Source of the DNA: Halobacteriales archaeon YIM A00013
Lineage (GTDB): Archaea > Halobacteriota > Halobacteria > Halobacteriales > Haloarculaceae
Length of the DNA stretch: 64,000 nt
NCBI GenBank assembly: GCA_025041195.1
Contig: JAKCFM010000001.1
Location: forward strand, 1-64,000
Direction of reading: 5' to 3'
The notes beneath the pieces are model-generated. The model had not been told where the DNA came from. It did no database searches and saw nothing but the letters and a program-made list of their open reading frames with translations. A program made the translations under genes and the position numbers. Shown in pieces: positions 1-64,000 of the stretch; the stretch's first letter is position 1, and each line of letters opens with the position of its first letter.

Positions 1-1
1 G

Positions 2-796
2 CGCACACGGATTTCTCCAGCAACGATTCCGGCGCTGGCGATCGACGCCGACGTCGGCGTTGGTCGCTATCGATACTGGAAGTCGGCGTTTGACTGCAAT
101 GGTGACCGTGCGCGTGCAGTGATCGACCGTGCTGTCGAGTGTGGCTTTTTCGAGCGCGAGCGCCGTGGTGGTCGGACGTACATCCGCCAGACTGCTCGCT
201 ATCCCGACTGGATTGGAACGGTGCGAGCTATCGAGAACAAACCGGATCTCGGCACGCCTGGAGCACTCGAACGCCAGCTCCAGTTTGATGTGAGCCTCGG
301 CGTCTGTGATGAAGTGGTGTTGGCGACGAACTCACACGTCACCGGTGCCCACCTCAATCGAATTCCCGAGGCGGTCGGCGTCTGGGAGTTCGACCCCGAC
401 AGCTCGGAGTGCGACGTAATCCGTTCGCCGACGCCACTTTCTGACGGGCCCGGCGTTGAACCGACTGATCGCACCCCCGCTCATACGGCGATCGAACTGG
501 TGAGCGAAGCCCAGAAACGCAGCCTCCGCCGGACGATCGCAGAACGCGCGTACGGCAACGGCTGGCGCGTCCCGTTTCCAGCCTGTCCCCACGTCGAAAA
601 CCACTCCGTTGGCGGAGTTGATGGGATTCCGTTCTGTACGAACTGCGAGGCAACCGTTCGCCCAGCGACTGCGTGCGAGTCGGCTGGTGGCTTTCCCCAC
701 GCAATCGATCTCGACGAACGCCGCAACGCCCATTCTCCGTGGGTCAGACGGCCACCGGACGCCCGCACAGAACAACGTTCGCTCGATGCGTTCTGA
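2..796 (+). CDS. DUF5787-like haloarchaeal protein, 5' end cut by window edge
   Basis: The frame is open from base 2 to the stop at 794-796 without a start in a convincing place, so the gene begins outside the window and 264 codons are visible. A later GTG at 119 is inside conserved-looking sequence (IDADVGVGRYRYWKSAF lies upstream of it), so it is not the start. The protein resembles the haloarchaeal DUF5787 family of unknown function. It has a central region with alternating hydrophobic strands (LQFDVSLGVCDEVVLATNSH), which looks nuclease-like, and a C-terminal Cys cluster (ACPH about 60 residues before the end, then FCTNC) that could bind zinc. Family assignment is from memory of the sequence style. 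No enzymatic function is claimed. Confidence 0.72.
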   Translation, partial: RTRISPATIPALAIDADVGVGRYRYWKSAFDCNGDRARAVIDRAVECGFFERERRGGRTYIRQTARYPDWIGTVRAIENKPDLGTPGALERQLQFDVSLGVCDEVVLATNSHVTGAHLNRIPEAVGVWEFDPDSSECDVIRSPTPLSDGPGVEPTDRTPAHTAIELVSEAQKRSLRRTIAERAYGNGWRVPFPACPHVENHSVGGVDGIPFCTNCEATVRPATACESAGGFPHAIDLDERRNAHSPWVRRPPDARTEQRSLDAF

Positions 797-827
797 AACG
801 ACCCGTTCCGAAAGTTCTATGGTGTAG

Positions 828-843
828 TTTAGGCTATCCAAAA
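828..843. promoter_or_regulatory. Probable DtxR/IdeR-type iron box upstream of the ABC ATPase
   Basis: TTTAGGCTATCCAAAA is an imperfect inverted repeat (arms TTTAGG and CCAAAA) that matches the site at 5217-5232 in 12 of 16 positions. It lies 53 bases before the ATG at 897. DtxR-family metal repressors (Idr/SirR in haloarchaea) bind TTAGGYTARCCTAA-like sites. The downstream gene is an iron-siderophore-type ATPase, which fits iron control. One arm is degenerate, so binding is an inference. Confidence 0.5.
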
Positions 844-896
844 ACAGAACGCGCGGTGTTCGCAACTGCGTGCGGGAACCGAACGGCACACTGACC

Positions 897-1763
897 ATGG
901 CGAGTACAACGGAGTCTCTAACGGGCGCAATCGAAGAACAGAGCGACGACACTGAGCGTGACTCGGGGCGTGTCCAGTCGAGCATGCTGTCTGGCACCGG
1001 GCTGTCGCTTTCGTATGCGACGAGCGAGCAGCCGGTCGTAGAGTGTGAACGGATCGACATTCCTGAGGGAGAGATCACGGCGATCGTTGGTCCGAACGGC
1101 AGCGGCAAATCGACGATGTTGGCCGCACTCTCGGACCATCACACGCCGGATGCGGGGTCGGTCGTACTCGATGGCCAGACGATCGAGGAGTATGGGAACA
1201 AAGAGCTCGCCCGAGCGCTCGGACATCTTTCTCAGGAACACGATTCACCCGACAGCGTCACCGTTGCGGATCTCGTTGCCCACGGGCGCTATCCCCACCG
1301 CGGTCCGTTTGAATCGCTGACGGAAGCCGACGAGGCGGCGATCGAGCGTGCGCTCACGCTTGCCGGCGTCGAGTCATTGCGCGAGAAGCCGGTCGGTGAT
1401 CTGTCTGGTGGGCAAAAACAGCTGGCGTGGATCGCGCTCGTGCTCGCCCAGGAGACTGACACGCTGTTGTTGGATGAGCCAACGACGTATCTCGACCTCC
1501 ACCACCAGCTTCGGGTGATGGAGACGGTCGAACGGCTCAACGAAACCGACGACGTAACCGTTGCCGTCGTGCTGCACGACATTGCACAGGCGGCCCGGTT
1601 TGCTGACAATCTCATTGCGATGTGTGATGGCGAGTTGTACGACTGGGGCCCTCCTCGCGACGTGTTGACGGAGTCGCTGCTCGCAGACGTTTTCTCCGTG
1701 AAGGCGACCGTCGTGTACGAACCGGCCCTGCAGATCATCCCCGAACGTTCCATCAGCGACTGA
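897..1763 (+). CDS. ABC transporter ATP-binding protein, iron/siderophore (FecE/FepC) type
   Basis: This 288-aa ATPase would energise uptake of a ferric siderophore, heme or cobalamin-type substrate together with a FecCD-like permease and a binding protein, neither of which is in this window. Visible motifs are Walker A GPNGSGKST (about residue 65), the Q-loop SQEHDS, signature LSGGQKQ, Walker B LLLDEPT and the H-loop VLHD. The first 30 or so residues are an acidic, poorly conserved extension. I chose ATG 897 over an in-frame GTG at 870. The stop is 6 bases before the next ATG, so this gene and the FAD protein form an operon. The iron box at 828-843 suggests de-repression when iron is scarce. 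An orphan ATPase with its permease elsewhere is common in haloarchaea. Confidence 0.88.
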   Translation: MASTTESLTGAIEEQSDDTERDSGRVQSSMLSGTGLSLSYATSEQPVVECERIDIPEGEITAIVGPNGSGKSTMLAALSDHHTPDAGSVVLDGQTIEEYGNKELARALGHLSQEHDSPDSVTVADLVAHGRYPHRGPFESLTEADEAAIERALTLAGVESLREKPVGDLSGGQKQLAWIALVLAQETDTLLLDEPTTYLDLHHQLRVMETVERLNETDDVTVAVVLHDIAQAARFADNLIAMCDGELYDWGPPRDVLTESLLADVFSVKATVVYEPALQIIPERSISD

Positions 1764-1769
1764 AGATTC

Positions 1770-2621
1770 ATGACGACAGCAACAGGCGAAAAGCGGAATG
1801 AACCGACCAGTAGTGAGTACGACGTGGCGATCGTCGGTGGTGGCGCGGCGGGTCTTTCGGCGGCCGTCTTTACCAGTCGATACGACTGCTCGACAGTGGT
1901 GTTCGACCGGGGGCCATCGGCGATCCACCGGTGTTACAACATCGAGAACTATCTCGGCTTCGTGGGGATCGATCCCCAGCAGTTCCTCCAGCTGGGTCGT
2001 GCCCACGCCCAGTATGAGGGCTGTGAGATCGTCGATGATCTCGTCGAGACCGTCGAGCGCCCGGAGGCGCTCGACGGCGAGTTCCGGCTCGAAACACAGC
2101 AGAGCGAAACCGTGACGGCATCGCGAGTGATTGCGGCATCAGCGTACACGGCCGACTATCTCAGCTCGCTCGATGATGGTGCGTTCCACGAACCAGGAAC
2201 ACATCCCGTCGACTGCGACACAGCAACCGGTCGAACGTCGATCGAAGGGCTCTACGTGGCGGGGTGGCTCTCAGGTGAGCCCCACCAGGTGATCATTAGC
2301 GCTGGCCACGGCGCACGCGTTGCAAAATCGCTAATCACCGATCTACGGGTCGAAGCGGGCTTTTGGGACGAGGTCGCGAGCTACTGGGACTGGCGGGTTG
2401 CGGGTGGAACGTACGGCGACGCTGGCTGGAACGAACATATCGAGGAGTGGGTTGCTGAGACGATCCCCGAAGAAGAATCAATCGCAGATGAACGGCGCGA
2501 ACGCGTCACAGAAGCGATCATCGAAGAGCGTCGTTCCTTCCAACTTTCTGAAAAAGCACGCGAGCAGCGAACGGCTGATAGCCGCCAGTTGCTCGAAACG
2601 CATCTTCTTTCCGACGAGTAG
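1770..2621 (+). CDS. FAD-dependent oxidoreductase, thioredoxin-reductase fold lacking the NAD domain
   Basis: The protein has 283 aa. An N-terminal FAD-binding Rossmann motif VGGGAAGLSAA sits near residue 23, and a thioredoxin-reductase-like C-terminal FAD motif, IEGLYVAGWLSG, sits near residue 155. Between them the NAD(P)H-binding domain with its second Gly-rich motif is missing, and no CxxC redox pair is seen, so it is not a standard thioredoxin reductase. The last 90 residues are a charged helical tail. It follows the iron-type ABC ATPase by 6 bases and presumably shares its iron-controlled promoter. A role in reducing or releasing imported iron is a reasonable inference from position only. 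The electron donor is unknown. Confidence 0.8.
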   Translation: MTTATGEKRNEPTSSEYDVAIVGGGAAGLSAAVFTSRYDCSTVVFDRGPSAIHRCYNIENYLGFVGIDPQQFLQLGRAHAQYEGCEIVDDLVETVERPEALDGEFRLETQQSETVTASRVIAASAYTADYLSSLDDGAFHEPGTHPVDCDTATGRTSIEGLYVAGWLSGEPHQVIISAGHGARVAKSLITDLRVEAGFWDEVASYWDWRVAGGTYGDAGWNEHIEEWVAETIPEEESIADERRERVTEAIIEERRSFQLSEKAREQRTADSRQLLETHLLSDE

Positions 2622-2628
2622 CTCGGTT

Positions 2629-3033
2629 TCAGGGTCGAGCAGGCTCTCGTGTGCGCCCACTGCGGTAATACGCAAGGGCCGTCACCAGCGTTCCGAGGAA
2701 CCCCATCGCCGTATACCATTGAATCACGCCCATCGGTCGTGACCATCCAAGCGAGAGCATCCAGCCCCCGACAACCGTCCAGAGCGCACAGACCGCCCCA
2801 AACGTCAGCTCACCAACGCCAATCGCCGACGCGTTCGTCTGCGCTTCGAACTGGTGTTCCATCAACAGTGGTGCGATTACCAACAGCACCAGCAGCATTC
2901 CCAGCGCCACCCTGGGAACCCAGGTTTCAACTGCGTCTCCCCCAACCGCCACTCGAACGCCCAGATACGTCTCGATACTCCCGTAACCGACGACAGCCAG
3001 CTGTATTGCACGGAGTCGAACCGAAGCGCCCAT
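2629..3033 (-). CDS. Small four-helix membrane protein, function unknown
   Basis: This is a 134-aa protein with four predicted membrane helices: around IQLAVVGYGSIETYLGVRVA, ALGMLLVLLVIAPLLM, ELTFGAVCALWTVVGGWML and WYTAMGFLGTLVTALAYY. The C-terminus (RSGRTREPARP) is basic. ATG 3033 is preferred to the GTG one codon upstream. It converges on the FAD protein, with stops 7 bases apart. No family was recognised. The layout resembles many small haloarchaeal integral membrane proteins of unknown function. Confidence 0.65.
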   Translation of the reverse strand: MGASVRLRAIQLAVVGYGSIETYLGVRVAVGGDAVETWVPRVALGMLLVLLVIAPLLMEHQFEAQTNASAIGVGELTFGAVCALWTVVGGWMLSLGWSRPMGVIQWYTAMGFLGTLVTALAYYRSGRTREPARP

Positions 3034-3083
3034 CACACGCTCGTTATATTCTTACACCATATAAAATTATGCAATAAATAGGG

Positions 3084-5096
3084 TCATCGGGTGGGGACCG
3101 TACAGATTTGCACTGCATCGTTCGTGTAGAGCACATCTGACCCACGGGGGCAGACAACCGCCCGTGAAACGCGTGGCGAATGTGCCATACTCGAATTCTG
3201 ATGAAAGAGTCCGAAATAGGCCGCGCCGCGCTGTTGATAGCTCCGATGGATTCTGGTCTCGGCGGGTCGAATCACGGTTGTTGTTGTCCCACTGACGTTT
3301 CGTGTCGAGCGAGCATATCCAACGACGGTATTGGACTCGGTGCTAATCGTTGCGCTCTCCATGTTGTGCGCGAGCGTTCGATTGACCACCACCGTGTACG
3401 GATGGTCAGTAATCCAGTTCCTGGATTTGTTTTCGGCGTATTGATCAATCGCCTCAACAGCGGCCAGCTCCGCGTGCGTGAAGCTGTATCGGACCTGCGT
3501 GTTCGCAAACGGTGGGCTGTCGATGGTGCTGTCGCTCGCCAGCATCGAGGTGGTCGGATAGCAGAGAATTATCACCAGAAACACGGTGACAGCAACTCTG
3601 GGAGACGTGGTTGAGCTGAGATGTGCGAGTCCAATCACTGCGACAATCGCCATCGGTGCGAGCATGAACGCAAACCAGCGGCCAGGAACGAACGTCCGGA
3701 TGCCAAACAGTGGAAAGCCGAACACGAAGATGGCCATCATCCCTACGCTGAACACCGGCGTGAAGGCTGCCTGCGACCGATTCTGTTGCTGTAACACCCA
3801 TAGGCTCCCAACGATAGCGAGACAAAACACCAGTAGAAAGCCAGCCACATCGAGATACTCGACGATACCCTCCATCGTCGTCTGGGCAGGGACAACGGTT
3901 GCGGGCAATCCGCCAGCGTCAGCAGTTTGGCCCAGCCCCGCGGTGATGAGCGTCTCCGAGAAGTACGTGCCAATCGTCGTCAGGAAGGTGGCACCCTGAT
4001 AGGGTGTCAGCGACCACATGAACGTGATCAGTCCCAGATCGAACACCAGCAAACCGGTGAGATTCACGGTTTCCGTGGCATGTGCCATCCGCCAGCGCGT
4101 TCTGGTGGCGGTGAGTATGCCCGAACTGATCACGAGCGATGCGAGCACGGCACTGCCTGTCAACACAAGCATGATGAACGAAGAAACCTGGTGGGTCAGA
4201 ATCACTGCAACACTGAAAAAGACGACGAGAAAGAAATCCCGCGGCGTATAATCCACCTTGAGCATTCGTTCGAGCGAGTAAAACACACTGAGGAAAAATA
4301 TCAGTCCCAGACTCGTCGGAATGATATGCAGTCCCCATTCGATCACTGCCGCGCTCATTGAGTAGAGTGCCGCCGCGAGGACGGCCCAGCGCTGGCTAAC
4401 GAACGAACTCGCGGTGGCGTAGACGAGCACCACAGAGAGCGGCATTGCAATCCCAAGGACGAGATAGAGTGCGGATTTGATCGACACATCGAGCAAGAGA
4501 CTCGAACCAACGACGAGCAGGTGATAGAGCGGTGAGGCGTAGTATTTCTGGCCGCTGATCGGCTGGAGGGATCTGGCGGCGTGGATGTCTGCTGTCCAGT
4601 GGGCCATGTGGGTCCACACGTCAATGCCGATGTAGCCTGGCGTGGTGTACAGTGCCACCAACCGAACGATCACACCAAAGACGATGATCAAGAACAGCCA
4701 CAGCGTCGGCGAAATGTCCTCCTCGTCGGCGAAGATGATTAACACGAGAATGGCGGCCCCCACCGCACTGCAACAGAGATGCCAGGCGAGCGATCGTTCG
4801 CCCGCAATTCCAGCAATGAGAACCAACACCGCCATCCCAATCACGATCACTGACGGAAGCAACCGCACAGCCGTCCGTGTGAGCCGTGGGATCGCTGTCG
4901 CGCGATTAGCGCTCACCGAAAACAGATACAGTGCTGCCGCACAGCCCGTTGCAAGGGGGAGCGTCCGCGCGAACACGTCAGTGAGAACCAACTGGAGTGG
5001 TAGCAGCACAATACCCACCAGCAGGCCCGCACCAGCAACCAGCACATCGAATGGAACGTCCCTGACCTTGTCCATTGGCGATTGCTGGATACGCAT
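3084..5096 (-). CDS. Large multi-pass membrane protein, GT-C glycosyltransferase-like
   Basis: This protein of about 670 aa has about a dozen hydrophobic helices followed by a soluble, probably extracellular C-terminal region of about 150 residues with N-glycosylation-type sequons (NKS, NRT, NVS, NSS). A loop after the first helices reads GIDVWTHMAHWTADI, an Asp-containing loop in the place where GT-C (PMT/oligosaccharyl-transferase-like) enzymes carry their catalytic acid. A polyprenyl-phosphate-sugar-dependent glycosyl transfer on the outer face is therefore plausible but unproven. I prefer ATG 5096 to TTG 5126. The gene stands alone and is read leftward. It could instead be a membrane protein of other function. 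Confidence 0.7.
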   Translation of the reverse strand: MRIQQSPMDKVRDVPFDVLVAGAGLLVGIVLLPLQLVLTDVFARTLPLATGCAAALYLFSVSANRATAIPRLTRTAVRLLPSVIVIGMAVLVLIAGIAGERSLAWHLCCSAVGAAILVLIIFADEEDISPTLWLFLIIVFGVIVRLVALYTTPGYIGIDVWTHMAHWTADIHAARSLQPISGQKYYASPLYHLLVVGSSLLLDVSIKSALYLVLGIAMPLSVVLVYATASSFVSQRWAVLAAALYSMSAAVIEWGLHIIPTSLGLIFFLSVFYSLERMLKVDYTPRDFFLVVFFSVAVILTHQVSSFIMLVLTGSAVLASLVISSGILTATRTRWRMAHATETVNLTGLLVFDLGLITFMWSLTPYQGATFLTTIGTYFSETLITAGLGQTADAGGLPATVVPAQTTMEGIVEYLDVAGFLLVFCLAIVGSLWVLQQQNRSQAAFTPVFSVGMMAIFVFGFPLFGIRTFVPGRWFAFMLAPMAIVAVIGLAHLSSTTSPRVAVTVFLVIILCYPTTSMLASDSTIDSPPFANTQVRYSFTHAELAAVEAIDQYAENKSRNWITDHPYTVVVNRTLAHNMESATISTESNTVVGYARSTRNVSGTTTTVIRPAETRIHRSYQQRGAAYFGLFHQNSSMAHSPRVSRAVVCPRGSDVLYTNDAVQICTVPTR

Positions 5097-5216
5097 TCGG
5101 TACTGATCCGAATCCAGAATTGTCAACCGTATCAGTTTTGTGGTTCCGGAGCAACCAACTGGCAGTTTACGTCTCGACGGCCGAATCGCGACCCGAAGCT
5201 ATTACTCGGTCGGAGT

Positions 5217-5232
5217 TTTAGGCTAACCTAAA
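5217..5232. promoter_or_regulatory. Near-perfect DtxR/IdeR-type iron box overlapping a start region
   Basis: TTTAGGCTAACCTAAA has perfect six-base inverted arms (TTTAGG / CCTAAA) around CTAA and matches the bacterial DtxR/IdeR and haloarchaeal Idr/SirR operator style. It ends 4 bases before the ATG at 5237, so a bound repressor would cover the start of a leaderless transcript. A related copy stands before the iron-type ABC ATPase at 828-843. Confidence 0.7.
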
Positions 5233-5236
5233 GAGC

Positions 5237-5518
5237 ATGCACCAGTTATGTACACTTCGTCGACAGATTGACGAACTATCGACGGTTGCTGGGGGGTATC
5301 GTGTCGTCTGTGCCCAGTGTGGGATGGGGCCAGTCCCGGTTTCGGGATGCGCGTTCGAGACACCCAGTGGGGCCGATCGGGCACGACAGTTGACGGTTGC
5401 GTATCGTGCTCGACTTCGGGAGTTTGATCCACAGACCACGGTCCACGATCTCACCGTCCGGGCTGCGCTGTCAGGGTGTCCAGTTGGGGCTGCGAGTTGT
5501 CGAACCCACAGCCACTGA
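5237..5518 (+). CDS. Small haloarchaeal protein, probably iron-regulated (DUF7552-like)
   Basis: This 93-aa soluble protein begins LRRQIDELSTVAGGYRVVCA and contains a mixed alpha/beta core (PVSGCAFETPSGADRARQL, then VAYRARLREFDPQTTVHDLTV). It resembles small haloarchaeal proteins now grouped as DUF7552. That assignment is from memory and unverified. The iron box ends 4 bases upstream of its ATG, so expression under iron limitation is the best clue to its role. It precedes the aldo/keto reductase by 46 bases on the same strand, so both could be transcribed together. Four cysteines (VCAQC, GC, GC, SC) could bind metal. Confidence 0.6.
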   Translation: MHQLCTLRRQIDELSTVAGGYRVVCAQCGMGPVPVSGCAFETPSGADRARQLTVAYRARLREFDPQTTVHDLTVRAALSGCPVGAASCRTHSH

Positions 5519-5564
5519 GCGATCGCTCGGGTGGCTTTTTGGGATCTCACGATTACGTTCTGTT

Positions 5565-6554
5565 ATGGAAACACGACCGCTGGGCAGTACTGCCATTACT
5601 CCGACGGTGATCGGACTCGGGACGTGGAACGTAGGGCCGGCCTGGGGCGCGGTGAGTGATTCACAGATCACCGCGGCGATCGAGACGGCACTGGATGCGG
5701 GGATAACGTTTCTGGACACGGCAGAAGTGTACGGTGATGGCCGGGCGGAGCGATTGCTAGGCTCCGTGCTCGCCGATCGTGATCACACGTCGATCGACGT
5801 GGTGACGAAGGCGAAACCTGATCCGGACGGTGGCCACTCCAGGGATGGGCTCCGTGCGTCGGTAACTGGCTCTCTGGACCGGCTCGGCGTTGACTCGCTA
5901 GATCTGGTGCAGCTTCACTGCCCGGACACGCCGGCGTACTACGACCCCTCGGTTTTCGAGACGCTCGAATCACTGCGTGCGGAGGGATTGATCGATCACG
6001 CCGGTGTGAGCGTCGAACTCGTCGAACAGGCACAGAAAGCGATCGAATACCACGTTATCGAATCGGTGCAGATCATTTTTAACCCGCTCCGGTTGCGCCC
6101 GCGAGAGCGGTTTTTCGAGGCCGCAGCAAAGCGCGATGTTGGTGTCATCGTTCGCGTACCGCTTGCGTCTGGCCTACTGGCCGATGCGTTTGACGACGCA
6201 AGCACGTTCGATGCAGACGACCATCGACGCGATGCGATCGAGGAAGGCGTGACTGCGGGTGTCGGGACGAAAGGCGGTGAAACGTTCGCTGGCGTGCCGT
6301 ATGAAGTCGGCATCGAGGCAGTCGATGCCCTCAGAACGCACGTTCCCGAGGAAATGACGATGGCACAGTTTACACTCCGCTGGATTCTGGACCACGATGC
6401 AGTCACGACAGTCATTCCTGGCTCTACCTCCCCCGAGCACGTCGCAGAGAACGCGGCCGCCGCGTCGTTCGACCCACTGTCACACGAGGTCCACGGCGCA
6501 GTGACCGACAGCTACGAGGAAACCGTCAAAGCGCACGTTCACCACCGCTGGTGA
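5565..6554 (+). CDS. Aldo/keto reductase
   Basis: A 329-aa NADP-dependent oxidoreductase of the AKR superfamily with a TIM barrel. The catalytic region is visible as FLDTAEVYGDGRAE (Asp and Tyr of the AKR tetrad), followed by the Lys strand DVVTKAK and the strand LVQLHCP near the active-site His. The C-terminal dinucleotide-binding part has VIPGSTSPEHVAENA. ATG 5565 starts METRPLGS, the usual N-terminus of the family. The longer frame back to 5397 has no family support and overlaps the previous gene. The physiological substrate is unknown. Confidence 0.9.
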   Translation: METRPLGSTAITPTVIGLGTWNVGPAWGAVSDSQITAAIETALDAGITFLDTAEVYGDGRAERLLGSVLADRDHTSIDVVTKAKPDPDGGHSRDGLRASVTGSLDRLGVDSLDLVQLHCPDTPAYYDPSVFETLESLRAEGLIDHAGVSVELVEQAQKAIEYHVIESVQIIFNPLRLRPRERFFEAAAKRDVGVIVRVPLASGLLADAFDDASTFDADDHRRDAIEEGVTAGVGTKGGETFAGVPYEVGIEAVDALRTHVPEEMTMAQFTLRWILDHDAVTTVIPGSTSPEHVAENAAAASFDPLSHEVHGAVTDSYEETVKAHVHHRW

Positions 6555-7373
6555 TCACAAGGAGAACTGTTCACCGTCGACGGCGGCTTCGGGTCTGAAC
6601 GCCTCCTCTGGCGTTGGAAAGTGTGAAACGTGGACCAGTCGCGTCTGCGCAGCGCGCAGCTCCGACGCCAGATCGAGTGCCCCCTCGGTCGTCATGTGTT
6701 TGGTGCCGAACGTTCGGGGGGTTCCCGACGCTGTTTTGTGCGCCCCGCCGAGCGGATGGTGTGAGCAGAGTCTAGCAGGAACGATCGCGTCGGCAAGCAG
6801 CAGGTCGGCGTCGGCGAGCTGTTGTCGCGACCGGTCGGGAATGGCAAAGTTCGTGTCGCCGGTAATAGCGAGTTTCGCATCGTCGGATTCGACGGTGAGG
6901 CCATAACAGAGCAGCGGTGGATGCTCGACAGGAACGAGCGTAATCCGCAGTCCGCAGACCGCAACCGTCTCGAACGGCGGTTGTGGATGCACGTCGATCG
7001 CATCGAGATAGTCAAACCGCCGTTCGATCGTCTCGGCCACGCTTTCGTCAGTTTGTGGATCAGTTTCGTTGGCCGCGTACACCGGCACGGAATCGAGGAG
7101 TCGATAGGCGTTGCCGAGCCCATCGAGATGATCGAAGTGAATGTGCGTGATGACGACCGCGTCGGGCAACGACAGCTCATCCCGCAGGAACTGATAGCGA
7201 AGATCTGGACTCGCATCGATGAGGACCGACTCGCCGGTCTGCTCGTTCGTGACGTGCACCGAAAACCGGGTTCGCTCCACACCTCGGTCGTTTGCGGCCG
7301 TACACGTCGGACACGAACACCCCGGCGTCGGCGTTCCCGTCGTATCGCCAGTTCCGAGCAGTGTAACCTCCAT
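6555..7373 (-). CDS. MBL-fold metallo-hydrolase, PhnP-like
   Basis: A 272-aa metallo-beta-lactamase-fold protein. The signature THIHFDHLDG gives the HxHxDH di-metal site, with downstream metal ligands in ITGDTNF and HVSHFP. The N-terminus MEVTLLGTGDTTGTPTPGC and the CSCPTC pair are typical of the PhnP/cyclic-phosphodiesterase-like subgroup. Its ATG overlaps the stop of the AAA ATPase gene (TAATG at 7371-7375), so the two are translationally coupled. It converges on the aldo/keto reductase with adjacent stops. The substrate is probably a phosphodiester but is not known. Confidence 0.88.
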   Translation of the reverse strand: MEVTLLGTGDTTGTPTPGCSCPTCTAANDRGVERTRFSVHVTNEQTGESVLIDASPDLRYQFLRDELSLPDAVVITHIHFDHLDGLGNAYRLLDSVPVYAANETDPQTDESVAETIERRFDYLDAIDVHPQPPFETVAVCGLRITLVPVEHPPLLCYGLTVESDDAKLAITGDTNFAIPDRSRQQLADADLLLADAIVPARLCSHHPLGGAHKTASGTPRTFGTKHMTTEGALDLASELRAAQTRLVHVSHFPTPEEAFRPEAAVDGEQFSL

Positions 7374-8779
7374 TAGTCGTCAGTGTGCTGGTGATTGTGG
7401 TCGTGGCCACTATCATCAGAGCCTGCAATGAGTGCATCCGGATCTCCGTTGATCATGTCCATGTTTTTGAGGTTGTCGCGCTCTTCGAAGCCATCGACCG
7501 CTTCCAACAGATCATCTTGCGTGAGCGTGGTTCGCTCTTCGGTGAGCGCGTTCAACACCGCCTCGCGCATCACGAGACGAAGATCGCTGCCGGTCAACCC
7601 CTCGGTGCGACCGGCAATCTCCGACGGTTCGAAGTTCTCGATCTCCATTCGCTGGGTGATCACTCGCAGAATGTCGGCGCGCATCTGATCGTCTGGTTTT
7701 GGGAAGTTGACAATCTCGTCAAACCGACGCCAGGCGGCAGCGTCCAGCTGGTCGGGGTGATTCGTCGCGCCGATCAACAACACGTCATCTCGGATCAGAC
7801 TCACTTCGTCGATCGATTTGAGCAGCGTGTTCACCGCCCGTTTGATGGCGGCGTGTTCGTCGCTCGATCTGGTTTTGGCGACGAAATCGAACTCGTCCAT
7901 GAAGAAGATACACGGTGCGAGTCGCTTTGCGACCTCGAACGCTTTATCCACATTCTTCGCCGTCTCACCCAGATACTGGCTGGTGATCATCGAGAGTTTC
8001 ACCTCGACAAATGGGAGTTCGAGCCCGTGTGCCAGCGCGCGGGCAACGGACGTTTTCCCCGTTCCGGGCGGCCCAACAAGCAGGAGTTTCCCAATCTCTC
8101 GGAGGCCGATCTCGGCGAGATACTCGCGGTGTTCGATCGCTTTGACGATTTTCTGGATTTCGGCCTCCTGATTCTCCGTGAGGACGAGATCATCGAGCGT
8201 CATCTCCATCTCCTGTGGCGAGCGGACTTCGACGAGATCAAGCATCTCCTCGTCATCTTCGTCGAACACCTGCTCAAGCAGGCTGTCGATCCAGACACGG
8301 TCTGCGTGTATCGGCCGGTTCATCGATTGTGCGGTCTCATAATCGACCGCCTCGATTTCGTCTTCGAATCGCCACGCGAGCGTTGGATTGGTGAGCAGCC
8401 GCTCGTCGTCGGTTCGTTTCAAATACCACTGCTCTGCCATCTCTTTGTCGGAAAACGAGAGCTTCCCCGTAAACTCCTCGCGCTGTGTGAACATGAGATC
8501 AGAGATCGCATCCCAGGGGTGTGAGATTCCGGTTGCCTCGGAGATGCGCGTGTTCGTCACAGTGAGCGGTCGCTGGATCGTTCCGGGAACGTGTCGGTCG
8601 TCTGTATCCCTGGTTTCGGAGGCGGCGTCTGCAGTGCCGTCATCCACGTCACCCGAAGCCGTGCGCCAGAATGCACGTCGATACGACGGCGGTAGATCGC
8701 CCGGATCCAGAGCGTGCTCCTCGTTGTAGATACGGGCGGTTAGCATGAGTTCAATAACGTCGAGCGCCGGGCCAGTCAT
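7373..8779 (-). CDS. AAA-family ATPase, haloarchaeal
   Basis: A 468-aa protein. About 200 N-terminal residues of unrecognised sequence carry acidic patches, and one classical AAA module follows: Walker A GPPGTGKTS near residue 240, Walker B FFMDEFD, sensor GATNHPDQLD, and the WRRFDEIVNFP region bearing arginines. The AAA part resembles the proteasome-regulatory/FtsH/Cdc48 class. The absence of a membrane helix or peptidase motif rules out FtsH itself. A His/Asp-rich tail (HDHNHQHTDD) ends the protein and may bind metal. It is followed by and coupled to the MBL hydrolase. The remodelling target is unknown. Confidence 0.87.
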   Translation of the reverse strand: MTGPALDVIELMLTARIYNEEHALDPGDLPPSYRRAFWRTASGDVDDGTADAASETRDTDDRHVPGTIQRPLTVTNTRISEATGISHPWDAISDLMFTQREEFTGKLSFSDKEMAEQWYLKRTDDERLLTNPTLAWRFEDEIEAVDYETAQSMNRPIHADRVWIDSLLEQVFDEDDEEMLDLVEVRSPQEMEMTLDDLVLTENQEAEIQKIVKAIEHREYLAEIGLREIGKLLLVGPPGTGKTSVARALAHGLELPFVEVKLSMITSQYLGETAKNVDKAFEVAKRLAPCIFFMDEFDFVAKTRSSDEHAAIKRAVNTLLKSIDEVSLIRDDVLLIGATNHPDQLDAAAWRRFDEIVNFPKPDDQMRADILRVITQRMEIENFEPSEIAGRTEGLTGSDLRLVMREAVLNALTEERTTLTQDDLLEAVDGFEERDNLKNMDMINGDPDALIAGSDDSGHDHNHQHTDD

Positions 8780-8948
8780 TCCCCAAACAGTTATCGTGGA
8801 ACGCGTATAAGATCGTCGGACCGAATTTTCACGCCACGCTATGACATGTCTCGATGTATCGATAAACTCGTTTCCAGTGTGAACCGAAACTGCCGTGCGA
8901 AAAGTTGTTAGCGGGCTGTTTTAACACGCTGAAGCAGTATATGAGGGT

Positions 8949-10085
8949 ATGGTGGATACGACACCAGTAGTGGTTAAGGCGTACCGAACTCCGCAGGGCA
9001 AAGAGGATGGCGTGTTTGCGGACGTTCGTAGCGAGGACCTTTCAATTCCATTGATCAACGAGATCTTGGCAGAGACCGGCCTTTCGGGCGAGGATATTGA
9101 CGATCTGATGTGGGGCTGTGCCCAGCAGCGTGGCGAGCAGGGGAACAATCTGGCCCGTGTGATCGCGTTGCTCTCCGATCTCGGCGAGTCGGTCCCGGCA
9201 ACGACGGTCAACCGCTGGTGTGCGTCCTCGGCGCAGTCGGTCATTTCGGCAAGCGACGCGATCCGTGCCGGCCAGCGTGATGCGATCATCGCCGGCGGTG
9301 TTGAGAGCATGTCGCGCGTGAAGATGGGGCAGAACACGCAGAACGCCCATCCCGGGATGAACGATGAGTACAACATCGCAAAGCTCTCGATGGGAATGAC
9401 GGCCGAGGAGGTTGCTGACCGCCATGACATCAGCCGTGAGCGCCAGGACGAGTATGCCGCTCGTTCACAGCAGCGCGCCGTCGAGGCGACCGAGGAAGGT
9501 CGGTTCGACGACGAAATCATTCCGATCGAGACCGAAGACGGGACGGTCAGCGAGGATGAGGGGCTTCGTCCGGGGACCACCGCGGAGAAGCTCGCCGGGC
9601 TGCCAACGGTGTTCAAAGCCGACGGGACGGTCACGCCAGGCAACGCATCGCAGGTGTCCGACGGCGCTGCGGCGTTGCTCATCACCTCGAAAGCGTTCGC
9701 CGACGAGCACGATCTCGACGTGATGGCAGAAATTGGTGCCAACAACGTTGCCGGCGTCAACCCCGAAGTGATGGGAATCGGTCCAGTTCCGGCCGTCGAA
9801 GGGATGCTAGAGCGCAACGGTCGATCGATCGAGGAGTACGGACTCGTTGAGCTCAACGAGGCCTTTGCCAGCCAGACCCTGTACTGCCAGGAGGAACTCG
9901 GCTTTGACGACGACATCTACAACGTCAACGGCGGTGCAATAGCCATTGGCCACCCGCTCGGTGCCAGTGGCGCACGACTGCCGGTGACGCTCCTCCACGA
10001 GATGGAAAAACGCGACGTTGAGCGCGGTATTGCGACCGAGTGTGTCGGCTTCGGACAGGGTGCGGCGATCGAGTTCAGCAGGTAA
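8949..10085 (+). CDS. Thiolase family protein (acetyl-CoA C-acyltransferase)
   Basis: A 378-aa thiolase that would condense or cleave acyl-CoA with acetyl-CoA in beta-oxidation or acetoacetyl-CoA formation. The acyl-accepting Cys is in VNRWCASS, the catalytic His in GHPLGASGAR, and the second Cys in ATECVGFGQGAA. EFNEAFA-type sequence (VELNEAFAS) is present. Full length for the family, starting at ATG 8949. It stands alone with its own promoter region. Its 3' end overlaps the convergent HTH gene by 169 bases if that frame is used to its stop. Confidence 0.92.
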   Translation: MVDTTPVVVKAYRTPQGKEDGVFADVRSEDLSIPLINEILAETGLSGEDIDDLMWGCAQQRGEQGNNLARVIALLSDLGESVPATTVNRWCASSAQSVISASDAIRAGQRDAIIAGGVESMSRVKMGQNTQNAHPGMNDEYNIAKLSMGMTAEEVADRHDISRERQDEYAARSQQRAVEATEEGRFDDEIIPIETEDGTVSEDEGLRPGTTAEKLAGLPTVFKADGTVTPGNASQVSDGAAALLITSKAFADEHDLDVMAEIGANNVAGVNPEVMGIGPVPAVEGMLERNGRSIEEYGLVELNEAFASQTLYCQEELGFDDDIYNVNGGAIAIGHPLGASGARLPVTLLHEMEKRDVERGIATECVGFGQGAAIEFSR

Positions 10086-10435
10086 CGCCGAACTCGACTG
10101 CGGCCATGATTGTACTGCGACGCTCGCTGTTCGCGTGCCTTGAGTGCGATTCCTTCAAGCCGATACAGCTCGCGACCGAGGTCGCTCTCTTCGTTTAGCG
10201 TGTAGTAGGGGTTTCCATTGTGGCTGCTCGCATTGATCACACCCATTTCTTTGAGCGTATCGAGATGGTTGTAGACGGTGCTCCGCGACACGCCGGCGAG
10301 CTGGGCGGCGTAGCTCACGGTGATCTCCCGTCCGCGTTCGCCCACGAACGCGGCGAGAACCTTCGTTCGACCGGGAGTTCCGAACAAGTCCATGAAGGGA
10401 TGGGCTTCTGCGAAGGCGCCTTCTTCAGTCGTCAT
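9917..10435 (-). CDS. Winged-helix transcriptional regulator with overlapping 3' end
   Basis: A 172-aa frame starting at ATG 10435 (MTTEEGAFAEAHPFMDLFG). Residues 20-90 form a clear winged helix, with recognition-helix sequence AGVSRSTVYNHLDTLKEMG and wing NGNPYYTLNE. It is a haloarchaeal wHTH regulator of the kind that reads PGRTKVLxAxVG near the start. The last 56 or so residues lie antisense inside the thiolase gene and read like non-coding sequence (AAPCPKPTHSVAIP). A one-base shift near 10105 would instead end the protein at a TGA beside the thiolase stop. The regulator is divergent from panB, with starts 81 bases apart, so panB is a candidate target besides itself. Confidence 0.75.
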   Translation of the reverse strand: MTTEEGAFAEAHPFMDLFGTPGRTKVLAAFVGERGREITVSYAAQLAGVSRSTVYNHLDTLKEMGVINASSHNGNPYYTLNEESDLGRELYRLEGIALKAREQRASQYNHGRSRVRRYLLNSIAAPCPKPTHSVAIPRSTSRFSISWRSVTGSRAPLAPSGWPMAIAPPLTL

Positions 10436-10516
10436 ACTAATGCACCCTACTAGTACAGGTATTGACCTATACAAATAGTCCACAAACGCTATTCTCTGCC
10501 AACACGACGATCGTCC

Positions 10517-11344
10517 ATGGGACGGACGACAATCCGCGATATCGAGGCCAAACACGACGCTGGCGAGCAGCTGACGATGTTGACCGCCTACGACGCGCCG
10601 ATCGCCCGGTGTGTCGATGCTGGCGGCGTCGATATGATTCTGGTTGGTGACACTGCCGGTCACAACCACCACGGCTACGATGATACGCTCCCAGTGACAA
10701 TGGACGAAGCGCTCTCGAACACTGCCGCCGTCGCCAGGGGGACCGAGGAGGCGATGGTGATCGCGGATCTGCCGTTTTTGAGCTACGGCACATCACTGGA
10801 AACGTCGCTAGAGAATGCGGGGAAATTCATGAAAGAGGCCGGTGCGGACGCCGTCAAACTTGAAACACCACCAGAGGGTGGAACGACGGTCGAGATCATC
10901 GATCGGCTCACAGAGCTGGGAATCCCCGTGATGGGACATCTCGGGCTGACGCCCCAGCGAATGAACGAGATCGGCGGGCCGGTCGTACAGGGTCGAGACG
11001 GGCCGGAGAGTGCTGTTGCCGATCAGTTCGTCGAGACTGCACAGGAGCTGGTCAGCGCGGGCGTGTTCGCGCTCGTCCTTGAGGCCGTCACGGAGCCGGT
11101 AGCCAAACGCATCACCGAGTCGATCACCGTTCCAACGATCGGGATCGGTGCTGGTCGGCACGTCGACGGTCAGGTACTCGTGATTACGGATCTGCTCGGG
11201 CTTGGCAACGAAGGCTATCGGTTCGAGAAGACGTACGCGGATCTGGAAACCGAGATCACCGATGCAGTCGGGGCGTTTGTTGATGATGTCAGCCAGCAGG
11301 CGTATCCAGCGCGAGAGCACGTCTACGAGCCGATCGATGAATAA
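10517..11344 (+). CDS. panB: 3-methyl-2-oxobutanoate hydroxymethyltransferase
   Basis: A 275-aa ketopantoate hydroxymethyltransferase, which transfers a hydroxymethyl group from methylene-tetrahydrofolate or an equivalent carrier to alpha-ketoisovalerate in pantothenate/CoA synthesis. Family motifs are LTAYDAPIARCVD, MILVGDTAGH (Mg-binding Asp), VKLETPPEGG, MGHLGLTPQ, LVLEAVTE with the catalytic Glu, and TIGIGAGRHVDGQVLV. Length and ends are normal. It is divergently oriented to the wHTH regulator. Confidence 0.95.
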   Translation: MGRTTIRDIEAKHDAGEQLTMLTAYDAPIARCVDAGGVDMILVGDTAGHNHHGYDDTLPVTMDEALSNTAAVARGTEEAMVIADLPFLSYGTSLETSLENAGKFMKEAGADAVKLETPPEGGTTVEIIDRLTELGIPVMGHLGLTPQRMNEIGGPVVQGRDGPESAVADQFVETAQELVSAGVFALVLEAVTEPVAKRITESITVPTIGIGAGRHVDGQVLVITDLLGLGNEGYRFEKTYADLETEITDAVGAFVDDVSQQAYPAREHVYEPIDE

Positions 11345-11394
11345 GTGAATATCTCCGATCTGAACGAGTCCACTCCAACCTCATTCCAATTGTA

Positions 11395-12258
11395 TTATTT
11401 CCTGTTCGTGATTGCGGTATCGAACCACGATGGACGCGCAACGGTTGTCGAGTTAATAGTCGTAATTTGGACGGTATGGGTTACGTCGACTGATGTATTC
11501 TCGACCGTAGTCGCTTCTGGTGGGGGATTTTTCAGCATGGCGTGATACTGTGCTGTATAGTTGTAGATCCGTCCCTGTGGACCAACGGCGGCTGTTGTGT
11601 AGCTATCTGCTGGTGCTATCAGTTCGTCAGTAATGACCGTACGTGGTGGCTGTCCCGTCGCTTCAATAACTGTTCGATTTTCTCCCTGGAACGCAACGAC
11701 GCTCATTTCGCTTGCAGCATATGAGGTGGTGAATCCTGTCCGTGTTCTGGTCCACTCTTCGATGACATCCGAGCGATTTCGTCGTGTGTCAGTCCGATAG
11801 CTTGTATTGGACGAACTATTCCGTTGGGAGATTGTTTGGGTTCGATTCGCCCACAGTTCGTATGTAATTGCGGAGCGTCCGGAAGTAGCGTGTGCACTCT
11901 GGGTAATGCTGATGAAAATACGACTGCGGTCATCCGTCACGCGGGCTGTAAGATTGAATCGATCTCGTATAGTTCCGTTGGCAAAGACGGCAGTCACGGT
12001 TTCCGTCCGTGTGTACGATACATTTTGCAGACTCTCGTGGTGCGCTGTTGAAAGTGCATTGAGATCGGTGACGCCGTATGACGCTACGCCTGGTGCAAGC
12101 TGAGCGGGCGATGGTGTTTGTGTGGTCTCTGTCGGAATCGGTGCAGGCGTCAGTTCCGTTGTGCCACCAGATGACGGCCCATTAGCGGGGAACGCGTTGC
12201 AGCCTGCGAGGATAAGGAGTCCGACAACCAGGATATGAATGATTATTCGTCGGTACAT
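11395..12258 (-). CDS. Lipoprotein, DUF7537-like
   Basis: Reading from ATG 12258 (MYRRIIIHILVVGLLILAGC) gives 287 aa with a lipobox LAGC, so the mature protein would be lipid-anchored outside the membrane. A Ser/Thr/Pro-rich linker follows, then a beta-rich domain with many NxT sequons. The sequence VTDLNALSTAHHESLQNVSYT is typical of the haloarchaeal DUF7537 lipoproteins, which look like LolA/LppX-type folds. That resemblance is inferred. An ATG five codons earlier (12273) is also possible. It converges on panB. Confidence 0.75.
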   Translation of the reverse strand: MYRRIIIHILVVGLLILAGCNAFPANGPSSGGTTELTPAPIPTETTQTPSPAQLAPGVASYGVTDLNALSTAHHESLQNVSYTRTETVTAVFANGTIRDRFNLTARVTDDRSRIFISITQSAHATSGRSAITYELWANRTQTISQRNSSSNTSYRTDTRRNRSDVIEEWTRTRTGFTTSYAASEMSVVAFQGENRTVIEATGQPPRTVITDELIAPADSYTTAAVGPQGRIYNYTAQYHAMLKNPPPEATTVENTSVDVTHTVQITTINSTTVARPSWFDTAITNRK

Positions 12259-12470
12259 CCGAATGGACTCCAATCATTGTCTCAAATAGTATTAATGTTG
12301 ACTGTTTGCCTGGTGTACTCCTGTACTGCGCACGCACGTCTTCGAAGCAGCCGAACCGACTCGGATTTTCCGAGACAGTAGGTGGTCGGCACCATCGGTT
12401 ATGCGCCTGGAGCGTCAATCGTACTCTCAACTGTGATCACACCTAATGGGTGAACGCTTTCACCACTGCC

Positions 12471-13226
12471 TCACTCCTCGGTTCGACCGGACGCCAGCCG
12501 CCGCAACTGACTGCGAACCGTTTTCAGTCGCTCCGTGAGCTGTCCATCGGGATCACGTTTTGCGGGTGCGCTTTCATCGTCGGAGAAGTCGGGCTGGACA
12601 AAGAGCAAGACGACTGCCACGCCGATTTCGACGCCGATCACGGCCATCAACAACACCACCATCACCGAGCTTTCGACGCCGTGGAGTCGGCTTTCGAGCA
12701 GCGCGACGAACAGCCCGGAGATGAGAAACACGCCACCACCTCCTCGCAGGACCGAATCGAACAGCGAGTGCTCACGACCGCTATGGAGGCTGTACACGAG
12801 CATTGCGCCGCCAACGAAGTGGAGGCAGAACGCCCAGAGCCACGCCGGGACGACGGTGGGAAGCGCGATGTTCAGCCCAGCAAACGGGCTGAGAAGGACC
12901 GACACGAGCCCGTCGATGAGCAGCTGACTCAGTTTTAGCCAGGCCGCCAGCATGTCGTCGTAGAAGCCCACTCCCCAGCCGGCGACCGTCAGCTCGATCT
13001 CGAACAGTATCGTCCCAAGCCGTCTCCAGATCTCCCAGCCCGTTACCTCGCCGAGCAAAAACAGCAAAAACACTGGCAGTAACCCGAGGACCCCGAAGAT
13101 CATCGCGAGGGTAATCCACACGCGACGAGCACGCCAGAGGACGACCCACGTGCAGTACAGCGCCGGTAACAGTGGGATGACCAACAGCGGCGTTTCCAGC
13201 ACCAGGTCGATCGTTGTCTCAAACAT
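12471..13226 (-). CDS. Polytopic membrane protein, function unknown
   Basis: A 251-aa protein with about six hydrophobic segments (for example [35 protein letters not shown]-like, [38 protein letters not shown]) and a charged cytoplasmic tail of about 45 residues ([18 protein letters not shown]). It is divergent from the malic enzyme gene, with starts 168 bases apart. No family was recognised. Confidence 0.68.
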
Positions 13227-13393
13227 CGGAGGAATACATCTGGAGGCGATCCAGATACGCAGGTTCGCTCCGAGAGCTAAAAGATTTTGTGGGATTGACA
13301 GTGCCGGGCAGATCGAGCGCAGCCACGAGCGCTCAGAGGGGCGTTCGCGTGTCTCACGCAGAGTGGAAATACGACGTTCTCCAAGGATGGACT

Positions 13394-15652
<2,259 letters not shown>

Positions 15653-15654
15653 AA

Positions 15655-17382
15655 CTACTGCATCCACCAGCGAGCGTCGTGAATGCGGAGCTTCAACCGT
15701 GCCGGAAGCCCCCTGACCGCGTGATCGTCTGGGAACAGTGACTCGTCGAGACGATACCGATCGTACAGTTCATCGCGTGGCGGCCAGGCCGGCTCGAACG
15801 CATCAAGAAACGGCACCTTCCGTCGAAGGAATCGCTGGATCTGGTTCAGTCGAACGGATCCGAGCGGCTGACTCTGTGGTCGGTGCGCGAGTATATCGTC
15901 GTCGATGGACCCAACCGCTTTTCGGAATGTATCGTAGCGTCGGTACTCCGGCGGTGTTTTGAGATGCCAGTCGAGCAGTTCGCTGTCGATGGCAACGAAT
16001 CCCTCGTAGTAGTGGTCGGCAAGATGCATGTGCATCGGCATCACGGGCTGATTTTTGATGACGAGCAGATCCATCGCATTGTGGACCGACTCGGCACGCT
16101 CCCAACAAGTTTCGAGTTCGGCTTCAAGCTGTGATCGCAAAAATGCCGTTGGTGACGCGTCAAGCGTGAGATCCACATCGAACAGCGCTTTGGCCGCCTC
16201 GGCAACCCGCTCGCTCTCTGCGGGGAAAAATCCAAGCGTGTCGAGCAGCGAATCGATCGGATCGGGATCCGGCGCAAGCCCTTTCGATGGCAGTTTCATC
16301 CCGAACAGTTCGAGCCCGTCGCGTTCGAGGAAGTAGCCCTTGAACAGCGTATCGAACAGCGTCCCGTGATAGACGGAGTCCATCTCGAAGCTGTCGTTGA
16401 AGCCGGCGTGGTGGATGTGCAGTGCTTCTTTGATCCCCTGGGTGTAGCGACTCTTCTCGTCAGTGGGCAGCAGATATCGCTCGTCGGGTTGCAAGACCGT
16501 GTGCGATACGTCGTACTGGTCGGCAAGATTTTGTGCCACCGTGACCTCCCGGGAGTTTGGATTACCGATCGTGTAGCTTTCTGCCATCGACGGTATCTCA
16601 GTGAGAAAAATACGCGAATCGTGGCCTCCCGAGAGCAACAGTCCGGCGGGACGAGGCGACGTGGCACGTCGATCCACGGCCCGTACCAGCCGCTCGGAAA
16701 GCTCACGCGCGTAGTCGAACGACGCCGGCTCATAGACGAATCGGTCGAGCTCACCGACGTGATCGGCGTTGAGATAGCCGTCAAAGGGCACCCTGTCGAT
16801 CGACTGGAGGAGCGTCCGTTCGCCAAGGACCGTCCCGAGATGAATGTACTCCAACAGCGAGTCACGTCGGTAGGAGAGTGAGGAGCGGCGCTGGGTCAAC
16901 ACGGCGAGATCGGTACTGAACAGGCGGTCGCCGTCGATATCGGTGTAGAAACACTCCCAGGATCGGACGGGATCGGTGACGACGGTCGCTTGCTCGTCGG
17001 TTGCAAATACTGCAAGAAACGAGCCGTTCAGTGCCCGAACAGCGTCGATTCCCTCGCGGGTGAACCGCTCAAACAGCCACTCGGCAAGCGATTCGGTTTT
17101 TTCGAGCTCGTCGTCTGCGTAGGTATCGCGGGGATAGAGCTCTCCCCAGAGACAGCAAAAGCCATCGCCGTCGTCGTACACCGAACTTCGACCGTCAACG
17201 GCGAGGCCCGGATCACGAACCCCAACTGTCATCGTCGACGTGCTACAGATCGTATCGAACGCGTCGGCGTTGCGGTGGCGGTCGAACAGCGACCGATCAC
17301 CAAAACAGCCGAACAGCTCTTTGTTCATTTTTCGACTCGAAGCAACTGCGTCGTCCTGTGTTCTGAGTGTGTACGTCATCAC
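15655..17382 (-). CDS. Asparagine-synthase-like protein (downstream member of pair)
   Basis: Up to 575 aa. An N-terminal class II glutaminase-like domain precedes an ATP-pyrophosphatase domain with PP-loop LLLSGGHDSRIFL near residue 250. The N-terminus reads MNKELFGCFGD from an internal ATG at 17328, or MMTYTLRTQ from GTG 17382. In neither case is Cys the second residue, so glutamine hydrolysis looks doubtful and free ammonia or another amino donor or substrate is possible. The GTG at 17382 overlaps the stop of the upstream paralogue (GTGA), which supports an operon. Enzymes of this kind in haloarchaea often modify surface sugars or small metabolites rather than making asparagine. The product here is unknown. 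Confidence 0.8.
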   Translation of the reverse strand: MMTYTLRTQDDAVASSRKMNKELFGCFGDRSLFDRHRNADAFDTICSTSTMTVGVRDPGLAVDGRSSVYDDGDGFCCLWGELYPRDTYADDELEKTESLAEWLFERFTREGIDAVRALNGSFLAVFATDEQATVVTDPVRSWECFYTDIDGDRLFSTDLAVLTQRRSSLSYRRDSLLEYIHLGTVLGERTLLQSIDRVPFDGYLNADHVGELDRFVYEPASFDYARELSERLVRAVDRRATSPRPAGLLLSGGHDSRIFLTEIPSMAESYTIGNPNSREVTVAQNLADQYDVSHTVLQPDERYLLPTDEKSRYTQGIKEALHIHHAGFNDSFEMDSVYHGTLFDTLFKGYFLERDGLELFGMKLPSKGLAPDPDPIDSLLDTLGFFPAESERVAEAAKALFDVDLTLDASPTAFLRSQLEAELETCWERAESVHNAMDLLVIKNQPVMPMHMHLADHYYEGFVAIDSELLDWHLKTPPEYRRYDTFRKAVGSIDDDILAHRPQSQPLGSVRLNQIQRFLRRKVPFLDAFEPAWPPRDELYDRYRLDESLFPDDHAVRGLPARLKLRIHDARWWMQ

Positions 17383-19248
17383 GGTTCTCCTTCAGGAACG
17401 GCTGGTTTACTCTCCGAATCTTCATCATTGTTCATGGGTCTGTCGATCAGTTCCTCACAGACCGCGTCAGTGACGTCCATTGAAAGGAGCGTGAACAACG
17501 AGTAGAGAATCGGTGTGTTGTCCTCACCGTCGAGATGTTCGTGGTAGGTCTGCCAGGCCCCAGGTCGATTCAGTGACGGAAGCGTTTCGAGCACTGTGGC
17601 TCCGGCACGGAGGGTTTCGATCGGGAACGACTGGGCTCTGATGAGTTCGGTTCGATTCGGCCACGGCGAGTGGTCGTGTGATCGCTGTCAGCGCTGGATG
17701 TTTTCCCCAGAAATCAATCGGGAACCGGCCAGTGTGTGCGTGAGGAATCTCGGCGAGCGTCGGTTCGATCGCTTCGATCGCCTCATTGACGAAGTTCCGG
17801 CGCAAGAAGAATTTCGCAGGAACCTGTTGCTGGAGATCAACGATTCGGTTGTCAAGAAACGGCGTCCGATACGGACGCATGTGGGCGAGACTCTCGGAGA
17901 AGATCGCGTCAGTATCAGCACTCAGTGGATAGAAGCTGCTGTACATCGCCATATCCCGGAGATTCTCAAAGCGGACGCCGTGGTTGATGTAGCCATCACC
18001 GTCGGCCGTGATGTTCCGCTTGAGCACGTCTGCAATCGAGAAATCATCGGCGTCGTTGAAGTACGAAAGCGGCTCGATCGTCTCGCTCAGCTGTGCCGAG
18101 ACGTATTCGTCGATCGTGTCAACAGACTGTGCGATTGGTAGCGTGAGCTTTCCGATGGCGTTGAGCGAGAGCGTTCGGGTTTCGAGTGGGCCCCCACCGA
18201 GCAGCGTGTCGGCGTACAGTCCAGAGACGAGCACGTCTACGTCGTTGCGGATCTCCTCGTCGAAGCCCAGAAAGTAGGCCTGATCGAACCAGCCGCTGAA
18301 GTTCGAGAGCTTCGGGCCGGTTTCGAGCAGATCGGCGTCGTAGGAGTCACCACGTTCGAGCAGTCGGAACGTGTTTCCGGTTGCGAGCGCCGACCGCTGT
18401 GCCACTTTCGCCTCCCGGCTCATCCAGTCGGCGTTGTGGAACGTCGTCACCGGCTGGTCGATCGCTGCGAGTGCGAGCCGCGAGTCGCTCCCACCGGAGA
18501 GCAACACGCCGTACTCCAGTTCATCGTCCGTCCATTCGGAGAACACCTGTTGGATCGTTTCGGTGAACCGATCCTGGAAGTATGAAAACGGCTTGTCGAT
18601 CGGATCGTGGTGGGGTCGCCAGTACGTTTCTGTCGTTCGCGAGAGCGCCTCCAGGTCGATCGTGACGATTGAGCCGGGCGGGAACTGTCTGACGCCGGCG
18701 ATTGGGCTTTCGATTCCGCCGACGCCACGGAGTTCTAGATACTCATACAGATACTCCTCGTCGAAGCCAGCCGGCAGCGCTGGGTGTGTCACCAGCGACT
18801 GCGATTGTGAGGAGACCAACATGGTGTCCGATTCCGGCTCGGCGAAATAGAGCGGCCGTGTGGCGAATCGGTCGGTTACGAACGAGAGTTCGTTCGCCGA
18901 CTGATCGTAGATCACGAGCGCGAAGTTTCCGTTGAGTCCACGGACGAAGTTCAGTCCGAACAGATCGTACAGGTGGGCACAAAATGCGGCACTGCCGTCC
19001 GGTGGGCCGTTTCGTGGTGAGTAGTTATCCGTGGCGCCGTAGCCGTAGATATCTCCCCAGACCCAGATGAGCACGTCATCGCCAGCCCGCGCCGGTTGGT
19101 CGCCGGCCAGCACCGAGTGCATCGACCCCCTGAGATCGAATCGGTCGTCCTGGTATTCGATGGACTGTTCGTTTTCGTGCCAGCCAATGGCCGATTCCAT
19201 TCCTGCTGACAGTTCATCGTCGCCAAGTACTGCGCTGATTCCTACCAT
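17379..19248 (-). pseudogene. Asparagine-synthase-like protein with a single-base frameshift near its 3' end
   Basis: The gene starts at ATG 19248 (MVGISAVLG) behind a strong purine-rich RBS (GGGGGAGGGAG). The glutaminase-like domain is followed by PP-loop VLLSGGSDSRLAL, and the frame is convincing down to FWGKHPALTAIT. Between about 17688 and 17660 the homologous reading moves to the next frame: DHSPWPNRTELIRAQSFP, then LETLPSLNRPGAWQTYHEHL, ending at 17379 with a GTGA overlap into the next gene. The unshifted frame runs into improbable Ser/Arg/Pro-rich sequence and stops at 17524. One extra base explains it. It may be a true mutation or an assembly error. The N-terminal Cys of active glutaminase domains is replaced by Val. 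Confidence 0.75.
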
Positions 19249-19552
19249 CTCCCTCCCCCAGTTACACACCGCTCGTGCCCAGCGATCCGGTTGGTGGCCC
19301 CCTCCCCGGGGCGTGCCCATCCGGACATCGTCGCTGCTGGGGCACGAAAAACGGTCATCGAGTATGTGTACACCCTGACGTTATTTATACGATACGCAAG
19401 CAAGTCGTCGGTTTGCGCACCCCCGTTGATTGAGGTGTGCCAGTGCAGTGGTGTGCTTTTGTGTTCGTCGAACGCCATTGAGCAGGCAACACAGTTCCCT
19501 CCACGAGCAATCATCGAGTAGATATTTCACTGAAGGGTGAGACGTAGGGGTG
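19249..19552. other. Divergent intergenic region
   Basis: This gap lies between the leftward asparagine-synthase pair and the rightward small membrane protein. On the minus strand a TATA element (TATAAATAAC, near 19381-19390) is well placed for the pair. The rest shows no coding pattern or RNA gene. Confidence 0.5.
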
Positions 19553-19966
19553 ATGTTATCGACACACCGGATGCGAGATTTTGGATCCATCTTGTGCACG
19601 CTGTTGTGTGCGGTTTTCGCCGCGGGTGTGTTTTTCACTCCGGCAATTTCAGTGGCGAATGATCTCGCTGGCACGCCACTCATGGAGTCGACGATCACGA
19701 ATCGCTCGCTTCTTTTGGCGTTGCTTGTTGGGCCACTGTTTGCTGTCGGCGTTCTCTCGCTTGATCACCTGCTGGATCTGTGTCTCGTTCTCTATCTGAG
19801 CAGCGTCGGGTTGTTCATCACGAGCGAGATCGTTCTGTCTGTGTTTCAGTTCGAGGGCAGTCTGGGCCCTGCGTCGCCGTTCCTGTGGGGAGTGGCGTAT
19901 GGAATCTGTCTCGTGGTTGGGATCGGGTTGTACACGCCAATTGGGTGGGTGGATTCGACACCATAG
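19553..19966 (+). CDS. Small membrane protein, four helices
   Basis: A 137-aa protein with hydrophobic segments around FGSILCTLLCAVFAAGVFF, SLLLALLVGPLFAVGVLSL, LCLVLYLSSVGLFIT and WGVAYGICLVVGIGLY, and little soluble sequence. ATG 19553 is preferred to the overlapping GTG at 19550. No family was recognised. It precedes the phosphatase-superfamily gene by 67 bases on the same strand, but that gene appears to have its own TATA-like element (AAATTAATTTA around 20001). Confidence 0.62.
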   Translation: MLSTHRMRDFGSILCTLLCAVFAAGVFFTPAISVANDLAGTPLMESTITNRSLLLALLVGPLFAVGVLSLDHLLDLCLVLYLSSVGLFITSEIVLSVFQFEGSLGPASPFLWGVAYGICLVVGIGLYTPIGWVDSTP

Positions 19967-20033
19967 TGTTGGCTGGAGTGTTGATCGATTACATATCAGA
20001 AAATTAATTTACTCGGAATCTGAGTCACTAATC

Positions 20034-21290
20034 GTGAGGACGAACCCCGAACGCAGGCTCCGGAACCGTGGGCCGGACGGTGTCGTGTATCCCGACTACG
20101 CTGGCCACTGTTTTACGAACGTTCCAGGATCGATTGGCAAGGCGCTTGACGTGGAGCTGGGTCGCTCCGTCCCAGGGGAGACGATTCCCACCGACGATAT
20201 TGACACCGTCATCTGTGTGTTGCTGGACGGGCTTGGGATCGAGCGGTTTCGACGGGACGGCGATTCGGTGTCGTTGCTCCGCCGGCTGTCGGATGCTGGG
20301 ACCGTTTCGACGCTGACAGCCCCGTTTCCATCGGAGACGGCGGCCGCGATCGCGTCGTTTCACACCGCCCGGTCGCCGGCCGCCCACGGTCTGCTCGGGG
20401 GTTTGCTGTGGTGTCCGGCTGGCGGACGCGTGCTGAAAACGCTCCGGTTTGCAGTACCCGGTGGCGAGCCTGAGAGCGGGATCCAGCACGGCCTAGATCC
20501 CGGGATTTTAAACGAGGGCGACACGATCCACCAGCGACTGACTGACGCAGGTGTCGCAAGTCACTGCGTTCAGCCGACGCCAACGACGACTGGCACCTAC
20601 ACCGATGCGTTTCTTGCTGGCGCGACCCGTCACGGTTACGACGATCCCACCGAAGCGGGTCGCCTGCTCCGCCGGAGTGTCACCGACGCTGCGGGCGGGC
20701 CGTCGTTTACCTACTGTTATCTCCCCCACGTCGATATCACCTCACACGCGCACGGTCCTGCTGACGATCGCTATCGAATGGCGATGCGCGACGCGTGCGC
20801 CGGCGTCGAGTCAGGACTGGATGCGATCCAGGCGAGCAACGCCGTTGATGCCGATCGGACGCTTGTGGTGTTGCTCGCGGATCACGGCCACGTGAGTGCT
20901 GACCCGGAGCGATTCACCCGGTTCGATGCGGATCCGGTGATCGCAGATGCGATGGCTGCGGGACCCCCTCCCGCCGCGCTCACCGGTGGCCCTCGAAGCG
21001 TGTTTTTCCATCTCCCATCGGAGCGTCTCGACGGGGTTCGCCGTCGGCTCGAACGGCGATACGACGGCCACGTGTTCACCAGGACGGAGGCGCTCGATGA
21101 GCTCGGGCTGTTCGGCCCCGATCCAGGCGTTCGTGCACGGGCGCGGTGTGGTGATCTCGTCTTCGTTCCCGGGGCTGATGGCGCGGGTGGGGAGTTGCTC
21201 GCGGGTGAGAAACGAAGTTATCACGGCGGACTCAGCGAACGCGAGATGCTGGTGCCACTCATCGCAGCGCGGCTTGGGGATTTCGACTGA
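20034..21290 (+). CDS. Alkaline-phosphatase-superfamily protein (nucleotide pyrophosphatase/phosphodiesterase type)
   Basis: A 418-aa metal-dependent phosphoesterase. VLLDGLG gives the first metal-binding Asp. FPSETAAAIASFHT carries the likely Thr nucleophile at the position used in NPP enzymes. LPHVDITSHAHGP gives Asp/His ligands and LLADHGHVSADPE the DHG metal motif. I chose GTG 20034 (MRTNPERR) because upstream codons lie over an AT-rich promoter. No signal peptide is seen, so it is cytoplasmic. It resembles the phosphodiesterase/AP family that acts on nucleotide sugars or phospholipid precursors. The substrate is unknown. Confidence 0.82.
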   Translation: MRTNPERRLRNRGPDGVVYPDYAGHCFTNVPGSIGKALDVELGRSVPGETIPTDDIDTVICVLLDGLGIERFRRDGDSVSLLRRLSDAGTVSTLTAPFPSETAAAIASFHTARSPAAHGLLGGLLWCPAGGRVLKTLRFAVPGGEPESGIQHGLDPGILNEGDTIHQRLTDAGVASHCVQPTPTTTGTYTDAFLAGATRHGYDDPTEAGRLLRRSVTDAAGGPSFTYCYLPHVDITSHAHGPADDRYRMAMRDACAGVESGLDAIQASNAVDADRTLVVLLADHGHVSADPERFTRFDADPVIADAMAAGPPPAALTGGPRSVFFHLPSERLDGVRRRLERRYDGHVFTRTEALDELGLFGPDPGVRARARCGDLVFVPGADGAGGELLAGEKRSYHGGLSEREMLVPLIAARLGDFD

Positions 21291-21344
21291 GATGATTGTC
21301 AGAGCTGTCACTGCGTGTGTCTTTCACATTTATTTCAACACAAC

Positions 21345-21353
21345 TTTATAAGC
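21345..21353 (+). promoter_or_regulatory. TATA element, module copy 1
   Basis: TTTATAAGC lies in a stretch (AACTTTATAAG-AATCGGGAAG) shared with copy 2 at 54373-54381. The spacing predicts transcription from about 21372-21378, leaving a leader of about 95-100 nt before the microprotein. Confidence 0.65.
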
Positions 21354-21371
21354 AATCGGGAAGGCATAGCA

Positions 21372-21471
21372 ACACGAGAGCACAGGTGCGCCATGCGGGC
21401 GTTGCGCGTTCGTGTTGAATGCGCCGGGTGCTAGGGGCACCCGACGCTGGGCTCTCGTCAAGGAGATACCC
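21372..21471 (+). promoter_or_regulatory. Conserved structured mRNA leader, copy 1
   Basis: A long leader, unusual for haloarchaea, which mostly make leaderless mRNA. Hairpin 1 pairs CGCC (21389-21392) with GGCG (21398-21401). Hairpin 2 pairs CGGGTGC (21425-21431) with GCACCCG (21437-21443), extended by GCG/CGC outside. Copy 2 keeps the stems but changes the loops (TAGGG here, GTAGTAG there). The conserved block GTTCGTGTT lies between the hairpins. A Shine-Dalgarno AAGGAG lies 8 bases before the ATG. It may sense a metabolite, metal or protein, or control translation. A mobile-element end is less likely. Confidence 0.6.
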
Positions 21472-21609
21472 ATGCAATGGGAGAACACACGCGACCGTAA
21501 TTGTACCGACTCACTAACCTACTACAGTCACAGCTGTGTCGTTTGTCGGCGGCAGCTTCGTGGCCACCGTGATCATCATCTTGGTTGTCCGCTGTGGGGG
21601 CGACGATGA
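21472..21609 (+). CDS. Zinc-binding microprotein, copy 1 (45 aa)
   Basis: ATG 21472 follows RBS AAGGAGAT and encodes 45 aa with a C-x2-C pair (CVVCRRQL), two His in DHH and a C-terminal GCPLWGRR, so the Cys and His could form one zinc knuckle. Haloarchaea have many such CxxC microproteins, mostly of unknown role. The stop overlaps the next start (ATGA at 21606-21609), so the two products are probably made in fixed ratio. The paralogue at 54503-54640 has the same length and keeps the CxxCRRQL, DH and CPLWGRR parts while the N-terminus varies, which supports selection for protein. Confidence 0.72.
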   Translation: MQWENTRDRNCTDSLTYYSHSCVVCRRQLRGHRDHHLGCPLWGRR

Positions 21610-22133
21610 CACTGCCGCTGTTTCTCTTTCGTGACGAGGATCGCAACTGTGTGAACCTCTCGACGGTCGATTCTCGGGGCGAGCTGTCTGAGGCTGAGCT
21701 CTACCACGTGGTGGATATCGGCCAGGGAACCTGGTGTCGGCCATGCCAGTCGACGGGCTGTCCACACGCCACCAGAATCGAGCAGATTCTGACAATGGCT
21801 GATCTGGCGAGCGAGCGGACGAGCTACGAGCACTTGCCTGGGATTGAGCGGATCACGCGCTATCGCGCAACGGGCGAAACCGTCGTGGCCGCGACGTTTG
21901 ATACGGGCGCAAAAGTTAGATACCACGAAACCAACACTGGTGAGATTCATCAGCTCACCTTCTCCGCTGAAGATCCGCAAACACCGCTTGAACGGATCGA
22001 CCGTCCGGGCTGTGCGAGTGCGGCGGATGGCTTGATCGATCTGCTTGATTCCTATGGTCGGTATCGAAGTCTCGGCTGTCCGACTGGGCTTGCAGATCAG
22101 CACCCCGCCGTTGGACGGATTACGATTGAGTAG
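21606..22133 (+). CDS. Cys-rich 175-aa protein, module copy 1
   Basis: From ATG 21606 the protein begins MTLPLFLFRDEDRNCVNLST. The most conserved stretch is TWCRPCQSTGCPHATRIEQI, a C-x2-C-x4-C-x-H cluster suited to metal binding. An alpha/beta C-terminal half with the conserved DRPGCASAADGL follows. It is about 80% identical to the paralogue at 54637-55164. It has no signal peptide or membrane helix. It is translationally coupled to the microprotein. I do not recognise the family. The repeated association with toxin-like loci suggests a regulatory or immunity-linked role, which is inference only. Confidence 0.78.
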   Translation: MTLPLFLFRDEDRNCVNLSTVDSRGELSEAELYHVVDIGQGTWCRPCQSTGCPHATRIEQILTMADLASERTSYEHLPGIERITRYRATGETVVAATFDTGAKVRYHETNTGEIHQLTFSAEDPQTPLERIDRPGCASAADGLIDLLDSYGRYRSLGCPTGLADQHPAVGRITIE

Positions 22134-22431
22134 GGTGAATGGGGTGGGATGTGGGATTCGACCTCCATCTGGAATTTTATCATAATAAAATCTTTCGACT
22201 GTTCAGAAGAATAGCGTGCCAGGCGCACCATCTTTTGTGATTCGCTGATTCACTGATGGGAACTTAAGTAGTTATAGCGCAGCCATAAACGATCATCCCG
22301 ACAATTGAAGGAGTGATTAGGAATCTTCTCGGGACCGAATACAAAGTAGTAGTAGAATATAACTATTAGCCAATGAGTCGACTGCTGTCTGCTGGTCTTC
22401 TGAGTGGTGAGTTTGGAGCGGGTGGTATCGA

Positions 22432-24591
22432 ATGGAACTGACGGTTCGTCGTGTTTCGATTATACTGATTACAATCGGTGTGGTGACGAGCGTAGTGTAC
22501 GGGACTGGGGCGTTCGATAGTATGCTCGCCTCACGAACTGCGGACGTCAACGTCGCGGGTGATGCCACCGGCTACGTTGGGTTCCATCCCGCAGAGGGAC
22601 CGAACGGGGAGTACGCAAGCACGGAGAGCGGGAAATTGCAGTTGCAGCTCTCGAAGATGGCCAAGGGTGGTGGAACGGGAGTGAATGCGGGTTCAGAAAC
22701 GACCGTCGCGAACGTGTTTACGATCAGAAACCAGGGGACTGCGGCGGCGTCGATCTGGCTGGATGATACCAGCGATGTCGTGACCTACGAACGCGGGCGC
22801 TCGGGTGAGTCCCTTGAGTCGAAAGCAGGCGCGGTCCGTCTCAAACCCGGTGAGGATGTGTCTGTGTCGGTTGTTATAGATGCCGAGTCAGTCGGAACGG
22901 GCGAGACGCTCCGCCCTGCGATGACCTTCCACGCTACGACAGCACCAGTGAATGGTGAGAGTGCGCCACCGACCGAGTCAGAAGGAGTGCCACCGGTACA
23001 GACACCAACGACAGAATCCTCAACAACGGAGGAGCAGCAATCGACGACCCCGACGCAGGATACCGAGGACAATCCACTCTCTGGAGAAAATAAATCGACG
23101 TTTGAGAGCATTGTCTCATTTATTGAAAAACACAATGGATTCTTCAAAAAGCATCAGAAAAAACTGACGGGGGCTACTTTGCTAACTCCCGGTATAGTTG
23201 ATGATCTGCTCTTGCAGGCGCTCCTCCATCCGCAGATGGCCTACGAATTATTGGTTGGAGCGGTTATGGGTGGCGTGGGTGTAGAGGGCGGCGAAAAACC
23301 AGTCAAAGAAGCAACAACGATTCCGTATTTCGTGGGGTGGGTTGGCGGATCTTTCGTACCATTCTTTGATATTTTTGCAGATGTTCGGGATACGATCCAA
23401 TCTGCGCTCAACGGCGATATGATCGGCGCTACGTTGGGAGCCCTTTCGGCAATCCCAGCGATCGGTAAAGTTGCGGATGTTGGGCAGGTGCCGCTCCAGG
23501 TGACTAAATGGGTTGGAATGGTTGGAAACAAAGCCAGTGATCTCATCTCTGGAATCAAGCGTTCGGCGAGTCCGCTTTCGAAGATTCCGGGGAAGGCAAA
23601 GGAGAAAATCCTGGAGGTGCTTGGCCATGGTGACACAGCAAAGAAAGCTGACGTCATTTCTGGCTCCGAGCTATCACACTATGTCGATAAGGGGTACAGT
23701 AAACAGCGGATCAAGCAGCTCCAGGATGGGCCATTCAAAGGCCCAGATGTGCGTCGATTCATCGCAAAGACGTCAGTCTGACCGGGTGCGTACGCTTCAG
23801 AACCGGGGATTCCAGCGGAGGATATTCGGTACTACGTCGATAATGACATCAATCTCAACAAGATTGCTGATCTACAGAATCAGCAGCTCTCGTCGTCCCA
23901 GATTCGGACGCTAACGGACAAGGGAGCGAACGTTGATGAGATACCACAGATGAAGCGCATGGGCTTTACCAACAAGCATGTCACGACGCTTGCTGAAAAC
24001 GGAATGGAGTATAAGAAAGCCCGAAAGCTCGATTACTCCGATTTCGATGCGGAGCAAATCACAACGCTCGCTCAAAAGGGAGCCGATCCAGACGCTGCGA
24101 CGGCCCTCAAACACGAGGGGGTCGGGACGGATCAGGTGACGACGTTGGCTCGTGAGAAGGCTGACCTCAAGATGGCCACCGAATTGAAACGCACCGGCTG
24201 GAGTGGTGATGAACTGGTCGACATCACAAAGAAGGGCAATCGAAAGTATATCGCCCGTATAGATCCCATGAAACGCGATGGGTCGTACCTCGGCCACGGA
24301 TCGACGCTGCGCCAAGTCAAAAAGTTACAGGCTGATGGGATTCCAAAGAAGGATATCAAATATTATGTTGATGAAGGAATGAGCCTGAAAGTTGTTGATA
24401 AGCTCAATGGTCGTTCCATCTCTTCCGACAGGCTCAAAAAGAATATCCAAATGAACTCAGGATATGTCCGGGAGTCAATGAAATATGGCAGATTTATGAA
24501 GGGCGTCACTGTAACCATTGGAAATATATATTGGAATGGGAGATCTTGGGCAAATCAAAATAAATCTAGTAATGAAGAAAGTCCTTCATAA
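22432..24591 (+). pseudogene. Polymorphic-toxin-like exported protein, frame broken mid-gene
   Basis: The frame from ATG 22432 encodes an N-terminal membrane/signal helix (SIILITIGVVTSVVYGTGAF), a SipW/DUF1102-like domain (SRTADVNVAGDATGYVGFHP), a Thr/Pro-rich linker, and a helical pre-toxin-like segment (FVPFFDIFADVRDTIQSALN). It stops at TGA 23779. The same frame is open again from 23782 to 24591, with 25-30-residue helical repeats. Between about 23770 and 23822 the repeat homology moves to another frame (SDRVRTLQNRG, then IPAEDIRYYVDN), matching VKKLQADGIPKKDIKYYVDE later in the gene. Two compensating one-base indels, the second in a GGGG run, explain it. The last 60 residues are AT-rich and lack homology to copy 2, as expected of an exchangeable tip. 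Confidence 0.68.
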
Positions 24592-24700
24592 TCTGTCGGG
24601 TAAGAAAATCAGATAACATAATTCTATAATTTATACATCAGTTCTGTTATTGCGAATAAAAGAGGATGAATCTATCTAATTAGATTGTAGTTACAATGCC
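24592..24700. other. AT-rich spacer between convergent genes
   Basis: A strongly AT-rich spacer between the toxin-like gene and the leftward small membrane protein. It includes T-rich runs that could end transcription. No coding signal was seen. Confidence 0.4.
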
Positions 24701-24967
24701 TCAATCTTTAATAAACTCATATTTTATTACTGTTCTTACAACTGCCCAAGTTAATGAAGTACATAAAAAAATACCTATATATACCAACCCTGCAACAGAA
24801 TTCGGATATCGTCCGGAAGATGGGCTTGAAGGCATTGCAAACACACTATGTATATCACTTAAGAATGGTTGTATAAAATTAAGATAGAAGTATAGAACTA
24901 TAATCCCAATTATAGCTACTTCCACTGTGAGAATGGCCTTCTTTATAGTGCTCACCATATAATACAT
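24701..24967 (-). CDS. Small two-helix membrane protein, family member 1
   Basis: An 88-aa, AT-rich gene. The first helix (VAIIGIIVLYFYLNFIQPFL) ends in a conserved loop SDIHSVFAMPSS, and a second helix (AGLVYIGIFLCTSLTWAVV) follows. Two other genes in the window share the pattern helix-(I/H)QP-L-x-x-IHxxF: 37525-37836 and 42975-43247. It converges on the toxin-like gene, 109 bases away. Small polytopic proteins are typical immunity partners of membrane-acting toxins, which is why I flag it, but the orientation is opposite to the usual toxin-immunity operon. Starts at 24967 or 24958 are both possible. Confidence 0.6.
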   Translation of the reverse strand: MYYMVSTIKKAILTVEVAIIGIIVLYFYLNFIQPFLSDIHSVFAMPSSPSSGRYPNSVAGLVYIGIFLCTSLTWAVVRTVIKYEFIKD

Positions 24968-25562
24968 TTATCCACTACAAACTTAACTGTCACGATCATA
25001 CGAGACCTATATTCCGTCTATTCACCTGGTTTGTGAGAACAAAAACCGATTATATCAGCACGTAATTAAAGGTAACTGCCTTTTAGACAGATTTCGATCA
25101 ATACGGTCTGTACTAGATAATCGAAAATTGGATGGCCGATAACGAGGAACTTGACCGCTTTTGTACCGCATTCCTTTCATCATCTCATATGCCTCCGTGT
25201 TTATTAGATATTGTATACTGCTTTCCAATCAACGACGCACGCTAGCCCCCCTGTACAAACTGGCTCGTCATCGTTTCACCAACAGTGCCTCAAGCCCACT
25301 CCAGCGGTCCACCATCCGATGGAGGATATTCGATGTGCAATCTGAAGCCGCTACGCCAAGGCACCGCTTCAGAACATCCAGTCCATACCAATCGCCAGAC
25401 GCACCCCATAATATATGGTTTACTGACATCTAGTACTGTCTCATAGCCCACACATGACACCGCCATGCGCTTCTAACTATCACTGATGTATAAAGATACG
25501 GAAATATGAGAGATATTTTCAGCCATGCGAAGAGATAACCGGCTCCGCTGCTCTGTGAGAGT
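24968..25562. other. AT-rich accessory stretch without a convincing gene
   Basis: About 600 bases of low-GC DNA, rising in GC after 25230. A minus-strand frame of about 54 codons (around 25262-25424, beginning MSVNHILWGASGDWYG) is open but short and unrecognised. It may be a remnant. No RNA gene or inverted terminal repeats were seen. Confidence 0.45.
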
Positions 25563-26435
25563 ATGCCATCGTCCAAATCAATCAGCGGACAGACCCAGCA
25601 ACGGCTGGAACTACTTGGAGACCGCACACGCCTCGAAATTCTTCTCGTTCTCGCACAGTCTCACCGCCGTGATCCGCTCTCACCATCGCTTTCCGAGCCC
25701 GATCTCCGTCGTCGCGTTGGGGTCGCGGATCCAGGGAGTTTCGGCTACCATCTCCAACAGCTCGCTGATACGTTCGTCGATGAGACCGACTCGGGCTACC
25801 GGCTGACGCCACTCGGAACCGATGTTGTCGGCACGGTTGTCGCCGGACTCGGCCAGGGGCCGACAATCGAACCGACACCCCTGGGCATTGACTGTCCGGG
25901 CTGTGATCGTCCGATTCAACTCTCACACGCTGACGGCCGACTGCAGATTGGCTGCGCCGACCATCATCTCAACCACCCGATCCGACCGAATCTCCTGCGC
26001 GAGCGCTCACCCCACGACCTGGCGGCGACGGCGGTGCTTGGACTGCTTCAGGAGACTGAATCGATGCGACGGGGTTGCTGTCCGCACTGTGCCGGCCACT
26101 GTGCCACCACGATCGAATCCGATGACGGCGATACACCGATTACCTTCGAGGCGTCCTGTGATTGCTGTGGCAATCACACGACGCAGCCGCTCGGCGTGCT
26201 GCTCGCTCGCCAGCCAGCGTCGATCGCACTCGCGGAGGCCTCGGCCGTTGATCTGACCGGACTGGAGCTGGTCAGCTGGACGCTTCGTGGCGCTGTCGCG
26301 CCGGTTCAAACGCCATCGACCGATCGCAACGTGGTGACCATCGAAACAGAAACGGGCGCGGTGACGTTCACGCTCGACGAGAACGCAAGAATTCTCGATG
26401 TCGATTCGTCGGTTTGCAGGGCCACACCGAACTGA
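25563..26435 (+). CDS. ArsR-like winged-helix regulator with zinc-ribbon-like domain (DUF7351 type)
   Basis: A 290-aa protein. Residues 8-85 form an ArsR-type winged helix (LGDRTRLEILLVLAQ, then GSFGYHLQQLADTFVDETDSGYRLTPLG). The middle carries several Cys pairs (DCPGCDRPI, CCPHCAGHC, SCDCCGNH) that suggest zinc ribbons. This layout is typical of a haloarchaeal regulator family now listed with DUF7351. It is 40 bases upstream of the kinase-like gene on the same strand. The target and ligand are unknown. Confidence 0.8.
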   Translation: MPSSKSISGQTQQRLELLGDRTRLEILLVLAQSHRRDPLSPSLSEPDLRRRVGVADPGSFGYHLQQLADTFVDETDSGYRLTPLGTDVVGTVVAGLGQGPTIEPTPLGIDCPGCDRPIQLSHADGRLQIGCADHHLNHPIRPNLLRERSPHDLAATAVLGLLQETESMRRGCCPHCAGHCATTIESDDGDTPITFEASCDCCGNHTTQPLGVLLARQPASIALAEASAVDLTGLELVSWTLRGAVAPVQTPSTDRNVVTIETETGAVTFTLDENARILDVDSSVCRATPN

Positions 26436-26475
26436 TCGGCAGTGTTCTGGACGTGCTGTCCGAACGCGATACTGA

Positions 26476-27474
26476 ATGACAGCAGTCGACCGCGATATGG
26501 TTCGTGACCGCTGCGCACGGCTCCCTGCTGGCGAGTTGTTCAACGCACCACCCACCGACGACGCAATTGTTCGACTGGAGGGCGGGGTCAACGAGGTGTT
26601 CGCCGTCACTACATCCACTGACGCCCAGCTGATCGTCAAGTTCGGCACGCACCACTCGGCCAACCACCCCCGTGCCGGCGTGGCCGCCACCGAACTGCTG
26701 GCCCACTGGACGACGCTCCCCGTTCCGACGGTCCACGCCACGGCGTTCGAGGACTCACCCCCGTCGGTCATCATGGATCGCTGTCCGGGAACACCGCTCG
26801 CCGACGGCTTTGATGACACCGAACGGCTGACTGCCCCCAGCGCGGTTCGAACGCTCGGGCGCGTGATTCGGGACTGCTGGACGGTGCCTGCTTCGGCACT
26901 GGCGGGCTACGGACGCATTCGATCGCTGGAACGAACTGCAGATGGCCCACGCGTCCGTGGCGAACACGACGATTTCCAGTCGTGGGTGCGTGCGTACGCC
27001 AACCGCTGTTATGGGAGTCCGGCCGCACACGACGCGCTCGAAACCAGTGCTCAGGACGTCCTGGAGTATCTCCGCGATCGCACGGCGGCGCTCCCCGAAT
27101 CACCACCACAATCGCTCATCGTCACGGATCTTTCTCCTGAGAATCTCCTGACTCTCGATGGCATGCCACCACCGTCATCCACCGAGCTCACCGGATTCGT
27201 GGATCTTGACGGCGCGAAAATCGGCCCGCTCAAATTCGCGGCGGTCAACGTTGAGTATCTGCTCTCTCGCGGCGTGGCCGACCCCCAACTGATTTGTCGC
27301 GCGCTGTACGACCCACTGCCGATCGACCCGGGTAGTCCAGAACGGGACTGCTACCGGCTGCTCGCCATGGGTCGGTCTGTCACCGCGCTCGATCGCTGGT
27401 ACGACCCAACCGGTGAGCTGTTTCAGCAACGTGGAACGACGATCGCCGCCGAACTCGAACGAATTATCAAGTAA
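26476..27474 (+). CDS. APH/choline-kinase-family phosphotransferase
   Basis: A 332-aa protein with a protein-kinase-like fold: the ATP-binding strand LIVKFG with the conserved Lys, the VIMDRCPG hinge, catalytic-loop-like LIVTDLSPENLL (the family usually has HxDxxxxN; here the His position is Val), and metal-binding GFVDLDGAKIG. The altered catalytic loop leaves Asp and Asn in place, so activity remains plausible. It follows the HTH gene closely. The substrate (sugar, amino alcohol or aminoglycoside-like) cannot be told. Confidence 0.8.
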   Translation: MTAVDRDMVRDRCARLPAGELFNAPPTDDAIVRLEGGVNEVFAVTTSTDAQLIVKFGTHHSANHPRAGVAATELLAHWTTLPVPTVHATAFEDSPPSVIMDRCPGTPLADGFDDTERLTAPSAVRTLGRVIRDCWTVPASALAGYGRIRSLERTADGPRVRGEHDDFQSWVRAYANRCYGSPAAHDALETSAQDVLEYLRDRTAALPESPPQSLIVTDLSPENLLTLDGMPPPSSTELTGFVDLDGAKIGPLKFAAVNVEYLLSRGVADPQLICRALYDPLPIDPGSPERDCYRLLAMGRSVTALDRWYDPTGELFQQRGTTIAAELERIIK

Positions 27475-27545
27475 TCACAGCCGTTCACAGAGCGCCAGCC
27501 CTAATTCGCCCACCGTCGAACGCTCACGCGGACGCACGTCACAAT

Positions 27546-27947
27546 ATGAGTTCTGTCACCAATCACCCGCTCGTTCGACTGGAAACGCTCGTGTTGATCG
27601 CTATTGGTGGCTTTGCCGGCTCGAATCTCAGATACGCCGTCGGATTGTTGCTCGCTCCCCAGGCGATTGGTGCCACGCTGGTTGTGAACGCGCTGGGGAG
27701 TCTCGGTCTGGGATTCATCCTCTATGAGGCCGAATTCACGGGGCTGCTTTCCGATCGAACCCGGTTGATCGCCGCAACTGGCTTTCTCTCATCATTCACC
27801 ACCTACAGCACGTTTGCCGTTCAGACGGCACAGCTCGGTGATCCATTCGCGATGGGTGTGAACATCATCGCAACCCACGGACTCGCCGTTGCTGGCGTTC
27901 TGAGTGGTCGCTGGCTCGCCGCGAAAATCCCACGGGGTGCGCAATGA
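27546..27947 (+). CDS. crcB: Fluoride exporter CrcB (Fluc), first subunit
   Basis: A 133-aa four-helix Fluc channel protein. GGFAGSNLRYAVGLLL holds the Gly and Arg typical of helix 1. LVVNALGSLGLGFIL carries the pore Asn. TGFLSSFTTYSTFAVQT carries the conserved Phe-box and Thr. Its last codons overlap the next gene (ATGA at 27944-27947). Two adjacent crcB genes usually make a heterodimeric dual-topology channel that lets toxic F- leave the cell. Confidence 0.93.
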   Translation: MSSVTNHPLVRLETLVLIAIGGFAGSNLRYAVGLLLAPQAIGATLVVNALGSLGLGFILYEAEFTGLLSDRTRLIAATGFLSSFTTYSTFAVQTAQLGDPFAMGVNIIATHGLAVAGVLSGRWLAAKIPRGAQ

Positions 27948-28303
27948 CGACGCTCGATCCCGCACACATCGTCGGCACTGGCGGTGCGCTCGGTGCAGTG
28001 TTGCGATACGAACTCAGCATGCGAATCGACACCGAAGAGCTTCCACTGGGAACGCTCACGGTCAACGTGGTGGGAAGCTTCGTGCTCGCACTGCTGGCGT
28101 TTATGAGCCCATCGGAGTCGCTGCAGCTGTTCTTCGGAACGGGTGCGTGTGGCTCGTTCACCACGTTCTCCTCGTTTTCGTACGAAATCGTCCGGTTCTG
28201 GGAGACAGGCGAGAAAATCAGAGCGATCGGCTACAGCGTCGGGACGCTCAGTGGTGCGGGCGGAGCTGTCGGACTGGCGTGGTTGCTCGCAACCCTCGTT
28301 TGA
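27944..28303 (+). CDS. crcB: Fluoride exporter CrcB (Fluc), second subunit
   Basis: A 119-aa partner of the preceding protein: GGALGAVLRYELS at the start, LTVNVVGSFVLALL with the pore Asn, and TGACGSFTTFSSFSYEIVRFWE with the Phe-box. Translation is coupled through the ATGA overlap. The pair is expected to assemble antiparallel in the membrane. The MFS gene starts 78 bases later. Confidence 0.93.
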   Translation: MTTLDPAHIVGTGGALGAVLRYELSMRIDTEELPLGTLTVNVVGSFVLALLAFMSPSESLQLFFGTGACGSFTTFSSFSYEIVRFWETGEKIRAIGYSVGTLSGAGGAVGLAWLLATLV

Positions 28304-28380
28304 GCGGTCAATTTTCCGGCTTTCGTGGCTTTTTGGTCGAACCAGTCGAACGGATTTGCGTGTCGCGTAGCATTGTGTCG

Positions 28381-29649
28381 ATGTTGGGCAACCGAGAGTT
28401 TCTCGCGCTCTCGGGGACGGCATTTGCCCGTTCGCAGGCGTATTCAACGATTCTCATCGCGCTGGCACTGTATGCTGATCAGTTCAACACGACGGGAGCC
28501 GTCGAAGGGCTGTTCGGAACGGCAATGGCGGCCGCACAGTTGCTGATCGTCCTCCCCCTCGGCCGGTATATCGACACACACAACGCAAAACGCATTCTCG
28601 TCTTCGGGCTCGTGTTCAACGTTCTCGTGTTCGTGGGCTACGCACAGGTACAGACCGTCGCTCACGTGATTATCATGCGCGTTCTCCAGGGCTTTGGCGC
28701 GTCAATCCTCTGGATTACCGGCTCAGCGGTGGTTGGCACCGTTGCTCCCGACGGCGAACGCGGCCAGTGGCTCGGCTCGTACAACCAGGTCGGGGCGTTT
28801 TCCTCGCTGGCCGGCGATATGATTGGTGGTATACTACTGGCCGTGTATGGCTTTCAGGCAACCTACGCAGTGCTCAGCGCAATCACGGTTCTTGCAGCAC
28901 TGTTTGCGCTCTGGTTTCTCCGTGATAATCCCGGTGGGAAAAAAGACCCAGAGGAATCGACCGGCGTCGAAACGTTTCGCCAGCTTGGCCGTCGGCAGGC
29001 CATCCGCGCGCTGGTTGTGTTTCGCCTCGGCATGTCGTTCGGGAAAATGGCCGTCATCACGTTCGTCCCGATCTACGCCCGCACCGCGTTCGGGATGTCG
29101 CCAGTTCTTGTTGGGGGCATTCTCGCCGGCGGCAAGCTAACGAAAGCCGCCACACAAGGGATCGTCGGCGGATTCACCGATCAGTTCGGACAGAAACACC
29201 GCTTTATCATCGCGGGGGCGTTCGTTTATGCGATCGGCACGGCGATGATCCCGTTGGCCGGTGTTGCGTCACAGTTTGGCTCGGCGGTGACGCTTCACAC
29301 CGGCGGCTTCTCTGGGCTTCCATCCACGGTGACCATCGTTCCGGCGTTTTTCGTGCTGTTTGTCGCGTACGGCATCTGTGGAGTGGCCGATAGCATCCGG
29401 CTTCCAGCGAGCATGGCACTGTTCGTCGAAGAGGGAGAGCAGTTCCAGGCGGTGGCTGGGGCGCTCTCGCTCCGTTCGATTGCCTGGAAACTCGGTCAGG
29501 TGATTGGTCCCGTCGCCGTGGGTGTGATCTGGGATCTCACCGACGTGGTAACCGCATTTGGGGTGGCTGCAGGAATCATTGCCGGTGCGACGCTGGTGTT
29601 CGGACTGCTGTTCCACGGCGAACCAGCGGCGACCCCAACGCCAGAGTGA
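28381..29649 (+). CDS. MFS transporter
   Basis: A 422-aa twelve-helix major facilitator protein. The loop 2-3 motif appears as LPLGRYIDTHNAKRILVFG (G-x3-D-x4-K-R pattern). Further helices include VQTVAHVIIMRVLQGFGASILW and LAGDMIGGILLAVYGFQAT. ATG 28381 starts MLGNREFLALSG, the usual N-terminus for this haloarchaeal group. In-frame codons upstream lie inside crcB. The N-terminus resembles drug or metabolite exporters. The substrate is unknown. It may share transcription with the crcB pair. Confidence 0.88.
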   Translation: MLGNREFLALSGTAFARSQAYSTILIALALYADQFNTTGAVEGLFGTAMAAAQLLIVLPLGRYIDTHNAKRILVFGLVFNVLVFVGYAQVQTVAHVIIMRVLQGFGASILWITGSAVVGTVAPDGERGQWLGSYNQVGAFSSLAGDMIGGILLAVYGFQATYAVLSAITVLAALFALWFLRDNPGGKKDPEESTGVETFRQLGRRQAIRALVVFRLGMSFGKMAVITFVPIYARTAFGMSPVLVGGILAGGKLTKAATQGIVGGFTDQFGQKHRFIIAGAFVYAIGTAMIPLAGVASQFGSAVTLHTGGFSGLPSTVTIVPAFFVLFVAYGICGVADSIRLPASMALFVEEGEQFQAVAGALSLRSIAWKLGQVIGPVAVGVIWDLTDVVTAFGVAAGIIAGATLVFGLLFHGEPAATPTPE

Positions 29650-29692
29650 GCGCCACCGAACGGTTCAACACGTTGGCTAGTGAACACACCCC

Positions 29693-29893
29693 ATGGATGA
29701 TACGCACACTGAATCCTGCGGTCGATGTTCGATGAGCGTTGTGGCTACAATGGGTGATGGCGAGCCAGTAATGTCCGAAAATCGCATTGAATGCTCCGCA
29801 GAGGAACTGCAACGTGTAACGTGGCCACAGCGATTGATCCAGCAGCTATCCCGTCGGCTGAACAGCGTGGCAATTCGGTTTGTTTATGGGTAA
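29693..29893 (+). CDS. Possible small CxxC protein (66 aa)
   Basis: The frame from ATG 29693 encodes 66 aa with a C-x2-C pair near the start (ESCGRCSMSVV) and another Cys (NRIEC), followed by a basic amphipathic tail (PQRLIQQLSRRLNS). It resembles haloarchaeal small zinc proteins but has no clear RBS, and the codon pattern is only weakly coding. Keep as tentative. Confidence 0.35.
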   Translation: MDDTHTESCGRCSMSVVATMGDGEPVMSENRIECSAEELQRVTWPQRLIQQLSRRLNSVAIRFVYG

Positions 29894-29964
29894 AAGTGAT
29901 GCAATACTATTGATCGCGGCTGCCAGAGGAGTTTTTGCCGTCGATACCGAACTGATGGTTGCAG

Positions 29965-30642
29965 ATGGAAGAAAGCGTGACCGGGTTTATTGACCGGGGG
30001 ACGTGGGGAGACGTTGTTGAATTCGGCGAGCGCATCACGCTCGCCCTCCAGGACAACGGCGTTTCCGGTGGTGATTTCGAAGAGTGGGACGAATGGCGAC
30101 CGAAGAGTCACGAACGACTGGACGTCGATGTCAACGAAAAAACCGCCCAGCAGGCGAGCATCGACGAGAGCAAAAGTGAAAAGGAGGGGACTGGACCTGA
30201 CGACGACATCAAAACGGCGGGTGAGAAGCTCACGGAGTCGTATCAAAAACTCGATGAGGATACGGGCGAGGCGGTCGATAAGTGGAACGAATCGATCGAC
30301 CACGTCGCCAGAGCGGCGGATTCGGCTGGCCGGAAGGCAATTCGCGCCGTCGAAGGTGCAGTGTACAAAAAGGTGATGACACAGCTCGGTCCGTACTACT
30401 TCGATAACGAGGTCGTCAGTGCGAATCTCCAGCGGATCGACGACGACGAACCCACCTACCGACTTGAGGTGAACATCAACGACGACGACCTCCGGATTCA
30501 CATCTCCAATGCGCTTGCGGATTACGAGCGAACTGTGGATCGCTGGCACGTAGACTGTGAAAAAGACACCGAGGCACTCGAAACGGTCGAGGGGGTCGAA
30601 GTACCAGAAACTGCCGTTGATTCGGAACCAACGACGAATTAA
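29965..30642 (+). CDS. DUF5828-like haloarchaeal protein
   Basis: A 225-aa acidic soluble protein starting MEESVTGFIDRGTWGDVVEF at ATG 29965. A long charged helical middle (KTAGEKLTESYQKLDEDTG) is followed by a conserved domain (KKVMTQLGPYYFDNEVVSAN) and a beta strand region ending in an acidic tail. It resembles the haloarchaea-specific DUF5828 family, known only from sequence. Role unknown. A 157-base AT-rich gap separates it from the nucleotidyltransferase, which probably has its own promoter. Confidence 0.78.
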   Translation: MEESVTGFIDRGTWGDVVEFGERITLALQDNGVSGGDFEEWDEWRPKSHERLDVDVNEKTAQQASIDESKSEKEGTGPDDDIKTAGEKLTESYQKLDEDTGEAVDKWNESIDHVARAADSAGRKAIRAVEGAVYKKVMTQLGPYYFDNEVVSANLQRIDDDEPTYRLEVNINDDDLRIHISNALADYERTVDRWHVDCEKDTEALETVEGVEVPETAVDSEPTTN

Positions 30643-30799
30643 ATTACCACAGAATGTTACGATATCTGTATTATTTTGTTCGATTGAATCCCGCTACAGT
30701 GATCGACTCATAATAAATCTGATTTATTCTCCTACGTTTTCCAGTTCAATCGAACGGCAAGTCAGAACATTCACAACACTGGCGGGAGTGACGTTTGGT

Positions 30800-31987
30800 A
30801 TGCCAACCGACACCGCTGTGGTTCTCGCGGCGGGAGAAGGGACTCGACTCCGTCCTTTGACCCGTAACCGCCCGAAACCGATGCTTCCGGCGGGAAATCG
30901 TCCGATACTGGAGTACGTATTGGACGCACTCATCGAAGCCGGCATCGAGCAGCTTTGTTTGATCGTCGGCTACAAACGCAGTCGCGTTCAGGAGCATTTC
31001 GGCCCGACTTATCGCGATGTACCGATTGAGTACGTCGTCCAGCCAAAGCAGCTTGGAAGCGGGCATGCCCTCCAGCAAGCCCGTGGGAAACTCGACGGCT
31101 CATTCGTTGTGGTCAACGGCGACCGCGTTATCGAACCGTCGCTTGTTACCGACGTGCTAGAAGCGTCAGAATCGGATGACGCCGCAACGCTTGCCGTGCT
31201 CGAACGACCAGCAGCGAACCGGTACGGTGCGGTTGTGATGCGTGATTCGTCGATCGTCGAGCTGATCGAAAAGCCAGAAACGGAGTACCAACTCGTCAAC
31301 GGCGGCGTCTACGTCTTCGACGAACGGATCTTCGAGGCACTGGCCGAAACGCCCCGACGGAACGGGAGTTTGTTGTTGACCGATGCGGTTGATATGCTCA
31401 TCTACGAAGCGACCGTTCGCGGGGTTCGCACGGAAGGGCTGTGGGCAGATGCCACGTATCCGTGGGATCTGCTGACCGTTTCGCGCGCGTTGCTCGAACA
31501 CCAGCTCGTCGATCCGACGGCGCATGAGTCCGACGTCTGGATCGCTGAGAGTGCAATCGTTCACGAGAACGCCACGCTTGAGGGACCGGTCGTCATCGGA
31601 CCGGACTGCGAACTCGGACCTGGAAGCGTAGTTGGCCCGAACGTTGCGATTGGTCGCAACGTCACGGTCGGGGCGAATTCGACGCTTGCCTCAAGCGTGA
31701 TCGACACCGACACGCGCATCGGTCCGCAGAGCACGCTGCTTGATTGTGTTACTGGACAGGATGTCGATCTCGGTGCTGGAACGATCGTTCCGGGCGGGCC
31801 TGCAGACGTACAGGTCAACGAGAGCCTGTTCCGTGATGAGGACCTCGGAGCCGTGTTCGCCGATCGCGTGACCTGTGGTGGCGGCGTTCGGTGCGAGCCG
31901 GGCGCGCTCGTGGGAACGAATGCGACGATCGGAACGGGTGTTGTTGTCTCCGGTCACGTGCCGGAACGAGCAGAGGTGATACGCTAA
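30800..31987 (+). CDS. GlmU-like sugar-phosphate nucleotidyltransferase with left-handed beta helix
   Basis: A 395-aa protein. The N-terminal pyrophosphorylase signature LAAGEGTRLRPLTRNRPKPM sits near residue 8, with sugar/nucleotide-binding GSGHALQQA, NGDRVI and IEKPE. From about residue 240, hexapeptide repeats (VVIGPDCELGPGSVVGPN) make a left-handed beta helix, the acetyltransferase half in GlmU proteins. The next gene is glmS, overlapping by TAATG at 31985-31989, so glucosamine-1-phosphate uridylylation and acetylation toward UDP-GlcNAc is the best reading. Related archaeal proteins make dTDP-glucose or UDP-glucose, so the exact sugar is inferred. The frame upstream of ATG 30800 lies in AT-rich non-coding DNA. 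Confidence 0.85.
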   Translation: MPTDTAVVLAAGEGTRLRPLTRNRPKPMLPAGNRPILEYVLDALIEAGIEQLCLIVGYKRSRVQEHFGPTYRDVPIEYVVQPKQLGSGHALQQARGKLDGSFVVVNGDRVIEPSLVTDVLEASESDDAATLAVLERPAANRYGAVVMRDSSIVELIEKPETEYQLVNGGVYVFDERIFEALAETPRRNGSLLLTDAVDMLIYEATVRGVRTEGLWADATYPWDLLTVSRALLEHQLVDPTAHESDVWIAESAIVHENATLEGPVVIGPDCELGPGSVVGPNVAIGRNVTVGANSTLASSVIDTDTRIGPQSTLLDCVTGQDVDLGAGTIVPGGPADVQVNESLFRDEDLGAVFADRVTCGGGVRCEPGALVGTNATIGTGVVVSGHVPERAEVIR

Positions 31988-33801
31988 TGTGTGGAATCAT
32001 CGGCTGTGCTGGTCGTGGCGATTCGACGCTCGACACACTGTTGCACGGCCTTTCGAAGCTGGAGTATCGTGGATACGATTCGGCTGGCGTCGCGCTTTCG
32101 GACGACGATCTCACGGTCCGACGCAAAGCCGGGAAACTTGCGGCCCTGGAGACGTCGCTGGGAGCAGATCCGCTGCAAAACGGTGCGGGATCTGTGAGCG
32201 ACAATCCGGTTGGAATTGGCCACACTCGCTGGTCAACCCATGGCCCGCCAACCGACGGCAACGCTCACCCACACCGTGACTGTACGGGGCGGGTGGCCGT
32301 CATTCACAACGGCATCATCGAAAACTACCAGGAACTGCGTGACGATCTCGCAGCCAGTGGGCACGAGTTTAAAAGCGACACTGACACCGAAGTGGTGCCG
32401 CATCTGATTGAGACGGCACTTGACTCCGGGATGGCCCCCGAGGAGGCGGTTCGCGACGCAATCGACCGCCTTGAGGGAGCGTACGCCATCTGTGTGGTAA
32501 TCGCCGGCGTCGATCAGGTGTTCGCCGCACGAAACGACTCGCCACTCGTGCTTGGCGTCAGTGATGATGCGTATTTCTTCGCCAGCGACGTGCCGGCGTT
32601 TCGTGAGTTCACCGATAAGGTGATCTATCTCGACGACGGCGAGTTCGCAGTCATCAACCAGAACGGCTACCGCGTTACCGACAGCGGCGGAGCGGTCGTC
32701 GAAAAGACCGTCAACACCATCGAGTGGGATCCAGAAGAGACCGGCAAAAGCGGCTACGATCACTACATGCTCAAGGAGATCCACGAACAGCCGCGTGCAC
32801 TCCGGCAGTGTCTCCAGGGGCGTGTCGACGAGCTCGCCGGTGAGGTCATTCTTGAGGAGTTGGGTGATGTTAATCCCGATGCCGTTCAGTTTGTTGCCTG
32901 TGGGACGTCGTATCACGCAGCACTCTATGGCGCACAGCTGTTCCGATCGATCGGCATTCCCGCGCAGGCCTATATCGCCAGCGAATACGCCACGAGCGTG
33001 CCGCCGATTGACGACGATCTCGTGATTGGCGTCACCCAGAGTGGTGAAACCGCCGATACGCTGAGCGCACTCAGGGAGGCACGGCGGCGTGGTGCGAAAA
33101 CAATGGCTGTGACGAACGTCGTCGGATCGACAGCAGCACGCGAGTGCGATGAAGCGCTCTACATTCGGGCCGGCCCAGAGATCGGCGTTGCTGCGACCAA
33201 GACGTTTGCCTCACAGCTCGTGACGCTTGCGCTGCTCAGTCTGTGGATCGACGGCGACGAGGATAATCGCGACGTGATCGCCGGCTTCAGGGATCTGGCA
33301 AGCAACGTGCAGGCGATCCTAGACGACACCAACGCCAGGGAGATTGCCGAAGAGTACCACGATTCCGATGCGTACTTCTTCATCGGTCGGGGGCTTCACC
33401 ATCCGGTAGCGCTTGAGGGGGCGCTCAAATTCAAAGAGATCAGCTATGAGCACGCCGAGGGCTTTCCGGCTGGCGAGCTCAAGCACGGCCCACTGGCGCT
33501 CGTCACCGATAACACGCCAGTGTTCGCCGTCGTCACCGGTGAGGGTGAGCAGGCACGCAAGACCATCGGCAACGTCAAAGAGGTTGAGGCCCGGGATGCA
33601 CCCGTTATCGCCGTCACAGACGGCCAATCTGATGTCGAACGCTACGCGGACCACGTCCTCGAAATTCCCGAGAGCACGCCGCGGACCGCGGCTGTGCTGG
33701 CAAACGTCCAGCTCCAGCTCGTCTCCTACTACGCAGCAGCGCAGCTAGGACGCCCAATTGATAAACCGCGGAATCTGGCCAAAAGCGTCACCGTCGAATA
33801 G
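31987..33801 (+). CDS. glmS: Glutamine--fructose-6-phosphate aminotransferase (isomerizing)
   Basis: A 604-aa enzyme making glucosamine-6-phosphate from fructose-6-phosphate and glutamine. MCGIIGCAG puts the N-terminal nucleophile Cys right after the initiator Met. GHTRWSTHGPPTDGNAHPH is the glutaminase signature. The two SIS domains show ACGTSYHAAL, TQSGETADTLSA and TKTFASQLVTLALL, and the C-terminus ends NLAKSVTVE, the standard isomerase tail. It overlaps the GlmU-like gene by one base and with it forms a UDP-GlcNAc operon for surface glycans. Confidence 0.96.
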   Translation: MCGIIGCAGRGDSTLDTLLHGLSKLEYRGYDSAGVALSDDDLTVRRKAGKLAALETSLGADPLQNGAGSVSDNPVGIGHTRWSTHGPPTDGNAHPHRDCTGRVAVIHNGIIENYQELRDDLAASGHEFKSDTDTEVVPHLIETALDSGMAPEEAVRDAIDRLEGAYAICVVIAGVDQVFAARNDSPLVLGVSDDAYFFASDVPAFREFTDKVIYLDDGEFAVINQNGYRVTDSGGAVVEKTVNTIEWDPEETGKSGYDHYMLKEIHEQPRALRQCLQGRVDELAGEVILEELGDVNPDAVQFVACGTSYHAALYGAQLFRSIGIPAQAYIASEYATSVPPIDDDLVIGVTQSGETADTLSALREARRRGAKTMAVTNVVGSTAARECDEALYIRAGPEIGVAATKTFASQLVTLALLSLWIDGDEDNRDVIAGFRDLASNVQAILDDTNAREIAEEYHDSDAYFFIGRGLHHPVALEGALKFKEISYEHAEGFPAGELKHGPLALVTDNTPVFAVVTGEGEQARKTIGNVKEVEARDAPVIAVTDGQSDVERYADHVLEIPESTPRTAAVLANVQLQLVSYYAAAQLGRPIDKPRNLAKSVTVE

Positions 33802-33935
33802 CACCATCGCAATCAGGCTTTTCTGGAGGTAGTATCTGCCCTGTTGAGATGCCGTTGCAGGTCGGGAGACGCAAGTATAATTACAAAAAATTCATTCAGG
33901 GAATTATTTTCTATCCGTCTCCCGAACACAGTAGC

Positions 33936-35681
33936 ATGGCAACCAGTGATTCGGAGTTCGTAGCGGTCGCCGCGCTATCGGAGCTCGAACGAGAGACACA
34001 GACCGTCGTTAGCGTGTCGGGACAACCAATTGCGCTGTTTCATCACGATGGAGCAGTGTTTGCCGTCGACAACCGGTGTCCGCACATGGGATTTCCGCTC
34101 ACTCGCGGAACCGTCGAGGACGGCATTCTCACCTGCCACTGGCACCACGCTCGGTTCGAACTTGAGGAGGGGGATACGTTCGATCTCTTCGCGGGCGATG
34201 TCCAGACGTTTCCAACAGAAATCAGAGACGACACGGTCTATCTAGATCCAGACCCAGAAAGCGACCTCGAACCGGCGGTTCGGTGGCGCAATCGGCTCGC
34301 CGACGGGCTCGAAGAGAACATTTCACTGGTGATGGCAAAATCAGTCATTCATCTCGATGGTGTCGGTGAGGGGTACCACACTCCTCTCGAAACGGCGCTC
34401 ACCTTCGGCACCCGGTATCGCGAGCAGGGCTGGGGACGCGGACTGACGACGCTTGGCTGTATGGCGACGCTCAGCGACCACGTTGGCGAACGTGATCGCC
34501 GGCGGGCGATGTTTATGGGTGTGCGCGAGGTTGCCGACAACGCAGCCGGCGAACCGCCTCGCTTCCAGCGATACGCGTTTGAGAATCGGGAGCTTTCGAA
34601 ATCGCGGCTCAAGAGCTGGTTCCGCGAAACGTGTGAAGTTCGTGATACTGATGGTGCAGAGCGCTGTCTGCTCACAGCAATTGAGACGCTTGAACCAGCA
34701 GCTGTGGCAGAGATCGTTTTCGCGGCGGCGACCGACCATCGCTATCTCGACAGCGGTCACACGGTCGATTTCATCAACACGGCGTTCGAAACTGCGATGG
34801 AACTCGGCTGGGAAGAACACGCTCAGAGCGCGCTCGCGTCGACAGTTCCGCTCATTACCGACGCAACACGCTCGGAGGAGCTGTCGTCCTGGCGCCAGCC
34901 GGTTGATATCGCTGCGCTCTGTGCGGACGCCAACGATGAGCTCGACTCGCTCGTGGCGGCCGGCACAAACCAGGCGTGGACACGGCCAGAGGATTTCATC
35001 GAGCGGTTGCTTGGAGATGATCCATCGGCCATTATCGATGCCCTGATGGACGCGATTCGAGCTGGGGCAACGACGACACAGCTCGCGGATGCGGTTACCC
35101 GTGCAGCCACACGGCGCGTGCTCTGGTTTGCCACGAACAACGAGTTCAGAGACTGGAACACCGTTCATCACACGTTCACCTACGCGAACGCCGTGCATCG
35201 GGCCACCATGAAAACGGCTGCCCCGGAGCTGTATCGAGCCTGTTTCGACGCGGCGATGTCGGTGTATCTGGATCGGTTTTTGAACTCACCGCGCGCACCG
35301 GTTCCAGAGCCTGGTGACAGCGATCGCGACCCAGATGCTATTCGCACTGATCTGCTTGCGACACTCGACGAACAGGGGGGCGTCAATCGAGCGGCCGCGC
35401 TCGTCGGCGAGCATTTCGACGCGGCCGGCGATCCATCGGCACTGAAACACACCCTCGGACGGGGACTGCTTCGTGAGGACGCCACCTTCCATACGCTCCA
35501 GAACGTGACCGCCGCGTTCGAGCGATTCGAGGGTCTGGAGGACAGATCAGCCCAGCGGCGCGCGCTCATGGCCTGTGCTCGGTATATGGCAGCCCACTTT
35601 CCAACGCGACGGTCGGCAGAACAGACGTTTTCGATCGCAACGCGCCTTTACGACGGCGAACGGCTGCATGAGGTGGAGTGA
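33936..35681 (+). CDS. Rieske (2Fe-2S) protein with a long C-terminal helical domain
   Basis: A 581-aa protein. Residues 10-110 are a Rieske ferredoxin-like domain with both ligand boxes: CPHMGFPLTRG and CHWHHARFE (C-x-H ... C-x2-H). About 450 residues follow that are mostly helical with many Ala, Glu and Arg and recurrent His (VIHLDGVGEGYHTPLETALT, TATDHRYLDSGHTVDFINTA), typical of an all-alpha domain of unknown function in this family. It has no signal peptide. ATG 33936 follows an AT-rich promoter (AAGTATAATTAC). It is probably an electron-transfer-coupled oxidase or oxygenase-like enzyme. Substrate unknown. Confidence 0.8.
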   Translation: MATSDSEFVAVAALSELERETQTVVSVSGQPIALFHHDGAVFAVDNRCPHMGFPLTRGTVEDGILTCHWHHARFELEEGDTFDLFAGDVQTFPTEIRDDTVYLDPDPESDLEPAVRWRNRLADGLEENISLVMAKSVIHLDGVGEGYHTPLETALTFGTRYREQGWGRGLTTLGCMATLSDHVGERDRRRAMFMGVREVADNAAGEPPRFQRYAFENRELSKSRLKSWFRETCEVRDTDGAERCLLTAIETLEPAAVAEIVFAAATDHRYLDSGHTVDFINTAFETAMELGWEEHAQSALASTVPLITDATRSEELSSWRQPVDIAALCADANDELDSLVAAGTNQAWTRPEDFIERLLGDDPSAIIDALMDAIRAGATTTQLADAVTRAATRRVLWFATNNEFRDWNTVHHTFTYANAVHRATMKTAAPELYRACFDAAMSVYLDRFLNSPRAPVPEPGDSDRDPDAIRTDLLATLDEQGGVNRAAALVGEHFDAAGDPSALKHTLGRGLLREDATFHTLQNVTAAFERFEGLEDRSAQRRALMACARYMAAHFPTRRSAEQTFSIATRLYDGERLHEVE

Positions 35682-35691
35682 CGGGATTGGC

Positions 35692-36780
35692 TCACCACCC
35701 AGAAACCGACGAGCTGAGTTTCGAACGGAGTCGTTCCACGGTGGTGGATCCGTTTGGGTTTCGTCGTCGACAGCCGACTTCGGGGTCGTCTGGGATCGCT
35801 GGCCCGTAGCTGTTCCGTTCGCCGATTTCGAGGCGTTGAAACGGGTCGTCGATCCCCTGTCTGACAGCGGTTCCTCGGCTGCCGTCCGGCGGAGAATCGT
35901 GTGCGAACCAGTTTCGATCAACGAGCGATTGCGCAGCGGTTACGCCACGGAGATCGACCGCTTCCTGGGGCCGATCGAGCGTATCGTGTGTGTAGGCGAC
36001 CGTGTTTCGGACGATTCGGACTGTCTTTCCTGCGAGCAGTTCGTCCTCGCAGGTGATGTTCTCGGACAGGCGGTGCATGTCGAATGCGTGTGAGAGAGGA
36101 TGCTGCCCAACGAGGTTGTTACACGCCACAAAGCCGTTCGTGTCATGGCCAAACGCGGTGACAGCGTGGCGATTGTAATCGAAGTAGTTTGCGTCGATTC
36201 GTGCCCAGCCGTCGTAGAGTTCGACGCCATACCCCAGGGTTTCCATGCGGTTGTGGTGGATCGTGTTGTGATCAGCGCGGGCAGTGATCGCGTGGTCTTT
36301 CGCGCCAAAGGCGATTGCCGCGTGTGGCCACCCCCAGAGCTCGCAGTTGTCCACCCGAGGATTGGTTCCAAAGAGGTGGAGTCCACAGCTGTAGTACTGT
36401 TCGGCGGCTCTGGGTCCCTCTCGGGGATCGAACTGCTCGGTTCGGGGGCCACGGATCCGCAGGCCGGTCACTCGAACGTCGGGTGCGCGCGATCGAAACA
36501 GCCATCGCTGGTGGTCGTCGGTGAACACCAGCGCTCCGTCCGACCGCCCGCGACCAGAAGCGAGCGTCATCCCTGCCGGGAGGTGGATCGTTTCTGCGCT
36601 CGTCAGATCGATTTCGGCGTCATCGCGCACATAGATTGTGGCGTTACGGTCGGCGGATTCGATGGCCGTCTGGAGTTCACTCGCGCAGCACACCACCTGG
36701 TCTGCGCTGGCTGGATCGACGGTGGGCTCGACCGGCCCACCGATCTCCGGGTGGACATGTTCGAGCATCGATTGGGGCAT
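35692..36780 (-). CDS. Right-handed parallel beta-helix protein (pectate-lyase-like fold)
   Basis: A 362-aa protein. After about 50 residues that resemble a domain start (ELQTAIESADRNATIYVRDD), successive short strands follow a beta-helix rhythm with Asn ladders: PRVDNCELWGWPHAAIAF, ADHNTIHHNRMETLGYGVEL, DANYFDYNRHAVTAFG, ACNNLVGQH. There is no signal peptide, lipobox or glycosidase signature I can name, so it could be cytoplasmic, or exported without a visible signal. It converges on the Rieske gene, 10 bases apart. Confidence 0.78.
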   Translation of the reverse strand: MPQSMLEHVHPEIGGPVEPTVDPASADQVVCCASELQTAIESADRNATIYVRDDAEIDLTSAETIHLPAGMTLASGRGRSDGALVFTDDHQRWLFRSRAPDVRVTGLRIRGPRTEQFDPREGPRAAEQYYSCGLHLFGTNPRVDNCELWGWPHAAIAFGAKDHAITARADHNTIHHNRMETLGYGVELYDGWARIDANYFDYNRHAVTAFGHDTNGFVACNNLVGQHPLSHAFDMHRLSENITCEDELLAGKTVRIVRNTVAYTHDTLDRPQEAVDLRGVTAAQSLVDRNWFAHDSPPDGSRGTAVRQGIDDPFQRLEIGERNSYGPAIPDDPEVGCRRRNPNGSTTVERLRSKLSSSVSGW

Positions 36781-36863
36781 GGTATGTAATGGGGGTGGTA
36801 ACCGAAACCGCTGTGGGTCGGCCGTATCGTAATGGTTAGTTGAAAGGGATTCGCTTGACGAGT

Positions 36864-37400
36864 ATGCAGTTTGTCTCGCTGTCGGCGACAGAAGCCTCCG
36901 TTCGCCGGTTCATCGAGGAGCTCTGGCTGTCGTACGAACGTACGCTCGAACAAACGGTCAAGCGCTTTGCGTTGAACGATGACGACGAACTGATCGATGC
37001 CGAGGTCGAGTTCCGGCTGGATCGGCTCACAGAGCCGGAGTACGAACTGCTCGTCGTTCTCGACACCGACGATCCGGTGGAATCGATCGCCAGCACTGAC
37101 GCCGAGCTGGTGGGTTTCATCTCAACGGAAATTGAGGACTCCCCAGCGGTTTTCGACACGCCGGATTCGCTCCGAATTGGCGATTTCTTCGTCACAGAAC
37201 CGTTTCGTGGTTCGGGGCTTGCGACGGAGCTAGTGGCATGGGCCGTAGATCGGGCTGACCGTGAGGACTGTCCAGAGCTCTCACTGGAGGTGGACATCGA
37301 TAATGAGCGTGCGAAGGCGTTCTACGACCGGCTGGGCTTTGAGACGGTCAAACAGACACGAGCAGTTTCGAGAGCGACGGTCGAAGCACGAATGGAGTGA
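36864..37400 (+). CDS. GNAT-family N-acetyltransferase
   Basis: A 178-aa acetyltransferase with acetyl-CoA motif A near residue 115 (FFVTEPFRGSGLATELVAWA, R-G-S-G-L) and the C-terminal motif NERAKAFYDRLGFETVKQ. ATG 36864 gives MQFVSLSATEASVRRFIEEL. A degenerate copy of its middle lies at 38090-38250, and its stop is directly followed by a remnant of a permease 3' end, so this spot has been rearranged. The acceptor is unknown. Confidence 0.87.
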   Translation: MQFVSLSATEASVRRFIEELWLSYERTLEQTVKRFALNDDDELIDAEVEFRLDRLTEPEYELLVVLDTDDPVESIASTDAELVGFISTEIEDSPAVFDTPDSLRIGDFFVTEPFRGSGLATELVAWAVDRADREDCPELSLEVDIDNERAKAFYDRLGFETVKQTRAVSRATVEARME

Positions 37401-37445
37401 GTTTCAGGCGAGATCGCTGTTTCGGAATCGCCAATAAGCGTTGCT
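37397..37445 (-). pseudogene. Remnant of the 3' end of an ABC-2 permease gene
   Basis: The minus strand reads AYWRFRNSDLA and a stop, matching the last residues of the permease at 39586-40404 (AYWRFRDSDLA). The flanking AGTGAGTTTCAGGCGAGATC is the same at 39578-39597. The rest of that permease copy is gone. Confidence 0.75.
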
Positions 37446-37524
37446 GATCACGCAGCTGAACCAGTTGAGGGAGAACGGATGGATGTTCGCCCGATCTGAA
37501 TGGAGTTTAGAGTGATGGCAATCA

Positions 37525-37836
37525 TCATTTGAATAGCCAATTATCTATCTCATCAGGGACATAAAATTCTATCAAAAACAATTCTAATGTTTTCATGACA
37601 TCTAGTGGATTGGTATGATCTAAGAGAGAAATTTTAATTATTATATATAAATAGCAGCCAAGAATACCACTGATGTACAACACAATAGTTCCTGCTGGTT
37701 TTGAAACCCGGCTAAACATTGGATGGATACTCGCCAATGCAGGGTGAATCAACAAATTAAAGACATATAGCATCATAATCAGGACTATTCCAAATTCGAC
37801 TGCAAATTTTATATTTCCTAATTTACCTTCGTACAT
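37525..37836 (-). CDS. Small two-helix membrane protein, family member 2
   Basis: A 103-aa protein in AT-rich DNA. Helix 1 is FGIVLIMMLYVFNLLIHPAL and runs into ASIHPMFSRVSKP. Helix 2 is TIVLYISGILGCYLYIIIKI. The C-terminal tail (NPLDVMKTLELFLIEFY) resembles member 3 (NPLELLKAMVII). The shared hP-L-x-x-IHP-F loop links it with 24701-24967 and 42975-43247. No toxin-like gene is adjacent, so it would be an orphan if it is an immunity protein. Confidence 0.62.
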   Translation of the reverse strand: MYEGKLGNIKFAVEFGIVLIMMLYVFNLLIHPALASIHPMFSRVSKPAGTIVLYISGILGCYLYIIIKISLLDHTNPLDVMKTLELFLIEFYVPDEIDNWLFK

Positions 37837-38264
37837 AGCATATTATAGTTGACATCGACAATATGCTTGTTGTTTAGTAATTATTTACTGTCCTGCAACA
37901 GCGGTGCAGACCGTCCTATGTCGATGGATCCAGCACACAAATTGCGCATAATTCTCACACGAGCGACCGGATTTCAAATGATACGCCAGTGATGTCTTCG
38001 TCAAATGATTCCATCTTGACTCTCACGGGCTTTCAGACGACTAATAAGCCAATGATCGTGATCCTCGTGGCAATCATGTACAGACTACTCCGATGGTATC
38101 GATCGCCAGCACTGACGCCGAGTCAGTGGGCTTGCTCATGAGGGATCTTGAGGATCCCCGGCAGTCTTTGACGCGCTGGATTCGCTCCAAATCGGGGGAT
38201 TTCTTCGTCACAGAATCGATTTGTGGCGCTGGATTGGCAGCAGACCCGTATTACCGTGGGGAAG
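37837..38264. other. AT-rich gap with a gene remnant
   Basis: Apart from the GNAT remnant at 38090-38250 there is no coding pattern here. The left part is AT-rich and flows from the small membrane gene. No inverted terminal repeats were found. Confidence 0.45.
38090..38250 (+). pseudogene. Degenerate fragment of the GNAT gene
   Basis: The DNA matches the middle of the intact GNAT gene (about 37075-37235). ATCGATCGCCAGCACTGACG is identical and GATTTCTTCGTCACAGAA is kept. Translated pieces read SIASTDAESVG and GDFFVTESICGAGLA, against SIASTDAELVG and GDFFVTEPFRGSGLA. One base is lost near 38153 and one gained near 38200. The start, the acetyl-CoA loop Arg and the whole C-terminus are missing. 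Confidence 0.82.
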
Positions 38265-39419
38265 CTATGATTTCGTCCCCGTTATCCAGGTCTCAGAAAA
38301 CGGAGCAAGGCGATATTTGTACTCGTCATCGTGGAGAATCCCAGAGGGGAACGTGTTCGTGGTGCTGATCGTCGTCTCGTTTCCAGCTTTGACGGTTCTC
38401 TCGAACGCGTACGTTGTGGCCGAGTCAAGGGCTTTCCAGTCATTTGTGCTTTCATACTGCAGGAGAGCTCTCAGAGTGCCGTCGCCCGCTCCGGTGTTTT
38501 CGATCGTACAGGTGATATCGTATTGTTGTCCCGCTGTCACAGTCCGTGGTGTATCCACTTTTTTGAGTACGAACTCCGGGAACGAGCGTTCGGATTCGAC
38601 GGCAAACGGCCATCGAAACTCTGGAGTCGCACCACTGTTTGTCCGCTGACCGACGAGCGGCGTTTTTGTAGCTGCAACGTCCGTAGGCAGTAACGCGATT
38701 AAATATCCAGAGACCGAGTCAGCGGCCGAAATTTGACGTTTCGTGTTCAGTCGCTCACCGCTATTTGGTATGTACGGAGCGGTATCGCCATACATCTCGC
38801 CGTCAGGAACCGAGACAAGACCTGGCCCCCACGTTACCGATTCTGTTCCAACATTCTCAACAGTAATATCATAGATGACGAACACTTTCTCCGTTGGAGA
38901 CGTTGTAACGCTCGATATCCCCCACCGACCCGTAGAAAACACGGATTGGGTTACGGTGACACCGTCCACCGTGACGAGCAAATTGTTCCCGAACGTGACA
39001 CCTGTGCCTGGCGAAACTTCTTTTGGCGTCACTGAGACGGTCGTTTCAGCCAGTATTGTACCGTCTTCGATTGCGTCTGTTGGCTCTACGGTTTCCTTTC
39101 GAAGTACTATTTGAGTCTCACCAGCTTCGGTTGGAGAAACGTTCTCCGTTGAGAATTCTTTTGCGTCGTTGGCTGGGATCGTCGTATCGATATCCTCTCT
39201 GATCGTTCCATCACTTGATTCGAGCGAGGCGGTAAGCATCACTTCTGTTCCTCCGTTGTTAGTAATTGTGACAGATGCGGAGTATGTATCCCCTACAGAG
39301 ACGCTTTCAGGAGATTCCAAATCCGACACAGAAACCTTCGCCGAACTGAACCCCCCACATCCTGTAACCACAGCTGAGAGGGGCACTACAGCAGTTCTGA
39401 GAAATCCACGGCGATGCAT
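38265..39419 (-). CDS. Tat-type lipoprotein with Ig-like domains
   Basis: From ATG 39419 the product is 384 aa with a signal MHRRGFLRTAVVPLSAVVTG followed by Cys: a twin-arginine plus lipobox, so export by Tat and lipid anchoring are expected. Two beta-sandwich regions follow (SVGDTYSASVTITNNGGTEV near residue 45 and TAGQQYDITCTIENTGAGDG near residue 310), typical of CARDB/DUF4352-like extracellular domains. The centre (VFVIYDITVENVGTESVTWG) also looks DUF4352-like. A longer frame to 39503 adds an unlikely N-terminus. It is near but not in the permease cluster. Role unknown. Confidence 0.8.
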   Translation of the reverse strand: MHRRGFLRTAVVPLSAVVTGCGGFSSAKVSVSDLESPESVSVGDTYSASVTITNNGGTEVMLTASLESSDGTIREDIDTTIPANDAKEFSTENVSPTEAGETQIVLRKETVEPTDAIEDGTILAETTVSVTPKEVSPGTGVTFGNNLLVTVDGVTVTQSVFSTGRWGISSVTTSPTEKVFVIYDITVENVGTESVTWGPGLVSVPDGEMYGDTAPYIPNSGERLNTKRQISAADSVSGYLIALLPTDVAATKTPLVGQRTNSGATPEFRWPFAVESERSFPEFVLKKVDTPRTVTAGQQYDITCTIENTGAGDGTLRALLQYESTNDWKALDSATTYAFERTVKAGNETTISTTNTFPSGILHDDEYKYRLAPFSETWITGTKS

Positions 39420-39585
39420 TGCTACCATGAAAAATATACATAGCTGTATATAAAATATGGTCATACGATATAGTGTATGGCAATTATTATCTACTATTGA
39501 CAAATAAACTGTCTAGATTGAATGGGTGATGGCTAGACGTCGGCAGATGAGCAATCAATCGATTGCTGTGCACTTACAGTGAGTT

Positions 39586-40404
39586 TCAGGCGAGATCGCT
39601 GTCTCGGAATCTCCAGTAGGCAATCGCGAGCGGAACGACGAGCCAGGCGATGATGATCACCCAGCCGAACCAGCCTTCGAGATAGAACGGTCTGGGTGGG
39701 GCGACTTCGTATTGTGGGCCCGTATAGAACGCCTTCCGTGGATTGAGTCTCGGGAGTACGAAGAGCCAGTTCGGTCCCGGATCGGGTCGAAAAACACCGG
39801 CATCTGGGAAATATTGGGGTGGATCGAGATATATAGTGATGTATCCGATCACGATATCATAGAAAAACGAAAAGACGATTGTCAACCCAAGTGCGCCAAT
39901 CGCCGCCTTCATCGAGGAGCGCATGGCGGTGGAAAAGGCCACTGCGATCGCCACGAAGACGACACCGAACAGTGTGATCTCGCCGATGGCGAGGAAAAAT
40001 TCGGTTACCGAAAAAAGATCAGTGAACAGGATCGTCTGCACGCCAACGAGCGCAAAGCCGATCCCCATCGTCACGAGGACGATCGCAGCCCGGCCGATGA
40101 ATTTCCCGAGAAGAATGTCTCGTCGGCTGTGTGGCAACGTGAGCAGCAGTTTGAGACTTCCCGACTCTCGCTCGCCGACAACGGTCTTATAGCCAGCCAT
40201 CACGCCGAGCAACGGTATTATGACGCCGAGCTTGCCGAGAATCCCATCGTAGAGATCGATAAAGGTTCCCCCCGGACCGAGTCTGGAGCGATGGTAGTGG
40301 AAGGTGAGCGTCGTGAATCCCACGAAAAATGCCACCAGCAACTGGAGTGTACGCGCCCGAATGGCGTCCTCGAAATCTTTCTTCGCGATCAGTAGCGTGC
40401 TCAT
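39586..40404 (-). CDS. ABC-2 type permease A
   Basis: A 272-aa integral membrane protein with six helices, one of three paralogous permeases here. Shared landmarks are the N-terminal amphipathic stretch AKKDFEDAIRARTLQLLVA, the second loop VGERESGSLKLLLTLPHSRR and the end FRDSDLA. Such permeases pair with an ATPase like that at 44253-45176 to export a peptide, polysaccharide or drug or to release a copper-type substrate (NosY-like). The start ATG overlaps the end of the broken companion gene upstream. It is last in the leftward series. Confidence 0.88.
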   Translation of the reverse strand: MSTLLIAKKDFEDAIRARTLQLLVAFFVGFTTLTFHYHRSRLGPGGTFIDLYDGILGKLGVIIPLLGVMAGYKTVVGERESGSLKLLLTLPHSRRDILLGKFIGRAAIVLVTMGIGFALVGVQTILFTDLFSVTEFFLAIGEITLFGVVFVAIAVAFSTAMRSSMKAAIGALGLTIVFSFFYDIVIGYITIYLDPPQYFPDAGVFRPDPGPNWLFVLPRLNPRKAFYTGPQYEVAPPRPFYLEGWFGWVIIIAWLVVPLAIAYWRFRDSDLA

Positions 40405-40441
40405 CTGCGATCCCTAGGGGTGGTGTGTGGTATCTGAAATC

Positions 40442-40618
40442 TCATAGGTTTCTCGTGGTGAATCGTATCGTCCGCATGTTCCTGGGTTCTGTCGTACTGC
40501 TTGGATCACGGTGGGTCTCGACGGCGGGATCCTGCGCCGGCAGTGGCCACGCGAGTGGAACCGCGTACAACAACAGACCAACCAGCAACAGGACAGCCCA
40601 GAGGGACGGGCGTTTCAC
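40442..40618 (-). pseudogene. Truncated companion gene of the permease cassette
   Basis: From GTG 40618, overlapping the permease B stop by GTGA, the frame encodes 58 residues: VKRPSLWAVLLLVGLLLYAV and then a divergent part ending at 40442. It matches the N-terminus of the protein starting at 41910 (VIMLLLVGGLLLYAIPLVNP). In another frame EHADDTIHHEKP follows, matching SDTTIHYEEL, and then a stop right at the permease A start, so a frameshift and a large deletion have removed the domain. The position in the cassette is unchanged. Confidence 0.72.
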
Positions 40619-41418
40619 GCGAGATCACTCCGTTTGAAGCGGAGATACGCACCCCCGAGTGGAACGACGAGCCACATCACCAGAATGACGACGCCAAACC
40701 ACGGTTCGAGATAAAACGGCCGGGGTGTGGCGATCTGGATGGCTTCGGGCGTTTGGAAAGCTTTCCGTGGATTCAGTCTCGGGAGTATGAAGAGCCAGTT
40801 CGGTCCCGGGTCTGGACTGCCGTTGATCGGATGTGGGTCGATTATACCCGTTACTGTTAAAATCAATATATCGTACAGGAACGAGAATAGCACAGTCAAA
40901 CCGACTGCCCCAATCATTGCCCGTCGAGCAGACTGCATTGCGGTGGAAAACGCCATGGCTATTGCCACGAATATGATCCCGAACAGCGTGATCTCACCGA
41001 CTGCCAGTAGCCACTCTGTTAGTGAAAACAGCTCAGTGAACACGATTGTCTGGAGCCCAATGAGAACGAAGCCGACGACTGTCGTCACGACAATGATTCC
41101 ACAGCGGCCGATGAACTTGCCAAGCATCACGTCTCGGCGGCTGTGTGGCAGCGTGAGCAAGAGTTTGAGACTTCCCGACTCTCGCTCGCCCACAACGGCC
41201 CGGTAGCCAACCATCACTCCCAGCACCGGAACGATCACTCCGAGCTTGCCGAGAATGCCATCATAGAGATCGATGAACGTCCCACTCGGACCGAGCCGTG
41301 AGCGATGGTAGTGGAACATGATGGTTGTGAAGGCGACGAAAAAGCCCACCAGCAACTGCAGTGTTCGTTTTCTGACCGCGTCTTCGAACTCCTTTTGCGC
41401 AATGATCTGGATGCTCAT
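40615..41418 (-). CDS. ABC-2 type permease B
   Basis: A 267-aa paralogue of permease A, about 70% identical by eye in the first half (AQKEFEDAVRKRTLQLLVG, VGERESGSLKLLLTLPHSRR, RLGPSGTFIDLYDGILGKLG). It ends FKRSDLA. The gene follows the frameshifted companion gene and precedes its remnant, so permease plus companion was the duplicated unit. Function as for permease A. Homo- or hetero-dimers are possible. Confidence 0.88.
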   Translation of the reverse strand: MSIQIIAQKEFEDAVRKRTLQLLVGFFVAFTTIMFHYHRSRLGPSGTFIDLYDGILGKLGVIVPVLGVMVGYRAVVGERESGSLKLLLTLPHSRRDVMLGKFIGRCGIIVVTTVVGFVLIGLQTIVFTELFSLTEWLLAVGEITLFGIIFVAIAMAFSTAMQSARRAMIGAVGLTVLFSFLYDILILTVTGIIDPHPINGSPDPGPNWLFILPRLNPRKAFQTPEAIQIATPRPFYLEPWFGVVILVMWLVVPLGGAYLRFKRSDLA

Positions 41419-41446
41419 CTGCGATCACCAGTGTGTGTCAGCTGTG

Positions 41447-41910
41447 TCATCGTATGTACTGTGTAAGCCATCGCTGGCCAGCGATACCGAAGAACCCGAT
41501 CGCTCCACAGATCGAACCAAGCCGCCAGAGCACCGCCTGAAGTGGGGGATGTGGCGTGATTCGTATGAGAACGATGGTATGATATCGGCCGTTGTCTTAG
41601 CTGGTCCACTCTCGTTCGTGCCGTCTGGCACAATCGATTGCCAGGTCTCTGGTAATCTGTCGATCGGTGTGCTCGCCGTATTTCTGCCTCCATCGCTCTG
41701 TGGAACGCTGTCGAACCACTGCTGGGCGTCTGGAGCAAGCTCTTCGTAGTGAATTGTCGTGTCACTGGCGTCGTGGGGTGTTGCGGTGCTGTTCAGATTC
41801 CGCTGGGCATCGACGGTAGGATCCATCGCTGGCAGTGGATTCACGAGCGGGATTGCATACAGCAACAGACCACCCACGAGCAGCAGCATGATCACAGTCC
41901 GCCGGCTCAT
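41447..41910 (-). pseudogene. Membrane-anchored companion protein of the permease cassette, frameshifted
   Basis: Starts at ATG 41910 (MSRRTVIMLLLVGGLLLYAI), overlapping the permease C stop by ATGA. A signal/membrane helix is followed by an extracytoplasmic part (DTTIHYEELAPDAQQWFDSV) resembling small haloarchaeal DUF7979-like domains. That name is tentative. In the open frame it ends as non-homologous Ser/Arg-rich sequence at 41425. One base is missing between about 41587 and 41560: the next frame continues DNGRYHTIVLIRITPHPPLQ, then a C-terminal membrane helix LWRLGSICGAIGFFGIAGQ, and stops at 41447, just before permease B. Two terminal helices around a domain is the sensible ancestral design. 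Confidence 0.7.
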
Positions 41911-42722
41911 GCGAGATCACTCCGTTGGAACTGAAGACAGGCGAGATTGAGTGGGCCGACCAACCACACCACCAGTATCACACCGCCAAACCACGGTTCG
42001 AGATAGAACGTGCTGGGGTCGTGGGGAGTAACGTCTGTGAACGCGTGGCGCGGATTGAGACGCTTGAGCAGATAGAACCAGTCAGGCTGGACGACTCGCC
42101 CAGAGTGGGTGATATTTTCGGACGACTCCAGAAACGATTTGACGAGCGTGAGCACCGAATCCCAGAGGAACACGAACAGGAGCATGAGCCCTGTCGCACC
42201 CCACATTGCCATCATCGACGATCGCAGCATTGCGGAGAAGGCGACGGCTATTGCCACGAACATGATCCCCACGAGCGCCGTTTTCAGGGCAGCAAACGCA
42301 TACACCGAGAGCGAAAACAACGGCGAAGTCATGGCGAACTGGGTCCCAACGACGGTGAACGCCAGAAGCACTGCGACAACGACCACTGCTGATCGTCCCA
42401 CGAACTTTCCCAGAATGACATCGCGTCTGCTATGTGGCAGCGCAAGCAGCAGTCTGATACTTCCCGACTCTCGCTCCGCAACGACTGTTTTGTAGCCGAC
42501 GAACACCCCAAGAACGGGAATGAGCAGGTACAGCTGCTTGATGATCCAGCCCATAATCCCGTGGGGTGTCACGATCGCTTTCAGCTGGGTCTCTCGAGAG
42601 ATATGTAACTGGAAATACAGCAACATCAGCAATGTTACCGACAACAGGAGGGTCATCCCCAGCAACGTAAGCGAACGAATGGCGTCCTCGAACTCCTTTC
42701 TGGCTACCTGCACTAAACTCAT
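41907..42722 (-). CDS. ABC-2 type permease C
   Basis: A 271-aa permease, more distant from A and B but with the same landmarks: ARKEFEDAIRSLTLLGMTLL, VAERESGSIRLLLALPHSRR, and the end FQRSDLA. It is the first permease gene in the leftward series. Its ATG region faces AT-rich DNA carrying a small membrane gene and the rightward hydrolase-like gene, which separate it from the ATPase gene. Substrate unknown. Confidence 0.88.
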   Translation of the reverse strand: MSLVQVARKEFEDAIRSLTLLGMTLLLSVTLLMLLYFQLHISRETQLKAIVTPHGIMGWIIKQLYLLIPVLGVFVGYKTVVAERESGSIRLLLALPHSRRDVILGKFVGRSAVVVVAVLLAFTVVGTQFAMTSPLFSLSVYAFAALKTALVGIMFVAIAVAFSAMLRSSMMAMWGATGLMLLFVFLWDSVLTLVKSFLESSENITHSGRVVQPDWFYLLKRLNPRHAFTDVTPHDPSTFYLEPWFGGVILVVWLVGPLNLACLQFQRSDLA

Positions 42723-42974
42723 AGTCGATCAGTTCGGCCTCCGATGGTCATCCTGCGACAGATCTGTCACTACTATTTGGTGATAATGCAGCTATAATGA
42801 AGTTTATGATGGCGGTTACAATTTTAATGTCTTTACGTACCGGCAATGGATGTGGAATCACTATCTCCCAAACCTGTGCGCCGTAATTACTAGTTAATAC
42901 AATAATATGAGTTACTCTTCATCCCAGTATTTGAGTATCTTGTCTCCAATCCTACCGGGAATCCTGACTACTAT
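42723..42974. other. AT-rich intergenic, upstream of permease C
   Basis: Low-GC DNA with several TATA-like stretches that could drive the leftward permease series. No coding signal was seen. Confidence 0.4.
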
Positions 42975-43247
42975 CTAAATTATCACCATTGCTTTTAAAA
43001 GTTCCAAAGGGTTTTCTCCACTCATCATTAAAACTCCGAAATATAAATAAATGTAATAAATTAATGAGATAGTAAAAAATACTGCGATAAGATTTGGAAT
43101 GAATGATCCATGATTAAATATAGGATGGATATAGGACAGCAATGGTTGTATTATATAAGCATAAATATATAATGCCGACACGCCAATGATAAAAGATATC
43201 AGTTTAAATTTGAATCTATCTATGAATTTCCTGAATATATCCATCAT
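42975..43247 (-). CDS. Small two-helix membrane protein, family member 3
   Basis: A 90-aa, strongly AT-rich gene. Helix 1 is ISFIIGVSALYIYAYIIQPL, the loop LSYIHPIFNHGSF, and helix 2 LIAVFFTISLIYYIYLYFG. The tail NPLELLKAMVII resembles member 2 (NPLDVMKTLEL). Two adjacent ATG codons (43247 and 43244) may start it. It is surrounded by rearranged DNA and has no toxin-like neighbour. Confidence 0.62.
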   Translation of the reverse strand: MMDIFRKFIDRFKFKLISFIIGVSALYIYAYIIQPLLSYIHPIFNHGSFIPNLIAVFFTISLIYYIYLYFGVLMMSGENPLELLKAMVII

Positions 43248-43661
43248 AATGTCTGTTGCATTTTATATAATTTTCTTACACAGGACTATTTCAGATATAT
43301 AGATTATATTTGCTAAAGGCTGATAAATCTACTCCTCTCTCAGGGATAAGGGTTCTTGCTAGCACTCTTATCGCCCTGGATCTTCGGTTCCCTCTAGAAA
43401 TTACGAGGGTGGAACCATCGGACAATAGCACGGTTGACATCGTGCTAATATTCGCTGAATGCCACAATAAGCCGTAAATAAACCATTCAGACGCTGTCCT
43501 CCCGGTGAGCACGGACCGAGATGGTTTGCCTCCACACCCCACAGCGAATGCGAAACGTTGTGGTAATTTTCGACGCTCTCTTTACGTGTCGATTGGTTAC
43601 CATGACCGATCATGTACACGCTCAACGCCATCCGATCACGGGCACGGGGAACGGACTAACG
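43248..43661. other. Intergenic region without a convincing gene
   Basis: About 410 bases, AT-rich on the left and of normal composition on the right. Short frames on the minus strand (for example 43291-43542) show no family resemblance or coding rhythm. It may hold remnants of older insertions. Confidence 0.4.
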
Positions 43662-44249
43662 ATGTGGCCGTGGACACACGCAGCAGTTGGCTATCTCTGT
43701 TATTCGATCGCGACACGCCTGACTGGTCGGCGACCAACTGGTGGCCAGACCGCCATCGTCCTGTTTGGTGCATTGGTCCCGGATTTGATCGATAAACCAC
43801 TCTCGTGGGTGTTCAGTGTGTTTCCGCAGGGATACGCCGTTGGTCACGCCGTGGTGCTTGCCGCTCCGCTGGGAATTGCGGTGCTCGCCGCAGGGAACCA
43901 CTACGGCTACCGCTCACTCGCCATCGCCTTCGTTGTTGGCAACTGGTCGCACCTGCTCGGTGATCTCCTGTTCGGCTGGCTGCGATCGAGTCCATACGCG
44001 CTCGATCGCGTGCTCTGGCCGCTGGTTTCGTTGCCGCCGTACGATCGCCCGGTGTTCGTTCGCCTCGAAGAGTACGTCTCCGTCTTCACGGGCTTTCAGA
44101 CCACCGGCGAAGCGCTGATCGTCATCGTTGGAGCCGTCATCGTCTATGCAACACTCGGCCTCTGGGTTCTTGATGGCCGACCCGGAATAGGGCCGCTCAA
44201 GCGCATAGTGGAACCGTCCTACGAGGAGTACACCGACCGCTCCGAATGA
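43662..44249 (+). CDS. Membrane-bound metal-dependent hydrolase-like protein (YdjM/DUF457 type)
   Basis: A 195-aa membrane protein from ATG 43662 (MWPWTHAAVGYLCYSIATRL). The conserved early His, LFGALVPDLIDKPL with an Asp pair, GHAVVLAAP and NWSHLLGDLLFG match the LexA-binding/DUF457 membrane hydrolase family (H...D...H...H/D pattern). About five helices. The longer frame to 43521 has no family support. It converges on the ABC ATPase, stops 3 bases apart. Biochemical role unproven for the family. Confidence 0.82.
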   Translation: MWPWTHAAVGYLCYSIATRLTGRRPTGGQTAIVLFGALVPDLIDKPLSWVFSVFPQGYAVGHAVVLAAPLGIAVLAAGNHYGYRSLAIAFVVGNWSHLLGDLLFGWLRSSPYALDRVLWPLVSLPPYDRPVFVRLEEYVSVFTGFQTTGEALIVIVGAVIVYATLGLWVLDGRPGIGPLKRIVEPSYEEYTDRSE

Positions 44250-44252
44250 GGA

Positions 44253-45176
44253 TCAGTGGGTCGCCGCCGGCGGATCGTTCGTATTCGTGTACTCGGCGAA
44301 CAACGCCTCAAGCGACTGCTCTTCGGTGCTGAAATCCTCGACAGTGGCCTGCTCGTGAATGGTCGTCAACACCGCGCTCTTTGCGTCGTCGGTGGCCTCA
44401 ACGGTGACCGTTCGATCATCAATCGTCACGGAGCCGACGCCATCGATCGCAGCAACTGCTGATTCGAGCGACGACGGAACGGTTTCGAGCTCGAACGCCA
44501 GCGTGGTCTCGCTGTCGAGCTGCTCGCGTAATCCGTCGATCGAATCCTCGGCCACAAGCTCACCTTCTTGGAGAATGCCCACGCGATCGCAGACGGCCTC
44601 AACCTGTTCGAGAATGTGACTTGAGAAAAACACCGCCGTGCCGCGTTCGTTTTCGGTGCTGATCACCTCGCGGATCTCCTGTGCGCCGTTTGGATCGAGT
44701 CCGGTCGTCGGCTCGTCGAGAATCAACAGCTCCGGTGACCCAACGAGCGACATCGCGAGCACGAGACGCTGTTTCATCCCTTTCGAATACCCTCCGGCTG
44801 GACGATCCCCGGCACCGTCGAGACCAACACGGGATAGCAACGCATCGGGATCGTCGTCACTTGCTTTCGAGTCGATCGCAAACTGGAGATGCTTGCGCCC
44901 GCTCAACCGGTCGTAGATGTCATAGCCTTCTGGAACGACACCGATGCGCTCACGGATCGCTGTCGAATTCTCGTTTGCGTCCTGACCAAGCACCCGTGCA
45001 GTTCCTGCGGTCGGACTGATCAGATCCAGCAGGATGTTGATCGTCGTCGATTTTCCAGCCCCATTCGGCCCAAGAAAGCCATAAATTTCACCAGCTTCGA
45101 CTGTCAACTCTACGCCATCTACTGCCGTCACGTCATCGTACTCCTTGGTTATCCCACGGAGCTCGATCGCTGACAT
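44253..45176 (-). CDS. ABC transporter ATP-binding protein (ABC-2/CcmA-like)
   Basis: A 307-aa ATPase: Walker A GPNGAGKSTT near residue 40, Q-loop VVPEGYDIYDRLSG, signature YSKGMKQRLVLAMSL (the usual LSGGQ is YSKGM, common in this exporter group), Walker B LLILDEPT and the H-loop SSHIL. A C-terminal 80-residue regulatory domain follows. It is the natural partner of the three permeases to its left, though separated from them by a convergent gene and an AT-rich island. Drug, peptide or lipid export or release of maturation factors are options. Confidence 0.9.
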   Translation of the reverse strand: MSAIELRGITKEYDDVTAVDGVELTVEAGEIYGFLGPNGAGKSTTINILLDLISPTAGTARVLGQDANENSTAIRERIGVVPEGYDIYDRLSGRKHLQFAIDSKASDDDPDALLSRVGLDGAGDRPAGGYSKGMKQRLVLAMSLVGSPELLILDEPTTGLDPNGAQEIREVISTENERGTAVFFSSHILEQVEAVCDRVGILQEGELVAEDSIDGLREQLDSETTLAFELETVPSSLESAVAAIDGVGSVTIDDRTVTVEATDDAKSAVLTTIHEQATVEDFSTEEQSLEALFAEYTNTNDPPAATH

Positions 45177-45235
45177 ATCTCTCCCTCCAGTGGATGGCCT
45201 CTAATACTTTCGGATCTGGATATAATTCTTGATTG

Positions 45236-45673
45236 TCACTCTGTCCGATCCTGGAATCGAGTGTGACACCCAGCGACGGCGTACTGGACGGCTGCAAGCA
45301 CGCCAGTTGCCACGAAGATGTAGGCTATTGAATCGGCTGGTGAGATGAATAGCCCTGGGAGTCCAACCAGGTCCCACAGGCCACCGATCCCGTAGATGGC
45401 GATGGCTGCAAGGAACCACGGCCCAACGAGTACCAACAGTCGACCGTTTGCTCTGAGCACGGCTGCAGGGGAAGTGGGATGTGGCTCGGAGTGCTGTTGG
45501 TCTGCTCCCTGGACAACAGCATAGTAGAGCCCGATAACCAGCCCGGTGTATTTGAGCCCTCGACCGACGATGGGAACCCACGCAAACCAGGAGAGCATCG
45601 TCCAGAACCCGATGACAGTAGCGATCGAGATCGTATCTGGACTGCGATCAAAAATATCACCTGCTGTGGACAT
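45236..45673 (-). CDS. Small membrane protein, Yip1/DUF-like, function unknown
   Basis: A 145-aa protein with about four hydrophobic stretches (SIATVIGFWTMLSWFAWVPI, YTGLVIGLYYAVVQG, LVGPWFLAAIAIYGIGG, YIFVATGVLAAVQYAVAG). ATG 45673 gives MSTAGDIFDRSPDTIS. In-frame codons further upstream enter AT-rich promoter DNA. It lies 59 bases upstream of the ABC ATPase gene on the same strand, so both may be co-transcribed. No family was recognised with certainty. Confidence 0.65.
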   Translation of the reverse strand: MSTAGDIFDRSPDTISIATVIGFWTMLSWFAWVPIVGRGLKYTGLVIGLYYAVVQGADQQHSEPHPTSPAAVLRANGRLLVLVGPWFLAAIAIYGIGGLWDLVGLPGLFISPADSIAYIFVATGVLAAVQYAVAGCHTRFQDRTE

Positions 45674-45787
45674 GGTACGGTATTTGGTGGCAATGCAAAG
45701 TGTGCAACGATTCAATAGGGCTACAGCCGGTTCGATCAAAATCGCTCAGGCGTCTCGACCATCTATCGGATCCGACACCAAGTTTCA

Positions 45788-46231
45788 TCACCAGCCGAGC
45801 TGCTGTCGCCTCTGCTCTGCGCGTTCGATTGCGGCCGCTGTCCAGGGTGGTACGGCTGAATGGTCGGTGAGTGTGGCGGGTTCGTACCAGTCAACCCGAG
45901 CGAGTTCGTCTGGCTGGGCTGCGACGGCGGTCCCAGTTTCATACCGACAGAGAAACTCCACGTTCATCACACGATCACCATCGTCTGTTTCGAAAGTCCG
46001 ACTCGTGAGATACACCGGTTCGGCTTCGATCTCGATCGTGGTTTCCTCACGAATTTCACGCTGGAGCGTGGATTCGAGGGCGGCCGTCGCTGGGGCATCC
46101 GATTCGACGGTGCCACCGATCAGACTGCGTTGGCCCCCAGCGTGAGATTCTGCCATAGCACGCTCACCGATGAGATAGGCTCCATCACGATACACTGCGC
46201 CCTCGACGTTGACACAATAGCTGTCAGCCAC
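45788..46231 (-). CDS. NUDIX hydrolase
   Basis: A 147-aa Nudix protein starting at GTG 46231 (VADSYCVNVEGAVYRDGAYL). The Nudix box reads GGTVESDAPATAALESTLQREIREETTIEIE, split here as GGTVESDAP and LQREIREETTIEI: two residues longer than the canonical GX5EX7REUXEEXGU between G and REU, but the REIREE core is intact. It would hydrolyse a nucleoside diphosphate linked to another moiety. It is divergent from mutS, with starts 99 bases apart. Confidence 0.83.
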   Translation of the reverse strand: MADSYCVNVEGAVYRDGAYLIGERAMAESHAGGQRSLIGGTVESDAPATAALESTLQREIREETTIEIEAEPVYLTSRTFETDDGDRVMNVEFLCRYETGTAVAAQPDELARVDWYEPATLTDHSAVPPWTAAAIERAEQRRQQLGW

Positions 46232-46329
46232 AATGTTTGATAGCACGCCAGTGCAGGAAATCCCTTCTGCACTCGCCGACCGACGCGGAGTCCACACAGG
46301 CTAAGTGGATGGATCGTGGGACTCCAGCT

Positions 46330-49005
46330 ATGAAGGGAACGGGAGCGCCGGCCGCGATGGCCGAGTGCGAGGACGAACTCACGCCGATGATGAGCCAGTA
46401 TTTCGAGCTCTGTGCGGAGTACGATTCGGCGATGGTGTTGTTTCAGGTCGGCGATTTCTACGAGACGTTCTGTGAGGCGGCCGAACGCTGTGCACGGCTG
46501 CTTGAGATCACGCTGACGAGCCGTGAGGATTCGACGGGTGAGTATCCGATGGCCGGCATTCCCATCGACAACGCGACCTCCTACGTCGAAACGCTGCTCG
46601 ATGCGGGCTATCGCGTGGCAATTGCAGACCAGATCGAAGATCCCGCAGAGGCCTCTGGGGTCGTCGAGCGCGCTGTTACGCGGGTGATCACGCCGGGGAC
46701 CGTTCTCGACGACGCCCTGCTGGGTGCTGACAACAATTATCTGGCCTGTGTTGGCGCTGACGAGAAGGGGGCACTCGCTGTCGCGTTTCTGGATCTCTCA
46801 ACGGGCTCATTCCGAGTGGCCAGCGGCACTGAGCGGGTCATTCAGAACGAACTTGACCGCCAGCAACCTACCGAACTGCTCATCGATCCATCGCTCGAAG
46901 GAACCGTTTCGATTGACGGCGTGGAGACGGTCGACGACAGCATCTCGTTCGATTCCGAGTTGGCAAAACAACGGGTTGGTGAGTACGTCCCCTCACCGGA
47001 GGCAATCTTCGACGCTAGCGCTGAGCTGATCGCGTGTGGTGCGTTGCTATCCTACGCCGAATACACGCAGGGTGTCTCCCCAGGCGGTCTCGCGTCGGTG
47101 ACACGCATCAGTCGGTACGCTCCAACCGAGACGATGGGACTGTCGGGAACGGCTATTGAATCGCTCGAACTGTTCGAAAACCAGCACGGTGACGACGACC
47201 ACACGCTGCTGGCTGTGCTCGATGAGACGACCACCGCGATGGGCAGACGCATGCTCGCTGACTGGCTCCGCCGGCCGCTCTGTGATGAATCCGCCATCCA
47301 GCGCCGGCTTGATGCCGTCGAGACGCTGGTGGCGACGCCGCTCGTCCGAGAAACGCTCCGGGAGCTGCTGGCCGACGCGTACGATCTTGAGCGGCTGATC
47401 GCTCGCGTCGCTGATGACCGTGCGAACGCGCGTGACTGTCGCTCGTTGCAGGCCACACTGGAGATTCTTCCGGCGGTCGCTGGAGCGTTGGCTACTATCG
47501 ACTGCCAGCCACTCGCCGATCGCCGGGATGCGCTGCCAACACTGGACGGGGTCTGTGAACGCATCGACGCGGCGATTCAGCCCGATCCGCCGATCGAGCT
47601 GACCGATGGGGGAATCATCACCGATGGCTACGACGAGCAGCTCGATTCGCTCCGTTCCACACAGCGCGAGGGCGAGCAGTGGATCAACGAGCTTGAGGCA
47701 ACCGAACGCGACCGGACCGGTATCGACTCGCTGAAAGTCGGCTACAACGAGGTGCACGGCTACTACATTGAGGTGACGAATCCGAATCTCGATGCGGTTC
47801 CCGAGGAGTACACCCGACGCCAGACGCTGAAAAACGCCGAACGATTCTACACGCCGGCGCTCAAAGACCGGGAAGATGCTATTCTCGGGGCGAGCGAACG
47901 CGCTACCGAACTCGAATATCAGCTGTTTTGCGAGCTCAGAGCCGACGTTGGTGATCACACCGATCGGATCCAGCAGGCTGCGACGGTGCTTGCAGAACTC
48001 GACGCGTTGACGACGCTCGCAACGGTGGCCACCCGCCGTGATTACGTCCGACCAACGTTCGACGGCACCGGCCACAATGGTGCGATCGAGATCGAGGGCG
48101 GTCGCCATCCGGTCGTGGAGACGACACAACCGCTGTTCGTTCCCAACGATACCACCCTTTGTGACGACCGGATAGCCATCATCACTGGCCCCAACATGAG
48201 TGGGAAATCAACCTACATGCGCCAAATCGGCTTGATTCAGATCATGGCGCAGCTGGGGAGTTTCGTTCCGGCGGATCGGGCACGGCTGCCGATCGTCGAT
48301 CGGGTGTTCACCCGAGTTGGTGCAAGCGACGATATTGCTGGCGGACAGTCCACATTCATGCGGGAGATGAGTGAGCTCTCGACGATTCTCCATTCGGCCA
48401 CGCCGTCATCGCTGGTGATTCTCGACGAAGTTGGCCGTGGGACTGCAACCACTGATGGACGGGCCATTGCCCGGGCAACGACGGAGTTTCTTCACGACGA
48501 AATCGGTGCGCGCACGTTGTTTGCAACGCATTATCACGAACTGACCGAACTCGCAGACGAGCTGGCGGCCGTCACCAATGTTCATTTCACGGTCGATCGC
48601 GACGGTGAGGAGCTGACGTTCTTACACACCGTGCTCGATGGGGCCGCCTCCGGATCATACGGCGTCGCCGTTGCACGACTGGCTGGCGTTCCCGATCCCG
48701 TAATCGACCGCGTTGAGTCGCTTCATGGTGAGAAACGTGATACTGATGCGAATCAATCTGCAACGAGCACCACTGTAACTGACGATTCAATCGACAGTAC
48801 TACGACGGTAGACGATAGCAGTTCTGATACAATCGAGACGCACGTCGGCGATCGCTCGCTTCGTGAGACGATTGCGGAGCTACCGATCGCGGACACGACG
48901 CCACTCGAAGCACTGCAGACGCTCTATGAGCTCCAACGCCGAATCGACACCACCAACGGTCAGCCGCCTGGACGCGAAAACGGTCGCTCGCATCGCAGCC
49001 GGTGA
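46330..49005 (+). CDS. mutS: DNA mismatch repair protein MutS
   Basis: An 891-aa mismatch-recognition ATPase. VLFQVGDFYETF gives the F-x-E mismatch-reading motif near residue 45. TGPNMSGKSTYMRQIG is the Walker A, ASDDIAGGQSTFMREMSEL the conserved MutS segment, LVILDEVGRGTATTDG the Walker B, and LFATHYHELTEL follows. A Ser/Thr/Asp-rich linker of about 40 residues (TDDSIDSTTTVDDSSSD) separates the ATPase from the C-terminal dimerisation end. ATG 46330 is used. A second ATG, 46357 (MAECEDELTPMM), fits homologues equally well. It overlaps mutL by 80 bases, so the pair is an operon. Confidence 0.95.
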   Translation: MKGTGAPAAMAECEDELTPMMSQYFELCAEYDSAMVLFQVGDFYETFCEAAERCARLLEITLTSREDSTGEYPMAGIPIDNATSYVETLLDAGYRVAIADQIEDPAEASGVVERAVTRVITPGTVLDDALLGADNNYLACVGADEKGALAVAFLDLSTGSFRVASGTERVIQNELDRQQPTELLIDPSLEGTVSIDGVETVDDSISFDSELAKQRVGEYVPSPEAIFDASAELIACGALLSYAEYTQGVSPGGLASVTRISRYAPTETMGLSGTAIESLELFENQHGDDDHTLLAVLDETTTAMGRRMLADWLRRPLCDESAIQRRLDAVETLVATPLVRETLRELLADAYDLERLIARVADDRANARDCRSLQATLEILPAVAGALATIDCQPLADRRDALPTLDGVCERIDAAIQPDPPIELTDGGIITDGYDEQLDSLRSTQREGEQWINELEATERDRTGIDSLKVGYNEVHGYYIEVTNPNLDAVPEEYTRRQTLKNAERFYTPALKDREDAILGASERATELEYQLFCELRADVGDHTDRIQQAATVLAELDALTTLATVATRRDYVRPTFDGTGHNGAIEIEGGRHPVVETTQPLFVPNDTTLCDDRIAIITGPNMSGKSTYMRQIGLIQIMAQLGSFVPADRARLPIVDRVFTRVGASDDIAGGQSTFMREMSELSTILHSATPSSLVILDEVGRGTATTDGRAIARATTEFLHDEIGARTLFATHYHELTELADELAAVTNVHFTVDRDGEELTFLHTVLDGAASGSYGVAVARLAGVPDPVIDRVESLHGEKRDTDANQSATSTTVTDDSIDSTTTVDDSSSDTIETHVGDRSLRETIAELPIADTTPLEALQTLYELQRRIDTTNGQPPGRENGRSHRSR

Positions 49006-50575
49006 GGTGATCACCCGTCCGGTCGATGTCGTTCGTGAGTGTATTGAGAACGCGCTCGATGCCGGTTCGAGCCGGATTCACGTGGCCGTGACTGATGGCG
49101 GGCTTGCGACGATAACGGTTCGTGATGATGGTCACGGCATGCGTGGATCTGATGCAAAACGCGCCGTCGAACGGCATACGACGAGCAAAATCAGCGATCG
49201 GACGGATGTCGACAGCGTACAGACGCTCGGGTTTCGTGGTGAAGCGCTCGCCAGCATCGCAACAGCCGGTCGGCTCACGATAACGACACGGACGGAAGCG
49301 GAGTCGATCGGCACACGGGTGATTGTTGACGACGAACCGGTTGTCGAGCGGGCTGGCCACGACGAGGGAACGACGGTGTCGGTCTCGGAACTGTTCGCGA
49401 CGATGCCTGCCCGACGAGCCACGCTTGATGGACCGCGCGGGGAGTTTGCTCGCGTCAGTCGGCTCGTGGGACGCTATGCCCTCTGCCAACCGGCAGTTCG
49501 ATTCGAGCTTGAGCACAACGGATCGACGGTGTTCTGTTCGCCCGGAACGGGTGCGATAGACGCCGTGATGGCGGTGTACGACCGCTCAGTTGCAAGTCAT
49601 GCGACATCGGTCGAGCCCGTTGAGTCCGCAGAGTGTACGGTTTCTGGTCTCCGCGTGTCTCCGGCGGAAAATCGATCGAGGCGCCATCACGTTGTCACCG
49701 CCGTCAACGGCCGACCGGTCGAGCACGATGGCCTCGAAACTGCCATCATAGCCGGTTACGGCTCGACGCTCTCCGGTGATCGCTATCCAATCACGGCGAT
49801 CTCGGTGTCAGTACCGCCGGAGAACGTCGATGTTAATGTTCATCCGGCGAAGAAAACGGTCCGGCTCGCCACCGTCGATCGGGTGACGTCGGCCGTCGAG
49901 TCGACAGTCGCGGCGTCGCTGCGTGAGGAAGATCTCTCGGCAGCAATTGATTCGGAGCTCTCCGTCGAACCGATCGGTGGTGAGCGCCAGCCCCCGTTTG
50001 ATGAACTCACCGTCATTGGACAGTTCCGGGAGGCATATCTGCTCTGTGAGACTGACGAACTGCTGGTTATTGATCAGCACGCCGCCCACGAGCGGATCAT
50101 TTTCGAGCGCTTACAGCGAGCGCTTTCGGATTCGATCACGTCGCATGCCCTCGATCCACCGCAGACGGTGTCGCTCTCGCCCGGCGATCGATCGGAACTT
50201 GAGCGCAACCGGGCAACGATTGAGGCGTTGGGTTATCAGCTCGCTTCGTTCGGTCCGACGTCCTATCGCGTCACGGCAGTTCCAGCGCCGCTTGGTCACA
50301 CCGAGTCGGCTGACTCCCTCTTGGAGCTCCTTGATGCGTTGCGTGCGGGAGACTCAATCGATGATCCGAGAACGGAGTTGCTTGCAGAGCTCGCCTGCCA
50401 TCCCGCTGTCAAAGCAGGCGATCAGCTCTCGACGGCGACGGCAACCGAACTGGTTGATGCGCTCGGGCGGTGTGAGCAGCCGTTTGCCTGTCCACACGGT
50501 CGCCCAACGGTGGTAACGATCGACGAAGCGACGCTCGCCCGAGGATTTTCACGCTCTTCGATGCGATTCGAGTGA
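48926..50575 (+). CDS. mutL: DNA mismatch repair protein MutL
   Basis: A 549-aa GHKL ATPase acting with MutS. Motifs: RIAAGEVITRPVDVVRECIE, ENALDAG, VRDDGHGM and GFRGEALASIATAG. The C-terminal DQHAAHERIIFE matches the DQHA-x2-E-x4-E endonuclease motif, so it should nick DNA itself, as in organisms without MutH. The C-terminal end CEQPFACPHGRPTVV is also a MutL nuclease-class feature. ATG 48926 lies inside the end of mutS. Haloarchaea often carry mutS-mutL. Confidence 0.94.
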   Translation: MSSNAESTPPTVSRLDAKTVARIAAGEVITRPVDVVRECIENALDAGSSRIHVAVTDGGLATITVRDDGHGMRGSDAKRAVERHTTSKISDRTDVDSVQTLGFRGEALASIATAGRLTITTRTEAESIGTRVIVDDEPVVERAGHDEGTTVSVSELFATMPARRATLDGPRGEFARVSRLVGRYALCQPAVRFELEHNGSTVFCSPGTGAIDAVMAVYDRSVASHATSVEPVESAECTVSGLRVSPAENRSRRHHVVTAVNGRPVEHDGLETAIIAGYGSTLSGDRYPITAISVSVPPENVDVNVHPAKKTVRLATVDRVTSAVESTVAASLREEDLSAAIDSELSVEPIGGERQPPFDELTVIGQFREAYLLCETDELLVIDQHAAHERIIFERLQRALSDSITSHALDPPQTVSLSPGDRSELERNRATIEALGYQLASFGPTSYRVTAVPAPLGHTESADSLLELLDALRAGDSIDDPRTELLAELACHPAVKAGDQLSTATATELVDALGRCEQPFACPHGRPTVVTIDEATLARGFSRSSMRFE

Positions 50576-50579
50576 GAAA

Positions 50580-51098
50580 CTATCGGTGGATTGTGACTGA
50601 TTCGAGCAGCACGTCTTCTTGTGGTTTGTCGTTGGCGTCGGTTTCAACGTCACCGATCTCGCGTACTACGTCCATTCCGTCGGTCACTTTACCGAACACT
50701 GAGTGGCGACCGTCGAGGTGGGGCTGGGCGTCAAGCGTGATGAAAAACTGCGAGCCGTTGGTGTTCGGGCCAGCGTTGGCCATCGAGAGCACGCCGGGGC
50801 CGTCGTGACTGAGTCCGTCGACGAACTCGTCGTCAAACTCGTAGCCAGGTCCGCCGCGGCCGGTGCCGGTCGGGTCGCCGCCTTGGACCATGAACCCCTC
50901 GATGATCCGATGGAAGAGCACGTCATCGTACAGGGGCTCGCCCTGTTTCGTCTCGCCCGTTTCCGGGTCCGTCCACTCCGTTTCGCCCGTTGCCAGGCCG
51001 ATGAAGTTCTCGACGGTTCGCGGGACGCGCTCTTCGTACAGTTCGACCTCGATCGTTCCAAAGTTGGTGTTGAGTTTCGCGTGCGGATTGTCACTCAT
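50580..51098 (-). CDS. Peptidyl-prolyl cis-trans isomerase, cyclophilin type
   Basis: A 172-aa cyclophilin catalysing proline isomerisation during folding. Active-site motifs are [37 protein letters not shown] and [18 protein letters not shown], with the catalytic Arg and the Trp/His-pocket replaced in part by His. There is no signal peptide, so it is cytoplasmic. It converges on mutL, 4 bases between stops. Length matches archaeal cyclophilins. Confidence 0.94.
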
Positions 51099-51337
51099 AC
51101 GCTTCGATCTTATCCGGCGGATGGAAAAGACTCCCGGTCGGGGTTGCTGAGTGATTTGTTGCGGTGGTCCGTTGGTGATCTCACAGAAGCTGGATAGGTT
51201 GCTGGTTGCGTTTCTGTGCGTCTAATCCTATTGTAATTGAGATGCTCATTTTCGAAAGTATAAAGTGAAGTAACTATAATCATGTGATAACAACGACGCT
51301 CGCAGTTGGTTCCCTGGCGGGTGGTTTGAGGAAGTCA

Positions 51338-53116
51338 ATGATCTCAGTACGTCGTCTTGGCATTGCGTTGGTAGCGATCGGGGTGGTGTTGAGCGCGGTG
51401 TACGCGACGGGCGCGTTCGACAGCATGACAGCCAGCCGGACGGCGACAGTAAATGTCGCAGGTGATGCGTCGGGCTACCTCGGGTTGCAGCCAGCGCCGG
51501 GTCCGAACGGGAAGTACGCCACCGACAAAAACGGGAAGTTACGGGTAGCAGTGGATGAGACGGCAGATGCAGCGGGGGCGGGGGTAAATGCGCATTCGAC
51601 GGCGCGGCTGGCGAACGTTTTCACGGTTACAAATCAGGGGACAGCGCCGGTAGCGCTTTGGTTTTCGGAGACAGATGACGCTGTCACATTAGAGCGGGGC
51701 ACGACGAAGAAGCCGATTGAAGGGTCTGGAAATGCGGTTGCACTGGATCCTGGCTCGACGGTGTCGGTGACGCTGGCTATTGACGCGAGCGAGACGGGGC
51801 CTGAGACGACGTTTCGGCCGTTGCTATCGTTGCACGCGAGCAGCGATCTGAGCACGGTTTCAGCAAATAGTAGTGGGTCGGGACAGGTGAGCGGGCCGAG
51901 TGGTGATCCATCCGGTGGTGAGGGAACGGCTCGTCCAGAGTCAGTGGATCCGGTTGCCGGCAATGGCTCAAAGTCGTCCGATTCGAAAGCGACGCCACCT
52001 CCAGAGGAGGAGACGGTGTCGTTCGGGCCCCTGGAGATCAAAGAGTCGGACGCACAGGCGTTCGAGGACGGGCTGTTGTACGGTGAGGTGGGGATGCCTG
52101 GTGGTGTGGCTCCGAAGGACACGGCGTCGTCGCCGTACTACATGCTGGCGCAGTTTGCGATCGGGTTCGTGCCTGGGCTCGGTGATTTTGCGGATGCTCG
52201 TGATGCCATCCAATCGGGCCTGAAAGGCGATGTAGCTGGGATGGTGCTCTCCGGAGCGGCAGCGATTCCAGGGCTTGGATTTGCGGCCGACGGGACAAAG
52301 CTCGTTGACTTTACGAAAGATTGGATCAAACGCTTTAGCTCGAAGACGAAGGCGCTCTCGAAGGCGTTCGCGAAACACGTCGCCACGCACATGCCCGACA
52401 AGCAGGTGATACAGCTGCTTGATCTGTTTTCGGGTGGACGAGCGAGCGAGCTTCAGGAGAGCGGCAAATCCGTCGATGAGATCATCGAGTTGGCGGAGAA
52501 CGGAGCGCTGAAGAAGGATCCAAAGAAAAAGAAAGAACTAGTGGCTGATGGGGGTCAGCCTATCTCCACAATAAAGGATAAAATTGGGAATGGAAAATTT
52601 GTAGATGACGATCTCACTGATGAAAATTACAAACATATTAGCGAACATGGTGATCCGGACAAAACTATTCTCGCTACAAGGCCAAAAAAACAACGCATAA
52701 AGAATGGCCAAGTTGTTTGGTTAGAAAAAGGGTCTAATGATGGTGGCTGGATGCATATTAAGAATCGGCATATAAAGGGAGAATTAGGAATAGAAGATAA
52801 AAAGATCACTTCATTATTCCCTATGGGACAAACTGTTAAAGGAGAGAAAATGCCTGATAAAATCTCAGAAAATAAATTAAAAAATATGGTTATAGATGCT
52901 GTCAAAAATGAAAAGGGAAAATCTGCCATATATGATAATATCGAATATACATTCTATCCATCGAAAAATGGATATCCAGACAGTGGTATTAAGGAAATGA
53001 CAGTGAAAGTGGACGAAGATGGCAAAATTATCAGTGCATATCCCGAGGAAGGCCCTGCTGTCAAGAAGTGGGTTGCTGGGCTAAATAATGGTAATGGTGG
53101 GTTTCTTAATGAGTAG
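51338..53116 (+). CDS. Polymorphic toxin: SipW/DUF1102-like N-terminus, pre-toxin region, nuclease-like C-terminus
   Basis: A 592-aa exported protein. Residues 1-25 form a membrane helix (LGIALVAIGVVLSAVYATGA), followed by the DUF1102/SipW-like domain (SRTATVNVAGDASGYLGLQP) shared with 22432-24591, a low-complexity linker of about 60 residues, and a pre-toxin-like helical hairpin GFVPGLGDFADARDAIQSGL plus AAIPGLGFAADGTK, the style of bacterial pre-toxin domains. GC content then falls, and the last 190 residues contain GWMHIKNRHIKGELG, SLFPMG and VDEDGKIISAYPE, reminiscent of EndoU/BECR-fold RNase toxins. That nuclease call is inferred. The stop overlaps the next start (ATGAGTAG). ATG 51338 is preferred to the frame start at 51284. 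Confidence 0.75.
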   Translation: MISVRRLGIALVAIGVVLSAVYATGAFDSMTASRTATVNVAGDASGYLGLQPAPGPNGKYATDKNGKLRVAVDETADAAGAGVNAHSTARLANVFTVTNQGTAPVALWFSETDDAVTLERGTTKKPIEGSGNAVALDPGSTVSVTLAIDASETGPETTFRPLLSLHASSDLSTVSANSSGSGQVSGPSGDPSGGEGTARPESVDPVAGNGSKSSDSKATPPPEEETVSFGPLEIKESDAQAFEDGLLYGEVGMPGGVAPKDTASSPYYMLAQFAIGFVPGLGDFADARDAIQSGLKGDVAGMVLSGAAAIPGLGFAADGTKLVDFTKDWIKRFSSKTKALSKAFAKHVATHMPDKQVIQLLDLFSGGRASELQESGKSVDEIIELAENGALKKDPKKKKELVADGGQPISTIKDKIGNGKFVDDDLTDENYKHISEHGDPDKTILATRPKKQRIKNGQVVWLEKGSNDGGWMHIKNRHIKGELGIEDKKITSLFPMGQTVKGEKMPDKISENKLKNMVIDAVKNEKGKSAIYDNIEYTFYPSKNGYPDSGIKEMTVKVDEDGKIISAYPEEGPAVKKWVAGLNNGNGGFLNE

Positions 53117-53645
53117 GGAGCCAGCAGATACAGCTACAATTACGCTCGTTTACGATGCGAAATTCAAGAAGTTTGTAACCGAGGATGGAAATTCAGGTAT
53201 GTGGATAACGACTGAGATCGAAGTTGGTGGAACTCCCCTCTGGAACTTTGACCACAAAATGGATGGTCTAGCAACTGATATAGTTATAAAGTTACTTGAG
53301 TCAGTACGAGCGGCTATTACTGACGAACGGTATTATATTACGTTCGAAGACGGGCCTACCTGGATTGTAGTTGAACCACATGGCAAAGACTCCGTCAATA
53401 TCGTTGATTGTGTAAAAAAGGACTCTATCAGGAATCCAGATGATCGACTCGATATAGAGAGTCAAATGCCTGTCACGAAACGAGCGTGGGCAGAGGCTGT
53501 TTTTGATATGGCGTATGATTTTCAAAAGACAGTCATCGATCTAAATCCGGAGCTACGAGATAGTAGAAGTATGGGTATCATCGATAAAAAGATCACAGAA
53601 ATTAGGGGGTTTGCAGCAGCTAACTGTGATGAGATTCAACTATAG
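53109..53645 (+). CDS. Probable immunity protein for the adjacent toxin
   Basis: A 178-aa soluble protein starting at ATG 53109, inside the toxin's last codons, so translation is coupled, as in toxin-immunity operons. It has an N-terminal beta-rich half (SGMWITTEIEVGGTPLWNFD, then YYITFEDGPTWIVVEPHG) and a helical C-terminal half. No family is recognised with certainty. The alternation and length suit the small alpha/beta immunity proteins of polymorphic toxins. AT-rich like the toxin tip, unlike the surrounding genes. Confidence 0.65.
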   Translation: MSREPADTATITLVYDAKFKKFVTEDGNSGMWITTEIEVGGTPLWNFDHKMDGLATDIVIKLLESVRAAITDERYYITFEDGPTWIVVEPHGKDSVNIVDCVKKDSIRNPDDRLDIESQMPVTKRAWAEAVFDMAYDFQKTVIDLNPELRDSRSMGIIDKKITEIRGFAAANCDEIQL

Positions 53646-53807
53646 GTGTCTGCCATTTCATTCACAGTAACAATATCAGTTGGCTTCTTATTATCCCCTG
53701 ATTCGGCCCCTTTATCAGGATTTCTGGATGGGGGCATTCGGATAACGGTAAATGGAACTGATCTTACTCGGTATACAAATCGGTCTGATGACTGTGCGAG
53801 GTAAGAC
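53646..53807. other. AT-rich spacer between two immunity-like genes
   Basis: Low-GC spacer with no clear promoter element. An open minus-strand stretch is too short to support a gene. Confidence 0.4.
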
Positions 53808-54248
53808 GTGGATGGTAATCCACTTTCAGATCCAGATGCCTACGTCGGTGAAGAGGTGACTACCGACCTTACCAAGTTGAAAGAGGCAGCGGTGAAATTC
53901 CGAGAGGACGAATACAATCGGTTTGAGTCAATTCCAAGTGTTATCTGGGGAGAGCCGGGGATAGGGGTCGTGACGTTATCATTTTACGATGATGAGCATG
54001 CGCGAATCGCATTCGAACCACGTTCAGCTGAATATAGTGACTATTTTCCGACTGCTGTAACAGTGGGATATGCAGTTGATCCAATCGAACTGTGTCAGGC
54101 ACTCATTGCGTGCTTTGAAGAATGTGTTATTTTTGCTGAAAGTACATATGGGATGTATGATGATATGGATGAAGAAATGAATGAGGTACGTGATTGGTCC
54201 ACCACTCATATCCAGCCGTTAGAGGCCGCGATTGATTCACCCGCGTAA
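53808..54248 (+). CDS. Second immunity-like or accessory protein
   Basis: A 146-aa soluble acidic protein starting at GTG 53808 (MDGNPLSDPDAYVGEEVTTD). It has a beta-strand core (GIGVVTLSFYDDEHARIAFE) and a helical C-terminal half with three Cys around ELCQALIACFEECVIFAE. Position after a toxin-immunity pair and low GC suggest a second immunity gene, perhaps for a lost or alternative toxin tip, but the sequence is not recognised. Codon usage is intermediate between the AT-rich island and the core genome. Confidence 0.6.
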   Translation: MDGNPLSDPDAYVGEEVTTDLTKLKEAAVKFREDEYNRFESIPSVIWGEPGIGVVTLSFYDDEHARIAFEPRSAEYSDYFPTAVTVGYAVDPIELCQALIACFEECVIFAESTYGMYDDMDEEMNEVRDWSTTHIQPLEAAIDSPA

Positions 54249-54372
54249 GTAATCACTTCGTTCACCTACAATTCCGAACACCCCAACGGTGCGTGGATCC
54301 TCCCCGAGATAGTCAGCCCAAATCCCAAGAATCTGTTATTTGAACAGTCATTCACAATTATTCCAAAATAAC

Positions 54373-54381
54373 TTTATAAGC
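54373..54381 (+). promoter_or_regulatory. TATA element, module copy 2
   Basis: TTTATAAGC within AACTTTATAAGCGATCGGGA is nearly the same as at 21345-21353. Transcription should begin about 54398-54404. Confidence 0.65.
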
Positions 54382-54397
54382 GATCGGGAAGCCATAC

Positions 54398-54502
54398 TAT
54401 CACGAGGACTTCGGTTGCGCCGTACGGGCGTTGTGCGTTCGTGTTTGAACGCGCCGGGTGGTAGTAGCACCCGACGCCGGGGTCCTCGACTAGGAGAATC
54501 CC
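54398..54502 (+). promoter_or_regulatory. Conserved structured mRNA leader, copy 2
   Basis: Same two hairpins as copy 1. Hairpin 1 pairs CGCC (54418-54421) with GGCG (54427-54430). Hairpin 2 pairs CGGGTG (54455-54460) with CACCCG (54468-54473), with loop GTAGTAG, and outer GCG/CGC pairs. The block GTTCGTGTT is kept between the hairpins. RBS TAGGAGA lies before the ATG. Changes fall in loops and spacer while stems persist, which favours a functional RNA. Confidence 0.6.
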
Positions 54503-54640
54503 ATGACAGGGAACGATTCATACACACGTAACAGTACCGGCTTGAACAGTCACTACAATCACACGTGCTTGGTCTGTCGTCGCCAGCTTGGGTCACGTAG
54601 CGATCACGCGCTCTGCTGTCCGCTGTGGGGTCGGCGATGA
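54503..54640 (+). CDS. Zinc-binding microprotein, copy 2 (45 aa)
   Basis: 45 aa from ATG 54503 with CLVCRRQLGS, DHALCCPLWGRR and a final TGA overlapping the next ATG (ATGA at 54637-54640). Length and Cys/His positions match copy 1, while the first 20 residues differ. A single zinc knuckle is likely. Function unknown. Coupling to the 175-aa protein is the same as in copy 1. Confidence 0.72.
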   Translation: MTGNDSYTRNSTGLNSHYNHTCLVCRRQLGSRSDHALCCPLWGRR

Positions 54641-55164
54641 CGCTGCCACTGTTTCTGTTTCGCGACGACGATCGCAACTGCGTGAACCTCTCGACGGTGG
54701 ATTCCCGAAGTGAGCTCTCCGAAGCTGAACTCTACCACGTGATCGACATCGGCGAAGGAACGTGGTGTCGGCCGTGCCAATCGACGGGCTGTCCGCACGC
54801 CACCCGAATTGAGCAGATTCTGACGATGGCCGATCTCGCGAGTGAACGCACCAGCTACGAGTATCTCCCCGGGATCGAACGGATCACGCGCTATCACGCC
54901 ACCGGCGAAACGGTCGTGGCGGCATTTTTCGACACCGGCGCAAAAGTGAGATATCACGAGACGCGCGATGGGGAAATCCACCAGGTGACGTTCCCCGCTG
55001 AAGATCCAAAATCGCCACTGGAAACGATTGACCGCCCCGGCTGTGCGAGTGCAGCCGATGGCTTGCTCACGCTCCTGGATTCGTACTGTCGGTATCGGAG
55101 TCTTGGCTGTCCAGCCGGACTCACAGATCAACACCCAGCGCTAGCCAGAATCACCACTGATTAG
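54637..55164 (+). CDS. Cys-rich 175-aa protein, module copy 2
   Basis: Starts MTLPLFLFRDDDRNCVNLST at ATG 54637 and keeps the cluster TWCRPCQSTGCPHATRIEQI. Differences from copy 1 are mostly conservative (EHLPG/EYLPG, AATFDTG/AAFFDTG), so both copies appear to be under protein selection. No signal peptide. Its family is not recognised. Confidence 0.78.
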   Translation: MTLPLFLFRDDDRNCVNLSTVDSRSELSEAELYHVIDIGEGTWCRPCQSTGCPHATRIEQILTMADLASERTSYEYLPGIERITRYHATGETVVAAFFDTGAKVRYHETRDGEIHQVTFPAEDPKSPLETIDRPGCASAADGLLTLLDSYCRYRSLGCPAGLTDQHPALARITTD

Positions 55165-55237
55165 AGAAATCCCACTGCTTTCATGCGCTAAATGGTGTTA
55201 ATCATCACCCCCTGGGCTGTCGATACAGGTGGAAGGC

Positions 55238-55774
55238 TCAGAGCAAACCGTCTTCCTGTGCTATGAGCAACGCCATAAGCGTCATGCCATTTGCGGGTGG
55301 CGTGCGCGCTACGTCGATAGCGTCCTCGATCGGGACCGTTCGAAGTTCGATGAACTCGCCCTCATCCATGGCCGACTCCCCTGGAGTAAGTTCCGACAGC
55401 CAAACCACGTGCAACTGGTGTCGAAGCAGCCCAGGAAGTGGATTGTGCGTGTACAGGTGCGTTCCGGTGTCGGCCCGATACCCTGTTTCCTCGCGAAGCT
55501 CACGGATGGCGGCCTCCACCGGTGATTCGTCCGGCTCGACGATACCGGCCGGACACTCAAGCACCTGATCGTTTGCAGGAGGGCGATACTGTTCTACGAG
55601 AATGATCTCGTCTGCTGTTCGTGCGACAATCACCACGATGTCGGGCACTGAGATCCAATCGTACGATTGTGTCTCGCCGTCAGGCCGTCGCACCCGATCG
55701 TGCCCTGCAGAGTAGAGAAACCCTTCGTGATCGACAGTTGAATCGAGTGTTGACCACGCGTTTTGATTCGTCAT
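55238..55774 (-). CDS. NUDIX hydrolase, ADP-ribose pyrophosphatase-like
   Basis: A 178-aa Nudix enzyme. The N-terminal strand-helix part (YDWISVPDIVVIVARTADEI) and LVEQYRPPANDQVLECPAGI precede the Nudix box, which reads GIVEPDESPVEAAIRELREE plus TGY, a good match to GX5EX7REUXEEXGU. The VLECPAG sequence before the box is typical of ADP-ribose pyrophosphatases (cleaving ADP-ribose to AMP and ribose-5-phosphate). ATG 55774. Confidence 0.9.
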   Translation of the reverse strand: MTNQNAWSTLDSTVDHEGFLYSAGHDRVRRPDGETQSYDWISVPDIVVIVARTADEIILVEQYRPPANDQVLECPAGIVEPDESPVEAAIRELREETGYRADTGTHLYTHNPLPGLLRHQLHVVWLSELTPGESAMDEGEFIELRTVPIEDAIDVARTPPANGMTLMALLIAQEDGLL

Positions 55775-56061
55775 GCTCAGAAATCGGCTAAATGAAATTT
55801 TCCCACCTAACCCTGTCGATTGCTGTCGCGTGGTCCTGATCGACAGATATCCGCTCGTCCCGATGCGCCTGCGAGCCTCCGGGTGGCTTCTATCTCGAAA
55901 CAGGAAGCAGAGATGGATTATCGCGCTGTCAATCGCGGGCTGGCAGTGTCAGGCTGTCTGTGGAGCAGTTGCTGGTTCTTCAGACCAGCAGGACGAAATA
56001 GCATGAATGGCTATTTGCAAGGGAACAAGATATTTATGAATTCCGTGTGATTATACCATCC
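55775..56061. other. Intergenic region
   Basis: Faces the divergent start of the Nudix gene and the rightward membrane gene. No convincing gene or RNA was seen. A frame at 55773-56006 lacks coding character. Confidence 0.4.
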
Positions 56062-56487
56062 ATGTCATATACGAACTCGCCGGTCCTGTTTGGACGCGAT
56101 AGCCAACGGACACGACAGACGCTGGCGATTGCTGGTCTCGTGTTTCTCGCAAGCCTGGTTCTGTACACCAGCTTTCCGGTGTACGACGGTGTTCCGTACA
56201 CGTATCTGCTCATTTTGCCCTCAATCCCGCTCATAGCAGCTGCAATGACGGTGGCGAGTGCCTACCGGAACGAAGGCCTCATCGTGAGCGCGCTCATCCC
56301 AGTGATGGCAGTGTTCGGCCTGGAACTCTCCCTTGGTATCTGGCTCTATTTCAACCTCGTACCGAGCTATGACCCGTCCGGATTTGGATTCGTTCCACTG
56401 TATCCGATTGTGGCGTTCGTCATGGGGCTCGTCCTGGCCGGGGGCGGTGCAGCTGTCCGGCGATTGAGACACGCGATTCGTTCGTGA
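56062..56487 (+). CDS. Small membrane protein, function unknown
   Basis: A 141-aa protein from ATG 56062 (MSYTNSPVLFGRDSQRTRQT). It has four helices: TLAIAGLVFLASLVLYTSF, LLILPSIPLIAAAMTVAS, LIVSALIPVMAVFGLELS and VPLYPIVAFVMGLVLAGG. It ends in a basic RRLRHAIRS. It converges on the TrpD2-like gene. No family was recognised. Confidence 0.68.
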   Translation: MSYTNSPVLFGRDSQRTRQTLAIAGLVFLASLVLYTSFPVYDGVPYTYLLILPSIPLIAAAMTVASAYRNEGLIVSALIPVMAVFGLELSLGIWLYFNLVPSYDPSGFGFVPLYPIVAFVMGLVLAGGGAAVRRLRHAIRS

Positions 56488-56531
56488 CACCGCCCGCAGT
56501 ATGAACAGTCCCTACCGCGTCGATTCGGCCC

Positions 56532-57581
56532 CTAGAACTCCTGGGCCGCTTCGAGCACCGCACTCGCCGATCCATCCTCAATCGCCACCTGGGCCATCCT
56601 CAACCCCTCATCGATCGAAGCAGCGTCATCGCGCGCGAAAATCCGCAACGCAGCGTTGAGCGCGATCGCATCCGCGAACGCATCATCGCGCTCGCCGCTG
56701 AGAACCGCCTCGGTGATGGCCGCGGACGCTTCGGCAACGTCATCCACCGCGAGATCGTCTTCGGTCATCGCCATCCCGTACTCGGCGGTCTCGATCGTGA
56801 AATCATCGAGCTCGCCGTTCGCTCCAACTGCGACCGTTGTCGAGCCGGGCCGAACGTCGTCGTAACCCTCCATCCCCTGGAACATCACAACGCGATCGAT
56901 CTCGTAGCGCTCGCTGGCCCCGTACGTGTCAATAATCCGTTTAGCATAGGGCAAATGATAGAAACTCCCGAGATGAACGTTCGCACCGGCGGGATTGGCG
57001 AGCGTCTCGATCGTGTTGACGAACGTCCGAACGCCCATCTGATCGCGTCGATCGTTCAGCGCATCGATCCCCGGATTGAACGCCGGTTGGTAATAAAATC
57101 CGAAGCCAACGTCATCGACCATCGACGCGCTCGATTCGGGTGAAAGCTCCGTCCGGACGCCCAGCGCATCGAGCACGTGCTTGTAGGCGACGCCCTTCTG
57201 TGTCGGGACGCGATCGCCGCTGTGGGTGACGACCGGCGTACCGGCCGCCGCGGCGAGGAGTCCAGCACCGACACCGAGCACTGCCGTCCGAGATTTCCCA
57301 TCGTAGTTCGCCCCACAATCGACCGGATCAGCGTCGGGTTCGGCAAATTCCACCGACTGCTCCGCCATCACGTCGATGTACGCACCAAGTTCCTCGGGCG
57401 TGTTTCGCTTCCAGCGATTTGCCAACCAGAACGCGCCGAGCGTCGTCTGATCGGGCTCGCCAGCAAGGATCCGCTCGAAGGCTTCTCGGGCCTGCGCGGG
57501 CGTCATATCGTCCGCGGATTTGTGCCCGGAACCGACGACCTCTGTCATGAGCCGCTTGAGTGTCCACTCACCTGTCGCCAT
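56532..57581 (-). CDS. TrpD2/YbiB-like anthranilate-phosphoribosyltransferase homologue
   Basis: A 349-aa protein of the class IV phosphoribosyltransferase fold, starting MATGEWTLKRLMTEVVGSGH at ATG 57581. The glycine loop that binds PRPP in TrpD (GTGGD) is GANYDGKSRT here, the form seen in TrpD2/YbiB proteins, which bind nucleic acid or have uncertain catalysis. Later THSGDRVPTQKGVAYKH and FNPGIDALNDRRDQMGVRTF fit the family. Tryptophan synthesis is therefore not assumed. It converges on the small membrane gene, 45 bases between ends. Confidence 0.82.
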   Translation of the reverse strand: MATGEWTLKRLMTEVVGSGHKSADDMTPAQAREAFERILAGEPDQTTLGAFWLANRWKRNTPEELGAYIDVMAEQSVEFAEPDADPVDCGANYDGKSRTAVLGVGAGLLAAAAGTPVVTHSGDRVPTQKGVAYKHVLDALGVRTELSPESSASMVDDVGFGFYYQPAFNPGIDALNDRRDQMGVRTFVNTIETLANPAGANVHLGSFYHLPYAKRIIDTYGASERYEIDRVVMFQGMEGYDDVRPGSTTVAVGANGELDDFTIETAEYGMAMTEDDLAVDDVAEASAAITEAVLSGERDDAFADAIALNAALRIFARDDAASIDEGLRMAQVAIEDGSASAVLEAAQEF

Positions 57582-57629
57582 GATGGAGCGTTCGAGTCCA
57601 CTGCGCAAAAATATCCCGTTCGAGCCGGC

Positions 57630-58157
57630 TCACGCCTCGGGGGAGTGCTCCTGTTGTTCCGGTGGATTCGGGCGAACGTTGTCGAGCTGTTCGGTGATCA
57701 ACCCGTTGACGCGTTCGGGATTGGGAACGTCCGTCAACACGATGTCAGTGCCACCAGTTCCTGCGGTGTCGATATGCACCGACCCGAACGTCATTGCTCG
57801 CTCCGGTAACGACTGACTGTACGAGGTGTTCTGTATTCGATCAAGCCGGATATTGGTCACATTACGGGAAATAAGCCCGGATTTTTTATACACCTCCTCG
57901 CTGGTTAGAACGTATTGGGTGCTCCGATAGTTGACGTACGTCGCACCAACCATCAGAATGCCAATTCCGACGAACACCAGCGCGAGCACGCGCGCAAGGC
58001 CGTCATTGAAAATCCCAACACCGATCCCAGTAACGACGAGAATGAATCCAACGAGAAACGAACCACCGGCCGAAAGCAAACTTGGATGCCCACTCCAGAC
58101 GAGGATTTCCCCCTCAGTCAACGTAACCCACGACGGTGCGTCTGAATTTTCCTGCAT
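57630..58157 (-). CDS. PH-domain (bPH2/YdbT-type) membrane protein
   Basis: A 175-aa protein. WSGHPSLLSAGGSFLVGFIL and LARVLALVFVGIGILMVGAT are two membrane helices, followed by YVNYRSTQYVLTSEEVYKKS and ISRNVTNIRLDRIQNTSYSQ, the bacterial PH (DUF304) repeat with its typical YxlT and lxRIQ-type strands. Cytoplasmic PH-like domain under the membrane. Role unknown. It lies 48 bases upstream of the TrpD2-like gene on the same strand. Confidence 0.85.
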   Translation of the reverse strand: MQENSDAPSWVTLTEGEILVWSGHPSLLSAGGSFLVGFILVVTGIGVGIFNDGLARVLALVFVGIGILMVGATYVNYRSTQYVLTSEEVYKKSGLISRNVTNIRLDRIQNTSYSQSLPERAMTFGSVHIDTAGTGGTDIVLTDVPNPERVNGLITEQLDNVRPNPPEQQEHSPEA

Positions 58158-58326
58158 ATACTAGTACTATGTTTTGGATCAACTTGTCAGTATCCCTCAT
58201 CTGAGTGGAAATTTACACACGGTTGGTGCGAACTGAAGTGGACGGACGTGAGTGGTGGTTCGCGTGGCGACGCTGTGGACGATCGAAACCGACAAAGGGT
58301 AAATACCGGATCACGTAGTTATTGCG

Positions 58327-59364
58327 ATGAGTAGCCTGGAGGGTGACTGGCGAGTGCCCCTCGATAGCGTGGACGCGAGCTTCATCGATAGTTTTCAGAG
58401 CGGCGTCCCCGTCGAGCCCCGTCCGTTTCAATCGATCGGCGAGGCGCTCTCGATTTCGGAGACTGCAGCACTCGACCGTCTTGAACGGCTGCTGGAGCTA
58501 CGAATCGTCCGTCGGTTTGGTCCGGTGTTGAATCCGCCGGTGATCGGGAGCTCGACGCTCGCGGCGGTGCAAGTTCCAGAGGACCGGTTCGATGCGGTGG
58601 CCGAAACGATCAACAGCTACCGGCAGGTGAACCACAACTATCGACGCGATCACGAGTGGAACATGTGGTTCGTCCTGACGGCCGGTACGAAAGCCAGACG
58701 CGACGCGATTATCGATGAGATCGAAGCGGCGGCCGGTCCAGTGCTGGTGTTGCCGCTGGTGACTGATTACTACATCAATCTCGAGTTTCCAGTGGTCAAC
58801 GGCGATCAGTTCGCCACGAGCACAGCCACCCGTTCAACAGTCGAGCCGACGCCAGTGAGCGAAACGCGAATGGCGGATCTCTCCCCGCTCGAGTGTGAAC
58901 TGCTGCTGGCGGTTCAGGACGGCTTTCCGCTCTCTCTGACGCCGTATCAGGACGTGGCCGAACGGATCGGTTCGGACGTCGAGACCGTCGTCTCAGCGAT
59001 CAAGACGCTCCTCAAAACGAACTGCATCAAACGCATTGGCTGTATCGTGAACCACGTAACGACAGGGTTTGACAGCAACTGTATGGTCGTCTGGAAGGTG
59101 CCACTGGAGGCAATCGACCGCTATGGCAGTCGGGTTGGGGCGCTCCCGTACGTGACGCTCTGCTATCACCGACCTCCACGACCGGAACAGAACTGGCCGT
59201 ACACGCTGTTTACGATGATTCACGGCCGCGATAGTGCCGCCGTTGACGAGCGGATCGATACACTGGCGACAGAACAGCTACCGTTTGACCACGAGCGACT
59301 CTATTCGACGGAATCACTCAAACAGACTGGTGCTCGCTACGACGAACTGATCAGCGATTTTTGA
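58327..59364 (+). CDS. Fused AhbA/AhbB-like (NirD/NirL-like) siroheme decarboxylase
   Basis: A 345-aa protein made of two Lrp/AsnC-like halves in one chain. The first half carries an HTH-like region and NHNYRRDHEWNMWFVLTAGT. The second carries another HTH-like region (LTPYQDVAERIG) and LCYHRPPRPEQNWPYTLFTM. These Tyr/His/Arg/Trp boxes match the siroheme decarboxylase subunits AhbA and AhbB (NirD, NirL), which convert siroheme to 12,18-didecarboxysiroheme in the archaeal heme pathway. Usually two separate subunits; here fused. ATG 58327 (MSSLEGDWRVPLDSVDASFI) is standard. No other heme gene is adjacent. Confidence 0.85.
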   Translation: MSSLEGDWRVPLDSVDASFIDSFQSGVPVEPRPFQSIGEALSISETAALDRLERLLELRIVRRFGPVLNPPVIGSSTLAAVQVPEDRFDAVAETINSYRQVNHNYRRDHEWNMWFVLTAGTKARRDAIIDEIEAAAGPVLVLPLVTDYYINLEFPVVNGDQFATSTATRSTVEPTPVSETRMADLSPLECELLLAVQDGFPLSLTPYQDVAERIGSDVETVVSAIKTLLKTNCIKRIGCIVNHVTTGFDSNCMVVWKVPLEAIDRYGSRVGALPYVTLCYHRPPRPEQNWPYTLFTMIHGRDSAAVDERIDTLATEQLPFDHERLYSTESLKQTGARYDELISDF

Positions 59365-59366
59365 GC

Positions 59367-59627
59367 CTACCGGTCCATGATGACGATCATCGGACCGACG
59401 AAGATCAGGCCGACGCCCAAAAAGTGGAGCACCCATTCGTTGCCCATCAGGCTCAACGGCGTGATCAGAAACAGAAAGCCGAACGTTCCGAGAAACAGCC
59501 CGGTAACGGATTTGCTCCGCAGGGGCAACGTCCCCAGCAGCCCCAGTACGAGCACGAGCACCAGCACGTCTCCGAGGTTGTAATTAAGCAGGAAATTGTC
59601 GATTACCTGTAGTGGGAGCGCGTACAT
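59367..59627 (-). CDS. Small membrane protein, two to three helices
   Basis: An 86-aa protein with LVLVLVLGLLGTLPLRSKSV, GLFLGTFGFLFLITPLSLM and FLGVGLIFVGPMIVIMD as membrane segments. It converges on the siroheme decarboxylase gene. It may be co-transcribed with the gene to its right, 61 bases away on the same strand. Function unknown. Confidence 0.6.
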   Translation of the reverse strand: MYALPLQVIDNFLLNYNLGDVLVLVLVLGLLGTLPLRSKSVTGLFLGTFGFLFLITPLSLMGNEWVLHFLGVGLIFVGPMIVIMDR

Positions 59628-59687
59628 CCTTATCCACCATTCACGACGGTGCGGATTTTAAGGTTCCGTTACTCGGCGGCTGGATGC

Positions 59688-59918
59688 TCACTGTGCGTGG
59701 TGCTCGCCGAAATTTATCGGTCGGATCAGATACTGCCAGCCGATGACCACCGTCAGGCCGTAGCCGACGATCCACGCAAGCTCTGGTGATCCTGCGGGGC
59801 CGGCGTGCGTCAGATAGTTGGCCAGCAATCCGGTGGCGATCAGTCCGAGCGCACCGGCGATCACCCCCCGTATCACCTGTGGTGAGTCCGTCCCGCGGTC
59901 GAGCCCTTCGTCTGCCAT
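59688..59918 (-). CDS. Small membrane protein, two helices
   Basis: A 76-aa protein from ATG 59918 (MADEGLDRGTDSPQVIRGVI). Helices VIAGALGLIATGLLANYLTH and LAWIVGYGLTVVIGWQYLI are separated by a short loop. It is divergent from the XPD-like helicase, with starts 107 bases apart. Function unknown. Confidence 0.6.
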   Translation of the reverse strand: MADEGLDRGTDSPQVIRGVIAGALGLIATGLLANYLTHAGPAGSPELAWIVGYGLTVVIGWQYLIRPINFGEHHAQ

Positions 59919-60024
59919 ACTGCGGATTCGTGCTCCAGTGCCGTGAACGTCCCGATCGGTGGACTCGCACGCTGGGACCACGAAATGTCGAGCGTTTATA
60001 GGGCATGCCACACGATGGTTGGAC

Positions 60025-62592
60025 GTGACCCGCGTGGCCGACCAGTCCGTTCCACGCGATTCGATCGCCGCGTCGTGGGCAACGCTGTTCCCATTTGATC
60101 CGTATCCACAGCAAGTTGATGGTGTCGAGCAGGCACTGTCGACCTGTGGCGGAACTGACCCCGGCTATCTCCTCCTCGAAGGGGCCTGTGGAACGGGCAA
60201 AACGTTACTCGCACTTGTGGCGGGCCGAGAGCTGTTGGAACGGGAGACTGCTGAGCGACTGCTGGTGGTAACGCCCGTGAAACAACAGCTCGCACAGTTC
60301 GTCACCGATCTGCGCGCACTCAATGAGCGTGCCACGTCCACCGAGTACGAACGAACGAACGGTATTGTTCTCGTGGGCAAACGCGATCTCCTCCCGTACG
60401 CACGCACGAACACGCTCGGGACGGACGACGGGACCAGCGTTCATGACGCGGCGAACGTCCTTCGCGAGACGACGGTCGAGCTCGTTCGTCGCAACTCCGT
60501 CTACGAACTCGCCGTTCAGCCGGGTGCCCTCGATGGCCGCGTCACAGTCTGTACCGAAACTGACTGTGGCCGAAACGCCTACGATGGGCCCTACTGTCCG
60601 GACCACCGGTCGTCGAGCGATGATGACGACGAGTCGTGGTACGATCCCGTCAGGGCAGCGGTCGTGACGGATCTTGTGGCGGCGCTTGACGGTGATCGCC
60701 TCCAGACGGCCGGCGTTTCGGCCCCGTTTCCAGAGCGCCCGCCCACGATCGCAGACGTCGTTGACGACTATGGTGGTTCGTTCGAAGATGACCGACAGTT
60801 CGATCCGTTTTATGCCAGTTACTTCGCGAACGAGGAGTGGATTCCGTTCGGATTCGATCAGGGCTCCCACGGCGTCCTCGACAGCGACGCAGTGGTGGCA
60901 ACTGCGGTTTCACGGGGGCTCTGTCCCCATGAGGCGATGGCGTCGCTGATGGCCGATGCTGACGTGCTGATCGGCAACTACAACCACGCGTTCGATCCCG
61001 TAACTCGACAGCTAACCGACGAGAAAGCCGGCGTGCTCGATGAGAACACGCTGCTGGTCGTGGATGAGGCGCACATGCTCGAAGAGCGAGTGAGGGACCT
61101 GCTCTCCCAGCAGCTCGGACTGCACACGCTCAGAACTACCCATCGCGACATCGTGCTGGCCAGATCGTATCTGGCGGGCACGGGCGGCGACGACCCCGGG
61201 ACGGACCCGACGTTGCACAAACAATCTGCCCAGCGCGTGCTCGCCGACTTCTCGAGCCTCACCGACGGTGATCTCTCGCGCACACAGTCGTTTCTGGAAT
61301 GGCTGATGGAGGCGATCGACGAGCACGTCAGCGACTTTCTCGATGCGCAGTACACGGACTGGCAGCGGAGCTTCAAAGACCGAACGCTCCCGGAGCTAGA
61401 CCACGAAATCGGACTCCGTCCGCCACAGAGCGACGAACGATCGACGCTCACGAACGACGCTGTCGCGGCGTTTGACGAGGATATTTTCCAGACTGCAGCG
61501 ACAGCGTGTCTTGCGACGGCAACGATCCACGAGGAAGACGGCCAGACCGAGCGCACACCAGCAGCCGATGGGGCTGGGACATTTTTCGATGCGTGGCATC
61601 GAGCCGACACCGCCACCCATTTCCGTGAGATCGAACTCTCCTACGCACCGAAACCGAACGTCGATACGAGTTTGCCCGACTGGGCTCGTGCGTACAACGC
61701 CAGCCTGGGGCTGTTCAACTGCTTGCCCCACGATCCACTCGCGAATATTTTCGACGAGCTGGGCGGAGGCATCCTGATGTCGGCCACGCTCGCACCGTTT
61801 GACGTCTACGAACGGGTTAGCGGCCTTGAACAGCTCGCCTGTGAAACGGAAACGACGCAGTATGGACTGTCGTTCCCCGCAGACAATCGGGCCAGTTGGG
61901 TCGTTGACTGCCCGGCGTTCACCTATCGCAACCGCGGCCCGCCCGACACTAGCTACGACGCGATGTCTGCAACCCGGCAGGCACACGCCGCAGCGATGGT
62001 CACGATAGCCCGGAGTCCCGGAAACGTCCTGCTCTGTTTGCCGTCGTACGCCGAGGCCGACTGGGCAGCCACCCTGCTTGCGGAGGCGATCGACAAGCCG
62101 GTCTTGCTGGACCAATCGAGCGACACGGCGACCACGGACGCGATGCTCGAACGATTTTTCGACGACGATGCAACCGATCGCGTGCTCGTGAGCAGTGCCC
62201 GCGGGACCGTCACAGAAGGCGTCGATTATCGGGGCGAGCGACTCCACACGGCGGCCGTAATCGGCATTCCGTACGCGAACACGTCCACACCACGAATGCA
62301 GGCGGTTCAATTTGCCTATGATTGTGCGTTCGACGGTGCTGGCTTCGAATACGCGGTGGCGATTCCCGCCATCCGCAAAGCACGCCAGGCGATTGGGCGC
62401 GTCTTGCGCGATCCAGAAGAGATCGGGACGCGTCTACTGGTTGATGAGCGATACGACCCATCCGCTCCACGGTCGGTGAACGCGCCGATTGCGACCGACC
62501 AGGAATCGTTCACGACGGTGAGCACCGACATGCTCGAATTCGCGCTTGAGCAGTTCTGGGACGATCACGGCTCCAGTGCTGGCTCGAACTGA
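60025..62592 (+). CDS. XPD/Rad3-family ATP-dependent DNA helicase
   Basis: An 855-aa superfamily 2 helicase starting at GTG 60025. Walker A EGACGTGKTLLA (near residue 50), VVTPVKQQLAQF, and DEAH-box VVDEAHMLEER. The iron-sulphur domain has CTETDCGRNAYDGPYCPDH plus CPHEAMASLM. The four Cys typical of XPD FeS clusters can be drawn from these, one pair being in an unusual CxxxxC arrangement. Later motifs: VDYRGERLHTAAVIGIP and QAIGRVLRDPEEIG (helicase motif VI). Likely a 5'-3' helicase in nucleotide excision repair. It overlaps the 3' end of the thioesterase gene by 28 bases. Confidence 0.9.
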   Translation: MTRVADQSVPRDSIAASWATLFPFDPYPQQVDGVEQALSTCGGTDPGYLLLEGACGTGKTLLALVAGRELLERETAERLLVVTPVKQQLAQFVTDLRALNERATSTEYERTNGIVLVGKRDLLPYARTNTLGTDDGTSVHDAANVLRETTVELVRRNSVYELAVQPGALDGRVTVCTETDCGRNAYDGPYCPDHRSSSDDDDESWYDPVRAAVVTDLVAALDGDRLQTAGVSAPFPERPPTIADVVDDYGGSFEDDRQFDPFYASYFANEEWIPFGFDQGSHGVLDSDAVVATAVSRGLCPHEAMASLMADADVLIGNYNHAFDPVTRQLTDEKAGVLDENTLLVVDEAHMLEERVRDLLSQQLGLHTLRTTHRDIVLARSYLAGTGGDDPGTDPTLHKQSAQRVLADFSSLTDGDLSRTQSFLEWLMEAIDEHVSDFLDAQYTDWQRSFKDRTLPELDHEIGLRPPQSDERSTLTNDAVAAFDEDIFQTAATACLATATIHEEDGQTERTPAADGAGTFFDAWHRADTATHFREIELSYAPKPNVDTSLPDWARAYNASLGLFNCLPHDPLANIFDELGGGILMSATLAPFDVYERVSGLEQLACETETTQYGLSFPADNRASWVVDCPAFTYRNRGPPDTSYDAMSATRQAHAAAMVTIARSPGNVLLCLPSYAEADWAATLLAEAIDKPVLLDQSSDTATTDAMLERFFDDDATDRVLVSSARGTVTEGVDYRGERLHTAAVIGIPYANTSTPRMQAVQFAYDCAFDGAGFEYAVAIPAIRKARQAIGRVLRDPEEIGTRLLVDERYDPSAPRSVNAPIATDQESFTTVSTDMLEFALEQFWDDHGSSAGSN

Positions 62593-62978
62593 CGAATTCG
62601 ATCGTGCCACTCCTCGGGTATCGACCGCGGCTTGCCGTTCTCATCGACGGTGACCAGCACGGAAGCGCCCGTCGCCACAACGCCCGCAGCCGTGGCGAGT
62701 TCGAACGACATCGTAACTGATGAGTTCCCGATTTCGGTCGTCTCAACCGTGATTGCAACCGATTCGTCATCCAGTGTGATCGGCTGTCGATAATCGATCT
62801 CCAGATGTGCGATCACCATCCCGCCATCAGTGACGGAATCGCCGATCACCGCATCAATGTAGTTCGATCTGGCGGCCTCGATGTACGTGCCGTAGACGGC
62901 GTTGTTGACGTGATTTTCCGGATCGAGATCTCGATACCGTATCGGGATTTCAGTCTGAAATCGAGCGTCCTCAGTCAT
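62565..62978 (-). CDS. Acyl-CoA thioesterase, 4HBT/YbgC hotdog family
   Basis: A 137-aa hotdog-fold protein: IPIRYRDLDPENHVNNAVYG is the signature of 4-hydroxybenzoyl-CoA thioesterase-like enzymes, with catalytic Asp and the helix Asn. VIAHLEIDYRQPITLDDES completes the fold. It hydrolyses acyl-CoA in the cytoplasm. Its C-terminal codons overlap the convergent helicase gene (62565-62592). Length is normal. Confidence 0.88.
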   Translation of the reverse strand: MTEDARFQTEIPIRYRDLDPENHVNNAVYGTYIEAARSNYIDAVIGDSVTDGGMVIAHLEIDYRQPITLDDESVAITVETTEIGNSSVTMSFELATAAGVVATGASVLVTVDENGKPRSIPEEWHDRIRQFEPALEP

Positions 62979-63033
62979 CGGTCTGGCTACGGCGAGCGGA
63001 CAGATGGGAATGTCGATTCAACCCATCGAGTTA

Positions 63034-64000
63034 TCAGAGTGAAATGTCGATACTTTTGGTCTGTGTGTAGGCATCGAGCGTCTCTTTGCCGCGCTCGCGG
63101 CCAATTCCAGACTGTTTATAGCCACCAAACGGCATCCCTGCGGGGAAATCGTTGTACTGGTTCACCCAGACAGTGCCGGCTTCGAGATCGTGTGCGGTCT
63201 CATACGCACGATCGATGTCGCTCGTCATGATCCCCGAAGCAAGACCGTAGTCCACGTCGTTCGCAAGCTCGATCATCTCGTCGTACTCCGACCAGGTGAA
63301 CACTTCGAGAACGGGGCCAAAGATCTCCTCCTGAACCGCTTCGTGATCGTGATCGATATCGCCGATCACCGTTGGCTCGACGAAACAGCCGTCCGAAAGC
63401 GCTGGCTCGTCTGGAACGCCACCGCCAGTCAGGACGGTTGCCCCACTCTCGCGGGCGGAGTCAACGTACGATAATGTTCGTTCACGCTGATCTTCTGACA
63501 CCTTCGCCCCGAGCTGGGTGTCGTCATCGAGCGGATCGCCAATCGTTAGCGATTCGGCGGCCCCAATGAGCTGGTCGATAAACTGCTCCTCGATCGATTC
63601 GTGGATGAACAGCCGTGAGCCGGCAGAACAGCACTCGCCGGTGTTGTAGAAGATCGCAATGGCCGTCGATCTGACGGCGGTTTCGAGATCGGCGTCCGGA
63701 TGGACGATGATTGGATTCTTGCCGCCGAGCTCGAGTGTCACGTCAGTAACTGTGTCGGCGGCGTTTTTCATCACTTGCTTGCCAATGGCCGTTGAGCCAG
63801 TGAACGCGAGCTTTGCGACGTCAGGATGTTGCGTCAGCGGCTCGCCAGCGTCGGGACCGAACCCGGTGACGATATTGACGACGCCATCGTCGAGCACGTC
63901 GTCGATCGTTTCCAGCAACAGGAGTGCAGATAGTGGCGTCTGTTCGGCCGGCTTGAGAACGACGGTGTTGCCGGCTGCAAGCGCTGGTGCAAGTTTCCAG
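63034..64000 (-). CDS. Aldehyde dehydrogenase, 5' end cut by window edge
   Basis: The reading frame stays open leftward from the right edge to the stop at 63034, giving about 320 C-terminal residues. WKLAPALAAGNTVVLKPAEQ and FTGSTAIGKQVM hold NAD(P)-binding sites, LELGGKN the general-base Glu, and NTGECCSAGSRLF the nucleophile Cys. The end VNQYNDFPAGMPFGGYKQSG is the usual dimer/tail motif. A standard NAD-dependent aldehyde dehydrogenase. The substrate (betaine, succinate semialdehyde or others) cannot be told. The N-terminus is beyond the window. Confidence 0.92.
   Translation of the reverse strand, partial: WKLAPALAAGNTVVLKPAEQTPLSALLLLETIDDVLDDGVVNIVTGFGPDAGEPLTQHPDVAKLAFTGSTAIGKQVMKNAADTVTDVTLELGGKNPIIVHPDADLETAVRSTAIAIFYNTGECCSAGSRLFIHESIEEQFIDQLIGAAESLTIGDPLDDDTQLGAKVSEDQRERTLSYVDSARESGATVLTGGGVPDEPALSDGCFVEPTVIGDIDHDHEAVQEEIFGPVLEVFTWSEYDEMIELANDVDYGLASGIMTSDIDRAYETAHDLEAGTVWVNQYNDFPAGMPFGGYKQSGIGRERGKETLDAYTQTKSIDISL

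Follow-up and report, generated by a model that had tools for sequence, protein, structure and literature searches.

A predicted DtxR-type iron operator in front of a DUF7552 gene in a haloarchaeon

The DNA analysed here, referred to as the window, is a stretch of 64,000 nucleotides at positions 1 to 64,000 of contig JAKCFM010000001.1 from Halobacteriales archaeon YIM A00013. A previous sequence-only reading had pointed to two palindromic iron boxes near its beginning, and proposed that they mark a small local iron regulon including a short unannotated gene. The features of the locus are the following:

828..843, no strand assigned: the other iron box, TTTAGGCTATCCAAAA, which departs from the palindrome by one mismatch
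897..1763, + strand: Fec/Btu-type ABC transporter ATPase (PF00005, E 6.9e-29; best NCBIfam match FecE with 252 bits, below the cut-off of 375)
1770..2621, + strand: FAD/NAD(P)-dependent oxidoreductase (weak Pfam FAD/pyridine-nucleotide domains; TRX_reduct with 69 bits, below the cut-off)
2629..3036, - strand: gene of 135 aa between the oxidoreductase and DUF7552 genes; present in the sister species (G039), absent from the locus of the congener G041; judged outside the regulon
3084..5126, - strand: gene of a large membrane protein (weak PMT_2 match, below the cut-off); absent from the G041 locus; judged outside the regulon
5199..5204, + strand: TATA-like element CTATTA, seen in the sequence; the same element with the same spacing precedes DUF7552 in G041, and 23 aligned promoters have an A/T patch here
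5217..5232, no strand assigned: perfect iron box, TTTAGGCTAACCTAAA, seen in the sequence and a perfect instance of the genome-wide motif; putative operator of the DUF7552 gene
5237..5518, + strand: DUF7552 gene, an open frame of 93 aa (PF24422, E 1.3e-23; 83.4 bits against a cut-off of 27)
5515..5540, + strand: terminator-like hairpin with a T run between the DUF7552 and reductase genes (one found against 0.5 in shuffles; a consensus match only)
5565..6554, + strand: aldo/keto reductase (PF00248, E 1.1e-61); judged outside the regulon

The unannotated 93-aa ORF proved to be a real gene. Besides its match to the Pfam family DUF7552, it has a dN/dS of 0.23 against G039, as expected of a protein gene under purifying selection; it is the fastest of the four genes measured, its three neighbours ranging from 0.02 to 0.15. 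The protein keeps all 14 of the residues that are invariant in 43 DUF7552 sequences, and its AlphaFold model is a compact alpha-beta domain (mean pLDDT 86.8). A known fold was sought for this model and none was assigned, since the best VIA hit, a viral DNA-binding domain, had Z 5.1 (rmsd 3.8 over 72 residues) and the Foldseek E was above 0.5. In plasmid records the gene appears as “hypothetical protein” in seven of eight cases and is unlisted in one. Our literature search returned no paper naming DUF7552, DUF7551, DUF7260, PF24422 or PF24420, although the genes may appear in papers under locus tags; a query on iron boxes in haloarchaea brought up a single, unrelated paper.

Both boxes were confirmed at the places reported earlier: the box at 5217-5232 ends four bases before the ATG at 5237, and the one at 828 lies 53 bases before the ATG of the ATPase at 897. 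In G039 the half-sites of the former are unchanged, and one spacer base differs. We aligned the 23 DUF7552 promoters, window included, whose perfect box has its first base 14 to 25 bases ahead of the ATG. In most of them a TATA-like A/T patch precedes the box by about a dozen bases, and the start codon comes after the box; in the window CTATTA, the box and the ATG follow in this same order, which suggests a promoter role for CTATTA. Archaeal TATA elements stand at a usual distance from the transcription start, so that transcription would be expected to begin inside the box. The box had been described as overlapping the start of the small gene; this is probably true of the transcription start, while the start codon is near but not overlapped. 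The window box is single. Across the 102 DUF7552 loci described below, box pairs are frequent, with start-to-start distances of 34 to 37 bases being the commonest (61 pairs) and 26 bases accounting for 13 pairs, a spacing that may reflect two adjacent repressor dimers.

Searching the window with TTAGGCTANCCTAA, allowing up to three mismatches, returned only the 5217 and 828 sites, each on both strands. These four matches are not above chance (shuffle mean 3.09), and the significance of the motif comes instead from its count in the whole genome. The pattern TTAGGNNNNCCTAA (TTAGGN4CCTAA) has 11 perfect places in the 3.73 Mb genome. First-, second- and third-order Markov models, for which the window and 18 loci of this genome served as training set, predict 0.40, 0.11 and 0.06. 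One-mismatch places number only 11 more, though 30 one-mismatch variants are possible. A control with the reversed pattern gave five perfect places in the same genome, and 134 places against 22 for the motif when up to one mismatch was allowed; this control is high because the reversed word is commoner in this genome, and we therefore put weight on the Markov figures and on controls with rearranged half-sites. The genome-wide scan that the sequence-only reading had proposed thus reveals a density of sites that is not random. Each of the 146 genomes searched in the family has at least one perfect place.

The 11 perfect places correspond to nine loci, window included. Ten of them precede iron-type or uncharacterised genes, and one is an orphan. 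Outside the window, the perfect and one-mismatch places were distributed as follows:

L005: perfect box before a Peripla_BP_2 binding protein
L009: two perfect boxes before a Peripla_BP_2 binding protein
L012: two perfect boxes before a Peripla_BP_2 binding protein
L007: perfect box before a FecCD permease
L010: perfect box and a second, one-mismatch box before a class-III aminotransferase
L011: perfect box before an Acetyltransf_8 acetyltransferase
L008:3123-3704 (G000:C1:1250706): DUF7547 gene with a perfect box 102 bases upstream
L006:3058-3071 (G000:C1:786157): orphan perfect box with no evident gene behind it
L013: one-mismatch box 41 bases before another Peripla_BP_2 protein
L016, L018, L019: one-mismatch boxes before genes without a clear iron link
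L014, L015, L017, L020: one-mismatch places, judged chance

Judging from their families, the aminotransferase and the acetyltransferase may take part in making a siderophore. At the orphan box, an ATG three bases on opens a frame of only 16 codons, and an integrase-like gene lies nearby; in 501 bases searched for an RNA gene, Rfam gave nothing at E up to 0.1. Perhaps the box is a relic of an iron gene that has since disappeared. The proposal of a small local iron regulon can thus be kept as far as iron control is concerned, with which both window sites and the 93-aa gene agree, but the regulon is not local, having 11 perfect places genome-wide.

Behind the 828 box, the oxidoreductase gene probably belongs to the same operon as the ATPase, and is found in all seven genomes of the genus. 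The 14-base core of this box, TTAGGCTATCCAAA (829-842), is identical in the window, G039, G041, G043 and G044, and differs in one spacer base in G042 (loci L155, L160, L204, L205 and L203); this comparison covers six of the seven genomes, and in the seventh, G040, the oxidoreductase has the same place and score as in G041. The flanks of the box are conserved as well. Its asymmetry, with CCAAA for CCTAA, seems to have been kept on purpose.

The association of DUF7552 with such boxes extends well beyond the genus. PF24422 occurs at 107 places in 88 of the 146 genomes of the family, and 102 of these loci, spread over 85 genomes, were read, in most cases together with 4 kb of flanking DNA per side. 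In 85 of the 102, the 3.5 kb upstream of DUF7552 contain a perfect box, and in 18 the 3.5 kb downstream do; such counts overstate the number of events since related genomes are non-independent samples (G040 and G041, for instance, look near-identical). With up to one mismatch allowed, the figures over the same distance rise to 95 upstream and 19 downstream, leaving seven genes with no such box in the 3.5 kb upstream. Within 200 bp upstream, 38 loci have a perfect box and 44 one with at most one mismatch. Altogether, the 844 kb of loci read contain 150 perfect boxes, against at most two for any rearranged half-site. A set of 43 named loci, partly from the same species as the 102, contains 74 boxes against none for 29 half-site rearrangements; here a perfect box is found within 200 bp upstream at 26 loci, within 3 kb upstream at 37 and within 3 kb downstream at seven. 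The 93-aa protein had been placed under iron control from the window alone, and the boxes usually carried by its haloarchaeal family (85/102) favour that placing.

Siderophore-type transport genes recur around DUF7552. The flanks read contain a siderophore-type binding protein at 51 of the 102 loci and none at 51, a Fec-type ATPase at 30, an FAD oxidoreductase at 24 and a FecCD permease at 20. On a Halobellus limi plasmid, the oxidoreductase, permease, ATPase, binding proteins and DUF7552 gene stand in a row, and a Halobacterium hubeiense plasmid has the same transport set divergent from the DUF7552 gene. Two of the six plasmid stretches inspected, Haladaptatus plasmid unnamed1 and a Halorientalis stretch, have no iron-transport annotation near DUF7552.

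Within the genus, the congener G041 has a more compact arrangement: DUF5787, the box, the ATPase, the oxidoreductase and DUF7552 as third gene, followed by metallo-beta-lactamase-like and AAA protein genes, which flank the window locus too. In the window and in G039, two opposite-strand genes separate the oxidoreductase from DUF7552, and the aldo/keto reductase comes after it. Cut off from the ATPase operon, the window DUF7552 gene appears to have its own promoter and a strong predicted operator. That this box arose only once the two genes had been inserted is not borne out: G041 lacks the insertion, yet has a box with two mismatches directly before DUF7552 and CTATTA at the same spacing as the window, so that a separate DUF7552 promoter may be older. 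The window operator may have been gained, or it may be ancestral and have decayed in G041. Of the six other genomes in the genus, three have no DUF7552, which is thus dispensable. A further DUF7552 gene of G041, which also stands alone (95 aa), lies in an 8.2-kb locus, L107 (G041:C1:1520018-1528242), without any box of up to one mismatch.

Iron regulons under DtxR-family control are a known kind of system in haloarchaea. One study (PMC11349517) names Idr1 and Idr2 of Halobacterium, and Idr, SirR, TroR and a “ferR regulon signal” before fhu genes in Haloferax volcanii. For Haloferax mediterranei, another (PMC11218638) places an iron ABC transporter permease beside a NAD(P)/FAD-dependent oxidoreductase among the genes that decreased as a DtxR-family regulator increased. 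The genome studied here is similar in its DtxR-family proteins, its inverted-repeat box and the siderophore-type transport genes behind it, but DUF7552 is named as a target in none of the papers searched. The window ATPase likewise resembles those of Fec/Fhu/Btu-type siderophore importers, and FecCD permease and Peripla_BP_2 proteins stand behind boxes elsewhere in the genome; it differs from these importers in adjoining an FAD oxidoreductase and not a permease, and in reaching no NCBIfam equivalog cut-off.

Two DtxR-family genes were found in the genome, both over the Pfam cut-off. One, of 225 aa, carries a FeoA domain; the shorter one, of 149 aa, stands next to a gene whose ferritin-like match is weak (E 0.0036). 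A short DtxR-family gene is near DUF7552 in 14 of the 102 loci, which is insufficient to name the regulator. The two sites had been likened to DtxR/Idr-type repeats, and both do look like true operators of this type. The inverted repeat is enriched before iron genes, the box at 5217 lies in the predicted core promoter, and DtxR-family genes are present in the genome; it is very probable that the 16-base palindrome truly acts as an iron switch. More specifically, we estimate a probability of about 0.8 that the box at 5217-5232 is the operator of a DtxR-family iron repressor that controls a conserved accessory of siderophore-type iron uptake.

We infer the following mechanism. At high iron, a metal-loaded DtxR-family repressor would occupy the box between CTATTA and the ATG, over the expected transcription start, and by blocking initiation would keep the DUF7552 gene off. 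At low iron the repressor would leave the box, and DUF7552 protein would be produced along with the ATPase/oxidoreductase pair downstream of the 828 box and the remaining siderophore-type genes under the same control. The protein could then act in the cytosol as a small accessory of ferric-siderophore uptake, or of a reduction step beside the FAD oxidoreductase.

Three other explanations deserve consideration. The palindrome at 5217 could have arisen by chance, or could bind a regulator that has nothing to do with iron, as might be suggested by the window count, which does not exceed the shuffles, and by the five perfect places of the reversed control. Against this stand the excess of perfect places over the 0.06-0.4 expected, the iron-type genes behind most boxes and the upstream bias of the boxes over the 102 DUF7552 genes, so that we regard it as very improbable; it was the Markov expectation and the upstream bias that led us to reject a chance match. 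It is also quite unlikely, if less far-fetched, that the site is a DtxR-type operator answering manganese or another metal more than iron: the DtxR family includes manganese sensors and the genome has two members of it, but the boxes stand before genes from families of siderophore-type iron uptake.

The third explanation concerns the extent of the transcription unit. The sequence-only reading had counted the aldo/keto reductase as a possible member of the regulon, and a single iron-controlled operon of DUF7552 and the reductase would agree with their common strand, their distance of 46 bases and the gene order kept in G039. The reductase is, however, near DUF7552 in only two of the 102 loci (the window and G039) and absent from the locus in G041, and the hairpin with its T run lies between the two genes. 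In the light of this lack of conserved adjacency and of the hairpin, we rejected the reductase as a regulon member, and consider the joint operon unlikely.

With the operator reading of the 5217 box, comparative evidence places DUF7552, an uncharacterised haloarchaeal family, in an iron regulon. The family touches on the question of how siderophore iron is freed in the haloarchaeal cytosol. Most of the relatives read have DUF7552 at the N-terminal end of a longer protein of about 260-350 aa (67 of the 102 ORFs have at least 250 aa), and the other domain is DUF7551 (PF24420) in all five that were scanned. Haloferax volcanii has matches to both. The window protein shares only DUF7552 with these fused proteins of other haloarchaea and stands alone, a profile search having found DUF7551 neither in its ORF nor in the whole genome. 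In the AlphaFold model of a fused relative (L054:3989-4906), the DUF7551 part weakly resembles H-NOX, and also PoxR and subunits of TRAPP (best Z 6.8 with rmsd 4.3 for 150 residues; best Foldseek E 0.024), a likeness below the level that the tool calls trustworthy; in the five fused proteins, Pfam gave neither H-NOX nor V4R at E up to 1. A speculative possibility, which we hold to be rather unlikely, is that DUF7552, alone or with an H-NOX/V4R-like DUF7551, is an undescribed haloarchaeal iron-starvation component. With haem, a siderophore product or a redox ligand bound to it, this component would link the FAD oxidoreductase to the siderophore importer, for cytosolic iron release or sensing; in the window lineage the DUF7552 part would work alone.

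Finally, a DUF7260 gene was observed in the flanks of 24 of the 102 DUF7552 loci, in many cases directly behind DUF7552 (e.g. L097:7920-8711). DUF7260 is likely a second uncharacterised family of the iron regulon.
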